From NCBI GenBank assembly GCA_021806165.1, contig JAJZXY010000014.1, forward strand, positions 1 to 54,746: 54,746 nucleotides of DNA, read 5' to 3'. Position numbers and translations under genes: made by a program. This stretch comes from Thermoplasmata archaeon (GTDB lineage: Archaea; Thermoplasmatota; Thermoplasmata; Sysuiplasmatales; Sysuiplasmataceae). Position 1 is the first letter of the stretch; each line of letters begins with the position of its first letter. Under the pieces are notes generated by a model, which worked only from the letters and a program-made list of their open reading frames with translations, searched no databases and was not told where the DNA came from. Positions 1 through 54,746 of this stretch are shown here, in pieces.

Positions 1-149
1 TTCAACCACTCCTTCATTCGCGGTATCGACAGCTCGATCACTCTGTTTGCCTGGCTCTTCCACCCAGGTGCGCTTTCTACAAGACCACAAAAACCATTGT
101 TGTACAAAAGTAATGGGGTACGGACCAAGTATTGTCCGTTGGAATCGGC
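1..149 (-). pseudogene. Shifted continuation of the prim-pol gene
   Basis: On the minus strand, a frame offset from the prim-pol frame is open from 149 to the window edge. It reads as plausible protein (starts ADSNGQYLVRTPLLLYNNG, then GLVESAPGWKSQANRV). It has no start of its own. It joins naturally to the prim-pol sequence after the residues ILPKA if one base is restored near 150. The third frame is also open near the edge, so codon quality rather than openness is the argument. It is either a real mutation or an assembly error. Confidence 0.5.
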
Positions 150-1273
150 GCTTTCGGTAGGATGATCTGGCCGCTCTCGACACATTTATCCGAAACCGGA
201 ACTGCGATGATTGGAACCGTCCTTTTTTTTCCCTTGACGGTTTCAGTTCTTTCACCGATCGTGAAGGAGCTGACCAGTTCGTGTTCTCCGTTTTTCAGGT
301 TCCATTTTACGAACTGTTTACCCTCGATCTGTTCGAACCAGAAATCTCCATCTCTATGGAAAGTCAAAGGCTTAAACTGCGGTTCGCCGGCAAGGTACAG
401 TTGCTCCTTCTTTGCGGGTACGATCTCTGCGAGGACATCAGCAAGCTTGCTATCTAAGTAGCTGTGGTAGTTTGCCTTCTCCTTCTCATAGGTGTCCTTG
501 ACATCGCGCTCCCAGTCATCGTGCGCTCCGCCCATGAGGCAAAGCGCTTTGAATACATTCTCAGTCCGCTCGACCGGCCATCCCCTGCTCTTCAAGAATG
601 CTGCGATGCCGAGCGTCGCGTCATGCCTGTGGTTCGGCGTCCACGCGGGAAGGCAAGCCTTCACGATCCAGAACTCCTCTGTGTGCATCCTCAGCTTTTC
701 AATCAGCTCCGCAGGTTTGCCGATTGTTGCAATAGGAAGCTCGTTCATCGCCGTATACCGCTTCCCTGACCAGTGGACGCTGCAGGGTCCCACGACGTAT
801 CCACCCTCCCCCTTAATGTCAAGCTCGGCATTGTAAGGTTGAAGATCCCCCCTCTTGAGGCAGAACTTGACATTCTGGACGGTGTCGGTGCTCCTGAAAT
901 AGAGGTGGATGCCGTTGCCCGTCATGACTGCAAATGTGGAATCCTCAATTAGCTTGTCGAAATGCATATTCACGTACGCGAGCAGCTTCATGTCGTCGAA
1001 GTCTGCAACCCAAAGCCCGCCGGAGACCTTCCCTGTGATTACACCGATGTTGTAGTCATCTGAAAACCATCTGACCACATCATCTTCTGGTGCCCTTTCC
1101 TCCTGGTATTGCTTCCACTTCGGAACGAGCTTCGTTGCAGGATGTTTGCCGTCGCTGTCCGTGTCCTTCGGCTTGCTCTCGTACACCCTGTCAGGTGGAT
1201 TGAGAGGTATAAGGCTGATGCCCTGCTCGTAGAGAGCGATGGCATTCTCAAACGTGTCTTGATAATGTATCAT
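77..1273 (-). CDS. Bifunctional DNA primase/polymerase (prim-pol), frameshifted near 3' end
   Basis: Replication protein of the archaeo-eukaryotic primase superfamily (prim-pol family), which primes and extends DNA on plasmids and viruses. Residues about 10-200 show the prim-pol core: the metal-binding acidic motif VADFDD near residue 90, the GNGIHLYF motif near 120, and LDIKGEGGYVVGP followed by SGKRY near 150-170. Residues about 200-290 resemble the helical primase C-terminal region. The frame stops after 398 codons, but the last 20 or so codons look non-native and a neighbouring frame continues open and protein-like to the window edge, so the gene is probably longer and carries a one-base frameshift near 150. 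The function call is firm; the C-terminus is not. Confidence 0.85.
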   Translation of the reverse strand: MIHYQDTFENAIALYEQGISLIPLNPPDRVYESKPKDTDSDGKHPATKLVPKWKQYQEERAPEDDVVRWFSDDYNIGVITGKVSGGLWVADFDDMKLLAYVNMHFDKLIEDSTFAVMTGNGIHLYFRSTDTVQNVKFCLKRGDLQPYNAELDIKGEGGYVVGPCSVHWSGKRYTAMNELPIATIGKPAELIEKLRMHTEEFWIVKACLPAWTPNHRHDATLGIAAFLKSRGWPVERTENVFKALCLMGGAHDDWERDVKDTYEKEKANYHSYLDSKLADVLAEIVPAKKEQLYLAGEPQFKPLTFHRDGDFWFEQIEGKQFVKWNLKNGEHELVSSFTIGERTETVKGKKRTVPIIAVPVSDKCVESGQIILPKAPIPTDNTWSVPHYFCTTMVFVVL

Positions 1274-1449
1274 AGCTGTCCCTACCTACTTTCTGGCCTT
1301 CTCTGTGTGTTCCCAGAGAGCTTCGCGCACACATCAGCCCACCCCCCCAATCGCAGCCCCAGGGCAAAGGGTTAAATTCATGAACGAATAATAGAGTGAT
1401 GGACTTATTCGTATCCGGCTTGTGTGGAAGCAAGCCGGCAGCTCTTTTG

Positions 1450-1635
1450 TCACGGTCCGGCCTCCGAGTTCAGAATAACGAGCCAGGTTCTAGCTGCACC
1501 AAGAAGATCCTCCGCTGGCAATCTGTCTGGAAATCTTAGAAGAACCTGTGTCAATTTGGAGGTTGGAAACCGAGCAGCGAATGATTCCTTGATGTCCCTA
1601 ATGTCAAAATAGATCGCGGAAGTTCCGTTTATCAT
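1450..1635 (-). CDS. Small hypothetical protein, 61 aa
   Basis: A 61-codon frame starts four bases after the stop of the AbrB-like gene. A GGAGATG ribosome-binding sequence spans that gene's end (AAAGGAGATGAAACG then ATG). I do not recognise the family. The protein has a mixed charged N-terminal half and the segment RFPDRLPAEDLLGAA. Its position as the second gene of a two-gene unit suggests a function linked to the AbrB-like protein, perhaps a small toxin or a copy-control partner. That is a guess from arrangement only. Confidence 0.45.
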   Translation of the reverse strand: MINGTSAIYFDIRDIKESFAARFPTSKLTQVLLRFPDRLPAEDLLGAARTWLVILNSEAGP

Positions 1636-1639
1636 CGTT

Positions 1640-1819
1640 TCATCTCCTTTGGGAATGCTTCGCGGTGCTGGATGTTATAATGAGTCTGCATTTTTCATCG
1701 ATGGCAACGGAAACCCTGTCGTTCACTGAGATATTCGCGTTTCTTAACCAGATTACGGGCACGTGTAGACAGACTCCTTCGCCCTTCTTCTGAAGTTTCC
1801 TGACACCCACAATTAGCAT
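1640..1819 (-). CDS. AbrB/MazE-like DNA-binding protein, 59 aa
   Basis: Starts MLIVGVRKLQKKGEGVCLHV, continues PVIWLRNANISVNDRVSVAI and ends in KCRLIITSS plus a short basic tail. This is the swapped-hairpin AbrB/SpoVT pattern (R-K-x-Q-x-x-G, then x-x-x-P-x-x-W/L, then D-x-V-x-V-x-I). Members are small transition regulators or antitoxins that bind AT-rich operators as dimers. A TATA-like box (ATAGATATAC, near 1842-1851) sits about 27 bases before the ATG, implying a leaderless transcript. It is probably co-transcribed with the downstream 61-aa gene and may regulate the divergent promoter region it starts from. Confidence 0.7.
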   Translation of the reverse strand: MLIVGVRKLQKKGEGVCLHVPVIWLRNANISVNDRVSVAIDEKCRLIITSSTAKHSQRR

Positions 1820-1851
1820 GAGGGGTGAATTCGGAGTGACAGTATATCTAT

Positions 1852-1868
1852 TTTTGATACTAATATTT
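1852..1868 (+). repeat. Direct repeat copy 1 (17 bp)
   Basis: TTTTGATACTAATATTT, repeated exactly 36 bases further on. It lies between the divergent starts at 1819 and 1943, just upstream of the minus-strand TATA box. It is a candidate operator for an element-encoded regulator. Confidence 0.7.
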
Positions 1869-1887
1869 TAATAGCTCATTTTATTCA

Positions 1888-1904
1888 TTTTGATACTAAT
1901 ATTT
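1888..1904 (+). repeat. Direct repeat copy 2 (17 bp)
   Basis: Second exact copy of TTTTGATACTAATATTT. The tail ACTAATATTTA could serve as the TATA element of the rightward gene. A diverged inverted copy (TTTTAGTATTAAAA) follows at 1913-1926. The arrangement resembles an auto-regulated divergent promoter. Confidence 0.7.
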
Positions 1905-1942
1905 ACGGAACATTTTAGTATTAAAACACACATGTGATAATC

Positions 1943-2863
1943 ATGAGTGGAACTGACAGGAAAAGTCTTTTACTCGAGAACTTTAAAAAGAAGCCATGGA
2001 CAGTACCCACCCTTGCAGCGGAGAAAAACATCAAGAGAGCTATGAGCATCCCAACGTGTTATCGACTCTGCCAAGAGCTTCGCAAAAAAGGGAAAATATT
2101 CTCTATTCCCATGTCGGAGTTGATCAAATACGGTATTGATGACAAAAATCGAAAACATCGGTACTATTTTGCCCCAGATATATGGAGGATTGATAGATGG
2201 CGTGAATTGATTGAGATAGTGCAAACGGTCAATGATGAGGACGACATAATTCTCGTTCAGACTGAATTACGTGATTACAGAAAATACCCCTTCACGACAA
2301 TGAGCGACTTGCTTTCTTTGGCCAAATTGGCAGTCAGCCCAATGCTTAAACAGGTATCAAAAGATGGAAGATATGGTTTCAGAAAAGAAATAATTGCGTT
2401 CATTAAGTCCCGAGTGCCACAATTCAGCAGTGATGTGAGCAATCATACAGAGAATCATACAGAGGATCTGGGTACGCTTCAGAAAGTATTACTACAGTTG
2501 TTTGAAGCGGTTGTCGATGAATTGTATTCTGGTATCAGCAACGTTTATGATGACGCTGGAGAAATGTATGGGATGTTGCTGCAGTTGAAGTGTGCGCCTC
2601 CCTTTAATGGACTTATGCTCGACCTCATTGACAGAGAATCCAAAGATCCAAATTGCCAAATTTCAGCAGCCATTGCCGGTTCAATCGCAGGCGCATGCCT
2701 CGAATTTGATAAATCAGAAAAGTGCAAGGACATGCTAAGATCCTTGGCAGACAGCCTGTATGCCGAAGAAATCAAAAAATCCAACAGGAAGAGGTTTAAT
2801 TGTTACAAGAGTGTTAGGGATTCGATCGAACATATCCTCGCCTCAAACATCACTACTGTGTAA
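1943..2863 (+). CDS. Orphan protein with N-terminal winged-helix-like segment
   Basis: About 306 residues. I do not recognise the family. Residues about 15-60 (PWTVPTLAAEKNIKRAMSIP, then TCYRLCQELRKKGKIF) look like a helix-turn-helix or winged helix, followed by a basic, aromatic segment (RKHRYYF) near residue 75. The rest is predicted helical, with a polar linker (SNHTENHTED) near 180. Base composition is richer in A and T than the flanking chromosome, as expected for mobile DNA. An ATG at 1943 follows GTGAT by five bases; a GTG at 1934 would add three residues. The gene is divergent from the AbrB-like unit and shares its repeat-bearing promoter. It is possibly a transcriptional regulator of the element. 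Confidence 0.65.
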   Translation: MSGTDRKSLLLENFKKKPWTVPTLAAEKNIKRAMSIPTCYRLCQELRKKGKIFSIPMSELIKYGIDDKNRKHRYYFAPDIWRIDRWRELIEIVQTVNDEDDIILVQTELRDYRKYPFTTMSDLLSLAKLAVSPMLKQVSKDGRYGFRKEIIAFIKSRVPQFSSDVSNHTENHTEDLGTLQKVLLQLFEAVVDELYSGISNVYDDAGEMYGMLLQLKCAPPFNGLMLDLIDRESKDPNCQISAAIAGSIAGACLEFDKSEKCKDMLRSLADSLYAEEIKKSNRKRFNCYKSVRDSIEHILASNITTV

Positions 2864-3026
2864 CATCAGACTAAGTTGAAATGAATGTGAACATCGAATG
2901 AACGGATAGAGCCTGCGACCGTTTTGCCAGTTGCATATGCATTGCGCCTCCGCAAGTCGCCGATGCCCCACAAAGTCCATGTGCTCCAGCAGTAGTGTTC
3001 ACCACATCAAATGTTTTCAGCGGATA

Positions 3027-4334
3027 TCAGAACGGCAACTTCACAACAGCGGTCCCGTCCGGCAAGGAGGCAACGAACTCATATCCTTCGTTTATGAAAC
3101 GTCCGACCTCATCCACGCGAACAACTCTCTGCTTGTGTCCGTTGTTTGCCATCGCCCCAGTGACCTTGTCACGGAGGATCTTCTGGAAGCCCTCATCCGT
3201 CATTGTCGCCAGGTCAAGCTTATCGATTTCTTCCTGTCTATATCCCACTGCAAGCAGCAGCTGCGTCTGAAGGTATGCCTTTGCATCATTCTCTGAAGGT
3301 TCCGTCACCCTTGTTTCGAGGAACCTGGAACATCTCTTGTAAGCCGCTCTCATGTCTTCAATCATGTCTACCGGCAGCCTGTTTTTGTTTGTGGTGTAGC
3401 GTGCTTCCATGCTGCCAGTGTGACCCATCCAGAATACCCGGTAATCATGGGCCAGCTTTCCCTTGCTCTCAGCGAGAAGCAGCTGGGTGTCAAAATACGC
3501 TCTCAGCACATACGGCCTCCAGCTGAAACCGGCAGCTCTTATAGGCTTCCTCACGCTGTCTGAAACATTTATGCTCGATATGAATGGCTTTCTGGGCAAT
3601 TTGGCTGTAATGACCGGGCTCTCGGGAGTCAGTTTCTCACCTGACCTGATCCTCGATTCAAGATACTCTTTGAGGTAGCCGCACCCCTCGCCGGAAAGAA
3701 AAGTAAGGTACTGGAAGCCGGCCTTCGATAACGATGCAGGAACACGCACAAGGGCAGGCGTCTTTTCGAAACTGACCTCAGATCCGCTGACTTTAAGCTC
3801 CGGAAGATCCCTCAGCCTGAGCCCGTCATCACCCATGTAAGAACCCATCACCTGAGGCCTCAACCCAGAATGAGCCATTAAGACCACGCTTATCCTGTCA
3901 CGAATTGAGGCTGATAGGATTATCCTGCGCAGCTCGTCCTGTGTAGGTACCTGTTCATTCTCCACCGTTGGTCTGTTGTTTGCCGCATGGATCTTTAACT
4001 GCCTCGTCAGCTGCTTTCCGTTGAATGCAAGCCATGACTTCACAGCTCTTACGATTCCGCCGAGGTACGTCGGTGCGCTCCCTGCTTCTCTCTCGCTGAT
4101 ATAATCGAGAAGCCTGTCACCAAGCAACTTGTCAGGAAGGGCTGTGAGGTCTTTTGGCGACAACCCTGTTTCATTCCTGAAGTTGCCAAGCCTCCGAAGG
4201 TACACATCAGCCGTAATCTTAGAGCCACGGGCAACGTTCTGGTACCAACGCCTGATATCGGGGTCGTCGAGGAGATAACCGTATTTCGTCCGGTCGCTTG
4301 TCCCACGGCCTTTAGGCCTTTCCCTTTGACTCAT
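3027..4334 (-). CDS. Tyrosine recombinase (element integrase)
   Basis: Site-specific recombinase of the phage-integrase/Xer superfamily, 435 residues. An N-terminal SAM-like core-binding region spans residues about 30-110 (TADVYLRRLGNFRNETGLSP). The catalytic domain begins near 130. The first catalytic arginine is in HSGLRPQVMG (R159). The C-terminal part has the R-x-x-F-type helix VLRAYFDTQLLL, then WMGHTGSMEARY near 305-315, where the H and the tyrosine supply the active site. About 100 further residues follow. The gene is intact, so the element does not split its integrase on integration. A TATA-like box at 4357-4366 suggests a leaderless transcript. It lies 51 bases from the 3' end of tRNA-Val, its presumed target. 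Confidence 0.88.
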   Translation of the reverse strand: MSQRERPKGRGTSDRTKYGYLLDDPDIRRWYQNVARGSKITADVYLRRLGNFRNETGLSPKDLTALPDKLLGDRLLDYISEREAGSAPTYLGGIVRAVKSWLAFNGKQLTRQLKIHAANNRPTVENEQVPTQDELRRIILSASIRDRISVVLMAHSGLRPQVMGSYMGDDGLRLRDLPELKVSGSEVSFEKTPALVRVPASLSKAGFQYLTFLSGEGCGYLKEYLESRIRSGEKLTPESPVITAKLPRKPFISSINVSDSVRKPIRAAGFSWRPYVLRAYFDTQLLLAESKGKLAHDYRVFWMGHTGSMEARYTTNKNRLPVDMIEDMRAAYKRCSRFLETRVTEPSENDAKAYLQTQLLLAVGYRQEEIDKLDLATMTDEGFQKILRDKVTGAMANNGHKQRVVRVDEVGRFINEGYEFVASLPDGTAVVKLPF

Positions 4335-4356
4335 TGCATGGCTATAGTTGTGGTGT

Positions 4357-4366
4357 TTTATATAGA
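4357..4366 (-). promoter_or_regulatory. TATA box of the integrase
   Basis: Plus strand TTTTATATAG, centred about 27 bases from the integrase ATG. This spacing places transcription start at or near the start codon. Confidence 0.5.
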
Positions 4367-4385
4367 TTTTGAACCCTGATAGGTA

Positions 4386-4473
4386 TGGGCTGAGGCGGAA
4401 TTGAACCGCCGACCTCCGCGTATCTGACCTGTTGGTTGTAAGCGCGACGTCATAACCACTAGACCACCAGCCC
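4386..4473 (-). tRNA. tRNA-Val(UAC) with a 15-nt intron
   Basis: The minus strand folds as a complete tRNA: acceptor GGGCTGG paired with TCAGCCC (final G-U), discriminator A, D arm with AGTGGTTA, anticodon stem TCGCG/CGCGG, and T arm GGCGG-TTCAATT-CCGCC. The anticodon is TAC. The anticodon loop is interrupted after position 37 by 15 bases (ACCAACAGGTCAGAT), the canonical archaeal intron site. Without them the RNA is 73 nt. The 3' CCA is not encoded. The gene is the likely integration target of the adjacent recombinase. Confidence 0.93.
4422..4436 (-). other. tRNA-Val intron at position 37/38
   Basis: Fifteen extra bases between position 37 (A) and position 38 (A). ACC and GGT within them can pair around an AACA loop, giving a short helix in the manner of a relaxed bulge-helix-bulge substrate of the archaeal splicing endonuclease. 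The exact cut sites are inferred. Confidence 0.8.
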
Positions 4474-4496
4474 TCTTCTGGACCCTAACTGCTTGT

Positions 4497-4505
4497 GATT
4501 AAATC
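4497..4505 (-). promoter_or_regulatory. TATA box of tRNA-Val
   Basis: Plus strand GATTAAATC, centred about 28 bases upstream of the tRNA 5' end. Confidence 0.5.
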
Positions 4506-4555
4506 TTTTTTCCCCTGTCCTCACCTTTATTGCACTGGTCCGCATAGTGTGTTGC

Positions 4556-4927
4556 ATGAAGCTGCTTCACACATCTATAACAGTGCGGGACATGGACAGT
4601 AGCATAGATTTCTACACCTCAAAACTGGGAATGAAGCTCGAGCGGCGGAGTGAAATACCGCAGAATAATGCTGAAATAGCCTTTCTCGGCATTGAGGGGA
4701 CGAATCACAACATAGAGCTCACTTGGTGGAAGGGTAAGACAGACTATTCGGAGGGGGACCAGCTTGACCACATGGCATTCAGCGTGGAGGATATGGACGG
4801 TTTCATGGAGAAAATGAGGCGGGAAGGCGTCGAAATAGCGAAGGAGCCGTACATGCTCGGCACCAGCAGGATTGCATTTATCAAGGACCCCAACGGCATC
4901 TGGCTCGAGATCATCGAGCGGGATTGA
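4556..4927 (+). CDS. VOC-family protein, glyoxalase I-like
   Basis: Vicinal-oxygen-chelate metalloenzyme, about 123 residues and one domain of two beta-alpha-beta-beta-beta modules. Likely metal ligands are H5 (KLLHTSI), the E in HNIELTWW near 60, H near 74 (LDHMAFSV) and the E in WLEIIE near the end; these are the four positions expected for lactoylglutathione-lyase-type enzymes. It could be a methylglyoxal-detoxifying lyase or a methylmalonyl-CoA-epimerase-like member; the C-terminal DPNGIWLEI favours the glyoxalase side. The ATG at 4556 is preferred over an in-frame GTG at 4547. It is a single-gene unit between two tRNA genes. Confidence 0.8.
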   Translation: MKLLHTSITVRDMDSSIDFYTSKLGMKLERRSEIPQNNAEIAFLGIEGTNHNIELTWWKGKTDYSEGDQLDHMAFSVEDMDGFMEKMRREGVEIAKEPYMLGTSRIAFIKDPNGIWLEIIERD

Positions 4928-4958
4928 GCCACCCGCCGCTCCACGGGCATCAGGCACA

Positions 4959-4968
4959 TTTTATATTC
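4959..4968 (+). promoter_or_regulatory. TATA box of tRNA-Arg(UCG)
   Basis: TTTTATATTC centred 25 bases upstream of the tRNA 5' end. Confidence 0.6.
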
Positions 4969-4987
4969 AGGCCGGTGATTTTGCAGG

Positions 4988-5062
4988 GGGCCCGTGGGGT
5001 AGCTAGGATCATCCTGTTGGTCTTCGGAACCAACGACCCGGGTTCGAATCCCGGCGGGCCCG
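4988..5062 (+). tRNA. tRNA-Arg(UCG)
   Basis: A 75-nt cloverleaf: acceptor GGGCCCG/CGGGCCC with discriminator G, D loop with TAGGATCA, anticodon stem TTGGT/ACCAA enclosing CTTCGGA (anticodon TCG), and T arm CCCGG-GTTCGAAT-CCCGG. No intron. It ends two bases from the stop codon of the convergent aldo/keto reductase gene. Confidence 0.9.
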
Positions 5063-5063
5063 C

Positions 5064-6077
5064 CTACCTTCCCCTTCTCTGCTGCTGTTCTGCAAATGTG
5101 TCGTATGGGTGCGAGACATCAGGTGCGCTCTTTGCGTCAAGCGCCGCGATGTCTTCCGCAGTGAGCTCCCAACCTGTGGAACCAAGATTCTCCTCAAGCT
5201 GCGCAATCGACCGCGCGCCTATTATGGGTGAAGTGACCCCCGGCTTCCTGAGCAGCCAGTTGAGTGCAATCTGCGCCATGCTCTTCCCCTTTGACTGGGC
5301 GGTAGCCCGCAGCGTATCCAGCAGTTCCCATGTTGACTGCCTGTTTACCGACTCCCATCCGGCCCTGTTGCCCTCCCTGAAAGCCTCCCCGTACCTGGTG
5401 GACTCGGGCGGCTCATCTGACCCCTTCCTGTACTTGCCTGAAAGAATCCCGCCCTTCAGCGGGCTCCATGGAATCACACCTATCCCCGCATCGAGGCATG
5501 CAGGGATGAGTTCAAATTCAGTTGCCCGGCAGAGCAGGCTGTACTGGGGCTGCAGGCTGCAGAACTGGGAAAGACCCATCTCCAGGCTCATGTCCACTGC
5601 CTTCTGGAGCTGCCATCCCCTGAAATTGCTGGCGCCGATGTATCGTACCATCCCCTCTTCAACCAGGCTGTCTAACGCCAGCAGTGTCTCCCTCAATGGC
5701 GTAGCAGGGTCCCAAGCATGCGCCTGGTAGATATCTATGTAATCGGTTCCAAGGCGCCTGAGGCTGTCCTTTACCGCCTTCATTATGTGTTTTCTGCTCA
5801 GGCCGATGTCGTTCGCTCCCTTTCCAGTGGCACCGCGCACCTTGGTGGCAATGACGAAATCGTCCCTGTCATTCTCCTTGAGCCAGCTCCCAAGTATTGT
5901 TTCCGAGCCGCCCGCTGCGTACACATCTGCCGTGTCAATGAAATTCCCTCCTGCAGTAGAGAATGCATCAAGGATCCTGTGGCTCTCCGCCTCGTCTATC
6001 TTCCAGCCGAACGTCATGGTCCCGAGGCATAGTTCGCTCACCCTGAGGCCGGTCCTGCCAAGGTATCTGTAGTCCAT
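5064..6077 (-). CDS. Aldo/keto reductase (YajO/Tas-like, 337 aa)
   Basis: NAD(P)H-dependent oxidoreductase with the AKR TIM-barrel fold. The start MDYRYLGRTGLRVSELCLGT is the standard family N-terminus. The catalytic tetrad is visible: D and Y in NFIDTADVYAAGGSE (near 48-53), K in VIATKVRG (near 77), and H in IYQAHAWD (near 120). The C-terminal cofactor segment SPIIGARSIAQLEENL is present. Full length for the family. The physiological substrate cannot be told. It is convergent with tRNA-Arg and alone in its unit. Confidence 0.9.
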   Translation of the reverse strand: MDYRYLGRTGLRVSELCLGTMTFGWKIDEAESHRILDAFSTAGGNFIDTADVYAAGGSETILGSWLKENDRDDFVIATKVRGATGKGANDIGLSRKHIMKAVKDSLRRLGTDYIDIYQAHAWDPATPLRETLLALDSLVEEGMVRYIGASNFRGWQLQKAVDMSLEMGLSQFCSLQPQYSLLCRATEFELIPACLDAGIGVIPWSPLKGGILSGKYRKGSDEPPESTRYGEAFREGNRAGWESVNRQSTWELLDTLRATAQSKGKSMAQIALNWLLRKPGVTSPIIGARSIAQLEENLGSTGWELTAEDIAALDAKSAPDVSHPYDTFAEQQQRRGR

Positions 6078-6140
6078 GCTATCGCCTGTACTAACAATTC
6101 CTGTTACTAAGTGTTTCCGAGTGGACAGTCGCCGCCCAGC

Positions 6141-7301
6141 TCATACCTTTGTTATCACGTCGAACGAATCCCTGTTAGGCGGGAAGATGAGTGAATAGAT
6201 GAGCGTCCCGCCCTCATATATCGCAACAGGCACCTGCAGCAGTGCCATAGGTATCATCAGCCTTCTGGACGTCTTGACCGTGCCGTACTGGTAGAAGAGG
6301 AAATAGCTGGCAAGGTTGAATCCAAGCACCGCCTCCACGGGGACTGGCAGGCTGAACCCGGAGAAGAGCCCGAAGGCGAATACAATGACGCCGACGATGC
6401 CTGTCCATCCGACTGCATACCTGTAGAGGAACCAGTCCATTGTCCTGGCATCTATCTCCCTGATCTTCTTGTTTGCCCAGAGGACGCTCATTATCCAGCG
6501 CCTCCTCTGCTTGTAGAAATCCCTGGCCGAGACAGGCGGTGCTATCAGCACCGGGTGAGGTATGAACCCGAAGTCATATCCGTTCTTGACTATCAGCTGC
6601 CCCATTATGAGATCATCACAGCCGTAGGTGCCGAAGTCCCAGCCTATGGAGTATTCCACATCAGCCCTTATGACAAGCCCCTCCCCATGGACCGCCTTCG
6701 GCCGCCCTGCCGAATTGAAATAATGGCAGAATGAGTCGCAGTTGGAGACTCTTACCATGTCCGCCAGCGTGGAAAGCATGTGGACACCGGTCTTCCTGAG
6801 CCTGATATAGCCCTGCCCGGCTGCCTCCTTCATCCTGAAAATGTGTTCGATGTATTCCTCCGTGACGAGCGAATCGTCGTCAAGGTGGCAGATGTATGTC
6901 TCTTTCCCGTAACCTCCCGCATGCAGCCAGTCAATGCCGAACTGAAGCGCCCTCATCTTGTTCCTTGTCCCGTTCGGTGTCCTGTACGATTCGGGCACCG
7001 TGATCTCATCGGCGCTGTACCTGAAGTGGTCAGCCTCCTCCTTTACGACAAAGAGGCCGATGTCAAGGTTGTATGTCTTGATGACCTCCAGTATGTGGTC
7101 CGCAACCAGTGGATTCTTTCCATTCGTCGCCATTATGCAAATTACCCTCCTCCCCGCCTTACCTTCCCTTTCATGATCGCAGTCACCTTCCACCTCCTTC
7201 CTGTTGCGTATCAGCAGCCAGTCCTGCAGGAGCGCTATAGGGAAATAGAGGAGTATAAGAACAACCGCACATGCTGAAATGGCCAACTGGAGCAGAATCA
7301 T
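6141..7301 (-). CDS. Membrane glycosyltransferase, family 2
   Basis: 386 residues, with one N-terminal membrane helix (residues about 3-25) and several C-terminal ones (from about 300). The catalytic domain between them carries HLDDDSLV, the D-x-D-type nucleotide-sugar/metal site, near 145, and QRRRWIMSVL near 270, the Q-x-x-R-W signature of processive family-2 transferases such as cellulose and hyaluronan synthases. It probably elongates or attaches sugars at the cytoplasmic face of the membrane, for a surface polysaccharide or glycolipid. The acceptor is unknown. No other sugar genes are adjacent. Confidence 0.8.
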   Translation of the reverse strand: MILLQLAISACAVVLILLYFPIALLQDWLLIRNRKEVEGDCDHEREGKAGRRVICIMATNGKNPLVADHILEVIKTYNLDIGLFVVKEEADHFRYSADEITVPESYRTPNGTRNKMRALQFGIDWLHAGGYGKETYICHLDDDSLVTEEYIEHIFRMKEAAGQGYIRLRKTGVHMLSTLADMVRVSNCDSFCHYFNSAGRPKAVHGEGLVIRADVEYSIGWDFGTYGCDDLIMGQLIVKNGYDFGFIPHPVLIAPPVSARDFYKQRRRWIMSVLWANKKIREIDARTMDWFLYRYAVGWTGIVGVIVFAFGLFSGFSLPVPVEAVLGFNLASYFLFYQYGTVKTSRRLMIPMALLQVPVAIYEGGTLIYSLIFPPNRDSFDVITKV

Positions 7302-7423
7302 GGTTGGCGCGGGATGCGATTTTCAGAATAACTAACTTTCCACCCCCTGACGCCCCGTTACAGGAAGCTGCTGCACACCGCTGAATGCCGTTTCCGGCGC
7401 CAGAGTCATGTGCTAGATGCGCA

Positions 7424-7433
7424 CATATTATAT
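7424..7433 (+). promoter_or_regulatory. TATA-like box upstream of smc
   Basis: CATATTATAT; transcription would begin near 7455, leaving a leader of about 65 bases before the smc start at 7522. The rest of the 7302-7521 gap shows no gene. Confidence 0.35.
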
Positions 7434-7521
7434 GGAGGATTATCAATCATCATGCGCTGATGGGATGCGCAGCGCCTGCGACAGTTTGCGGTCCAGATAA
7501 CTCGGGATGGGTGAATCATGG

Positions 7522-10500
7522 ATGTATCTGAAGGAAATATCACTTGAGAATTTCAAATCATTCGGACGGAAGGTTAGGATAACGCTTCAGCCCGGTTATA
7601 CGGTCATAACGGGACCGAACGGCTCTGGCAAGTCCAACATATCCGATGCCATCCTCTTCGTCCTAGGACCAAAAAGTTCGAAGGTCATCAGGGCAGGAAA
7701 GCTCACCGACCTGATTTACAACGGCGGCAAGTCCAAGAATGCAGCTTCATACTCAACCGTGTCACTCACGTTCGACAACAGCGACCGCCTCATACCTCTC
7801 GACTCCGACGAGGTCGTTCTGACAAGAACTGTCCGCAGATCGCAGGAGGGGGACGGGTATGCCTCCTACTTCTACGTCAACGGGAGGAAATCCTCCCTGG
7901 GTGAGTTCGACATACTGCTCAGGGAGGCGAAATTGAGCGCGGACGGCTACAATTTCGTGCAGCAGGGCGACGTCACCAGGATAGTGGAAATGGGCAATGT
8001 GGAGCGCCGGAGGATAATAGACGACATTGCGGGCATCACCGCGTTTGACGAGGAGATAGAAAGGGCGGAGAATGAGAAGCTCCAGATTGACACCAACCTG
8101 GCAACGGCCAGGTCAGTCCTCTCAGAGCTCAAGGGTTCACTCAACAAACTGGAGCAGGAGAAGAGGGCTGCCGAGAGGTACCTGAGCGAGAAGAAGAGGC
8201 TGGAGAATTCGAAGCTCACACTTGGCGAGAAGCGCCTTTCAACCGCGGACGAGGAACTCCGCTCCATAAGTGAGCAGATTGCAGGCTACGAGCTCCAGAT
8301 AGAAAAACTCGGCCAGGAGGTCAGGACCAGGGAGGAGAATCTACGTTCACTGGAGCAGTCACTGCGCAGCAAGGACGATGAGATAGACAGGGCGGGCGGG
8401 GAGGAAGCAAGGGAGATAAGGGGCAAGCTGGACGAGGCCAAGATCAGCAGGGCAAAGAACAGCGATGCAGCCGACTCCGCTTCGCAGCAGATTGAGGAGC
8501 TTACAGGATCGCTGAAAGTGCTGAAGGCCAGGCAGTCCTCAGGCTCTGCAGAAGCAGCAAAGCTCTCGTCTGCGCTCGAGGAATCGGGCCGCCTGCTTTC
8601 CGAAGCCCAGCGCAGACTTGACAGCAGGAAGAAGGAACTGGGCGCACTCGAAGCCAGACTCGGCGAGGGTGATGAGCGCTCAGGAAGGCTGCAGGCTGAA
8701 ATCAACAGGCTGAACAGCGATATAGCAATCTCCGACGAGGATATCAGGAAGCTCCAGCTCGAGCATGACAGGCTGAAGGACAGGATGGAGCGCGATTCGG
8801 TCGAACTTGCCAGGCTCGAGGATGCGAAGAACAACCTGGAGTTTGAATTCAAGGACACCGCTTGGCAGCTCAAGGAACTCGGGTCGGGGGAAAAGGCGAA
8901 GGAAGGGGATCTGCGGAAGGCGCAGGAGGACTTTGTCAGGCTAAAGAAGAGGGAGTCCGATCTGGGCTCTAGGCTTGATGAACTTGAAAAGGGCATCAAG
9001 GCTCTCACAAGGGAGTACGAGCGGCTGAAGGCCCAGCACGACGCACGATCGGATGTCCAGGGCGGATATATGCGCGGTATCCGTGCCCTGCTCGAGACAA
9101 GGGACAGAAATGAAATCAAGGGAATCTACGGCACGGTGGCCGATCTGTGCAGGATAGAGGAGGACTTCAGGGATGCCATCTTTACAGCTGCAGGCTCCAG
9201 GATGAATGCAATTGTCGTGGAGGATGACGGCGTTGCAGCAACCTGCATTGCGTTCCTCAGGAAGAGCGGCCTTGGCAGGCTTACGTTCCTTCCTCTGAAC
9301 AAGATGGTCGAGGGGAGGCCGAGGGGAAAGGCGATAATGTCTTCAGGCCAGACACTGGGTTTTGCCATCGACCATATGTCATTCGACGACAAGTTCAGAC
9401 CTGCAATGTGGTATGTTCTCGGCGACACCCTCGTGGTCAGGAACATAGACGATCTGAGGAGGCTCATGGGCGGAATCAGGATTGTCACCATGGAAGGGGA
9501 TATTGCCGAGGCAAGCGGCGCAATGGTTGGAGGCTCACTAGAGAGGGCATCCAGGGGGCCCCAGGCAGACACCTCAAGGCTGGATGAGGCGGGAGAGAAG
9601 CTCAGAGCAATGACTGTCGAATCGGAACAGAAGTCAACCGAGCTTGCCAATGTCAGGTCGGAACTCCGCTCCCTGGATGACAGGATAAGGCACCTGAAAT
9701 CCAGCGCGGGCGACAACAGCAGGTCACTCGCCGACCTCACATCCAGGCGCGGGCAGCTGGAAAAGGACCTCAATGCACAGCTCTTCAATATCAGGAAGCT
9801 CAAGGATTCAATGGCCGAATGTGAAATCGCCCTGTCGGGCATCACTGAAAGACTCGATTCGGAGACGGCCCGGAATTCCAACCTCAAGAAGGAGAGGGAT
9901 GAGAAGTCCGCTTCCCTCCTCTCAGACAAGCCAAAGGAGATCAGCTCAGCAGTCCAGTCCCTGAGGGCGGAAATCGCCTCCATAAAGGAGGAGATTCAGG
10001 ATGCGACCATCAGGGCGAACAGTGACAGGGTGCAGCTGCAGTTTGTGGAGAAGGGTAACTCAGAGACCCTGCTGGAGATTGAACAGCTGAACTCCAAGAC
10101 AGCATCGCTCAGGGAGAGGAAGAAGGAATGCGAGAAGGAGGCCGCCAGGATGCTGGTGGAGATTCATGCGCTTGAGAAGATGGAGGAGAAGGTGAACAGC
10201 GCCCAGGCAGCACTCCGCAGGGAACGCGACGAGATCGTGAAATCAATAGTCAATGAGAGGGGGCTCATAACCAAGGCCAGGGACGGCACCGACACGATGC
10301 ACGACCTGATCATAACCCAAAAGGGCGCGATGCTCACGGTGGAGGAGAAGAGGAGGGAAATATCCTCCGAAGTGGAGGCGCTCAGGGCAGCCGGGGCCGA
10401 GAGGATCGAGGGGAGCATCACGATGGAGAAGCTGAAGGAGGAGATATCTGCGGCCGAAAAGGCACTTTCCTCCATCGGCGGAGTCAACATGCTTGCCATT

Positions 10501-11112
10501 GAGGACTATGACCAGACGAAGGGCAGGTGCGACAACCTGCAGGGGGAGATAGACGAGTTCGAGGAGAAAAAGAAATCCCTGATAAAGCTGGTCGAGGAGA
10601 TCAACAAGAAGAAGAGGGCAGGCCTGCTGCGCGTCTTCGATTCCATAAATTCAAACTTCAAGCAGATATACATGCGCCTGTCAAGGGGATCCGAAGGGGA
10701 GCTTGTTCTGGAGAACCAGGAGGATCCGCTTCAGGGTGGCATGATTATAAGGGTGAGGCAGAAGGAGAGAAAAACGCTCAGGATCGAGGCGCTGAGCGGA
10801 GGCGAAAAGAGCCTGGCGGCCCTGGCATTCATATTCTCTGTGCAGCAGTTCGATCCATCTCCAGCCTACTTCCTGGATGAGGTAGACATGTTCCTGGACG
10901 GCATCAATTCGGAGTCTGTGGCAAGGATGGTGAAGGGGTTGTCCGCAACCGCCCAGTTCCTGCAGGTATCGCTCAGGAAGGTGACGCTCAACAGTGCGGA
11001 CAGGCTGATAGGAGTTACGAAGCAGGGAAGCGGGGTTTCGGAAGTGTTCCTTCGCGACCTGCCTGATGTTGAAGTTAACCAGTCTACAGAAATGCAGGGG
11101 GTTGAAGGTTGA
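7522..11112 (+). CDS. smc: Chromosome segregation protein SMC
   Basis: Structural maintenance of chromosomes ATPase, about 1196 residues, which with ScpA and ScpB forms the condensin-type complex. N-terminal head: MYLKEISLENFKSFG and Walker A GPNGSGKSN. Two long coiled coils rich in E, K, R and L flank a hinge domain (about residues 520-660, with GIYGTVADL and GAMVGGSLE). The C-terminal head has the signature LSGGEKSLAALAF and Walker B AYFLDEVDMFLDG. The ATG at 7522 lies seven bases after GGTGA and matches the family start; an ATG at 7507 would add five residues. Its stop overlaps the scpA start. Confidence 0.97.
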   Translation: MYLKEISLENFKSFGRKVRITLQPGYTVITGPNGSGKSNISDAILFVLGPKSSKVIRAGKLTDLIYNGGKSKNAASYSTVSLTFDNSDRLIPLDSDEVVLTRTVRRSQEGDGYASYFYVNGRKSSLGEFDILLREAKLSADGYNFVQQGDVTRIVEMGNVERRRIIDDIAGITAFDEEIERAENEKLQIDTNLATARSVLSELKGSLNKLEQEKRAAERYLSEKKRLENSKLTLGEKRLSTADEELRSISEQIAGYELQIEKLGQEVRTREENLRSLEQSLRSKDDEIDRAGGEEAREIRGKLDEAKISRAKNSDAADSASQQIEELTGSLKVLKARQSSGSAEAAKLSSALEESGRLLSEAQRRLDSRKKELGALEARLGEGDERSGRLQAEINRLNSDIAISDEDIRKLQLEHDRLKDRMERDSVELARLEDAKNNLEFEFKDTAWQLKELGSGEKAKEGDLRKAQEDFVRLKKRESDLGSRLDELEKGIKALTREYERLKAQHDARSDVQGGYMRGIRALLETRDRNEIKGIYGTVADLCRIEEDFRDAIFTAAGSRMNAIVVEDDGVAATCIAFLRKSGLGRLTFLPLNKMVEGRPRGKAIMSSGQTLGFAIDHMSFDDKFRPAMWYVLGDTLVVRNIDDLRRLMGGIRIVTMEGDIAEASGAMVGGSLERASRGPQADTSRLDEAGEKLRAMTVESEQKSTELANVRSELRSLDDRIRHLKSSAGDNSRSLADLTSRRGQLEKDLNAQLFNIRKLKDSMAECEIALSGITERLDSETARNSNLKKERDEKSASLLSDKPKEISSAVQSLRAEIASIKEEIQDATIRANSDRVQLQFVEKGNSETLLEIEQLNSKTASLRERKKECEKEAARMLVEIHALEKMEEKVNSAQAALRRERDEIVKSIVNERGLITKARDGTDTMHDLIITQKGAMLTVEEKRREISSEVEALRAAGAERIEGSITMEKLKEEISAAEKALSSIGGVNMLAIEDYDQTKGRCDNLQGEIDEFEEKKKSLIKLVEEINKKKRAGLLRVFDSINSNFKQIYMRLSRGSEGELVLENQEDPLQGGMIIRVRQKERKTLRIEALSGGEKSLAALAFIFSVQQFDPSPAYFLDEVDMFLDGINSESVARMVKGLSATAQFLQVSLRKVTLNSADRLIGVTKQGSGVSEVFLRDLPDVEVNQSTEMQGVEG

Positions 11113-11975
11113 ACGAAGGCAGCACATCGGTCATGAACGAACTGCTCTTTCAGAAGTCACTTCTGACGGAGGATGCAAAGAAATACGCGGAAATTGACAG
11201 GTACCTTGAAATCGCCCAGTCGATACCCGAGGCGGAGCATCATTCCATCAAGGATCCGCTGGAGAAGGGCATCGCCATTGTGTTTGAGCTGATAATCAAC
11301 AACCACATGGACCCCGGCTCCATAGACATACTCAGCTTCTCCAGGCTCTATATGGAGAGGATCAGGAGCGAGTCATATGTTAACTTCATGGTTGCAGGGA
11401 GGCTTATTTTCATGGCATGGAATGTCCTCCGGCTGGAGAGTGAGACAATGCTGAACAGGCTTGCTTCTCCAGCCGATGAAGAACAGTATGTTGACCCGAG
11501 CTTCTTCTACGTCTTTGACGAGGACCCGGAGTATTATGTCGGCGCAGTCGAGCTGGAACCCGCCATCCGTTCCAATTTCACCAGGGAGGTGAACATAATG
11601 GACCTGCTGGATGCATTCAGCCAGGCCCAGAACGAGATCGCCGAGCACCTGAGGCGAGCCTCAATGCCAGTGACGCAGGGGGAGCGGAAGTTCGAGGACA
11701 ATGCCCACAAGGAGGATCCTGAGAGGGAGATAAGCGAGGTCTACGATCGTCTCTGCTCTTACGGCCCAGGCCCGGTCTCATTCTCCGACATGGCTCAGGG
11801 CAGGGGGGATGTCGTCACAGTCTTCCTGTCGGTGCTGTTCCTGGCAAGGCTCGGCAGGATAAGGATATGGCAGGAGGAGCCGCCCTCCAGCGAGATTTAC
11901 ATGGAGCCAATCAACCAGCAGGCAATGGTAACTGTGGAGGTATCAGAGTCGGCAGAGCAGGCTTCAGACCTGTAG
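11109..11975 (+). CDS. scpA: Segregation and condensation protein A (kleisin)
   Basis: Kleisin subunit bridging the SMC heads, 288 residues. The N-terminal part has the family pattern around DPGSIDILSFSRLYMERI near residue 60, and the C-terminal winged helix includes VTVFLSVLFLARLGRIRIWQ near 240-260, which binds an SMC head. The middle is acidic and low in order. A TTG start overlaps the smc TGA (TTGA), with GGGGG seven bases before it; an ATG at 11133 is an alternative. Translational coupling with smc and scpB is likely. Confidence 0.9.
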   Translation: MNEGSTSVMNELLFQKSLLTEDAKKYAEIDRYLEIAQSIPEAEHHSIKDPLEKGIAIVFELIINNHMDPGSIDILSFSRLYMERIRSESYVNFMVAGRLIFMAWNVLRLESETMLNRLASPADEEQYVDPSFFYVFDEDPEYYVGAVELEPAIRSNFTREVNIMDLLDAFSQAQNEIAEHLRRASMPVTQGERKFEDNAHKEDPEREISEVYDRLCSYGPGPVSFSDMAQGRGDVVTVFLSVLFLARLGRIRIWQEEPPSSEIYMEPINQQAMVTVEVSESAEQASDL

Positions 11976-11985
11976 GTGTGTTAAC

Positions 11986-12492
11986 TTGGAAGAGAGCACC
12001 CTCATAGTGGAGGCGATTCTATTCTCCTCGGGCAGGGCTCTTCACCCCTCAGACATTGCAAGCGCATCCGGGATTGACGTGAAGGAGGTCAGGAAGGCCC
12101 TTAGGAAGCTGAGCAGAAACTATGCCACAAGGTCGACAGCACTCGAGATCGTAAGGACCGGAGAGAAGTTCTCGATGCAGATCAAGAAGGAGTTCTCAAG
12201 ACCGGCAATGACTCTCGCACCGACCGAGATGCCCAGGGATCTGCTGAGGACAATGGCTGTTATAGCCTACAGCCAGCCCATTCTGCAGAGTGAGCTGGCG
12301 AGGAAGCGCGGTCCTCGCGTCTACGAGGAGATTGCGAGGCTCAGGGACATGGGGCTCGTCAGCGTCAGGCCCAGGGGGCATACGATTGAGCTCACCACGA
12401 GCAACCGCTTTGCTGAATTCTTTGGCATCGAGGCAAAGAACAGCTCCGAGGTCAGGAAGTTCTTCGAAAAGGCGACCTCTGGCAGCGGCTGA
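11986..12492 (+). CDS. scpB: Segregation and condensation protein B
   Basis: ScpB, 168 residues with two tandem winged-helix domains, dimerises and stabilises ScpA on SMC. Diagnostic segments are LIVEAILFSSGRALHPSDIA at the N-terminus and LRTMAVIAYSQPILQSELAR followed by KRGPRVYEEIARLRDMGLV in the second domain. It starts at TTG, seven bases after GGTG and ten bases after scpA ends, so it is third in the smc operon. Its last bases converge on the DUF488 gene. Confidence 0.93.
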   Translation: MEESTLIVEAILFSSGRALHPSDIASASGIDVKEVRKALRKLSRNYATRSTALEIVRTGEKFSMQIKKEFSRPAMTLAPTEMPRDLLRTMAVIAYSQPILQSELARKRGPRVYEEIARLRDMGLVSVRPRGHTIELTTSNRFAEFFGIEAKNSSEVRKFFEKATSGSG

Positions 12493-12494
12493 CT

Positions 12495-12848
12495 TCAGTC
12501 CTGCCCTTCCATCAGAATCTGCCTGAGCGCCTCTGCGTTGTTGAACACCCTTTCCCTCGTCGAATAGAGAAGCGTTACCACGTGGTCGGAGCATCTCGCA
12601 CGCAGCTCCCCGACCATCTCCTCCTTTGCTTTCAGCTCCTCTCTGTACCTCCGCCTGAACTCATCCCATCTGGTCCTGTCATGGCCGTACCATTTCCTCA
12701 GGGGGCCGGAGGGTGCAATATCCCTCATCCACAGGTCCACGGATGCCTTCTCCCTTGACATCCCCCTGGGCCACACCCTGTCGACAAGTATTCTTTCCCC
12801 GTCGCCTTCCGAAGGCTCATCATATATCCTTTTCACAGCCAAGTGCAT
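12495..12848 (-). CDS. DUF488 family protein
   Basis: 117-residue member of DUF488. Visible hallmarks are KRIYDEPSEGDGERILVDRV near the start, then WPRGMSREKASVDLW, and VTLLYST near 90. The biochemical role of the family is not settled; related proteins are small globular alpha/beta proteins. It begins 32 bases from the tRNA-Arg(GCG) gene on the same strand and ends two bases from the convergent scpB stop. Confidence 0.85.
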   Translation of the reverse strand: MHLAVKRIYDEPSEGDGERILVDRVWPRGMSREKASVDLWMRDIAPSGPLRKWYGHDRTRWDEFRRRYREELKAKEEMVGELRARCSDHVVTLLYSTRERVFNNAEALRQILMEGQD

Positions 12849-12880
12849 AGAGCATCACACACTGCCGGACTGCCTGCAGG

Positions 12881-12954
12881 CGCCCGAGCCGGAATTTGAA
12901 TCCGGGTCTGAAGATCCGCAATCTTCTAGGATGTCCAAACTACCCCACTCGGGC
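12881..12954 (-). tRNA. tRNA-Arg(GCG)
   Basis: Minus strand, 74 nt: acceptor GCCCGAG/CTCGGGC, discriminator G, D arm with TAGTTTGGACA, anticodon stem GAAGA/TCTTC enclosing TTGCGGA (anticodon GCG), and T arm with GGATTCAAATTCC. No intron and no encoded CCA. It is the second arginine tRNA in this window and reads CGC/CGU codons. Confidence 0.9.
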
Positions 12955-12972
12955 TGGCAAAGCATCGCTTTA

Positions 12973-12985
12973 CTCTTTTAAGACT
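12973..12985 (-). promoter_or_regulatory. TATA box of tRNA-Arg(GCG)
   Basis: Plus strand CTCTTTTAAGACT, centred 25 bases upstream of the tRNA 5' end. Confidence 0.5.
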
Positions 12986-13046
12986 TATGCCTCCCTGTGC
13001 CGTTTCAGCGTCAAAAAATACTTAACCACGATAGGCTAAGACGCCA

Positions 13047-14258
13047 GTGGATCCGATGGTCGGCAATGCTTCACAGGTGGAGGGCCATGGCAATGGCGGC
13101 ATTGCTGCGGCGATACTCACTTCACGGGTCGCCTACGCCATCAACTGGTACACCACAGCCACTCCCGCCCTCTCCCTAATAGTCCTCCACTACGGCGTGG
13201 CAAAGGGCCTTGCCGGACTCATTGTATCCTTCTTCTTCCTTTCAGTGGGCATATTCCAGCTGCCCGCAGGGGCGCTCTCCTCGAAATACGGGTCAAGGAG
13301 GATAGCGCTCAACGGCCTGCTGATACTCTCGCTTGCAAGCATAGCCACCCCCTTTGCCCCCACCTTTCCCGTGCTCCTCCTGCTCAGGTTCGTTGCAGGA
13401 ATAGGCGCGGCATTCTTCTTCTCCCCGGCGATTGGCCTCCTCTCCTCATTCTTCTCCAGGGAGAGAAGGACGGGCATGATTGGCCTCTACAACGCAGCCT
13501 TCTCGCTGGGCGCCGGAGTAGCGCTTCTTGTCTGGCCGCTCATAGTCAGGTCGACGGGATGGCAGACGGGTGTTGTCCTCGGCGGCCTGCTGTCCCTGGG
13601 CGCGTACATCTACAGCTATTTCACCATAGACATGGACATGGTGCTGGAAAGTGCTGCAGTGGGCATTACATTCGGGGAGATATACGGCATATTCAGGAAC
13701 AGGGAGGTCTGGATGATATCCCTCGGACTTGTGGGGGTTTGGGGTGTCTACAACGCCCTTCCGCAGTTTCTCTACGGCTACGCAGTCGATTTCCTCGGTC
13801 TGAATCCATCATCACTGCTGCCAGGAATACTGGCGTCCGTAACACTCTTCGTAGGGCTGGCAGGAGGCCTCATAAGCGGGCCGCTGCACAGGAATATACG
13901 CAATGCCCGGTCGCTCCTGGTCCTGATTGTCCTTCTCTTCACAATATCCCTGCCGCTGTTTATGCTGCGAACTGTCCCTGCAGCCCTGGCGGGAAGCGCA
14001 GCCATAGGCACTCTATTCACGGCCGGTGTGACGCTCACATACGCCCTGCCTGCTCACATGTCAACAATAAACCTGAAGAACATTCCGCTTGTGATAAGCC
14101 TGGTCAACAGCATCCAGATACTTGGTGGCTTCTGGGTTGCCACTCTGTTCGGCTACGTCCTCTACCATTATGGCTACTACGTGGGGTTTGGAGCCATGAT
14201 GGCTATCGCCCTTCTGTTCATACCATTCTATGTTTTCCTGCCGGGAACTAAAAAGTGA
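13047..14258 (+). CDS. Major facilitator superfamily transporter
   Basis: 403 residues with about twelve hydrophobic segments. The loop after the second helix reads GALSSKYGSRRIALNGL (near 80-95), the MFS motif A (G-x-x-x-D/S-x-x-G-R-R). Similar to sugar-phosphate or nitrate-type MFS permeases, but the substrate cannot be assigned. A TATA-like AAAAAATACTTAACC at 13014-13028 is about 26 bases before the GTG at 13047, favouring a leaderless GTG start; an ATG at 13056 is the alternative. It is convergent with eS17. Confidence 0.85.
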   Translation: MDPMVGNASQVEGHGNGGIAAAILTSRVAYAINWYTTATPALSLIVLHYGVAKGLAGLIVSFFFLSVGIFQLPAGALSSKYGSRRIALNGLLILSLASIATPFAPTFPVLLLLRFVAGIGAAFFFSPAIGLLSSFFSRERRTGMIGLYNAAFSLGAGVALLVWPLIVRSTGWQTGVVLGGLLSLGAYIYSYFTIDMDMVLESAAVGITFGEIYGIFRNREVWMISLGLVGVWGVYNALPQFLYGYAVDFLGLNPSSLLPGILASVTLFVGLAGGLISGPLHRNIRNARSLLVLIVLLFTISLPLFMLRTVPAALAGSAAIGTLFTAGVTLTYALPAHMSTINLKNIPLVISLVNSIQILGGFWVATLFGYVLYHYGYYVGFGAMMAIALLFIPFYVFLPGTKK

Positions 14259-14271
14259 AGGGCGGTGCACT

Positions 14272-14463
14272 TCAGATCTTGGGATGCTTCCTGAAGGTAG
14301 TGACATAACCGGCAATCTTGTTGCGCATCATAACGGACTTGACATCTGTAATGCGGCCGACGATGTCCTTGTTGTGCTCGTAGTCGTCAGAAAAGAGTGC
14401 AGGGTATTTGTTTACAAGCTCTACTGCAACTCTCTTGATGTACGTCGGTCTTATGTTTCCCAT
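14272..14463 (-). CDS. rps17e: Ribosomal protein eS17
   Basis: 63 residues, the normal length of archaeal S17e, a small-subunit protein shared with eukaryotes. The N-terminus MGNIRPTYIKRVAVELVNKY and the later DYEHNKDIVGRITDVKSVMM match the family closely. GGGAAAGATCATA precedes the ATG, and a TATA-like TTATTTAAA (14506-14514) lies about 45 bases upstream. The hydrophilic, basic composition agrees with a ribosomal role. Confidence 0.95.
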   Translation of the reverse strand: MGNIRPTYIKRVAVELVNKYPALFSDDYEHNKDIVGRITDVKSVMMRNKIAGYVTTFRKHPKI

Positions 14464-14561
14464 TATGATCTTTCCCGTTGGTGGGAGTGGTGGACCATTC
14501 TTGCCTTATTTAAAGATGTCGAACTTTCCATGGCAATGCACCGCATGGCACCGTGCATTGA

Positions 14562-15306
14562 CTACTTCACCCCCCACCTTGTGAAAGGGGCTGCGACCGT
14601 GACGAAGACCGCTGTTGCAATTACGAGCCATGCGATATCGAGGTGGATTGACCGGGTGCTTGCGTGCGGGAGGCCAGGCGCGCTGTCGCCGAGCCGGGGC
14701 GCATACGTCGCTGGGCAGGATATGCCAGCCACCTTATGTCAGGGGGAATGACTGTAATGGGGTGGAATACAGGGGGCGGGATGAAATCTTGTTGAAGAGA
14801 ATGTCGGCTATGGGCCATATCTCCATGAACTGCCCGAAGAACGAGGAAACCATGAATCCAAGGCTTGTGGCCGTGATCCAGGTGAGAAAGATGACGAAGA
14901 GCCTGAACAGCATCTGAACAGGTGTGACCGGTAGGACGGTCAGCAGTATTGTAAAGAGCACAACGAGGGGAGGCAGCGTGAATGCAAGCTCTGAGCTTGC
15001 AAGCCCCGCAACATAGGTGAATGAACGGATGGGTGAAGCCACCTAGAGCTCCTGGATGCGGTGCTCAATCCTGAAATAGACGGCGTCGTTCAGCATCGAA
15101 TTGCCTGTGAATACCGTCGTGAACACAATGGCGCCCGCAATCCCGAACGGAAGCCAGGCCCTTGAGCTTGCCAGGTAGAGGAATTAGATGAATGTGAAGG
15201 GTGCAAGTGATATGCACATCACTATCGCGGCCTGCCTGCTGAGTGCCAGCAGGCCATTGATTTAGAGGAACCGGAATACCGCACCAATCTGGATTCTAGC
15301 GTTCAT
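14562..15306 (-). pseudogene. ABC-2 exporter permease pseudogene
   Basis: Minus-strand frame starting MNARIQIGAVFRFL reads as an ABC-2 type permease, but is broken by in-frame stops: TAA at 15262, another TAA after SLAPFTFI, and TAG before VASPIRSFTYVAG. It then runs open through several membrane helices (LPPLVVLFTILLTVLP and FRLFVIFLTWITATSLGF). A frameshift near 14740 leads to the true C-terminal helix (WLVIATAVFVTVAAPFTRWG) and a stop at 14562. The ATG overlaps the stop of the ATPase pseudogene, so the two were once an operon. Confidence 0.8.
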
Positions 15307-16210
15307 ACTCTTCCCCCCGGGCCGCGAGCAGTATGAAGGCCTCCTCTGGCGTGACCGGACACCCCGATATCTCCTGCCTTTCCTGCTGACCTCCTCTGCA
15401 GGCGCCATAATGCTCTGCCTGTTGGAGGGAACAGGAACCTCGCCGCACAGCTGACAACGCGGCCGTATCCTCCAGGAGGGAGAGGGGATTATTTCTGCCC
15501 AATATGGTCCTGCAGTCGGAGCCCACACGTGCCTTCATTCCGGCGACATTGCCGCTGCAGGAGTATTTCGCCGCTGCTTATGACAGCCAGCTCCTACGAA
15601 AGCCTCTCTGCCTCGTCAGGGTGGTGTGTTGTCAGACAGATCGTCGAACCCCTTCCCCTGCTCTTCTCGATAACACGCCAGACCTCCCTCCTTGTCATGG
15701 GATGCATTCCTATGGCGGGCTCGTCAAGAAAGATTACGGGGGCGATGCTTGCAGGGACCATTGCAGCCATCATCCTCTGTTTCAGCCCTCCGGACAGCTG
15801 CATCGCAGGGACATAGGCAAACTCCTGCAGTCCCATATCGCCGATAATCCATTCAATCCCGCCCTTCGCCTCCTCCCCGGTCCCCCCTGAAGCGGCGATA
15901 GTGGAACATGTGCTCCCTCTGAGTCAGGCGGAAGTAGGACCTTATCGCATGAGGGATAACGGCGATAATCTCACTTGCACCGTTGGGTCTGTGCACAACA
16001 TACACTCCCATGACACTCATATCGCTGCTTGCAGGCATCGGCAGGGTCGATGCTATCCTGACCAAGGCGGTCTTCCCTGTATCCGTTCCTGCCAAGGAAT
16101 GAGTACAGCCTTCCGGCGTTGACTGCGAAGTCTGTCCCGCGAAGAGCTGTGGTGGTAACCTTCCTCCCCCTGTAGATCTTGACGAGAAAGCAGGCTTCTA
16201 CGGCATACAT
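15296..16210 (-). pseudogene. ABC exporter ATPase pseudogene
   Basis: Remnant of an ABC ATPase, about 915 bases, close in length to the intact 305-aa ATPase at 18103. The N-terminal piece runs to a broken Walker A (SFLGRNG, then a shift into GTDTGKTALVRI). After another shift come the signature MQLSGGLKQRM and Walker B VIFLDEPAIGMHP, with the H-loop CLTTHHPDEAERLS. An in-frame TAG at 15594 follows, then readable ELAVISSGEILLQ, another shift and the C-terminal TPEEAFILLAARGEEYER. At least three frameshifts and one stop make function impossible. Confidence 0.82.
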
Positions 16211-16249
16211 GGTTCCAGCCCGACTCCGGTCCTGTACGGCCGGGCAGGC

Positions 16250-16984
16250 CTACTTCATGCTGTATGAAAAGGAGACCCGGCTGTTTCCACCTCCCGGTTT
16301 CTGGCCCGTCTCCTCACTGCCGGGGGCGGCCATCCCGCGAAGCTCCTTCAGTCTTATTACCTTCGGGGAGAGATCGGCGAGCGATGCGGATATGCCGCTA
16401 ATGTGCCCGTCGCCTATCACCGCGACCACATTCCTGCCTTCTGAGGCAAGCTGCCTTATTGCCTCCGCCATGTGCTGGTTCCTCTCATCAATCAGCACGC
16501 GCTTGAGCGAAGGGAAGCGCCTGGCAAATACCTCGATATACCTGCCGTCATCCTCCTGGACAGCCTTCATCTCTCTTTCCATCCTTCTCCTGCCGGTGAA
16601 TCTTGCAGCGAAGGAGCTGAGTACAAATGAAATCTTCTCCCTTACCGTCATGCTGCCGAACGCCCTCGAGAAGAACTCGCTCGCCTTCATGTCGATGCAG
16701 TATGTTTCGGCGCCGAGCAGCCCTGCTGCGTCATGTGCCGCAAGCATCTCGCTCCCGACTGTCGTCCCGTACTTTTCAGCCATTCTGGACTGGAAGTCGC
16801 TGAGCGACCTGTAGAGGGACGGCGCGCCCTCATTCCTCTTTCCCGCCATGAGGGCGGTGAGCCTTTCATCATCCAGCTCGAGGCAGACCGCATTCGGCCT
16901 TTCCTCGAATATGATGCTCCTCACGGCGTCGCCTATGTTGAATACGTGACCGACACCGATCAGGGTGATACTCATACCGGCCAC
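16250..16984 (-). CDS. TraB-domain protein
   Basis: 244 residues of the TraB/PrgY family (related to the Tiki/erythromycin-esterase-like fold). Hallmarks: LIGVGHVFNIGDAVRSIIFE with H near 13 and PNAVCLELDDERL near 30-42, and VVAVIGDGHISGI near 195. Bacterial PrgY limits pheromone activity; archaeal roles are unknown. It is shorter than usual: the C-terminal membrane helices present in many members are absent and the last 25 residues are low in complexity. Start either here or at the fourth codon (16975). It lies 21 bases after the ABC permease in the same direction, so possibly co-transcribed. Confidence 0.8.
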   Translation of the reverse strand: MAGMSITLIGVGHVFNIGDAVRSIIFEERPNAVCLELDDERLTALMAGKRNEGAPSLYRSLSDFQSRMAEKYGTTVGSEMLAAHDAAGLLGAETYCIDMKASEFFSRAFGSMTVREKISFVLSSFAARFTGRRRMEREMKAVQEDDGRYIEVFARRFPSLKRVLIDERNQHMAEAIRQLASEGRNVVAVIGDGHISGISASLADLSPKVIRLKELRGMAAPGSEETGQKPGGGNSRVSFSYSMK

Positions 16985-17005
16985 TCACCAGGCTCGTTCC
17001 ATCGT

Positions 17006-18106
17006 TCAGCTCTCCTTCCAAGAGAATGTAAGCATGGCAAGCACGAAGAAAGCAGCCGATATGATGAATGAAATGACCATGTCGGCGTACGCCGCCGCAT
17101 AGTTGGTGTAGACCATCACCGCGTTCAGCCCGTCTATCACGTAGTAGAGAGGCAGAAAGTGTGCAATGGACTGAAGCCAGTTCGGCATTATGCTGATCGG
17201 GAAGAAGGTGCCTGACAGAAACATCATCGGGAATGTGATAATGTTGCCAATTACTGCTGCCCCCTCCTCCGTCTTTGCTATTGCACCCGCGAACGTGCCG
17301 AGTGAGACAAACATGAACACTCCAATGAGTATGAAGGGCACAAGGAACAGGTCAAGGGAGACGCGTGCGTTGAAGGCGAATACTCCGAACCCTATCATCA
17401 GCGCCGCAGAGAGCCCAGAGATGATGATGTACCAGAGAAACTTGGAGAGCAGCCATTCGCCGCGTGTCAGGGGTGTAAGAGAGAGCTGCCTGAATATCTT
17501 GTCTTTCTTGTAGCTGCTTACTATGAATGTGACCGAGAACATGGGCGTTGTCAGTATTGTGAATCCTATGAGCCCGGGGATAAGGAAGTCGACATATCCC
17601 TTCGCAACGACTGAATTTGCATAGGGCCTGACGAAGATCACGTTGTGTGCCTGGCTTATGTTGAGGTTGAACTGCTGCACCACCGCCCCTATGGCCTGTC
17701 CTGCAATCTGGGACGACGTCACCGTGGGGTTGTTGTAGAATGGAAGGTACACCGAGCCGCCGCCGCCGATTACCGAACTGAAATTCGACGGTATGACAAG
17801 CGCAGCAGTTATCGAATGTTCTGAAACATATGCGGTCACATTGACGCTGCCCGGTATCATGTGGATTGTGACTAGATGAGTGCTGTTCAGTCCTGCCAGC
17901 AGCTGCTGCGCTGCAGGAGCCCCTCCATTCATGTTCTGGACATAAAGGGGAACAGTGCTGCCTCCGTTGCCAGAGAATATCGCGCCGAATATGGCAATCA
18001 GCACTATGGGGAAGACGAAAGTGAAGAAGAGCCCCTCCCTGCTCCGGGCAAAACTCTTTCCATAGACTTTCAGATCCGCCAGTATATTCTTTACCTTCAT
18101 GCTCAC
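17006..18106 (-). CDS. ABC-2 type exporter permease
   Basis: 366 residues: one N-terminal membrane helix (FFTFVFPIVLIAIFGAIFSG near 30-50), an extracytoplasmic domain of about 140 residues with N-V-T/S sequons, and five C-terminal helices (from about 180), the ABC2_membrane_3 layout. The segment MMFLSGTFFPISIMPNW near 295 is typical of DrrB/NatB/YhhJ-type permeases. It starts at ATG overlapping the ATPase stop (ATGA), so the two form one transporter. Substrate (drug, lipid, ion or antibiotic) is unknown. Confidence 0.88.
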   Translation of the reverse strand: MSMKVKNILADLKVYGKSFARSREGLFFTFVFPIVLIAIFGAIFSGNGGSTVPLYVQNMNGGAPAAQQLLAGLNSTHLVTIHMIPGSVNVTAYVSEHSITAALVIPSNFSSVIGGGGSVYLPFYNNPTVTSSQIAGQAIGAVVQQFNLNISQAHNVIFVRPYANSVVAKGYVDFLIPGLIGFTILTTPMFSVTFIVSSYKKDKIFRQLSLTPLTRGEWLLSKFLWYIIISGLSAALMIGFGVFAFNARVSLDLFLVPFILIGVFMFVSLGTFAGAIAKTEEGAAVIGNIITFPMMFLSGTFFPISIMPNWLQSIAHFLPLYYVIDGLNAVMVYTNYAAAYADMVISFIISAAFFVLAMLTFSWKES

Positions 18107-19020
18107 TCCTCCACCGATCCGACCATCTTCAGGAACACATCCTCCAGTGTCTCCTCCCTGAGCTGGAGGGTGGAGATTTCCACGCCAGACTCACGCACCA
18201 AATCGAGAATCATGGGGACGTCCGTGTTCTCCCTGATTTCCACAGATATGTGCCTGCCGTCAAAACTGCACCTGGAGCCTGTCATCTTCCTTACCTTTTC
18301 AGCGACCTCTCCGCTACCTGTGACAAACAGTGATCGGCCGCTACCATGCTGGTCTATTATCTCCTGCGGCGTGCCGCTTGCAATCATCTTCCCGCCACTC
18401 ACAATGCCCACCCTGTCAGCAAGCACCTCCGCCTCCTCGAGGTAATGGGTGGTGAGAAGTATCGACTTGCCCTCTGCCTTGAGCTTCCTGATTACATCCC
18501 ACATGTTGCGCCTCGCCTGAGGATCCAGCCCCGTCGTGGGCTCGTCAAGGAAGAGCAGTTCAGGGTCGTTGACCAGCGCGAGGCAGAGTCCAAGTTTCTG
18601 CTTCTGTCCGCCGGAGAGGTTGGTGAAGTATGTCTTCCGCATGTCATAGAGGTCAACCAGTTTCAGCAGCTCCTCGCTCCTTTCGGGGACGCCGAAGAGT
18701 GTGGCAAAATAGCGTATTGCCTCCTGCGGGGTTATCCTCTGCACGAAGTTGAATCCCTGGGGGATTATACCCACTCTGCGCCTGATCCTCGACTCGTCCT
18801 TCCAGGGGTTCATTCCAAGAATCCTTATCTCGCCGCTGTCCGGCTTCCTGAGTCCCTCAAGCATCTCAATGGTCGTTGTCTTGCCCGCACCATTTGGTCC
18901 CAGCAGGCTGAATACCTCCCCCTTCCTTACCTGGAGGTCCAGTCCGTTCACAGCCTGTATCGGTCCGTATGCCTTCATAAGCCCGGAGGCCTCTATAACG
19001 CTGTCAGCCATCTTCACCAA
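18103..19020 (-). CDS. ABC exporter ATPase
   Basis: 305-residue ATP-binding subunit of a DrrA/CcmA-type exporter. Walker A LLGPNGAGKTTTIEML near 40, Q-loop GIIPQGFNF near 90, signature NLSGGQKQKLGLCL near 140, Walker B LLFLDEPTTGLDPQARRN, and H-loop LLTTHYLEEAEVLADRV. A C-terminal domain of about 80 residues (ending LREETLEDVFLKMVG) is the usual DrrA tail. The start may be the fourth codon (MADSVIEASGL). First gene of the ABC unit; the pseudogenes downstream look like an older duplicate-type exporter. Confidence 0.93.
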   Translation of the reverse strand: MVKMADSVIEASGLMKAYGPIQAVNGLDLQVRKGEVFSLLGPNGAGKTTTIEMLEGLRKPDSGEIRILGMNPWKDESRIRRRVGIIPQGFNFVQRITPQEAIRYFATLFGVPERSEELLKLVDLYDMRKTYFTNLSGGQKQKLGLCLALVNDPELLFLDEPTTGLDPQARRNMWDVIRKLKAEGKSILLTTHYLEEAEVLADRVGIVSGGKMIASGTPQEIIDQHGSGRSLFVTGSGEVAEKVRKMTGSRCSFDGRHISVEIRENTDVPMILDLVRESGVEISTLQLREETLEDVFLKMVGSVEE

Positions 19021-19126
19021 TCATCCTTGCCCGTCAGCAAACAATCCTCATCCAACTGACAATGATTAATCCCAACAGATATTTGACCGTAAGCAAGCCT
19101 TACCAGTTCAAGCCCTATGCACGCCT

Positions 19127-19981
19127 TCAGTCCGCCGCTCCGCCGGAGGCCGAGTCAAGCGCCTTCATTTCACGCTCAGGCAGCCTCCAGCCGGCCGCAT
19201 GCAGATTTTCCTCGAGGTGCATGGGACTCGACGCCTTCGGTATGGGCACGGCGCCCTTGCTTATGATCCAGTTGAGTGCGACCTGCGCCCTCGTCCTTCC
19301 AGTCCTTTCGGCCACCGCCGCAATGGCCCTCCCAAGCCTTCCGGCGAACACCCTTCTCCTGGACAGGGGCTCATAGGCTATGATGCCTATGTTCTCCTTC
19401 CTGCAGTAGTCCATCAGCTCCAGCTCCGGATCCCTGTGGACGAGGCTGTAGGAGACCTGGTCTGTCACTATATCCTCCCTGGAAAGGCAGCTTCTAGCCT
19501 CGTCCAGGAGTTCTGCATCAAAGTTGCTGACTCCTATGTGCATGACCTTCCCGTCTTCTACAAGCTTTTCCATCGCCCGCATGGTTTCACGAAGCGGAAC
19601 GCTGTCGCTTGGCCAGTGAACCTGGTAGAGGAATATGGATTTCACCCCCAGCCTCTTCCTGCTTGCCTCGGCCGAGCGCAGGACGTCATCATACCTCAGA
19701 TTGGTCTGCCACACCTTTGTGGCCACCTGTGCGTCTCTCCCCTTGATAGCCCTGCCGACGAGCTGTTCAGTGTTTCCCGAAGCGTACATCTCGGCTGTGT
19801 CAATCAGCCTGTAACCCGTATCCAGAGCCTTCTCCAGCGAACGGAGACCAGACTCATCCGCCGAATGGTCGGGAGTGAAGCTCCCTCCAATTCTCCAGGT
19901 TCCGAGACCGATCTCGGGAAGCACGATCCTGCTTCTCCCCCCGAATTCGAAACCAGTCATCTGTGTGAAAGGGGATCGCAT
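19127..19981 (-). CDS. Aldo/keto reductase (284 aa)
   Basis: Second AKR in the window, of the shorter 2,5-diketo-gluconate-reductase-like type. Catalytic residues are visible: D and Y in LIDTAEMYASGNTE (near 58-63), K in QVATKVWQT (near 85), and H in LYQVHWPSD (near 118). The late segment VALNWIISKGAVPIPKASSP binds the cofactor phosphate. An internal ATG at codon 8 (MTGFEFGG) could be the start. It differs clearly from the AKR at 5064, so it is not a recent duplicate. Substrate unknown. Confidence 0.9.
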   Translation of the reverse strand: MRSPFTQMTGFEFGGRSRIVLPEIGLGTWRIGGSFTPDHSADESGLRSLEKALDTGYRLIDTAEMYASGNTEQLVGRAIKGRDAQVATKVWQTNLRYDDVLRSAEASRKRLGVKSIFLYQVHWPSDSVPLRETMRAMEKLVEDGKVMHIGVSNFDAELLDEARSCLSREDIVTDQVSYSLVHRDPELELMDYCRKENIGIIAYEPLSRRRVFAGRLGRAIAAVAERTGRTRAQVALNWIISKGAVPIPKASSPMHLEENLHAAGWRLPEREMKALDSASGGAAD

Positions 19982-20084
19982 TCATGGTATTTCATCCATT
20001 TCACAGTCACACACCATCCCTCCTCCGCATGGGGAATAAATTAAATCGTGCATCCGCCCTCCGGCAAAGAGGGAGATATGGCAA

Positions 20085-20666
20085 ATGGCTTTCACTGGCT
20101 ACTTCGTCGTCCAGGATGCGATTGTCTTCATTCTCTCCGCCTCCCTAGGCTATTCGCTTGTAAGACGCGGTCCAGGTGATCCTACCAGGTGGGTACCGCG
20201 CAACGGCCTGATGGCCGCACGATGGCTCGCAGGCTTCCTTGTGCTTGCGGTGAGCCTGATTACAGCAGGCAGGCATCCGACGCCACCCTACTACGTTCTC
20301 TCATTCGCAGGATCCATGCTCTTCCTGGCAGGCGCCGTCTTCTTCTATGGCGCCAAGTCACCCATGTCCTCAATACTCTACGAGGATGAGAGGACAGGCG
20401 TGTCACTTCGCCCCGGAGGCTTCTACAGATTTGTTCGCCATCCTGTCTTCTTTGGCCTCCTGCTGTGCTCATTCGGATTTCCACTTTACCTTGTCAGTCT
20501 GCCTGGCCTGATTGCCGCAGCCGCGGTCGCACTCCCCCTTCTTCTGCACTCGTCCAGAGCGCTGGATGCATACTGGGCCGGCAGGGCCGGAGAAGCGTAT
20601 GAGCAGTACCGCAAGGCTGTACACCTCTTGCTTCCATCCACCTCGTCAGTCTGGCCTAAGGGGTGA
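20085..20666 (+). CDS. Isoprenylcysteine/phospholipid methyltransferase-like membrane protein
   Basis: 193 residues with four to five membrane helices. The C-terminal half has the ICMT/PEMT signature: GGFYRFVRHPVFFGLLL near 110-125 (the R-H-P motif) and a later AYEQYRKAV, which form the S-adenosylmethionine site in this family. The protein probably methylates a lipid or small hydrophobic substrate in the membrane. Archaeal members are mostly uncharacterised. GGGAGATATGGCAA precedes the ATG. It lies 50 bases upstream of mevalonate kinase on the same strand, so a link to isoprenoid or lipid chemistry is possible but unproven. Confidence 0.75.
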   Translation: MAFTGYFVVQDAIVFILSASLGYSLVRRGPGDPTRWVPRNGLMAARWLAGFLVLAVSLITAGRHPTPPYYVLSFAGSMLFLAGAVFFYGAKSPMSSILYEDERTGVSLRPGGFYRFVRHPVFFGLLLCSFGFPLYLVSLPGLIAAAAVALPLLLHSSRALDAYWAGRAGEAYEQYRKAVHLLLPSTSSVWPKG

Positions 20667-20716
20667 CTGCCGGGTGCAAGTAATATAATCATGAGTCGCT
20701 CAGGTGCACAGGAGCA

Positions 20717-21640
20717 ATGACATATAGCGCATCAGCACCTGGCAAAGTCATTCTGTTCGGAGAGCATGCTGTTGTATTCGGTGAGCCTGCCATAGCAGCC
20801 GCGCTAGACCTCCGCACCAGGGTCGATGCCACCGAGTCGGACACTCCAAGAATCAATGGAGTTCCGCTCAGGCAGGAGACGAATCCTTATCCCTATCACG
20901 CGCTCAGTGTCACTGGATCGCGAAGCATGAGTCTGACCATAGACTCCGACGTTCCACCCGGTGCAGGCCTCGGTTCATCCGCAGCCCTTTCGGTGGCCGC
21001 TGTCGGCGCGCTGGGAAAGGATTACAGCGACGCCGAGGTGGCTGAATCTGCCTTCAGCGTGGAGCTGCTTGCCCAGGGAAGGGCCAGCCCGATTGATACA
21101 TCAGTTTCCACGCATGGCCGTGCTATTTACGTTGACAGGAATGGGGGAAGCGGCCTCCTGTGGTCTGTCAGGAGGGGTGATGTGACATGGCACATACACC
21201 ATGTGGATGTGCCTGCCATGGACATTGTTGTCGGCTTCACGGGCATCTCTGCAGCCACCGGCCCTCTTGTTGAAAATGTAAGGAGGCTGCATTCGAAGTA
21301 CAGCACCGCGAGGAATGCGGTGGTGGAGATAGGCACAATAGCCGCAGAGGCGAGAAGGAGGCTTTCAACGGGGGATGTCGTCGGGCTCGGCTCACTCATG
21401 GACAGAAACCAGAAGCTGCTGGTCACACTTGGCGTCAGTTCAAGGGAGATAGGGAGTCTCATCGATGCTGTGAGGCCGTATTCCTACGGGGCAAAACTGA
21501 CCGGGGCAGGCGGAGGCGGGAGCATAATATCGCTGACTGATCGACCGGAGAGGGTGGCGGAAGCAATTGCGAAGAGGGGCTTCACGCCCTTCATCTGCAA
21601 GCTTGGAGGGGAAGGGCTGAGGAGGGAGAATGACGGGTGA
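20717..21640 (+). CDS. mvk: Mevalonate kinase
   Basis: GHMP-superfamily kinase, 307 residues, phosphorylating mevalonate at the 5 position in isoprenoid synthesis for archaeal ether lipids. Three GHMP motifs are present: APGKVILFGEHAVVFGEPA (residues 7-25), DVPPGAGLGSSAALSVA (near 80), and KLTGAGGGGSIISL (near 260). The catalytic Asp lies in GRASPIDTSVSTHG near 120, the archaeal mevalonate-kinase version of the motif. The start is supported by the family N-terminus. It overlaps the next gene by 11 bases, implying co-translation. A canonical kinase here contrasts with Thermoplasma, which uses the mevalonate-3-kinase route. Confidence 0.92.
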   Translation: MTYSASAPGKVILFGEHAVVFGEPAIAAALDLRTRVDATESDTPRINGVPLRQETNPYPYHALSVTGSRSMSLTIDSDVPPGAGLGSSAALSVAAVGALGKDYSDAEVAESAFSVELLAQGRASPIDTSVSTHGRAIYVDRNGGSGLLWSVRRGDVTWHIHHVDVPAMDIVVGFTGISAATGPLVENVRRLHSKYSTARNAVVEIGTIAAEARRRLSTGDVVGLGSLMDRNQKLLVTLGVSSREIGSLIDAVRPYSYGAKLTGAGGGGSIISLTDRPERVAEAIAKRGFTPFICKLGGEGLRRENDG

Positions 21641-22850
21641 GGCTGTTTTCAGGGCAGGTCAGCTCGCAACGCCGCTTGGGAAGAGTCCCATGAGCGGCGA
21701 ACAGATGTCGGAGCTTCTGGTGATAGATGATGCGGGACTGGCTGTAAAGGACGGAATGATAAGGGCTGTGGGCAGGTTCAGCGAAGTGAGGCGGAGGGCC
21801 CGCGGAAGGACGGTGGACCTTGGCGACAGTCTCGTGATTCCGGGACTGGTGGACAGCCATTCCCACGTGCTTTTTGCAGGAAGCAGAGAGGGGGAGCTCG
21901 GCATGAAACTCTCCGGCAGCAGCTACATGGATATACTCGCCTCCGGAGGAGGGATACTCAGCACCGTGTCGAAAACAAGGCATGCAAGCAGGCGGCTCCT
22001 TGCAGCCTCCGCCTCAGAACGCGTGAAATCTATGATGCTCGGAGGTGTCACAGCAGTGGAGGCGAAGAGTGGTTACGGACTCAACCTCAGGGATGAGCTC
22101 AAGATGCTGCGGGCCGCCGGCGATATATCGTGCGGCTCCAGGATAGTGCCAACCTACCTCGGAGCACACGCCCTTCCGCCGGACGTTGGCAGGGAGGAGT
22201 ACGTCAGCGAGATTGTCGAGAAGCACCTTCCCGCAGTCAGGCGCCAGTCCCTCTCAGCCTTCTGCGACATATTCGTGGAGAAGGGAGCGTTCACACTTGA
22301 TGAGGCGCGGTTCATACTGGGCAGGGCAAAATCAATGGGTTTTGCCGTCACAGCTCACATAGATGAATTCAGCGACACAGGCGGTTCAGTCCTTTCAGGC
22401 GAACTGGGCGCACTATCGCTTTCCCACCTTGCTCATACGCCAAGATCCGAGTTTGCTGACATTGCGGCCGCAGGGACGGTGGGCATAATACTTCCCACGA
22501 CACCCCTCTTCTCAATGAGCAGCAGGTACCCTGATGCGCACGGCATGGTGTCGGAGGGAATGGCGGTCGCCATAGGAAGCGATCTTAGCCCCAACTCCTG
22601 GAATGAGAGTCTCCTGCTGTCCTGCCTCCTTTCAGTCTATTCATGCGGCCTGAAGCAGGAGGAGGCTGTAACGGCTGCAACCCTCAACTCCGCATGCGCA
22701 ATAGGCATAGGTTCCGAGGCAGGCAGCCTGGAAAGGGGGAAGAGGGCGGACTTTGTCTGCCTCGGAGTCGACAGCTACAGGAAGCTCTTCTACAGGCACT
22801 CGCCCGGGCAGGTCCTGTCAGTCTATGTCGGCGGGAAGAAGGCAGCCTGA
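21630..22850 (+). CDS. hutI: Imidazolonepropionase-like amidohydrolase
   Basis: 406-residue metal-dependent hydrolase of the HutI family, which opens imidazolone-5-propionate in histidine degradation. The family's zinc-site strand appears as VDSHSHVLFAGSREGELGMK near 75 and the substrate loop as DILASGGGILSTVSKTR near 105. AHIDEFSDTGG near 240, LSHLAHTP near 265 and GSDLSPNSW near 310 occupy the positions of the other ligands. No other hut genes are nearby and it overlaps mevalonate kinase, so the true substrate could differ. It ends six bases from the convergent Lrp gene. Confidence 0.85.
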   Translation: MTGEAVFRAGQLATPLGKSPMSGEQMSELLVIDDAGLAVKDGMIRAVGRFSEVRRRARGRTVDLGDSLVIPGLVDSHSHVLFAGSREGELGMKLSGSSYMDILASGGGILSTVSKTRHASRRLLAASASERVKSMMLGGVTAVEAKSGYGLNLRDELKMLRAAGDISCGSRIVPTYLGAHALPPDVGREEYVSEIVEKHLPAVRRQSLSAFCDIFVEKGAFTLDEARFILGRAKSMGFAVTAHIDEFSDTGGSVLSGELGALSLSHLAHTPRSEFADIAAAGTVGIILPTTPLFSMSSRYPDAHGMVSEGMAVAIGSDLSPNSWNESLLLSCLLSVYSCGLKQEEAVTAATLNSACAIGIGSEAGSLERGKRADFVCLGVDSYRKLFYRHSPGQVLSVYVGGKKAA

Positions 22851-22855
22851 GCCTG

Positions 22856-23368
22856 CTACCTCCTTCTCTTCCCCGGCACGTCATGCCCCGCGTCCACCAG
22901 CACAGAGTCCTGGAAATCCTCCTTCACTGTGGAAAGGGCGTAGAATGTGTTGCTCCTCTCAACACCTTCTATCTTGGTAAGCTGCTCAATGATGCTGCCA
23001 AGCTCCTCCTTGCTCCTGCATCTGATCATAACTATGAAATCCACATCACCTATCACGAAATATACGGCCCAGACGCCTTTGAGCTGGGAGATGGCCTTCC
23101 CTATGTTCTCGGAGTAATTCGGCCCGTACTTTCCCCTCACAAGAGAGATGGCGGTGAAGTTGTTTCCAAGCTTCTCCGGGTTCAGGAGGGCATGGAATCC
23201 CTTGATGACGCCTGTATCCTGCAGGGACCGAACCCTGTTGTGCACGGTGGATTTCGATATGGACAGTTTGGCAGCAATCTGCTGGAAGCTCATCCCGCTG
23301 TCGGCAGCAAGCATCCGCAGTATCCGCCTGTCCGTATCGTCTATCTTCATTTCCTTCGCAGGCGTCAT
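22856..23368 (-). CDS. Lrp/AsnC-family transcriptional regulator
   Basis: 170 residues. An N-terminal helix-turn-helix (IDDTDRRILRMLAADSGMSF, then FQQIAAKLSISKSTVHNRVR, residues about 9-50) is followed by the RAM ligand-binding/oligomerisation domain (VWAVYFVIGDVDFIVMIRCR near 90-115). These regulators usually respond to amino acids and bind as dimers or octamers. A TATA box at 23391-23400, 27 bases from the ATG, suggests a leaderless transcript. The class III aminotransferase gene ends just upstream on the same strand, so an amino-acid-linked target is plausible. Confidence 0.9.
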   Translation of the reverse strand: MTPAKEMKIDDTDRRILRMLAADSGMSFQQIAAKLSISKSTVHNRVRSLQDTGVIKGFHALLNPEKLGNNFTAISLVRGKYGPNYSENIGKAISQLKGVWAVYFVIGDVDFIVMIRCRSKEELGSIIEQLTKIEGVERSNTFYALSTVKEDFQDSVLVDAGHDVPGKRRR

Positions 23369-23390
23369 ATGAATCAGCTATACCGCGTGG

Positions 23391-23400
23391 TTTATAAAAG
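23391..23400 (-). promoter_or_regulatory. TATA box of the Lrp-family gene
   Basis: Plus strand TTTATAAAAG, centred 27 bases before the start codon at 23368. Confidence 0.55.
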
Positions 23401-23412
23401 TGTCTGGACTCA

Positions 23413-24753
23413 TCAGCGCACCGCCTCAGCGTCAGCAATGCCGAGTGAAGCATCGAGGGCGTCAACACCCTCGTCAATCTCCTCCCTGGTCACTATCAGA
23501 GGGGGTGCGGCAATCAGGTGCGTTATCCATGAATTCATGTAAACGCCCCTCTTCATCATTTCCTGCCCGACCCTTCCAGCCATTGTCACGACGCCAGCGT
23601 TCTTGTCCTCCCTTGTGTTGAACGGCTCCTTTGTCTCCCTGTTCCTGACCAGCTCCACTGCCCAGAAGAGCCCAGTCCCCCTGACATCGCCCACGCTCCT
23701 GTGCCTCTCCTTCAGCTCCATGAGCCTGGCGCCGAGGTAGCCCCCCATCTCCCTGGCCCTGTCTATCAGGTTGCCATTCCTGTACTCGTCTATGGCGGCC
23801 ACAGCCGGGAGAAGTGTGAGAGGGTGCGCCTCGTATGTGTGGCCGTGTGAGAATATGTTTTCATCGAAATAGTCTGCAATCTCCCTGGTTGTGGCTGTGA
23901 GCGACAGCGGTATGTAAGCGCCAGTGATGCCTTTTGCAGTTGTGAGTATATCTGGCCTGACTCCCCACCTGTCCACCGCAAACCATTCCCCAGTCCTTCC
24001 CCACGCGGACATGACTTCGTCTGCGATGAAGAGCGCACCGTGATCCCTCGTTATGGCTGCCAGCTTCTGCATGTATCCGTCCGGCGGGACGATCACCCCG
24101 TTGGTCCCGGTTACAGGTTCAACCATCACTGCTGCCACATTCCCCTCGTGCCTGAATATGTAGTCAACATAGTCGGCGCATGCTATCCCGCAACCTGGAT
24201 ATTCAAGGTTCAGCGGGCACCTGTAGCAGTACGGGTCAGGCGCCCTTACAACCCCGCTCGAGTGCCCGGGCATTTCGGCCATGTACCTCCTGTGGTCCCC
24301 GGTTAGGGCGATGCTGCCGGCTGTGGAGCCGTGGTAGGAGTCGTATCTCGTGATGATCTTGAATTTCCCCTCCTTCCTGAAGAACATCCTCGCCATCTTC
24401 ACGGCCGCTTCGTTTGCCTCCGTCCCTGAAGTGCCGAAGAAGAATTTCACAAGGCCGGGGGGAAGGACGTCAAGCAGCTTCAGGCTGAGCTTCAGCCTTG
24501 CCTCCGTGGTGAACTCAGGCGCTATGTAAGGCAGCTTGCGTGCCTGCTCCGCAATGGCATTCTGGACCCTCCTGTTCCCGTGCCCAAGATTGCTGCACAT
24601 GAGCTGGGACGAGAAGTCGAGGAAGGTGTTTCCATGACTGTCCCTGAACCTCGAGCCGTCCGCCGAAACAATCATCCTGGGCTTCCATCCCCTCTGCGCC
24701 CTCCAAGTACCGTAATTCAGTTCAGCCGTCCTGTCCTCTTCCCGCTGCTCCAT
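23413..24753 (-). CDS. Class III PLP-dependent aminotransferase
   Basis: 446 residues of the omega-amino acid / 4-aminobutyrate aminotransferase group. Key segments are FFGTSGTEANEAAVKMAR near 108 (PLP phosphate contact), DSYHGSTAGS near 140, LFIADEVMSAWGRTG near 240 (the Asp that holds the pyridine nitrogen), and ILTTAKGITGAYIPL near 270 with the Schiff-base lysine. Four cysteines in PYCYRCP and GCGIACADY near 180-200 form a compact cluster known in some members of this group. The amino donor is unknown; beta-alanine, GABA or ornithine-type substrates are possible. TATA-like CTTATATAAT lies at 24817-24826. Confidence 0.88.
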   Translation of the reverse strand: MEQREEDRTAELNYGTWRAQRGWKPRMIVSADGSRFRDSHGNTFLDFSSQLMCSNLGHGNRRVQNAIAEQARKLPYIAPEFTTEARLKLSLKLLDVLPPGLVKFFFGTSGTEANEAAVKMARMFFRKEGKFKIITRYDSYHGSTAGSIALTGDHRRYMAEMPGHSSGVVRAPDPYCYRCPLNLEYPGCGIACADYVDYIFRHEGNVAAVMVEPVTGTNGVIVPPDGYMQKLAAITRDHGALFIADEVMSAWGRTGEWFAVDRWGVRPDILTTAKGITGAYIPLSLTATTREIADYFDENIFSHGHTYEAHPLTLLPAVAAIDEYRNGNLIDRAREMGGYLGARLMELKERHRSVGDVRGTGLFWAVELVRNRETKEPFNTREDKNAGVVTMAGRVGQEMMKRGVYMNSWITHLIAAPPLIVTREEIDEGVDALDASLGIADAEAVR

Positions 24754-24816
24754 CTGCAGACTCTTCCCGGAGCACTGCCTGCGGCAGTGCAGTCCTGAAC
24801 CTGATGTCGAATGCTT

Positions 24817-24826
24817 CTTATATAAT
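24817..24826 (-). promoter_or_regulatory. TATA box of the class III aminotransferase
   Basis: Plus strand CTTATATAAT, about 68 bases upstream of the start, so a leader of roughly 40 bases is expected. Confidence 0.45.
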
Positions 24827-24915
24827 GTTTATTGCGGCAGCTGTTTTGGGGAACAATGTTCAGCGGTATACATCGCTTTCTGGACATAATCCCGGCTGGC
24901 TGCCAGGCAGGGACA

Positions 24916-26109
24916 TCAGATCAGGTCTTCGAATTCCTTCACGAGCTCCGGGTACTTCGTCCTTATTGCGGTAAGAATCTCCTTTGTGGATAGGTTCTCC
25001 AGCGGAACTTCGGACATGACCTCTATGAGCTTGTCCAGCGCCTCGTCATCGAGCGTCACAAGCTTCTCCTTGGCCATGTAGTCCCTGTAGAGCTTCTCCT
25101 CCAGAAGTTCGCGCCACCCCTTCTCGTACCTCTGCAGGTATTCCTCGGAGCAGTCACCCTCCTTCACCGCCCCTGCCGCCACCTCGCCGCAGACCTTTCC
25201 CGCGATGACTCCGTTGCTGATGCCTCCCCCGGTAAGCGGGTCGATCATCCTTGCGGCGTCCCCTACAAGCATAATTCTGTCGGCAATGACCTTATCCAGC
25301 GGTGCGCTCACAGAGACGCCTCCGCTGACAGTCTCCATTATGCTGGCATCCCTGAAACGCTCATCCTTCTCGATAAAAGCATCCAGATAGTCCTTTGCCT
25401 CGCTTGCGCCCTTTATCCTGGAAAGCAGGAGGCCGATGCCCACATTGGCGACCTCGCCGCTCTTCGGGAATATCCAGACGTAGCCGCCCGGTGCTGCAGA
25501 GCCTATGTAAAAATCCGTGAATCTCGGGTCCAGGTCAAGGTTTGTCATCCTGTACTGGAGGTTGGACGTGGTGTCCCTGGTCTTCAGGTTTGTATTGAAG
25601 CCGGCCCATCTCGCGACCTGTGATTCGAATCCGTCTGCGCCTATGACGAGTCTGGCAGAAATGTCACTCTCCTCACCCATCCGTCTGACCCGGACGCCTG
25701 ATATCTCGCCTCCGTCCTTCAGAAGTGAAACAACAGAGGTCTTTGTAGCTATTTCAGCTCCGTCACGTGCAGCCTCTGTCGCAAGGTACTTGTCAAATGC
25801 GTCCCTCTCGATGACGGCGCCCACCTCGTCACCGGCGTTCTTGGCATCTATCAATATGAATTTTCCAGACGGGCCGAATATCCTTGCCCCCGTGACCTGG
25901 TTCACAAACCAGCTTGGATCGGGCCTGATATCGACATGCTTGAAAATCTCCATTGAAACGCCTTCACCGCATCTCACCGGTGAACCTATCTCCTGCCTCT
26001 TCTCGACCAGAAGGACGTTGGCCCCGTTCCGGGCCGCATATCTCGCGGCTGTGCTGCCCGACGGGCCGCCGCCAACCACCACCACATCGTAGCTGTCTTT
26101 GAAAAACAT
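24916..26109 (-). CDS. Digeranylgeranylglycerophospholipid reductase
   Basis: FAD-dependent geranylgeranyl reductase, about 397 residues, which saturates the isoprenoid chains of archaeal membrane lipids. N-terminal dinucleotide fold YDVVVVGGGPSGSTAARYAA, then IGSPVRCGEGVS near 50. The substrate-site motif GGYVWIFPKSGEVANVGIG (P-x-x-Y-x-W-x-F-P type) is near 215, and the second FAD motif MLVGDAARMIDPLTGGGI is near 290. The start at 26109 gives the family N-terminus; an upstream ATG at 26130 would add MGCGCRC. It follows the ferredoxin gene by about 50 bases, which fits the need for reduced ferredoxin as electron donor. Confidence 0.93.
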   Translation of the reverse strand: MFFKDSYDVVVVGGGPSGSTAARYAARNGANVLLVEKRQEIGSPVRCGEGVSMEIFKHVDIRPDPSWFVNQVTGARIFGPSGKFILIDAKNAGDEVGAVIERDAFDKYLATEAARDGAEIATKTSVVSLLKDGGEISGVRVRRMGEESDISARLVIGADGFESQVARWAGFNTNLKTRDTTSNLQYRMTNLDLDPRFTDFYIGSAAPGGYVWIFPKSGEVANVGIGLLLSRIKGASEAKDYLDAFIEKDERFRDASIMETVSGGVSVSAPLDKVIADRIMLVGDAARMIDPLTGGGISNGVIAGKVCGEVAAGAVKEGDCSEEYLQRYEKGWRELLEEKLYRDYMAKEKLVTLDDEALDKLIEVMSEVPLENLSTKEILTAIRTKYPELVKEFEDLI

Positions 26110-26157
26110 GCACCTACACCCACAGCCCATGAACCCTGGCGGCTGGATAATGCCACT

Positions 26158-26361
26158 TCAGGCCGTCGCAGCCGGGACTTTGAGCCCTCTTGTCCTGATG
26201 AGACTCAATGCTCCCACGGGGCAGGCCCTGACACACAGGCCGCAATCTGTGCAGTCGTCGTTGAAATCCAGTATGACTTCGTTGAGGTAGATTGCGTTGG
26301 CAGGACAGGCTCCCACACAGGCACCGCAGTGCATACACTTGTCATCGTTCAGTTCAATCAA
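26158..26361 (-). CDS. 2[4Fe-4S] ferredoxin
   Basis: About 67 residues with two clusters: CMHCGACVGACP and CTDCGLCVRACP, each C-x2-C-x2-C-x3-C-P. It probably donates electrons to the geranylgeranyl reductase encoded immediately downstream; such a pair is known from Methanosarcina. A TTG at 26361 is preceded by AGAGGT at six bases and lies about 10 bases after the transcription start predicted from the TATA-like box at 26394-26401. Another TTG at 26382 lies upstream of that predicted start and is less likely. Confidence 0.9.
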   Translation of the reverse strand: MIELNDDKCMHCGACVGACPANAIYLNEVILDFNDDCTDCGLCVRACPVGALSLIRTRGLKVPAATA

Positions 26362-26393
26362 GGCAATACCTCTGCTTATCAAGACCGAACTAG

Positions 26394-26401
26394 TATTAAA
26401 C
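26394..26401 (-). promoter_or_regulatory. TATA-like box of the ferredoxin-reductase unit
   Basis: Plus strand TATTAAAC; predicted initiation near 26371. Confidence 0.4.
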
Positions 26402-26419
26402 GGTATTCTGCCCGCCGAC

Positions 26420-26437
26420 CAGATACGGTCTTATCTG
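26420..26437. promoter_or_regulatory. Inverted repeat CAGATA-N6-TATCTG
   Basis: Perfect 6-bp arms with a 6-base spacer, between the divergent ferredoxin and TrmB promoters and just upstream of the ferredoxin TATA box. Candidate operator for the adjacent TrmB-family regulator. Confidence 0.5.
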
Positions 26438-26450
26438 TCCACCCTGCGAC

Positions 26451-26465
26451 ATAAGTTTAAATGTT
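26451..26465 (+). promoter_or_regulatory. TATA region of the TrmB-family gene
   Basis: ATAAGTTTAAATGTT, about 33 bases before the ATG at 26491; initiation is expected near 26484. Confidence 0.45.
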
Positions 26466-26466
26466 A

Positions 26467-26485
26467 TGTAGCGATAAGTGCTACA
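26467..26485. promoter_or_regulatory. Inverted repeat TGTAGC-N7-GCTACA
   Basis: Perfect 6-bp arms with spacer GATAAGT, directly between the TATA box and the TrmB-family start, overlapping the expected transcription start. A protein bound here would block initiation, so autorepression is the simplest reading. Confidence 0.6.
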
Positions 26486-26490
26486 CTCAA

Positions 26491-27249
26491 ATGAATCTAA
26501 TCAAGATGCTCGGAGAAAACCCGGACGAGCTCCGGAAGGAATACGAAAGCGTCGTGAACATACTGAAGCGCTGTGGCCTTTCGGAGTACGAGGCCAGGGC
26601 CTACATGGGTCTCGTGATCCTTGGGTTCGGCACACCGCAGCGCGTTGCTGAGGTCACCAAGATACCGCGCACCTCGGCATACAAGTCGCTTACCCTCCTC
26701 GAGGAAAAGGGGTTTGTCACCGCCTCTCCCGGCAAGCCCAAGATATTCCACCCCGAGGATCCATTGGCAAAGGGGGACGAGATAGCCGAGGACATCAGGG
26801 AGGCGTTCAGGAAGCTCTCCCTGGTCAGCGGAATGCTAAGCGAGAAGGGTGTTCCACAGCTGATATATACAATTGTGGGCAGGGAGAAGGTCATGGAGAA
26901 GATAGGCGAGATGCTCGACTCCTCAACTGTGAGGTTCCTCATATCAACGCCTGCAATCAGGGATATCAGGAAGACATACGGCAAAAAGTTTGCCGATGCA
27001 AGAAAGAGGGGTGTGACTGTCACCATTATCACAGCCCCGTCCGTCAAGCTGCCCGATCACTCTGAGAGCTACAGGGTGACAGAGCTGCTGGCCACCGACA
27101 TAGTAAGCGACGGCAGAAGGGCGCTCATCGCCTCTCCAGACCTCTCTGCCTGCGGCTACAGCGACAACGAGTCCCTGGTAGGCCATCTGGAGTCATTCCT
27201 GAAGCTTCTGACCTCGAAGATGCTCAACGTGCCCCGGCAGCCAAACTAG
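26491..27249 (+). CDS. TrmB-family transcriptional regulator
   Basis: About 252 residues. The N-terminal winged helix spans about residues 20-75 (LSEYEARAYMGLVILGFGTP, then KIPRTSAYKSLTLLEEKGFV), followed by a coiled dimerisation helix and a phospholipase-D-like domain (RFLISTPAIRDIRKTYGKKF near 145), as in sugar-sensing TrmB proteins. Whether the effector is a sugar is unknown. An ATG at 26491 is just downstream of the predicted initiation site; an in-frame ATG at 26461 lies inside the TATA region and is excluded. Divergent from ferredoxin-geranylgeranyl reductase with two palindromes between, so control of lipid saturation is possible. Confidence 0.88.
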   Translation: MNLIKMLGENPDELRKEYESVVNILKRCGLSEYEARAYMGLVILGFGTPQRVAEVTKIPRTSAYKSLTLLEEKGFVTASPGKPKIFHPEDPLAKGDEIAEDIREAFRKLSLVSGMLSEKGVPQLIYTIVGREKVMEKIGEMLDSSTVRFLISTPAIRDIRKTYGKKFADARKRGVTVTIITAPSVKLPDHSESYRVTELLATDIVSDGRRALIASPDLSACGYSDNESLVGHLESFLKLLTSKMLNVPRQPN

Positions 27250-28814
27250 TCCTCTTTCAGGGAGCGGACTATCCTGTTCATCTTCTTCTCCCTCTTGGAG
27301 CTGGCCCTGAGATAGGCCTCATCTCTCGTCCCTGTGGCAAGCAGGATGCTCACCCTGCCAGCGGAACTCCTTCCCGTTCTCCCCTTGCGCTGGATATACC
27401 TTATTTCGCTCGGAATGGGCTCATAGAAGACCACCATCTCCACGTCTGGAACATCTATCCCCTCCTCGCCGATGCTGCTTGCAACCAGAACGTTGAAAGC
27501 CCTTGACGCGAACCTGCTGACCACCTCCTTCTGCTCCTTCTGGCTCATCCCCTTCTCCTTTCCCCTGTCCGCCTGTCCTATGAACCTGCCGTAGCTGATC
27601 CCGGCCCCAGCAAGCGCGGATGCAATAATCTCGATGGTATCCCTGTACTGTGTGAACACCATGACAAGGCTGTCACCCTTCTTCGCCAGCTGCCTCCGGA
27701 TAAGTTCCACGAGCTTCTCCACCTTCGGATGGGAGGATACCTCCCCGGCCAGCATCTCCCTGACCTGCTTCATCCTCTCGTCATTGAGGAAGCTCTTCTC
27801 TGTCTTTGTCTGCTTCTCTGCCGCCGCCATCCTCTCGAGATAGAGGCGGAGGGGGCCAATCCCCTGCGTCTCCAGAAGTTCGGAGCAGTGGTATGCATGC
27901 ATCGCCATGATGCTGTTGTGCATCGCGCCGAACAGGTATCCCCCCCTCTTGCCCCTGGCCATCACAGCAGCCCTTACAGAGAGAAGATCCTTCCTTGAAA
28001 CGAATTCCGCCTTCTTGTAGCGGAGGAAACCCATCTTCTGCAGCTTCACTATCTTTTCGTGCAGGAGGCTGTCTATTGGTTTGAGGAGCTCCTTCATGCC
28101 AGCGCTCAGTTCGACGCGCACTATTTCCTCATCCACATTCCTGACATACTCATTTACGTCCTCGTCTTCCCTCCCTCGGATCTCAACCTTCCCTATGTTG
28201 AGCGCAGTCAGTATCTCCTCAATCTTCTCCCTCTTCGCTCCGGGTGAGGCGGTCAGTCCCAGGACCCTGATTCCCGCATCCCTGCACTTCAGTGCAACGT
28301 TGACGTAAGAGTAGTTGCCGACAGCCCTGTGCGCTTCGTCGAATATGCAGAAGGCCACGTCGTCCATGGAATAGAGTTTGGCGGCCACGTCGTTCCCTAT
28401 CACCTGCGGTGTTGCGAATATGACCCTGTTGGAGAACCAGAGCTTCTTCCTTTCAGCTGCAGGCGTTGACCCCGTGAATAGCGCCATGGATTTGATCAGC
28501 AGGTGCTTCCTGAACGTCTCCAGGTGCTGCATGACAAGTGGCCTGGTTGGCGCCAGGAAGAGCACCTTCTTTCCCGTCACCTTGATCATTTCGGCAGCCG
28601 CTATAAGCGCAACGAGGGTTTTGCCAAGACCCGTTGGCACAACAACAAGCAGGTTGCTCCCGGCAGCCTCCGAGGCAAGCTCAACCTGGAAATCCCTCCA
28701 TTCCACGGAGCGTTTCTCAAGCAGAGGGTGTGAAACGAAGCCGCCGTCCTTTTCCAGCTTCGCCTCCCTGTCGAATTCCATATAGTCAAAAAGACTCGAC
28801 TGCCCCTCGGCCAC
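27246..28814 (-). CDS. Hef/FANCM-type helicase without nuclease domain
   Basis: SF2 DEAH helicase of the Hef/MPH1/FANCM group, 522 residues, acting on stalled forks and branched DNA. Motifs: WRDFQVELA (near 37), Walker A VVPTGLGKT, FLAPTRPLVMQH, DEAHRAVGNYSYV, LTASPGA, then an insert of about 120 helical residues (215-350), VFTQYRDTIEII, SSIGEEGIDVPDV and QRKGRTGRSSAGR. Euryarchaeal Hef normally continues into an XPF-like nuclease of about 200 residues; here the frame ends after the helicase (LKED stop), as also seen in some Thermoplasmata-like lineages. The last four bases overlap the convergent TrmB gene. Confidence 0.9.
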   Translation of the reverse strand: MAEGQSSLFDYMEFDREAKLEKDGGFVSHPLLEKRSVEWRDFQVELASEAAGSNLLVVVPTGLGKTLVALIAAAEMIKVTGKKVLFLAPTRPLVMQHLETFRKHLLIKSMALFTGSTPAAERKKLWFSNRVIFATPQVIGNDVAAKLYSMDDVAFCIFDEAHRAVGNYSYVNVALKCRDAGIRVLGLTASPGAKREKIEEILTALNIGKVEIRGREDEDVNEYVRNVDEEIVRVELSAGMKELLKPIDSLLHEKIVKLQKMGFLRYKKAEFVSRKDLLSVRAAVMARGKRGGYLFGAMHNSIMAMHAYHCSELLETQGIGPLRLYLERMAAAEKQTKTEKSFLNDERMKQVREMLAGEVSSHPKVEKLVELIRRQLAKKGDSLVMVFTQYRDTIEIIASALAGAGISYGRFIGQADRGKEKGMSQKEQKEVVSRFASRAFNVLVASSIGEEGIDVPDVEMVVFYEPIPSEIRYIQRKGRTGRSSAGRVSILLATGTRDEAYLRASSKREKKMNRIVRSLKED

Positions 28815-28816
28815 GT

Positions 28817-29794
28817 TTATGCTGAAGGTTCGCCTAATATTTGACTGTCACTGACGGTGGAATCAAGCACCACCGCACCTGGGCATATGATTGAGTTCGT
28901 AATCCTGCAGTTGCGCCCCACTGCAGCCTCGGAAAGGATGGCGCTATTCTCCACCACGCTTCCCTCTCCTATGTGCACACCGCTGCCGACGTACGCATTA
29001 GGGCCCAGCCTGACGCCCATGAGCCTTGCCCCACTCTCGACAGCTACAGGCCTGTTCAGGAGGCAGCCGTCCATCCTGGCATTCTTCTCAATTCCCGGGA
29101 TTTCCATGCTCATCAGCAGTCTCTGCGCCTTGAGGAACATCTCGCGTGAGCCGCAGTCTATCCAGTAGCCTGAAAAGCTGAAACCGTGCAGCCTTCCGTC
29201 GGTCAGCCCCGGAAATACCTCCCTTTCAAGGGAGAAGTTCTCGTGGCTCATGTGGTCGAAGATCGACGGTTCCATGATATATGTCCCTGCATTGATCAGG
29301 TTGCTGAACGCCTCCTCCCTAGTTGGCTTCTCCCTGAACTCTGTGATCGAGGAGCCGTCTGAAAGCCTCACAATGCCGAACGCAGTTGGATCCTCGACCT
29401 CCCAGAGGGATATTGTCGCAACAGCCCCCTTCTCCCTGTGGAAGCGTTCCATCTCGGCAAGCGGAATGCTGTTTATGACGTCCCCGTTGAGAACCACGAA
29501 GGTAGAATCAAGCCTCTCCCTCAGATTCCACAGGGCTCCGGCTGTGCCGAGCGGCTTGTGCTCGGTGACTATCCTGACGGGAACATCCTGTGGATTCTCC
29601 CTGAAATAGGCTTCTATGTCATGCGACCTGTACCCTGCCGCAACAATAATCTCATCCACCCCGGGAGGAAGCGTGCTGATAATCCTCTGCACGAGGGGGG
29701 TGCCTGAAATGGGGACGAGCGGCTTTGGTATGAAGTTGGTGAGCGGTCTGAGCCTGGTCCCGAAACCGCCTGCAAGAATCACCGCCTTTGCCAA
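28817..29794 (-). CDS. Sugar-1-phosphate nucleotidyltransferase
   Basis: About 325 residues. The N-terminal nucleotidyltransferase domain begins AKAVILAGGFGTRLRPLTNF and has IPKPLVPISGTPL (lysine contact), VLNGDVINS (metal Asp) near 100 and EFREKP near 155. The C-terminal left-handed beta-helix (hexapeptide repeats, from about 235) includes GSGVHIGEGSVVENSAIL. It makes an NDP-sugar such as dTDP-glucose, UDP-sugar or GDP-mannose; the nucleotide cannot be told. A TTG at 29794 lies seven bases after GGAGG (29802-29806) and gives the family N-terminus, so it is preferred over a TTG at 29827. Confidence 0.88.
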   Translation of the reverse strand: MAKAVILAGGFGTRLRPLTNFIPKPLVPISGTPLVQRIISTLPPGVDEIIVAAGYRSHDIEAYFRENPQDVPVRIVTEHKPLGTAGALWNLRERLDSTFVVLNGDVINSIPLAEMERFHREKGAVATISLWEVEDPTAFGIVRLSDGSSITEFREKPTREEAFSNLINAGTYIMEPSIFDHMSHENFSLEREVFPGLTDGRLHGFSFSGYWIDCGSREMFLKAQRLLMSMEIPGIEKNARMDGCLLNRPVAVESGARLMGVRLGPNAYVGSGVHIGEGSVVENSAILSEAAVGRNCRITNSIICPGAVVLDSTVSDSQILGEPSA

Positions 29795-29831
29795 GAAGGC
29801 GCCTCCGTCGAAGGGGCTGCCGCGCAACCCC

Positions 29832-30062
29832 TCAGGGGGAAATGCTCACGACATTGTTGCCGCGGAGTATCACTGAACCTATCTTCCTTGTCTGCTCCAC
29901 AGTCCTCTCCTCCGTGTCCTCAAGCACCATGTTCATGAACTCGTCGTAGCCTACTAGTCTACCCTCCAGCGTCCTGCTGTCCTTCAGGAGCAGTGTCACA
30001 CGCTTGTTGATAGACTTCTCAAGCAGAGCAAGAGGCATCACCATAACTATCGCTGATGCCAT
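29832..30062 (-). CDS. LSm (Sm-like archaeal) RNA-binding protein
   Basis: 76 residues or slightly fewer. Sm1 motif TLEGRLVGYDEFMNMVLEDT and Sm2 motif VILRGNNVVSI are both clear; the protein forms a heptameric ring that binds U-rich RNA. Possible starts are 30062, 30044 and 30038 (all ATG). A TATA-like GATTTAATC at 30073-30081 would favour one of the shorter forms (MVMPLALLEKS), while an upstream AT-rich box near 30103 allows the longest. Upstream neighbour in the same direction is the thermosome gene's end. Confidence 0.93.
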   Translation of the reverse strand: MASAIVMVMPLALLEKSINKRVTLLLKDSRTLEGRLVGYDEFMNMVLEDTEERTVEQTRKIGSVILRGNNVVSISP

Positions 30063-30148
30063 CTTGGCAAGCTGATTTAATCCTTTCTATCATGTGCGGT
30101 AAAAATAGGGGTTTGTTAAGGTGTTTGGAAGGTTCGTGGCGGATTCAC

Positions 30149-31792
30149 TCAGTATTCGTCGCCCATTCCGCCCATGCCGCCTGCCCCTCCCTTGGGAGGG
30201 GTCATGTCCTTCGCCTTGGAGGCAATGACATCGTCTATCTTGAGTATCATCACAGCAGCATCGGTGGCGGAGTGTATGGCCTGCCTCCCGACACGTATGG
30301 GCTCGATGATCTTCTCCCTCTTCATGTCAGTGACCTTTCCTGTTAAGACGTTGACACCGGCAGATGACTGCCCGCTCTTGTGGGCCTTCCTTATGTCGAT
30401 GAGTATGTCGATCGGGTCAAGTCCCGCATTCTCGGCAAGCGTTGTTGGAATGACTTCAAGAGCCTCGGCATATGCCTCTATCGCAATCTGCTCCCTTCCG
30501 CCGACCGAGGTGGCATAGTCCCTGAGCTTCATTGCAAGCTCGGTTGCAGTGGCGCCGCCTCCATAGTTCATCCTCCCGTCCTCGAGAGCAACCGCAACGA
30601 CGCTCGTGGCGTCCACAAGGGACCTCTCTATTTCATCAACCACGTGCTCCGTCCCTCCCCTTATGAGGACCGACACAGCCTTGGGATTCTTGCAGCCTGT
30701 CACAAAGGTCATCTTGTCCTCGAGTACCTTGCGCTCCTCGACAAGCTGTGCGAAGCCGAGGTCCTGCTGGGTCAGGTCGTCCACCCTGCTCACAATGTTG
30801 GCACCGGTTGCCTTCGAGAGCTTTTCCATGTCAGACTTCTTGACCCTCTTGACCGCATAGACCTTGTTCTTGGAGAGGTAGTGTGCCGCCAGATCGTCAA
30901 TGCCCTTCTGGCAGAAAACCACACTGGCGCCGCTCTTCGTCACCTTGTCAACCATTCCCTTGAGCATGTTCTCCTCCTCCTGGAGGAACTGCTGTATCTT
31001 GGAAGGGTCGGTGATCTCGATCTTGGCGTCAATTTCTGTCTTCTTGATCTCAAGCGCTGCGTCGAGAAGCGCAATCTTCGCCTTCTCCACGTTCTTGGGC
31101 ATGGCGGTGTGCGCAGCCTCCTTGTCGACAATGATCCCTGTAATGGTCTCGGTCTCGTCGATGCTGGCGCCGTGCTTCTTGACGAGCTGAATGTCGTCGT
31201 CGTCAACAGTGTACTTGCCGTCCCGCTCCTCGGCAACAGCAGTCACCGCGTCAACGGCAACATTTGCAAGAACCTCCATGGCGCTGCTCGCGCTCTTGCT
31301 GTACATTGCAGTCTTGGCAATGTCCGTGAGCGTCTCCTTGTCCTTGATTGATATGGGCAGGGAAATCTTCTCCAGCAGCTCGACAGCCTTGGATTCGGCC
31401 ATCCTGTAGCCCTTGGTTATTACGGTGGGGTGGACATTCTGCTCTATGAGCGCCTCAGCCTTTTTCAGGAATTCACCGGCAAGGATGACAGATGTTGTCG
31501 TGCCGTCGCCTGCCTCCTCGTCCTGTGTCTTGGCCACCTCAATGATCATCTTTGCTGCAGGGTGCTCTACCTCAAGCTCCTTGAGTATCGTGACCCCGTC
31601 GTTCGTTATTGTGACATCGCCAAGGCCGCCAACAAGCATCTTGTCCATGCCGCGCGGGCCGAGCGTTGTCCTTACCGCATCGGCAATGGCCTTCGCGGCA
31701 GCAATGTTGTCGTACTGTGCACCCTTGCCCCTTTCTCTCCTTGTTCCCTCTTTCAAAACCAGTATCGGTGTATTTCCTGCCTGTCCTATCAT
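30149..31792 (-). CDS. thsA: Thermosome subunit (group II chaperonin)
   Basis: 547 residues, full length. ATP-site motifs: [18 protein letters not shown] near 40 and [18 protein letters not shown] near 97. The protein ends in the flexible [13 protein letters not shown] tail typical of thermosomes. It forms a double-ring ATP-dependent folding chamber in the cytoplasm. Only one subunit gene is in this window; Thermoplasma has an alpha and a beta gene, so a second may lie elsewhere. A TATA-like TTTTTATA at 31898-31905 would leave a leader of about 80 bases. Confidence 0.97.
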
Positions 31793-31926
31793 GTTGCTAC
31801 CTCTATGTCCATTTTTCTGAATTGCCAGAGGCTCCCCGCCCCTGAACAGCGGCTCATAGGGCGCGGGAGCCGCGCTGACGTGTGTAAATAAGCACTTCTA
31901 TAAAAACCTTTGTCGTGGACACATTG

Positions 31927-32541
31927 CTACAGCCTGAAGATTGAAACACTTCCCCTTCTCCTCATTCCCTCGGCTTCCTCCCTCATCCTGTCAAGGTCAA
32001 AACAATAATATGAGCTGCCCCTGCCTTTCATTTTGTCCAGCGCCCTGCCCAGCATCCTCAGCGTGGTCTCCTTCTCATCCTTCTGGTGGTGGACAAGGGC
32101 ACTCGCATAGAGTATGATTGACTGCTGTACCTCCTTCTCCTCCCCGGAGGACACCCTCCAAATGCCCTCAACCTTCTCGTGCACCTCCCAGAACCGTTCC
32201 TCGTTGAACAGCTTCCTTGCCTCCTCCATAACCTGAGCGGTGCTGCCGGGCGGCTCCTCCCTCATCAGGTCGGTTGTGCTCAGGATCCTGCCTCTTCCGG
32301 CAAGAACTGACCGAGCCTCATCCGCCTCTGCCTCTCCGGGTGCAAAGAAATCCACCTCTACTGCCACGTTGCTTATCCTTGTGCTGTTCACACGGCAACC
32401 CGATCTGGAGAGCAGGTTTCTGTAATCCTCCTTCACTGCCCTGTAGTCCGAAACGCCGTAGCCGTCCGCGTTTTCCAGCCTCACCAGCCGTCGCGCCCCT
32501 GTCTTCATGGTCCTGTTCATGACTTCGGGAGTAAAGTACAT
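31927..32541 (-). CDS. DUF309 domain protein
   Basis: 204 residues. The C-terminal half (from about 105) has the DUF309 signature ARKLFNEERFWEVHEKVEGI (H-E-x-x-E) with a following helix IILYASALVHHQKDEKET, a small helical bundle with conserved His and Glu. The first 100 residues look like a separate alpha/beta part with many charged residues. The family role is unknown. It is divergent from the radical SAM gene with only 27 bases between the start codons, so the two promoters overlap each other's coding regions. Confidence 0.8.
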   Translation of the reverse strand: MYFTPEVMNRTMKTGARRLVRLENADGYGVSDYRAVKEDYRNLLSRSGCRVNSTRISNVAVEVDFFAPGEAEADEARSVLAGRGRILSTTDLMREEPPGSTAQVMEEARKLFNEERFWEVHEKVEGIWRVSSGEEKEVQQSIILYASALVHHQKDEKETTLRMLGRALDKMKGRGSSYYCFDLDRMREEAEGMRRRGSVSIFRL

Positions 32542-32568
32542 AACTGTTCCGCATTCTCACCTGCACGG

Positions 32569-33684
32569 ATGCGTACCGAGCTGAAGGTGAGCCAGCCCCG
32601 GGCAAGCCCGGTGACAAGGGAGACGGCAGGCGACGGCCTTTACTCCGGATCGCTGGCAAGGGGATGCACGCAGTGTGTCAGGGGGGCGAAGATGGTCCTT
32701 TTCGTCACCGGCGTCTGCGACATGGGATGCTTCTACTGCCCCGTTTCATTCAGGCGCAACAACAGGGACGTCGCATATGCGAACGAAAGGCTTGTCACTT
32801 GCGACCAGGACATTCTGGACGAGGCGAGGCGCATGAAAGCACTGGGGACGGGCATAACGGGCGGCGACCCGCTGATAGTCCCCGAGAGGACTGCAAGGTA
32901 CATTTCCCTCCTGAAGGGCGAATTCGGAAGGAAGCACCACATACATCTCTATACGGGAAGGCCCAACATCCAGGCCCTCCGCATTCTGGCCGACGCCGGG
33001 CTTGACGAGATAAGGATACACCCGCCGGAGAGCATCTGGTCACGCTTCCACGGCACCGGTTTTGAGAAGATGCTGATAGAGTCCCTTGCGCTTGGAATGC
33101 GGGCGGGCCTCGAGATTCCAGCCCTGCCTGGAATGGACTCCGAGCTTGCCGATCTCATAGTTTCAGCTTCCGCTTCGGGGGCGCAGTTCGTCAACCTGAA
33201 CGAGCTGGAAATGTCCGAAACCAATGCTGCGGCACTGAGGGGCAGGGGATACAGCATACTCAACGATTATTCAAACGCGGTTGAAGGGAGCGATGAAACT
33301 GCGAGGAGGGCGGTCGCGGGCGGATTCAGCATTCCAGTCCACTACTGTCCTTCACGGTTCAAGGATTCGGTGCAGCTGAGGGAGAGGCTCAGGAGGACCG
33401 CATCAATCGTACGCTGGTCGGGCGAGATAGTCACGGACGAGGGAACGCTGCTCAAGGGGGTGGTGGAGAGCGAGGAGCCTGACGCTCTGGCGGCCAGCCT
33501 TGCCGAAATGTTCGAGATACCTTCAAAATACATCAGGGCGGACGCCGCCAGGCGGCGGGTGGAGCTGGCACCGTGGGTTGCCGAGGAGATCGCGCCGGGA
33601 CTCAGCGGAAGGTGCTACATCGTGGAGGAATATCCAACTGCAGAAAGGACAGAGGTGGAGCGGAGGCCGCTCACGCCACGCTGA
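32569..33684 (+). CDS. Radical SAM protein (COG2108-like)
   Basis: 371 residues. The cluster motif C-x3-C-x2-C is in TGVCDMGCFYCPVSFRRN near 48-58, preceded by an extra cysteine pair GCTQCVRGAKM near 33-36. GTGITGGDPLIVPERT near 100 is the GGE-type SAM motif. The C-terminal 120 residues form an extra domain (IVTDEGTLLKGVVESEEPD and later). The family is conserved in archaea without a settled reaction; the CxxC pair could hold an additional metal site. It converges on the nusA gene, overlapping it by 14 bases at the 3' ends. Confidence 0.85.
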   Translation: MRTELKVSQPRASPVTRETAGDGLYSGSLARGCTQCVRGAKMVLFVTGVCDMGCFYCPVSFRRNNRDVAYANERLVTCDQDILDEARRMKALGTGITGGDPLIVPERTARYISLLKGEFGRKHHIHLYTGRPNIQALRILADAGLDEIRIHPPESIWSRFHGTGFEKMLIESLALGMRAGLEIPALPGMDSELADLIVSASASGAQFVNLNELEMSETNAAALRGRGYSILNDYSNAVEGSDETARRAVAGGFSIPVHYCPSRFKDSVQLRERLRRTASIVRWSGEIVTDEGTLLKGVVESEEPDALAASLAEMFEIPSKYIRADAARRRVELAPWVAEEIAPGLSGRCYIVEEYPTAERTEVERRPLTPR

Positions 33685-34096
33685 TGCTCTGTATATTGTG
33701 GTGCCTGCTGACAACATCCCTTGCAATCCTGAGGTTTCGCCCCTCCTTGCCGATTGCCCTCCCCTTGACAGTCGGGTCAACCGTCACGGTGGCGTGGACG
33801 ATGCTTCCCCTTTCCTCGAGGACGACGTTCTGCACGCCATAGTTGTGGAAAACATTCTTGACAAACTGTATGGGTTCATCGCTGAACTCTATTATCTGTA
33901 TGTCCTTGCCTGTGAGCTCCTTCATCTTGATAGCATTTGCCCCCTTGCCGCCCACAGCCCTCTGGGCCTGTCCGGGCATTACCACGAACACAAGCTTGTC
34001 GGGGGTGTCCATGCAGTCCTTCACCTGGCAGTGAGTCACCGACTCGAACATCGAAATGTAACGGAGAATCTCCGAGGTGAACTTCAGCTTCTGCAA
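33671..34096 (-). CDS. nusA: Archaeal NusA-like transcription factor
   Basis: 141 residues made of two KH domains, the RNA-binding part of bacterial NusA without S1 or C-terminal repeats. KH loops: GQAQRAVGGKGANAIKMKEL near 42-60 and TVKGRAIGKEGRNLRIARDV near 110-128 (G-x-x-G each). A TTG start lies eight bases after GGGGAG. Last gene of the RNA polymerase operon, four bases after eL30. In many archaea the operon continues with S12, S7 and elongation factors; here it ends against a convergent gene. Confidence 0.92.
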   Translation of the reverse strand: MQKLKFTSEILRYISMFESVTHCQVKDCMDTPDKLVFVVMPGQAQRAVGGKGANAIKMKELTGKDIQIIEFSDEPIQFVKNVFHNYGVQNVVLEERGSIVHATVTVDPTVKGRAIGKEGRNLRIARDVVSRHHNIQSISVA

Positions 34097-34100
34097 ATAA

Positions 34101-34376
34101 TTACTCCCCGAGCAGAGCGGCGGAGCTGTCGTCGGTTATAGCCACTGCGGAGACCGAAAACCTCTTCCCGCATGCTATACCGAGTTCGACGCTTCCACCT
34201 CCGTACCTGTACGTCCTTACACTCCTCAGCCTCGAGAAGTGATCGGCATCAGGGGCGTTTGAAGCGTAGATGACTGCCTTTGCCCTCTTCTTTGCAAGGC
34301 ACTGCTTGACTTCCTTTGCGCCTATGACGACCTTGCCGTCACCAAGCGCGAGTTTTAGTGCGTTTTCTATGTCCAA
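34101..34376 (-). CDS. rpl30e: Ribosomal protein eL30
   Basis: 91 residues, the L7Ae-like fold shared with eukaryotic L30. KVVIGAKEVKQCLAKKRAKA, then VIYASNAPDADHF and GIACGKRFSVSAVAI are characteristic. It sits in the rpo operon between A'' and NusA, as in other archaea, with two bases between the A'' stop and its start. Confidence 0.93.
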   Translation of the reverse strand: MDIENALKLALGDGKVVIGAKEVKQCLAKKRAKAVIYASNAPDADHFSRLRSVRTYRYGGGSVELGIACGKRFSVSAVAITDDSSAALLGE

Positions 34377-34378
34377 TT

Positions 34379-38540
<4,162 letters not shown>

Positions 38541-38544
<4 letters not shown>

Positions 38545-41500
38545 CTCAAATCCTCCAGCTGAAGACGCATAACCACTCCAAGCGACATCAGTTCGTACAG
38601 AAGCAGCAGGAATGCATAGCTTGTCTGCACTAGGTGTATGTTGGTGGTGTTGTCGCAGGCCGGGCACCTGACAACACCCCTCCTGTCCACATACGCAATA
38701 TGGCCGCAGTCCGGGTTGCCGCAGACATACTGGTAGGTGCCGTCCGATTCGTCGAGCAGCCTGTCCTTGATTACCATGGCAGCACCGTGCGCTATGAGCG
38801 TATCCCTCTCCATTTCACCGAACCTGAGACCGCCCTGCCTTGACCTCCCCTCGGTAGGCTGCCTGGTGAGTATCTGTATGGGCCCCCTGCTCCTGACATG
38901 CAGCTTGCCCGAAACCATGTGGTGGAGCTTCTGGTAGTATATGACGCCGACGAATATCTCCGTCTGGATAATCCTTCCAGTGATGCCGTCATACATCACC
39001 TCCTTCCCGTTGTTCCTGAAGCCCATGGCCTCAAGCTCTCGCCTCAGCGCTTCCTCCTTCTCACCCGCAAATGCGGTGCCGTCCACAAACCTGCCCGAGA
39101 GCGAACCAACCTTCCCTCCAATCATCTCCAGCACGTGCGCAACAGTCATCCTTGAAGGTATTCCGTGCGGATTGATGATGAGGTCCGGCACAAGGCCGTC
39201 ACAAGTGAATGGCATGGATTCCTGGGGTGCAATGAGGCCGACAACCCCCTTCTGTCCGTGCCTTGATGCGAACTTGTCGCCAAGCTCGGGAATGCGTTCA
39301 TCCCTTACCTTGACCCTGACAAGCCTTGAGCCGTTTTCAGATTCTGTGAGTATGACGCTGTCCACATATCCAGACTCTCCCGCCCTGACTGTTATGGAAG
39401 TTTCCCTCCTCTTCTGGGGCGTGAGGAAGTCTGTCTCCTCCTCAAGGAAACGCGGAGGCGAGGTCTTGCCTATGAGCACATCCCCGCCGTTGACCAGCGT
39501 TTCGGGGGAAATCAGGCCGTCCTCCCCGAGGTTGCTGTAGGCAACATCCGCCCTCGCGCCGCGGACATCGGGGCTCGGTATCTCGAAATGGTCCTCCTGA
39601 CCTCCGGGGTACCTGCGCTCTTCCGTCCTGTAGCTCCTGAGAAATGAAGATCTTCCGAGTCCCCTTTCTATGGACCCCTTGTTCATTACTATCGCATCTT
39701 CCATGTTGTACCCGTAATGGGATACAATGGCGACGACGAAATTCTGCCCTGCAGGCCTTTCGTTGAAATTCGTGAATTTCATCTGGGTTGTCTGGACCAG
39801 GGGCTTCTGCGGGTAGTGCAACAGATGGCTCCTCGTGTCTGGCCTCAGCCTGTAGTTCGAGGCGCCGAGACCGAGCGACTGCTTGGCCATCCCTGCTCCC
39901 ATGGTGACCCTTGGAGAAGCATTGTGCTCTGGGTACGGGACAAGGCCCGCGCAGACACCCAGCACGATCATGGGGTCAATTTCGACATGCGTATGGTCAC
40001 GGGTTGTCGCAAGGCTGGCAGAGAAGGTGGCATGGCAGGATGGGCACTCAAGAAGTGCTTCCTGCTCCCCGCTCCCCATGTTCGTCCACCTTACCTCACC
40101 GGGTGAAAGCACGGCGGAGCAGGACGGGCAGGAGTGCGGCAGTATGTAAGGCTCAACTGCTATGAAACTGTCCTCCTCCTCTTCGGCATCAATCCATTCA
40201 ACGATACCCCCCCTGATGAGCTCGCTCCAGCTCCTCTTTCCCTCGTTCACCTCTTCCACCATCCTGGTGGTAAGGGCGGTGGTGCCGTTCTTGAGGACCA
40301 GCACGGCCCTCCTCAGCCTTCCCTCGTCACAGTTGAGGTAGACGTCGTTGGTTGCCCTGTCGAAGTGTACATTGACTTCGTGGGAGCGCTGCCCGTATAT
40401 CTTTCCTGTCCTCCTCCTTTCCCGTATCTCGGAGGCGAGCTTCTCCCCTTCCTTGGTCACGCCTACCAGGTCGCCGTTCACGTACACCCTGGTCTGCTGC
40501 TGCATCTCGGAGGGCTTTACGTCCCTGACACCGAGATCCCTCAGCTGCGCGAGCAGCTCGGATTCAGGTATTCCCTCTGAAACATCGACTATCAGAGCCG
40601 CGTTCTTGACAAGACCGCAGTTCTGCCCTTCGGGAGTCTCGTTTGGGCAGAGCCTTCCCCATTGCGTCGGATGCAAATCCCTGGCCTCGAAGTGCGGCTG
40701 GGACCTCGTGAGAGGGCTTGTGATGCGCCTCAGGTGGCTGACGGTGCTCATGTTGGATGTCCTGTCAAGCAGCTGGCTCACGCCTGCCCTTCCACCTACC
40801 CAGTTGCCTGTGGCCAGGGCATGGAGCAGCCTGTGTGTCAGCAGGTCGGGCCTGATGGCGCTCTGTATCTTGATATCCTTCTTCCTGGCAACGCTTCTTT
40901 CGAGCTGGTATTTCAAATCCTTGATGAGGTTGGTGAATGCGACGCGGAAGAGATCCTCCATGAGGTCGCCTGCAAGCTTCAGCCTCTTGTTTGAATAATG
41001 GTCCTTGTCATCCTCCCTCTTCATTCCAAGGGAGAGTTCAAGCACGTTCCTTGCGACCCTGCCCAGGAAGACAGCCTTCTTCAGCCTGTCCTCGGACGAG
41101 TCGCCAAGATGGGGCAGAAGTGATCTGTCTATTATGGATTCAATCTTCTTCACCCTGAACTCCTTCGCCTGGCCGGTTGCAAACTTCTTTTCAAGATAGT
41201 TCAGGGCGTCCTCCTTGGTGAATATGCCGTTCGGCGGGTAGTTCTTCTTGTCCTGGCAGTCCTCTATGTTGGCATATATTATGTTCTCCATCCTCGGATC
41301 GCCGGATATGGCCTCGAATATGTCATTGTCAGCCTCCATGCCCAGCGCCTTCATCAGGACTATGAGTGGAATCTGTCCGGAGGCAGCCGGGACGGTTACC
41401 ATGAGAATGCCGTCCTTCTTCTTCTCCACGACGGTGAGCGCGCGGTATCCTTCCCTCTGCGAAAAGACCTTTCCCACCTGAATCTTTGTGCCGTATCGCT

Positions 41501-42158
41501 CGTTGTATTCAACAAGCACCCTGTTGGGCGCAAGGTCCTCAAGCGTGATCAGCACCCTTTCGGTACCGCCTATGATGAAATATCCACCGGGGTCGAGCGG
41601 GTCCTCCCCCTCTGTCTGGAGCCTGGCAGTGTACTCCTGCGCCGTTAGCTCCCTGTCACTTGCCTCATCCACAATGTTCTCCTTGGTCAGGTTGCATGCC
41701 CTGCTCTTGACCATGATGGGCAGGTCGCCGATGTGGACAGGTTCAGCCTCCCTCTCGATGCCGTCCTCGATTACAGTGAAATACAGCCTGATGGGCGCCA
41801 TGTAGTTGAGATTCCTGAGCCTGGCCTCCATCGGCAGCAGCGTATGGCTTGCGCCATTTGCCTCCTTCACCACCGGCCTTCCAACCTCTATGGTCGGCCT
41901 GGCGAGGGGATCAACCAGCCCGGTCTTCTCATCCCTCTTCCTTCCCATCCTGATCTCAATGACCTTGCCGTCGGTCTTCTCCGGGTCCAGCCTGATAACA
42001 CCTCTGTCGATGTCCTCGGGACTGATCCGTGCATTGTCCACAATGCGCTGCATCCTGCTGTTTGCATTGTTGAACGAACTCAGGAAGTCGTTGAATGAGG
42101 CAATGTGGTGGTTGACAATACTCCTTTCCTTGAAATAAGATACAACTAGTTCTTTCAG
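38541..42158 (-). CDS. rpoB: DNA-directed RNA polymerase subunit B (unsplit), probable CTG start
   Basis: Second largest subunit, about 1205 residues, not divided into B' and B''. Conserved parts: [35 protein letters not shown] near 505, [20 protein letters not shown], the catalytic-face segment [13 protein letters not shown] near 985, and a C-terminal zinc ribbon. The family N-terminus ([19 protein letters not shown]) continues upstream of the first ATG at 42053. The frame back to an in-frame TAA offers no ATG, GTG or TTG, only CTG at 42158, four bases after GGTGAT. Residues near 680-720 hold an extra CPSC...CPSC zinc-ribbon-like insert. Confidence 0.96.
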
Positions 42159-42162
42159 TTAA

Positions 42163-42168
42163 ATCACC
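42163..42168 (-). promoter_or_regulatory. Ribosome-binding site GGTGAT deciding the rpoB CTG start
   Basis: Minus-strand GGTGAT, complementary to the 16S tail, then TTAA, then CTG. The TAA is in frame with rpoB, so no upstream start can serve. Confidence 0.7.
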
Positions 42169-42195
42169 ATCCAGGGAACGTGTCTGGACATCGGT

Positions 42196-42456
42196 TTATC
42201 TCGTTATCAGCCTGTAGGCCGTGAATTGCTCGGAGGTCTTGCTGTTCCTCTTGATCTCTACGATCATTCCTTCCCTGATACCCTCCTTTTCCTTGAGGGT
42301 AGCCTCCAGGACCCTGATGGCGGGATCAGTCATTTTTATCTTCGGGAGCTGCTCCTTGGTGATGCCGAAACGCTTCATAATCTTCTCGGCCTCGGCCTCA
42401 CCAACGAGTCTATGCTCCGGAACCATTTCATGATTTAAAATATTAAAAGCAGGCAT
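42196..42456 (-). CDS. rpoH: DNA-directed RNA polymerase subunit H (Rpb5-like)
   Basis: 86 residues, matching the C-terminal domain of eukaryotic Rpb5. NILNHEMVPEHRLVGEAEAE, then LPKIKMTDPAIRVLEATLKE and the ending TAYRLITR are typical. First gene of the polymerase operon. GAGGTG lies four bases before the ATG, and a TATA box follows upstream. Confidence 0.95.
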   Translation of the reverse strand: MPAFNILNHEMVPEHRLVGEAEAEKIMKRFGITKEQLPKIKMTDPAIRVLEATLKEKEGIREGMIVEIKRNSKTSEQFTAYRLITR

Positions 42457-42488
42457 CTGACACCTCGACCAGCCGAAAGCTAAACATA

Positions 42489-42502
42489 ATGTATATAAAT
42501 AG
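42489..42502 (-). promoter_or_regulatory. TATA box of the RNA polymerase operon
   Basis: Plus strand ATGTATATAAATAG, about 39 bases upstream of the rpoH start, giving a leader of roughly 12-15 bases that contains the GAGGTG site. Confidence 0.6.
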
Positions 42503-42569
42503 TATTCGCTATGTTGTAAAGACCTTCCAGGCCCTCCCGTGGCGAATCCCCGGGGGCCGGGATCTGCCT

Positions 42570-43109
42570 CTACGCACCATCCCTTTTCCTGTATTTCTCA
42601 AGCATTTCCTTCAGGTCCGACGGCGTCACCACGGCATGCAGTCCTATTCCCTCCCCCGCCAGCGCCTCCGATGCGCCCTCCCCCCTGTCAACCACCGTGA
42701 TAACGTTGTCGACGATGCCGCCGGCTCCCCTGACAGCTTTCGCGGCCTGAAGGACGCTTCCGCCCGTCGTCGTCACATCCTCTAGGATGTCCACCCTCTC
42801 CCCTTCGGCTATTGCGCCCTCTATTGCTGCAGCGGTCCCGTGGCTCCTTTCCTCCTTCCTGATCATGGAGAAAGGCTTCCCGGTCCTGAGCGAAACAGCC
42901 ACGACTATGGGTATTGCGCCAAGCGCAACTCCTGCCACCCTGTCCCCGGAAACGCTCTCCGCCACGGCTTCAGCTATCTGTGACAGCACCCCGGGGTCTG
43001 TGTACGCCTTCTTTATATTGACGTAATAGTCGCTCTTCATGCCCGACGTGAGGGTGAATTCGCCGAAGAGAATCGCCCCCCTCTCCACCAGCTTTTCTGC
43101 AAGACTCAT
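42570..43109 (-). CDS. pyrE: Orotate phosphoribosyltransferase
   Basis: 179 residues; transfers ribose phosphate from PRPP to orotate in UMP synthesis. The PRPP-binding motif VDILEDVTTTGGSVLQAAKA is near 105-125, and GVALGAIPIVVAVSLRTGKP near 62-80 supplies the lysine/arginine loop. FGEFTLTSGMKSDYYVNIKK near 16-35 is the family N-terminal signature. It follows carS by four bases and is the last gene of a minus-strand run. Confidence 0.93.
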   Translation of the reverse strand: MSLAEKLVERGAILFGEFTLTSGMKSDYYVNIKKAYTDPGVLSQIAEAVAESVSGDRVAGVALGAIPIVVAVSLRTGKPFSMIRKEERSHGTAAAIEGAIAEGERVDILEDVTTTGGSVLQAAKAVRGAGGIVDNVITVVDRGEGASEALAGEGIGLHAVVTPSDLKEMLEKYRKRDGA

Positions 43110-43113
43110 CCAT

Positions 43114-43677
43114 TCACCACGGAACGCTTTTCAGCCCCTTCCTGTACCCGATGTAGTTTATCAGCCTGTGCAGGGGGTAGATGACGAGCAGCACAACAGC
43201 CAGGCCGGCAAGAGCCTCTCCTCCGAAGAGGAATCGCACCGCGACTGCCGGTGATGCAAGATATACAAGCAGCAGCGCCCCCGCTGCGAAGTCATACTGG
43301 TCCAGAATGGGTACGCTGGCCCCCCTCTCAAGCCCCCTGCGCCTCTTCACAAACGCACCGGCAATATCGCCGAGCATCGATCCGGCAGACAGCGCCAGAA
43401 TTGCAGGCAGAATGGACAGCGACAGGGGATAGACACGCGTGAGAGGCGCTCCGGCGGGCAGCGCGACAACCCCCTCCAGGTAGCCAAGCAGGACGCCTGA
43501 TGCTATCCCCACAGCAAGCCCCTTCCACGTCTTGCCGTCACCAAGAACCCTCCTGCCCTTCCACATTGTCCCGAAGTCAAGCGCGGGCCCGCCGCCGAAT
43601 ATGGCGGCGGAGGTATTGGGCAGCATGGCCGGGAGGAAGAACCATATCGCTTCCACCACTGACCAGAGGAGGGACAT
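43114..43677 (-). CDS. carS: CDP-archaeol synthase
   Basis: 187 residues with about five membrane helices, family DUF46/CarS. It activates digeranylgeranylglyceryl phosphate with CTP to give the CDP-lipid used for polar head-group attachment. Diagnostic: MLPNTSAAIFGGGPALDFG near 18-36, the nucleotide-site segment VLGDGKTWKG near 45, and GDIAGAFVKRRRGLERGAS near 105, which resembles the D-x-x-G-A pattern of CDP-alcohol synthases. Adjacent to pyrE, a supplier of pyrimidine nucleotides. Confidence 0.92.
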   Translation of the reverse strand: MSLLWSVVEAIWFFLPAMLPNTSAAIFGGGPALDFGTMWKGRRVLGDGKTWKGLAVGIASGVLLGYLEGVVALPAGAPLTRVYPLSLSILPAILALSAGSMLGDIAGAFVKRRRGLERGASVPILDQYDFAAGALLLVYLASPAVAVRFLFGGEALAGLAVVLLVIYPLHRLINYIGYRKGLKSVPW

Positions 43678-43694
43678 GCTGAGCCATCAACCTG

Positions 43695-45629
43695 TCACTT
43701 ATTAATCCTACCATCGCCGCCGCCTCCAGAAAAGAAGGACCTGACCGCCTCGGCGGCGCTGTCCACCCTCTCCGCCCCCACCTCGCGGAAGTTTGCAAGC
43801 CTCTTGTCCAGAACCACTGCGATTCCCCTGTCTGTCTCACTCCTGATCATCCTGCCGGATGCCTGAATGAGCCTCCTCACCGCCGGGTTCCTCACCGCAA
43901 AATCCCACCCCTTCCTGTAGAGTATGTCGTAATAGTTCACGAGCGCCCTCTGCTTTGCAGTAGGCTTGGGGTACGGGATTCCGACAATGACCACCATCTC
44001 AAGCGTCTCGTCGGGAAAGTCGAGCCCCTCGCTAATCCTTCCGCCCATCACGGACAGGAATACAGAACCCCTGCGTGACTTGAATTTCTCCACCGATTCC
44101 ATAAGCTCCGACTGCCCCATCCCCTTCCTTTCCACAAGGACTGTCGTGCCCAGCCTTCTCTCTATTCCAAGCGACAGGAGCGATTCAAGCAGGTTGTAGG
44201 ACGGAAGGAAGACAATGCTGCTGCGCTTCGCTGCGCTGCAGATGTCCACAATCCTCCCGGAAATGGATGCTATCATTCCAGCATCCCGCGAAATGGTCTC
44301 GTACCTGGTTGTGACATCGTCAACATAGACGATGCGTCTGTTCTCAGGCGGGAAGTCGGATGGAACAGACACTGCAATGGTTTCCTCAGGCAGGCCCAGC
44401 AGCGTCCTGTAGTCATCAAGGCTGCCCATGGTGCCCGACATGTGTATGCTTGAAAACGTGTCAAGCAGCGGCAGGGCCGCCAGCGATGGGTCCATGCAGT
44501 ATGCCTCCAGCGATGGATTCTCCCCGCCGTTGACGAGTTTCACGTAATGCTGCGGTTCGGTGTCAATCCAGAAGCGGAGGAAGTCGCCGAACGACCTGAT
44601 GTATGAACGGGGCAGCCTCCCGTTCTTCAGCTTCATGTCCCTCACGAATTCCCCCTGAGTCGTGAGCACCCCTATCACAGTCGCAAATCCCCTGCTGCTG
44701 ATCTTGAGCTCCTCCATCATTGATGTTTCAAATTCCATTTCAGGGACAAGGCCGTCATCGTCAAGCACAAAATCGGAGGCCATTCTGACCATTATCGACT
44801 GCACTGTCTCAGAGAGGTCTGTTATCCCCATCCCTGCTGTGACCTCCGGGTCGCCGTACTCCTCCGCCTCCCTGCTCATCCCCTTCGCGGCACGAACGCT
44901 GTACTTGACACTCTCTATCTCCCTGAGGTAGTCCGGCAGATTGTGTGCCTCGTCAAGCACCACGATCACCCTCTCGATCGGGACGCCCATCCATTCCAGT
45001 AGCCTCCTCCTGATGAACGGGTCGAAGAAGTAGATGTAGGGGGCGGTCACGACATCGGCCTCCGAGAGCATGGACTTTGAAAGCTCATAGGGACAGATGT
45101 GCATACCGGTGCACTCGGCAGCCAGTTCCTCCGCATCAGGCAGACGCCTCCTCATCCACCCCTCCATGCTCACAGGGTCAGACTTCATGAGGCCGTAGTA
45201 GTAGCTGCACCCCTCATTCTCTGATTTTGTTCTCTCCTTGAGGAAGGAGCAGTATGAGGAGAGTTCTTCAGGCGTCCCCGAGCTCATTTCCTCATCCTCC
45301 CTGGCAAGCAGGCAGCTGTTGTTCCTTCCCTGGACAGCGATGCCAAAAACAGGCATCCTGCCGGATATCATGCGCAGTTCCTTCATGACCTGCTTCTGCT
45401 GCGAGTTGGTCCTTGTAAGGTAGAGAATCTTCCTGTCGCCCCTCGATTCTAGGAGAGCGGACAGGACGCTCACGGTCTTCCCGCTGCCTGTGGGGCTTTC
45501 CAGAATCAGGTGCCTCTTCTGTGTCGCAGCCTCGAAAACTGCCTTCATTATCCTGATCTGGCTCCTTCTCGGGATGTATGGAAAGGCGGTGGAGGAGCCG
45601 CCAGTCGTCATCTTGTCTTCAAAATCCAT
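43695..45629 (-). CDS. xpd: XPD/Rad3-like DNA helicase
   Basis: About 644 residues, SF2 5'-3' helicase for DNA repair. Walker A ILESPTGSGKTVSVL near 42, four cysteines of the iron-sulfur domain (NNSCLLA, SSYCSFL, EGCSYYYG, HICPYE) between about 105 and 190, DEAH VIVVLDEAHNLPDYL near 240, and motif VI RLIQASGRMIRS near 600. The ATG at 45629 gives the family start (MDFEDKM...FPYIPRRSQ); an upstream ATG would add 56 residues without homology character. Full length compared with Thermoplasma XPD. Confidence 0.93.
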   Translation of the reverse strand: MDFEDKMTTGGSSTAFPYIPRRSQIRIMKAVFEAATQKRHLILESPTGSGKTVSVLSALLESRGDRKILYLTRTNSQQKQVMKELRMISGRMPVFGIAVQGRNNSCLLAREDEEMSSGTPEELSSYCSFLKERTKSENEGCSYYYGLMKSDPVSMEGWMRRRLPDAEELAAECTGMHICPYELSKSMLSEADVVTAPYIYFFDPFIRRRLLEWMGVPIERVIVVLDEAHNLPDYLREIESVKYSVRAAKGMSREAEEYGDPEVTAGMGITDLSETVQSIMVRMASDFVLDDDGLVPEMEFETSMMEELKISSRGFATVIGVLTTQGEFVRDMKLKNGRLPRSYIRSFGDFLRFWIDTEPQHYVKLVNGGENPSLEAYCMDPSLAALPLLDTFSSIHMSGTMGSLDDYRTLLGLPEETIAVSVPSDFPPENRRIVYVDDVTTRYETISRDAGMIASISGRIVDICSAAKRSSIVFLPSYNLLESLLSLGIERRLGTTVLVERKGMGQSELMESVEKFKSRRGSVFLSVMGGRISEGLDFPDETLEMVVIVGIPYPKPTAKQRALVNYYDILYRKGWDFAVRNPAVRRLIQASGRMIRSETDRGIAVVLDKRLANFREVGAERVDSAAEAVRSFFSGGGGDGRINK

Positions 45630-45735
45630 CTGTAATCCGCAGCCGCGGCCAGCCTGCCCCGGCGAAGTGTCAGCGGTGCCGGCGGCGGCCAGTCCATGCA
45701 GATTAAGTTGGACAGGGTGCCTGTATATTAGCGTT

Positions 45736-46410
45736 TCACCGGGAAAACCGCACGGTCCCGTACCGTCCGATGTATGGCAGGACTGCTGCATCATCAAGCT
45801 GCCCGGGAGTAAGGTCGGTCATCCGCATTATCTGCGCTTCCAGCTCAAGGGCCATGCGTTCATCTTCGGCACCGAACCGGCCAGGCTGCCTGCCCCTGTA
45901 CCTCCGCCTAAGATCCATGAAACGCTCACCTATGCGCACAACTCCGCCCGGGGAGACCCTCTGGTCGGAGTAGGCCAACACCTTCAGCGCAACATCCCCC
46001 GACGAGAGTATCTGCGGCATCTTCTCCAGCAGCATATTTTCGACAAGGAATCCGACCTTCGCCGGAGCCCCGATATCCCTTACCATCGCATTGGTGACCA
46101 CATGGTCGTCGGATGAGGAGTAGGCCGCCGCCACATCATCCCTCACCGACCTCCAGCCGAGAATCTCCTCCCTGCTGAATCCCTCCCAAAGATCCCCTCC
46201 ACTGAAGTTGAATTTAACAATGTTGCCCAGATCATGCAGCAGAAGGGCTGCCACAACATCATCTGCAGACGGGCGCCCGCTGCCTCTCCACGCATCCACA
46301 ATCAGTTCACCCACGGCGGCAGTCCTTTTCATGTGGAGCCTGAGCCCGCCGATAACGCGAAACCGGTCGTATATGCTCTCTATCTGAAGCGCAATTTCAC
46401 TGCTGTCCAG
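45736..46410 (-). CDS. HD-domain protein, possible CTG start
   Basis: HD-superfamily metal-dependent phosphohydrolase-like protein. From the first ATG (46332) it has 198 residues with the HD pair in VVAALLLHDLGNIVKF near residue 32. The first HD histidine and its helix appear to lie upstream (IYDRFRVIGGLRLH, then MKRTAAVGELIV), so the gene probably starts earlier. No ATG, GTG or TTG is available there; CTG at 46410 follows GGAGG by nine bases and would add 26 residues. Substrate (nucleotide or phosphoester) unknown. Second gene after the 144-aa protein on the minus strand. Confidence 0.7.
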   Translation of the reverse strand: MDSSEIALQIESIYDRFRVIGGLRLHMKRTAAVGELIVDAWRGSGRPSADDVVAALLLHDLGNIVKFNFSGGDLWEGFSREEILGWRSVRDDVAAAYSSSDDHVVTNAMVRDIGAPAKVGFLVENMLLEKMPQILSSGDVALKVLAYSDQRVSPGGVVRIGERFMDLRRRYRGRQPGRFGAEDERMALELEAQIMRMTDLTPGQLDDAAVLPYIGRYGTVRFSR

Positions 46411-46472
46411 CTTTTCAACCCTCCAGCAATTGTGCCCAGGGGGCGGCAGGTCCGCGCGGCGCGGAAGGCGCG

Positions 46473-46907
46473 TCAGGCGCGCTTGTGCTGATTCCTGTCT
46501 GCACGCGTCCAGGCGTCGTCAGGTATGTCATCATACACCGAGGAGCGCTTCTGTTTCACTCCTTCGCTGTGCTCCTCGCCGTTGATGAGCTCCCAGATCC
46601 TCTCCTTCCTGAAGAGCCAGTAGTGGATTCTCCACTCCCTGCCGTCGTACAGCGTCGTCTCCTCCCTCTCTGTAGTGAGTATGCCCGAATCCTCGAGCAT
46701 GTAGAAGGCATCCCTGTCCTCAGGCTCAAGCACATTGTCAATGATCCTCTCGTTGTAGCCGAAGAAGTTCATTATGTGCTGGGCCATGGCAGTAGCCTGC
46801 TCCTCAGGCATGTCCTCCCTGTCAACACTGTTGCGTATCGCCGTGCTCAGGTGGTCAACGGTCAGCGTCTTGCTTCTAAAGGCACCCTGCTTGTCGCCAG
46901 TAGCCAT
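46473..46907 (-). CDS. Conserved small archaeal protein (possibly DUF6015)
   Basis: 144 residues, acidic in the middle, with a basic tail. I recognise it only as resembling an uncharacterised Thermoplasmata-type family. The centre reads MAQHIMNFFGYNERIIDNVL, then LEDSGILTTEREETTLYDGR and WRIHYWLFRKERIWEL, which looks like a winged-helix with an extended hairpin, so a nucleic-acid role is possible. TATA-like TTGTATATCA lies at 46970-46979. No function is assigned. Confidence 0.8.
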   Translation of the reverse strand: MATGDKQGAFRSKTLTVDHLSTAIRNSVDREDMPEEQATAMAQHIMNFFGYNERIIDNVLEPEDRDAFYMLEDSGILTTEREETTLYDGREWRIHYWLFRKERIWELINGEEHSEGVKQKRSSVYDDIPDDAWTRADRNQHKRA

Positions 46908-47111
46908 CTAACCGACCCTCTCCATCAAAAACCAGATCCTCTATGGATTGGATTGAATACTCAAGCTTATTGTATATCAATCTTTGCGCTGACCGGTTTG
47001 CGCATTTCGGATCTCCGGCCGCGGTACGCCAGTGACCCATTAAACCAGGCCGCGGGAGAACGCATATTCGCAAATAGATTGAGAAATGGTTTCGCTGCCT
47101 CGCCTGCGCCA

Positions 47112-47465
47112 TCAGATGAGCGCGGGTATTGTGAAGAAGAGTATGGCTGCAGCCAGGAGGTAACCCAACCTGACATAGTCGCTCTCCCCTCTCTTTGCCA
47201 TGCCGCTCACGAAGAGGACTGCCACTATGAGGAAGGTCCCTATTGCGGACAGCACGGCAAAGGCCGTGTATCCTGCCGACGAATTGGCACCCACCCTGAC
47301 GAGCTGTGCAACGAAGTCCAGCAGCAGGCCAAACAGGATGAGGCCTGTCTGGACCGCCGTGTGGGACATCGTCTCCACGATGTTTGCCATCTCCTTCTCC
47401 AGAGACACCGGTCTTTCGCCCCCCTGCTGCGGGGGACTCCCTGTTGGCTGATTTTCCGTTGCCAT
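47112..47465 (-). CDS. Small membrane protein, unknown function
   Basis: 117 residues: a polar N-terminal segment of about 35 residues rich in P, G and Q, then three membrane helices (about 38-57, TGLILFGLLLDFVAQLV; 66-87, AFAVLSAIGTFLIVAVLFVS; 98-117, LGYLLAAAILFFTIPALI). No recognisable motif. TATA box TATTTATAAA at 47499-47508 gives a short leader. The good promoter and codon structure support a real gene. Confidence 0.7.
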   Translation of the reverse strand: MATENQPTGSPPQQGGERPVSLEKEMANIVETMSHTAVQTGLILFGLLLDFVAQLVRVGANSSAGYTAFAVLSAIGTFLIVAVLFVSGMAKRGESDYVRLGYLLAAAILFFTIPALI

Positions 47466-47554
47466 CTGTATGACCTTCTGACTCGACGGCGCTGTAAGTA
47501 TTTATAAACAAAATAGAAAATTATTAATACTGAAACTCACGGGAAGGCTTCCAA

Positions 47555-48505
47555 TCAGCTTCCTGGACTGACCTGGTTGATCGCCTTCCCGTCCCTGAAG
47601 TAGCTTGTCACCACCTCGACGACCTCCGCGCCAACCCTTCCCTGGGCCTCCCTTGTCTGGGCGCCAATGTGCGGCGTCATCACCACTCCGGGCTGTGCTG
47701 CAAGCGCGGGGTTGACTGCAGGCTCTCCCTCGAATACGTCACATCCTGCGCCTGCAAGCCTTCCATCACGCAGCGCGGCAGCAAGTGCATTGCCGTCGAC
47801 CATCTCCCCCCTGGCGGTGTTGATGAGGAGTGAACCCTTCTTCATCATGCCGAACTCCTTCTCTCCTATGAGGTGGCGGTTGCCAGGCATCATTGATGCG
47901 TGAAGGCTGACAATGTCGGAGCTGCCAAGCAGTTCGGGAAAATCCACCATCTTCACGCCTGCCTCTTCGGCCACGGCCCTGTCAATGTACGGGTCTGCAG
48001 CTATGACCTCCATCCTGAATGCCTTTGCCCGCCTGGCCACTTCGCGGCCCACGCGGCCAAGCCCTATTATGCCGAGTGTCCTGCCGTTGAGCTCGGAGCC
48101 TGTGAATTTGAGCGTCTCCCACCTGCCCGCGTGCATAGACTCGTTTGCCCTGCAGATGTTTCTTGTCAGCGCAAGCATCATGGCGAAGGCAAGTTCGGCA
48201 GCCGAAACCACATTCGCCCACGGCGTGTTGCAGACCGCAATCCCCATCTCCGATGCAGCTGCGACGTCGATATTGTCTATTCCGACCCCCGCCCTCACTA
48301 TGAGCTTCGCCGACTTGGCCTTCGATATGACATCCGACGTCAGCTTGGTCCTGCTTCTGACAATGATGCATTCGTAGCCGCCTATCACGCCCTTCAGTTC
48401 CTCTCCTGTTATGCCGTTCCTGAAGTCAACGTCAAATCCGTCTACCTTCCTCAGCTCTCCCACATAGCGCTCATCCACCGCATCCGTGATCAGTATCTTT
48501 GTCAA
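47555..48505 (-). CDS. serA: D-3-phosphoglycerate dehydrogenase
   Basis: 316 residues, NAD-dependent, first step of serine synthesis. Substrate-site VRAGVGIDNIDVAAA near 73, Rossmann loop LGIIGLGRVGREVARRA near 145-161, KKGSLLINTARGEMVD near 228 (catalytic Arg), and TPHIGAQTREAQ near 285 (catalytic His). It lacks the C-terminal ACT regulatory domains of longer SerA enzymes, so serine feedback through those is absent. TTG start directly follows the aminotransferase stop, forming a two-gene serine unit. Confidence 0.92.
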   Translation of the reverse strand: MTKILITDAVDERYVGELRKVDGFDVDFRNGITGEELKGVIGGYECIIVRSRTKLTSDVISKAKSAKLIVRAGVGIDNIDVAAASEMGIAVCNTPWANVVSAAELAFAMMLALTRNICRANESMHAGRWETLKFTGSELNGRTLGIIGLGRVGREVARRAKAFRMEVIAADPYIDRAVAEEAGVKMVDFPELLGSSDIVSLHASMMPGNRHLIGEKEFGMMKKGSLLINTARGEMVDGNALAAALRDGRLAGAGCDVFEGEPAVNPALAAQPGVVMTPHIGAQTREAQGRVGAEVVEVVTSYFRDGKAINQVSPGS

Positions 48506-49558
48506 TCAGACAGCCTCCGTCATTGCCTCAAGGAGTCCCTTCATTTCATCGACAGTAAGGTCACCCATATGCCCTATCCTGAACGTGCTTCCCTTCATCT
48601 TGCCATAACCTTCCGAAATCTGGTAGCCTCTGGCTGCAAGGTGGCTGCTCAGCGCCTGGAAATCCATGTCAGCAGTATTCTTCACGCATGTCACCGTGCT
48701 GGAATAGCTGCCTTCTGGGAAGAGTGCCATGTGCTCCTTGGCCCATGCCCTTGCCATGCCTGCGAGCTCCCTGTGCCTTGCGGCCCTCCTCTCCATCCCC
48801 TCAGAGGCGATCCTGTCAAGCTGGAAGTCCAGTGCATACATGAGCGATATTGGTGGAGTGCTTGGCACGAGATTCCTGTCGGCAAATTTCTTCATCTCAA
48901 GCAGGTCCAGGTACCTTCCCCTGTTCTTCACGCTGCCCGCCTTTTCGAGCAGACGCTCGGAAACAACAGCAAATGCGAGGCCAGGCGGAAGCGCGAGCGC
49001 CTTCTGCGTCCCGAATAGTAGCAGGTCCGGCTTCACTCTGCCCATGTCTATCACATCTGCAAATGCAGAAGTGACGGCATCCACAAACAGCAGGGAGTCG
49101 GAGGACGAATGGACTGCCTCTGCAATCTCCTCCAGAGGATTCATGACTCCAGTTGACGTTTCACTGTGTGTTACAGCCACCGCGTCATATCCCCCAGACA
49201 GGTGCACGTCCAGCAGTTCCGCGCCCGCAGCCCTTCCCCATGGGACAGAGACTGAAGTGGCATCCTTTCCATTGTCCCTGGAGATTTCGGCCCATCTCTC
49301 GCTGAATGCGCCGCATGTCATGTGCAGTATCTTCCCGCCCACGGCAGATCTGACACCCGCCTCCATGACTCCAGTTGCCGAGGAAACTGAAAGAAGTATG
49401 TCATTTTCCGTCCCAAGGAGCTTCTTCATCTTCTCCACGATGGAGGCATGAAGCTTCTTGTATTCCCCTCCGCGGTGGGTGATCATGGGTTTCATCATCG
49501 CGCCAATGACCTCCCTCCTGACCTCTACGGGCCCGGCAGTGAAAAGCAGCCTGTCCAG
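48506..49558 (-). CDS. Class V aminotransferase (serine pathway), probable CTG start
   Basis: PLP enzyme of the alanine-glyoxylate/serine-pyruvate and phosphoserine group, about 350 residues. LLFTAGPVEVRREVIGAMMK at the N-terminus, ITHRGGEY, SATGVMEAGVRSA near 60, FVDAVTSAFADVID (PLP Asp) and LLFGTQKALALPP with the Schiff-base lysine. The first ATG (49498) would remove the conserved TAGP segment. Between it and an upstream in-frame TAA no ATG, GTG or TTG occurs; CTG at 49558 follows GGTGAT by three bases. Position before serA suggests it makes phosphoserine, as proposed for archaeal MJ0959-type enzymes. Confidence 0.88.
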   Translation of the reverse strand: MDRLLFTAGPVEVRREVIGAMMKPMITHRGGEYKKLHASIVEKMKKLLGTENDILLSVSSATGVMEAGVRSAVGGKILHMTCGAFSERWAEISRDNGKDATSVSVPWGRAAGAELLDVHLSGGYDAVAVTHSETSTGVMNPLEEIAEAVHSSSDSLLFVDAVTSAFADVIDMGRVKPDLLLFGTQKALALPPGLAFAVVSERLLEKAGSVKNRGRYLDLLEMKKFADRNLVPSTPPISLMYALDFQLDRIASEGMERRAARHRELAGMARAWAKEHMALFPEGSYSSTVTCVKNTADMDFQALSSHLAARGYQISEGYGKMKGSTFRIGHMGDLTVDEMKGLLEAMTEAV

Positions 49559-49561
49559 TGA

Positions 49562-49567
49562 ATCACC
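49562..49567 (-). promoter_or_regulatory. Ribosome-binding site GGTGAT for the aminotransferase CTG start
   Basis: Minus-strand GGTGAT, then TCA, then CTG at 49558. Same motif and spacing class as at rpoB. Confidence 0.6.
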
Positions 49568-49693
49568 GTTTGTGCGATAAGTGCTTGATAGTTATAGATT
49601 GCCATCAGCGACAGTAGTGCATCTCCGCAAACACAAAAGCGCGCAATTGCGGAGTTGTCGCGGACAGAAGTTACATGGCGGAGGACAAATTGC

Positions 49694-50575
49694 TCATATG
49701 CGCTTCATCCTGCCGAGCACGGGCTCATAGACCATGCCCTTGTCCAGCAGCCCTTCGACAGCCTCGTTAATCTGCTCCTCGGCCAGCTGCTTGGCCCTGG
49801 CTGCATCAACTATGTCATCCCACTCAGCCCCTCTGGTGCTTCTGTCAAGCTCCCCTATGATGACAAGGAGCTGCTGCTCCGCTTCGGTGAGCTCTTCCCC
49901 CGGTGAGGGTGATGCCGCCGACCGCTCCCTGACGGCCGCATCTGCCTCGCCTGTGGCCTCCTCGATGCCGGGTATTGAGCGCAGCGCCTCCACCACCATG
50001 CCCCTGTATGCTGCGAGGTCCGTCCCCCTGTAGTGGGCGGCAGCAAGGGCTGCCCCTTCGGCGAGTCTCCTGTTCACCCCCATCCTTGCTATCCCTTCCG
50101 CCGTGGGCGGTGCAAGATCCATGGCTGCCTTCATGGCGGATATGCGCCTGGCCGTCTCCCTGCATGTTTCGTAAATCCAGTAGTCCTTCTGCTCCTGAGT
50201 GACAACGGCAACCTCCTCAGCCCTGATGCTCACGTACACCGTCCCCTCCTCCGGGGAGTATGTCCTTGCCTTTCCCACAACTGCCACGAAGGCTGGCACT
50301 TCAATGTTCTGCAGCGTCCTGGATGCATACTCCTGGTACTGGCCGGCACTGATCCTGAATGTGCCGGTAGGGTCGGTGACCTGCGCGGTATACAGTTTTC
50401 CGCCCTCAGTATCCCTTGAGTCTATCTCGGTGAGGACCCCCATGACGAGGAGCCTGTTCACCTTCGCCCCTAGGGGCGTGATGACATAGACAGAGCTCTT
50501 CTCCTCACCCTCCCTATGTTCATAGTCGGACGAATTGAATTCGGCTGCAAAGAGCCTTACTGCCATCTCCCTCAT
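49694..50575 (-). CDS. RPA-associated protein (COG3390-like)
   Basis: 293 residues. The N-terminal part holds one OB fold (VNRLLVMGVLTEIDSRDTEG near 38-57, then YTAQVTDPTGTFRISAGQYQ). After an acidic linker rich in A, E and P, the C-terminal 80 residues form a winged helix (LLVIIGELDRSTRGAEWDDI, then EEQINEAVEGLLDKGMVYEP), like the RPA32 C-terminal domain. Encoded immediately after RPA, the arrangement known from haloarchaea, where the two proteins act together on single-stranded DNA. It starts two bases after the RPA stop. Confidence 0.88.
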   Translation of the reverse strand: MREMAVRLFAAEFNSSDYEHREGEEKSSVYVITPLGAKVNRLLVMGVLTEIDSRDTEGGKLYTAQVTDPTGTFRISAGQYQEYASRTLQNIEVPAFVAVVGKARTYSPEEGTVYVSIRAEEVAVVTQEQKDYWIYETCRETARRISAMKAAMDLAPPTAEGIARMGVNRRLAEGAALAAAHYRGTDLAAYRGMVVEALRSIPGIEEATGEADAAVRERSAASPSPGEELTEAEQQLLVIIGELDRSTRGAEWDDIVDAARAKQLAEEQINEAVEGLLDKGMVYEPVLGRMKRI

Positions 50576-50576
50576 T

Positions 50577-52193
50577 TCACATCCCCAGCGTCTCTATTAC
50601 TTCCTGATACAGTTTCACTGCGCCCTGCTTCACTTCCGGGGTGACAGTATCGCATGCAGAGGCGTACATGTTCAGCCCGAAATCGTCACTGAAGACGTTC
50701 CCGCTCAGCTTCAGAGTCGAGAAAATCACCTTGGAGGATATCTCAGCTATCACTGCCTCCTGATTCAGCGTCTGCTCCGTCCTCTTCCTGACTGCATCAA
50801 GCGTCATGCCGGTGAGCGCCTCGGACATCTCCCTGTTGAGGTTTGCGAAGAGGGAGCCTGTGCCGTCATCCACGACAAGCCTCACCCTGAAGTCCGCCAC
50901 CCCTTCCACCTGGCCATGTGTCCTGCACTCGCCCAGCTTCGTGGTGCGGCTGCACTGCGGGCATCTGAAGATGAGCCCGGTGCCCTGCCTCACCTCGATT
51001 ATCGTCGCCGTGACGGCGGCATCCATCGCACCCCCTCTCTCCTCAAGCGCCTCTATCGAGTAGGCCGTTGATCCGCCAGCCGTGACGAGCAGCTCCTTTT
51101 CCTCCCTGGCCACCTCCGACTTGTCATCGAACTTCAGCTGCGGAACACCCTTCCATGAGCGGACATAGGCACCGCTGATCCTGACGGTCTCGCCCTCGTT
51201 GAACGGAAAATCGCGCCAGCCTGTGAAGCTGACCTTCCCGGTGGCGTCGGCGAGCACTCCCGACACCATGCTCCTGGTCTCCCCCTGCACCTCAATCTCC
51301 TTCTCTGAGATGCTCATAACCCTGCCGGTAACTGTGATGTTGCCCATGCCCTCCCTGAGATCTGCTATGCTGGCGGCCCTGGGCGTCCCGAACCTGGCAA
51401 CGCTGCCAATCTCCCTGTCGGCAAGCTTTTCAACAGTGGAGCGCTCGCTCAGGTTTACCTGAATCTCGCCATTCCTCTCGCGGGAGTATGCCCCCTCTAC
51501 CCTCACCACATCGCCCTTGGATATGCCGAAATCCTTCCAGGCGGTAAAACGCACAGTCCTGCTCTCATCGCCTACGAGCCCGTACTGTATCTCCTTCTCC
51601 TCCCCCCTGCTGTTGACCACCCTGGAGGCAATGGAAATAATCTTCCCCTCGAACAGAATGTTTGACTCATTGGGCTGAATGTCCTTGATCTTCCTTGCCT
51701 CCCTCTTCCACTCGGCAGCTTTCTCCTTCACCCAGTACCTTGACTTTGATGAAACGTTCAGCTGAGGCTTCTCCCTGTACGTGGTGGTGTAGGCATTCCT
51801 GAATGCTATGAGGTCGCCGCGTTCGACGTCACTGGAAGCATATTCCCATATGGTGAAAGGCAGGCTGCCTGTGCTGTCCTCTATCAGACCGGAGAGTATC
51901 CTTTTCTTCTCGCCCGATACAGTCACCTCCCTGGGCGTCGCATATACAACCCTGCCGCTCACATCGACTGAACCCTCGCCTGCAACTATGTCAGCAATGC
52001 TCTTCTCCACACCAAGCGAAAGCGCGTCCGGGTCCCCTCCATACTTCTTGACAATGCTCCTCTTGGCGGAAGGGACAGACACCCTGTATTCACCTACAAA
52101 CAGGTTAAGCTCCTTCTCAAGAGCGCTCCTTTCTACCCTGCCGCCAAGCACAGAAAACATGTCTTCCACGTGTTTTTGCAAATCCGATTCCAA
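50577..52193 (-). CDS. rpa: Replication protein A (single-strand DNA-binding)
   Basis: About 538 residues. Three successive OB folds share the pattern VSGRVVYATPREV..GLIEDSTGSLPFTIWEY (first), the FEGKIISIASRVV and VTGRVMSISEKEI repeats (second and third), then a fourth OB fold with a zinc finger CPQCSRTTKLGECRTHG (C-x2-C-x8-C-x2-H) near 425. It coats single-stranded DNA in replication and repair. TTG at 52193 lies three bases after GGTGAT, and the TATA box at 52228-52237 excludes an upstream ATG at 52265. First gene of the RPA pair. Confidence 0.93.
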   Translation of the reverse strand: MESDLQKHVEDMFSVLGGRVERSALEKELNLFVGEYRVSVPSAKRSIVKKYGGDPDALSLGVEKSIADIVAGEGSVDVSGRVVYATPREVTVSGEKKRILSGLIEDSTGSLPFTIWEYASSDVERGDLIAFRNAYTTTYREKPQLNVSSKSRYWVKEKAAEWKREARKIKDIQPNESNILFEGKIISIASRVVNSRGEEKEIQYGLVGDESRTVRFTAWKDFGISKGDVVRVEGAYSRERNGEIQVNLSERSTVEKLADREIGSVARFGTPRAASIADLREGMGNITVTGRVMSISEKEIEVQGETRSMVSGVLADATGKVSFTGWRDFPFNEGETVRISGAYVRSWKGVPQLKFDDKSEVAREEKELLVTAGGSTAYSIEALEERGGAMDAAVTATIIEVRQGTGLIFRCPQCSRTTKLGECRTHGQVEGVADFRVRLVVDDGTGSLFANLNREMSEALTGMTLDAVRKRTEQTLNQEAVIAEISSKVIFSTLKLSGNVFSDDFGLNMYASACDTVTPEVKQGAVKLYQEVIETLGM

Positions 52194-52196
52194 GCA

Positions 52197-52202
52197 ATCA
52201 CC
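52197..52202 (-). promoter_or_regulatory. Ribosome-binding site deciding the RPA TTG start
   Basis: Minus-strand GGTGAT, then TGC, then TTG. Confidence 0.55.
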
Positions 52203-52227
52203 GTCCCGCGGATGATGTGCAACGCAT

Positions 52228-52237
52228 CTATTTAAAC
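52228..52237 (-). promoter_or_regulatory. TATA box of the RPA unit
   Basis: Plus strand CTATTTAAAC on this strand; initiation is expected near 52207, just before the GGTGAT site. Confidence 0.55.
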
Positions 52238-52265
52238 AGCTTCCGGAGGGGGCCGGAAGAGCCAC

Positions 52266-52880
52266 TCATTCGCTGAATGAATTGCCCGCCGGATATCTCG
52301 CTTTGAGGTGCTCCAGGAAGTTGTCCCTCGAGTGCCTGAGGTGTGACTCGTACCATGACTTGACCACGTCCGCCATAATCTCATGGAATTTCGCGGAACT
52401 GAAGCTATGGACCGGGACATCATAAAGCACATACTGCCCGAAAATTCTCTTCCATCCTGAATACTTGTAATAGTGCTCACCCTCAAAATACTCAAAGGTC
52501 AGCCTTGCGTAATACTTGCCATCCTGCGAATAGTAGAAAAGTTTCAGTGAGTCACCCATTCTCCCCTCTTCGGCCGTCCTGTCCTTGAGCTCGACGGAGT
52601 TCAGTGTGTGGAATCTGAAATCATCCCTCATTGACCAGTCCTCAGGGAATTCCCTGAACTTCAGGAACTCGCTGTACTCCGGCTGTATGGAGAAGTGGAT
52701 GTTCGACCTGTTGAAACGGAGCCAGACCTTCCACATATCCTGGAGGGCCATCATGTTGATTTCCCTCTTCGCCCTGTTGACCTCGGCAACGTCGTTCTTT
52801 ATGGACGACGCCTCCCTTTCGAGCTCAGCATCAAGCGCCTCAAACCAGTCTTCATCCCTGGGCTTGGGTTTGTTAGCCAT
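52266..52880 (-). CDS. Uncharacterised conserved-looking protein, 204 aa
   Basis: I do not recognise this family. From the ATG at 52880 it reads MANKPKPRDEDWFEALDAEL, a charged helix, then a mixed alpha/beta region unusually rich in F, Y and W (FNRSNIHFSIQPEYSEFLKF, then YYSQDGKYYARLTFEYFEGE near 125-145), ending in a helical segment (SWYESHLRHSRDNFLEHLKA). No membrane helices or signal peptide. TATA box TATATTTAAG at 52911-52920 supports this start over an ATG at 52982. It sits just upstream of RPA on the same strand, with its own promoter, so a DNA-metabolism link is only a possibility. Confidence 0.75.
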   Translation of the reverse strand: MANKPKPRDEDWFEALDAELEREASSIKNDVAEVNRAKREINMMALQDMWKVWLRFNRSNIHFSIQPEYSEFLKFREFPEDWSMRDDFRFHTLNSVELKDRTAEEGRMGDSLKLFYYSQDGKYYARLTFEYFEGEHYYKYSGWKRIFGQYVLYDVPVHSFSSAKFHEIMADVVKSWYESHLRHSRDNFLEHLKARYPAGNSFSE

Positions 52881-52910
52881 CTGTATCGCGGTTGGTAACG
52901 GGCGGTGCTG

Positions 52911-52920
52911 TATATTTAAG
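52911..52920 (-). promoter_or_regulatory. TATA box of the 204-aa gene
   Basis: Plus strand TATATTTAAG, centred 35 bases before the start at 52880. Confidence 0.5.
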
Positions 52921-52984
52921 ATTTGATTGGCGGCACGTGCAGCTAAATCGGAAAGCAGGGATGCAGCACCCTCCGGGGTCATGC

Positions 52985-52997
52985 AAATTTTTAAGAA
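52985..52997 (+). promoter_or_regulatory. TATA box of purP
   Basis: AAATTTTTAAGAA, centred about 26 bases before the ATG at 53018, so a leaderless transcript is expected. Confidence 0.55.
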
Positions 52998-53017
52998 TGA
53001 CTCAGGAATAACAAATT

Positions 53018-54088
53018 ATGGTCTCCAACAGCATTAAGAAGATTATAGACGAATATGACCCCTCGAAGGTCACCATAGCAACGCTCTGCTCCCATTCCTC
53101 ACTGCAGATTTTCCACGGCGCACGAAGGGAGGGATTGCGCTCACTCGGAATTGCGGTCGACCGGGATACCAAATTCTACGACGCATTCCCCATGGCAAGG
53201 CCTGACGAATTCATCAGGGTCAGGGATTACAGTGACATAGCGGATCTGGCGGATGAGCTTGTCAGCAGAAACGCAATCATTGTCCCTCACGGCTCCTTCG
53301 TGGAGTATATGGGTGCGGACAAGTTCGGAAGCTTCAATGTCCCCAGCTTCGGCAACAGGGAAGTCCTGAAATGGGAGTCGGATCGCTCCACTCAGAGGAA
53401 ATGGCTCACTGCAGCCGGGATACAGATGCCGCAGGAAATCCAGGATGCAAAGCAGATAGACAGGCCTGTGCTTGTCAAGTACTCCGGTGCAAAGGGTGGG
53501 AGAGGGGCTTTCATAGCAAAGGACTACATGGAATTCAAGATGGCAATAGACTACACACAGCAGCACACAATCCAGGAATATGTGCTGGGCACAAGGTACT
53601 ACTTCCATTACTTCCATTCACCGCTCAGGACGAAAGGTTATGGGCTCCGGTCGGGGGGCATTCTTGAGATGCTCTCCATCGACAGGAGGGATGAATCAAA
53701 CATCGACGAGCTGTACAAGCTCGGCTCCACCGAGGAATTGAAGCGCCTTGGCTTCTTCCCGACATTTGTGGTGACAGGCAACGTACCCATCGTGATAAGG
53801 GAGAGCCTGCTCCCCAAGGTGTTTGAGATGGGTGAGGCGGCTGTGGAGAAATCGAAGGAGCTCTTCGGCGGGCTGGTCGGGCCTTTTGCCCTGGAAACCA
53901 TAGTCACAGACAAGCTGGAAATCAAGGTTTTCGAGATATCCACGAGAATAGTCGCGGGCACCAACCCGTTTGTCAACGGCTCCCCGTATTCAGACATGAT
54001 AGAACCGGGGCTGTCGACAGGCCGGAGGATTGCGCAGGAGGTAAAGCTCGGCTTCTCGCTCGGCAGGCTGGATGAGATACTCTCCTGA
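53018..54088 (+). CDS. purP: 5-formaminoimidazole-4-carboxamide ribonucleotide synthetase (PurP)
   Basis: 356 residues, archaeal ATP-grasp enzyme that joins formate to AICAR in purine synthesis. ATLCSHSSLQIFHGARREGL near 22-41 is the family N-terminus, IIVPHGSFVEYMGADKF near 89 binds substrate, PVLVKYSGAKGGRGAFIAKD near 150 is the ATP-grasp glycine-rich loop, and KVFEISTRIVAGTNPFVNGS near 308 holds the metal-binding Glu and the active-site Arg/Asn. Starts a rightward pair with nep1, ten bases apart. Confidence 0.94.
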   Translation: MVSNSIKKIIDEYDPSKVTIATLCSHSSLQIFHGARREGLRSLGIAVDRDTKFYDAFPMARPDEFIRVRDYSDIADLADELVSRNAIIVPHGSFVEYMGADKFGSFNVPSFGNREVLKWESDRSTQRKWLTAAGIQMPQEIQDAKQIDRPVLVKYSGAKGGRGAFIAKDYMEFKMAIDYTQQHTIQEYVLGTRYYFHYFHSPLRTKGYGLRSGGILEMLSIDRRDESNIDELYKLGSTEELKRLGFFPTFVVTGNVPIVIRESLLPKVFEMGEAAVEKSKELFGGLVGPFALETIVTDKLEIKVFEISTRIVAGTNPFVNGSPYSDMIEPGLSTGRRIAQEVKLGFSLGRLDEILS

Positions 54089-54097
54089 GAGATTAGG

Positions 54098-54733
54098 ATG
54101 GCTAACCTTGTAATTGCGGACGCGGAGGTCGAGCTTGTTCCCGGCAGGATTGCGTCACACTCCACTGTGAGGGCGGGTGCTTCGAGGAGGGGGAGGAAAC
54201 CGACCGAATGCCTTCTCGACTCAAGCCTTCACTATGCAGCAATGCGCCCTCTGCCCGATGCGGTGCGTAGGGGGCGCGCCGACATAGCCCACTTCTGCCT
54301 TCTCCTTTCACTGGATTCCATACCCTCCAGGGAGGGGAGGCTGAGAACCTACCTCCACACAAGGAATGATCAAGTGATGGAATTTGCACAGGACGTCAGG
54401 CTGCCAAAGAACTTCAACAGGTTCCAGGGGCTGATGGAATCCGCCCTAATTTCAGGAAGCGTGGAGTATGAGGGAAGGGAGCTGGTGAAGGTGACACGGG
54501 AGACACTGCATGAACTTCTTCGCAGGCTAGGCGGCAGGAGCGTCGCCATGACAGAGGGCGGTGAGCCTCTGACAGACTACTCCCTGCTAAGGGATGCCAA
54601 CATCATAGTTGGAGGATTCCCCCACGGGACATTCCTCTCAGACACTGTTTCGGCCGGCGCGTCCGAATTCTCCCTTTACCACTCGGGCCTGATGGCGTGG
54701 ACCGCAGTTTCGCTGATAACCGCACGTATCTGA
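54098..54733 (+). CDS. nep1: rRNA pseudouridine methyltransferase Nep1
   Basis: 211 residues, SPOUT-class (Emg1/Nep1) enzyme that N1-methylates a pseudouridine in 16S rRNA helix 35 during small-subunit assembly. CLLDSSLHYAAMRPLPDAVR near 38-57 and IAHFCLLLSLDSIPSREGRL near 63-82 are family signatures, VYLHTRNDQ-type YLHTRNDQVMEF follows near 85, RLPKNFNRFQGLMESAL near 102 binds RNA, and NIIVGGFPHGTFLSD near 168 is the trefoil-knot SAM loop. The gene is complete and ends 14 bases before the window edge. Confidence 0.93.
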   Translation: MANLVIADAEVELVPGRIASHSTVRAGASRRGRKPTECLLDSSLHYAAMRPLPDAVRRGRADIAHFCLLLSLDSIPSREGRLRTYLHTRNDQVMEFAQDVRLPKNFNRFQGLMESALISGSVEYEGRELVKVTRETLHELLRRLGGRSVAMTEGGEPLTDYSLLRDANIIVGGFPHGTFLSDTVSAGASEFSLYHSGLMAWTAVSLITARI

Positions 54734-54746
54734 AGCAGCCGATGCA

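Follow-up and report, generated by a model that had tools for sequence, protein, structure and literature searches.

Our comparison of orthologous 5' ends makes it very likely that an archaeal gene for a class V aminotransferase starts at a CTG codon (position 49558, minus strand), and that the same kind of initiation, with Met-tRNAi positioned on CTG or ACG by a Shine-Dalgarno (SD) sequence, is used at rpoB and at about 2% of the genes of the family. The window, by which we mean the whole stretch of 54,746 nucleotides that was analysed, is contig 25 of an archaeal draft genome of 1.88 Mb (G000), and it was compared with congeners (G001-G003) and with genomes of a sister genus (G004-G007), all of the sequences from this family being drafts. 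Profile searches identified in the window rpoB, subunits A' and A'', RPA and formate-phosphoribosylaminoimidazolecarboxamide ligase. The nearest named match, and the only relative found in the scan of named genomes, is a Methanomassiliicoccales MAG with 53% identity, which has a GTG near the start column.

A probable CTG start of the aminotransferase gene

The aminotransferase coding sequence (48506..49558, minus strand), placed by homology, comprises 350 amino acids when read from the CTG and scores 81.2 bits with PF00266, the class V (PLP) model, whose cut-off is 21.5; matches are present in 50 of 60 relatives. The first-pass annotation had described the product as a serine-pathway aminotransferase. 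The class assignment stands, but no specific NCBIfam model reaches its cut-off, neither the best one, BhcA (171.9 against 650), nor the phosphoserine transaminase model TIGR01366 (80.6 bits against 401.65), and the pathway name comes only from the adjoining 3-phosphoglycerate-dehydrogenase-like gene (47555-48505), upstream of which the aminotransferase sits.

Read on the minus strand from 49600 down, the region runs AAT CTA TAA CTA TCA AGC ACT TAT CGC ACA AAC GGT GAT TCA CTG GAC AGG CTG CTT TTC ... GCG ATG, the codons following the CTG being GAC AGG CTG CTT TTC ACT GCC GGG. From the in-frame TAA (49594-49592) to the ATG at 49498 this frame is devoid of ATG, GTG and TTG, and eleven codons separate the TAA from the CTG (49556..49558). 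A conserved GGTGAT (49562..49567, minus strand) lies three bases (TCA) 5' of the CTG and is complementary to the 16S tail of the same genome, GGATCACCTCC. The earlier reading of this site, namely a frame without a standard start and a CTG three bases after GGTGAT, was thus right in its coordinates, all of them on the minus strand, as was the parallel it drew with the start of RPA, where GGTGAT (52202-52197), TGC and TTG (52191..52193) follow one another on the minus strand. The last three bases of a TATAA box (49592..49596, minus strand), 38 bases 5' of the CTG, form the in-frame stop, and a TATAA is found 37-40 bases 5' of the start column in all seven genomes of the family. From the usual archaeal distance between TATA box and transcription start, the leader would measure roughly ten bases, just enough to accommodate GGTGAT.

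The start was also compared in an alignment of 29 homologues at the CTG column. In the congeners G001 and G003 the site, GGTGATTCA-CTG, is identical to the letter, and the third congener, G002, has CTG at the same column as GGTGATTTTG-CTG, with a TTG directly 5' of it. The sister genus (G004, G005, G006) has TTG here, and among other families TTG is found in L015-L018 and ATG in L020, L021, L023, L024, L027 and L028, in the form GGTGATATC-ATG in L023, L024 and L027. Compared with G001, codons +1 to +19 include 5 identical, 9 synonymous and 5 non-synonymous ones, and the 12 codons 5' of the SD are all non-synonymous (0/0/12). By this substitution pattern the 19 codons after the CTG evolve as coding sequence under purifying selection, unlike those 5' of the SD.

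The first standard start, ATG (49496..49498, minus strand), lies 20 codons 3' of the CTG. It was rejected because the conserved LDRLLFTAGPVEVRREVIGA would be lost and because relatives carry a start codon at the CTG column or within a few codons of it; the first-pass annotation had regarded translation from 49498 as one of the outcomes that would undo its proposal, and the orthologues place the start at the CTG column instead.

The start of rpoB

In the case of rpoB (38541..42158, minus strand), coding for RNA polymerase subunit B, homology places the start at a CTG (42158-42156) that directly follows a TAA. GGTGAT (42163..42168, minus strand) lies four bases 5' of the CTG and is conserved, as GGTGATTTGATTG, in G001 and G003. 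The rpoB site had been described as having the same arrangement as that of the aminotransferase, and the succession of GGTGAT and CTG is indeed common to both; the spacing, however, is four bases (TTAA) rather than three, and the last three of these are the in-frame stop directly 5' of the CTG. Since the TAA directly precedes the CTG, a start further upstream is impossible, and in most of the family the frame is likewise closed directly upstream of the start column. At this column G000 has CTG, G001 and G003-G007 have TTG, and other families have mostly ATG, GTG or TTG. The 34 codons from the CTG to the first ATG (42053) comprise, against G001, 20 identical, 14 synonymous and no non-synonymous ones, so that a downstream start would throw away a segment that is, judging from these substitutions, strongly constrained. 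On the same evidence the CTG case of rpoB is stronger than that of the aminotransferase.

Translation of both genes from their first standard start (ATG 49498 in the aminotransferase, ATG 42053 in rpoB), with some other cause for the conservation upstream, would agree with the choice of a gene finder and with the list of open reading frames, which gives both genes that way, and a GGAGGT does lie upstream of ATG 49498, though inside codons conserved as protein. We regard this as very improbable, as the conservation upstream is of the protein type (in rpoB, exclusively synonymous changes), the TTG, ATG or GTG of relatives falls exactly at the CTG column, and the shortened proteins would be deprived of the conserved LLFTAGPVEV and of a conserved 21-residue stretch.

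A mini-ORF, ATG GTG ATT TAA (42159-42170, minus strand), overlaps the SD of rpoB, its last base directly adjoining the CTG start, and G001 and G003 have ATG GTG ATT TGA TTG at the same place. Termination-reinitiation could help starts of the rpoB type.

Other probable CTG and ACG starts in the family

The window probably contains a third gene that starts at CTG. The gene for an HD-like protein (45736..46410, minus strand), named from its translated sequence rather than from a profile match, most likely begins at CTG 46410-46408 after a GGAGG (46424-46420); the orthologue in G001, with 52% identity, has ATG at this column. The case is weaker than those of the aminotransferase and rpoB.

A survey with a simple coding model for gene calls covered 769 kb of G000 (41%), 721 kb of G001 and 400 kb each of G005 and G034. 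In G000, 14 of 681 genes lacked a standard start in the neighbourhood of the coding onset; the genes listed in this way for G005 and G034 were mostly misplaced onsets and were set aside. The orthologues of the genes without such a start, together with candidates marked by an SD, were read in five genomes of the family. In the 769 kb of G000 this gave about 14 firm and 17 likely non-standard starts, CTG and ACG, among 690 genes (~2%). Where gene names such as trpA, trpD, carB, cdc48, Csl4, FTR1 and UDG are not backed by a profile search, they are our presumptive readings of recognisable sequence motifs.

Among the CTG cases, the start column of trpD has CTG in G000 and G001, GTG in G003 and G006, and ATG in G004 and G005; that of trpA has CTG in G000, G001 and G005 and ATG in G004; and that of an FtsJ-like methyltransferase has CTG in G000 and TTG in G003 and G004. 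An FTR1-like permease has CTG in G000, G001, G003 and G005, with an in-frame standard codon upstream in G001 and G003. Two genes combine both codons: an ABC ATPase has CTG in G000, GTG in G001 and G003, ACG in G006 and ATG in G004, and the uracil-DNA glycosylase has CTG in G000, ATG in G001 and G003, and ACG after GGTGATTGA in G004. The ACG cases include carB (ACG in G000, ATG in G001 and G003), an exosome Csl4-like protein (ACG in G000, G001 and G003, ATG in the sister genus) and a DUF106/EMC3-like protein (ACG in G000, GTG in G001, ATG in G003, G004 and G006). For cdc48/VAT, ACG is the start in all six genomes compared, each keeping a GGAG 9-10 bases upstream, with an additional ATG two codons before the ACG in G005; a membrane protein (G000, C8:30890) also has ACG in six out of six. 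Less certain, with a weaker SD, are a CTG in an MFS transporter (C20:22070) and one in a substrate-binding protein (C14:20975), against ATG AAT AAG AAA in G005; further less certain candidates in G000 are an ACG at C8:9887 and the site at C30:56530. Some examples have in-frame standard alternatives in relatives (FTR1 in G001, trpA in G006), and the aminotransferase and rpoB have none upstream or close downstream in their own genome.

Orthologous start positions therefore exchange ATG, GTG, TTG, CTG and ACG, mostly after a good SD. The first-pass annotation had proposed that a strong GGTGAT site lets this organism use CTG: the use of CTG after an SD is borne out, but SDs of the GGAGG type serve as well, and ACG is also used, at columns occupied by ATG or GTG in relatives. 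Drafts such as those available for this family could in principle contain non-standard starts that stem from faulty sequencing or assembly, or from genes in decay; this explanation is scarcely credible, as the same codon recurs in independent genomes (the CTG of the aminotransferase in four species, the ACG of cdc48 in six) and the genes concerned, which are essential, are undamaged and have kept their SD. The starts might also be real and be decoded by Leu- or Thr-tRNA instead of Met-tRNAi, and in eukaryotes there are described cases of a CUG start read as Leu. That one orthologous column reads CTG, GTG, ACG or ATG according to the species is most simply explained by a single initiator tRNA, and decoding by Leu- or Thr-tRNA appears highly improbable to us.

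Two observations were made alongside. In G034, a distant class member represented by a single contig, phosphoglycerate kinase (L102, C1:91820, minus strand) appears to begin GGTGGTAGC-ACG; on the strength of this one genome, ACG starts may occur outside the family studied here. The 5' end of carB in the sister genus (L198 in G005, L202 in G006, L203 in G004) has a common +1 frameshift at GCC GAA TTT C GAC TTC (IGQAAEF/DFSGSQAC), with conserved protein in both frames and a downstream frame of 1029-1042 codons; the extra base is absent from genus g1, and the arrangement resembles a programmed +1 frameshift at UUU-C that has been conserved.

Statistical control

For 310 genes of G000 the start column was set by partner genomes and compared with columns 2-8 away, an SD of -7 kcal/mol or lower being counted as good. 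At start columns with a good SD we found ATG 46 times, TTG 22, GTG 12, CTG 7 and ACG 2, and at neighbouring columns with a good SD CTG had a mean of 1.2 (maximum 4) and ACG of 0.5 (maximum 2). The genome scan suggested in the first-pass annotation, run here over part of the genome, accordingly yields an excess of SD-spaced CTG at homology-defined starts, the absence of which would have counted against its proposal. AAG and AGG occur once each at the SD-preceded columns of these 310 genes, and ATA, ATT, ATC and GCG do not occur there at all, the expected numbers being small for ATA, ATT and ATC. The corresponding counts of SD-preceded CTG are 3 against 0.29 in G005 and 0 against 0.43 in G001. 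When no SD is required there is no clear enrichment (CTG 11 against a mean of 8.3, ACG 3 against 3.3). The automatic column count is noisy, with several known cases placed one or more codons off, and because of this noise and of the unclear excess of ACG, the case for ACG is based mainly on the orthologues checked by hand. A first census, of SD-preceded codons near computed coding onsets, was abandoned: it gave a weak excess of CTG only (13 against 8.3) because most CTGs there are internal Leu codons, and homology-defined columns were needed. The candidate non-standard starts have a stronger SD than ATG starts (median -8.8 against -5.4, p = 6e-5), a comparison that is partly circular, some candidates having been found via their SD, and in which 2 of 17 positions are off-register.

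These counts bear on C-to-U editing of the mRNA, which would turn CUG into UUG and ACG into AUG and leave initiation canonical. CTG and ACG are each one such step from a standard start, ATA, ATT and ATC, all beyond repair by editing, do not appear, and GCG stands at the start column of two sister-genus genes. Editing would, however, make GCG (giving GUG) common, as GTG and TTG starts have similar frequencies, and its count at SD-preceded start columns is zero; furthermore, in both sister-genus cases an alternative start lies no more than two codons from the GCG (in trpA a GTG upstream, in the methyltransferase an ACG downstream). C-to-U editing of mRNA is not known to us from any archaeon, and we hold this explanation to be improbable.

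Discussion

The reading that we favour is direct initiation at CTG and ACG by the ordinary initiator tRNA. A promoter at TATAA 49596 would give rise to a short leader carrying GGTGAT, whose pairing with the 16S tail would set the CTG in the P site, and Met-tRNAi(CAU) would start there despite a first-base mismatch (U36 against C), as it would on ACG despite a second-base mismatch (A35 against C), usually behind a good SD. The third-base G-C pair would be retained in both cases; the first residue would be Met, and the initiation complex would tolerate a mismatch at the first or second base when the third base is G.

A broader reading is that the start rule itself has changed in the family, perhaps in more of the class, through an altered factor, a tRNA modification, a ribosomal component or mRNA editing, so that mainly the third base is checked and ATG, GTG, TTG, CTG and ACG are freely exchanged at SD-marked starts of essential genes; we put this forward only tentatively. 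An altered aIF1 was rejected as the cause of a looser rule, the factor being present in one copy per genome with an ordinary sequence, and so was an altered initiator tRNA, which has the CAU anticodon and the normal G29-C41, G30-C40 and G31-C39 pairs of the anticodon stem. As both look ordinary, no changed part accounts for a looser rule, and the use of CTG and ACG may instead reflect a general tolerance assisted by strong SDs. The initiator tRNA gene (L087, G000:C15:3517-3608) is interrupted by a 14-base intron in its anticodon loop. The checkpoint involved is already known, since aIF1 of Sulfolobus helps to discriminate against non-canonical starts (PMC6237735). Bacterial complexes with CUG have a lower stability than those with AUG, GUG or UUG, though CUG can occupy the normal frame (PMC11497404).

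Bacterial and archaeal starts at GUG and UUG share with the present ones the dependence on an SD and the CAU initiator, and in this archaeal family they are interchanged with CTG and ACG among orthologues. Unlike them, CUG is very rare elsewhere: across 36 genome groups, switches to CUG were found in 2 of 61,358 ancestral AUG starts and 1 of 2,468 UUG starts, ACG being unmentioned (PMC5622118). The contrast with these rates is suggestive, as the existing annotation on which they rest may miss starts of this kind. Our literature search, to which most subscription papers were out of reach, returned no archaeal gene reported to start naturally with CTG or ACG. In plastids, ACG start codons are restored to AUG by RNA editing. 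The genomic ACG at a start position is common to both systems; in this family, known from DNA alone, CTG is also used and GCG is not. The eukaryotic use of CUG and ACG as near-cognate starts resembles the present case in the codons, in the factor class (e/aIF1, e/aIF1A, e/aIF2) and in the single mismatch to the initiator anticodon, and differs from it in that here the SD positions the codon and CTG or ACG is the only start of essential genes, not an extra upstream one.

Textbook and software rules for archaea admit ATG, GTG and TTG only. Should genes such as rpoB, cdc48, carB and that of an exosome subunit have no start other than CTG or ACG, annotations in this lineage would be systematically truncated and the first amino acids of their proteins wrong, and start-codon discrimination by aIF1, aIF2 and tRNAi would be looser than assumed. 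The family would then offer natural sequences for asking how an SD offsets a P-site mismatch, as well as a prokaryotic counterpart of the CUG and ACG usage of eukaryotic near-cognate initiation.
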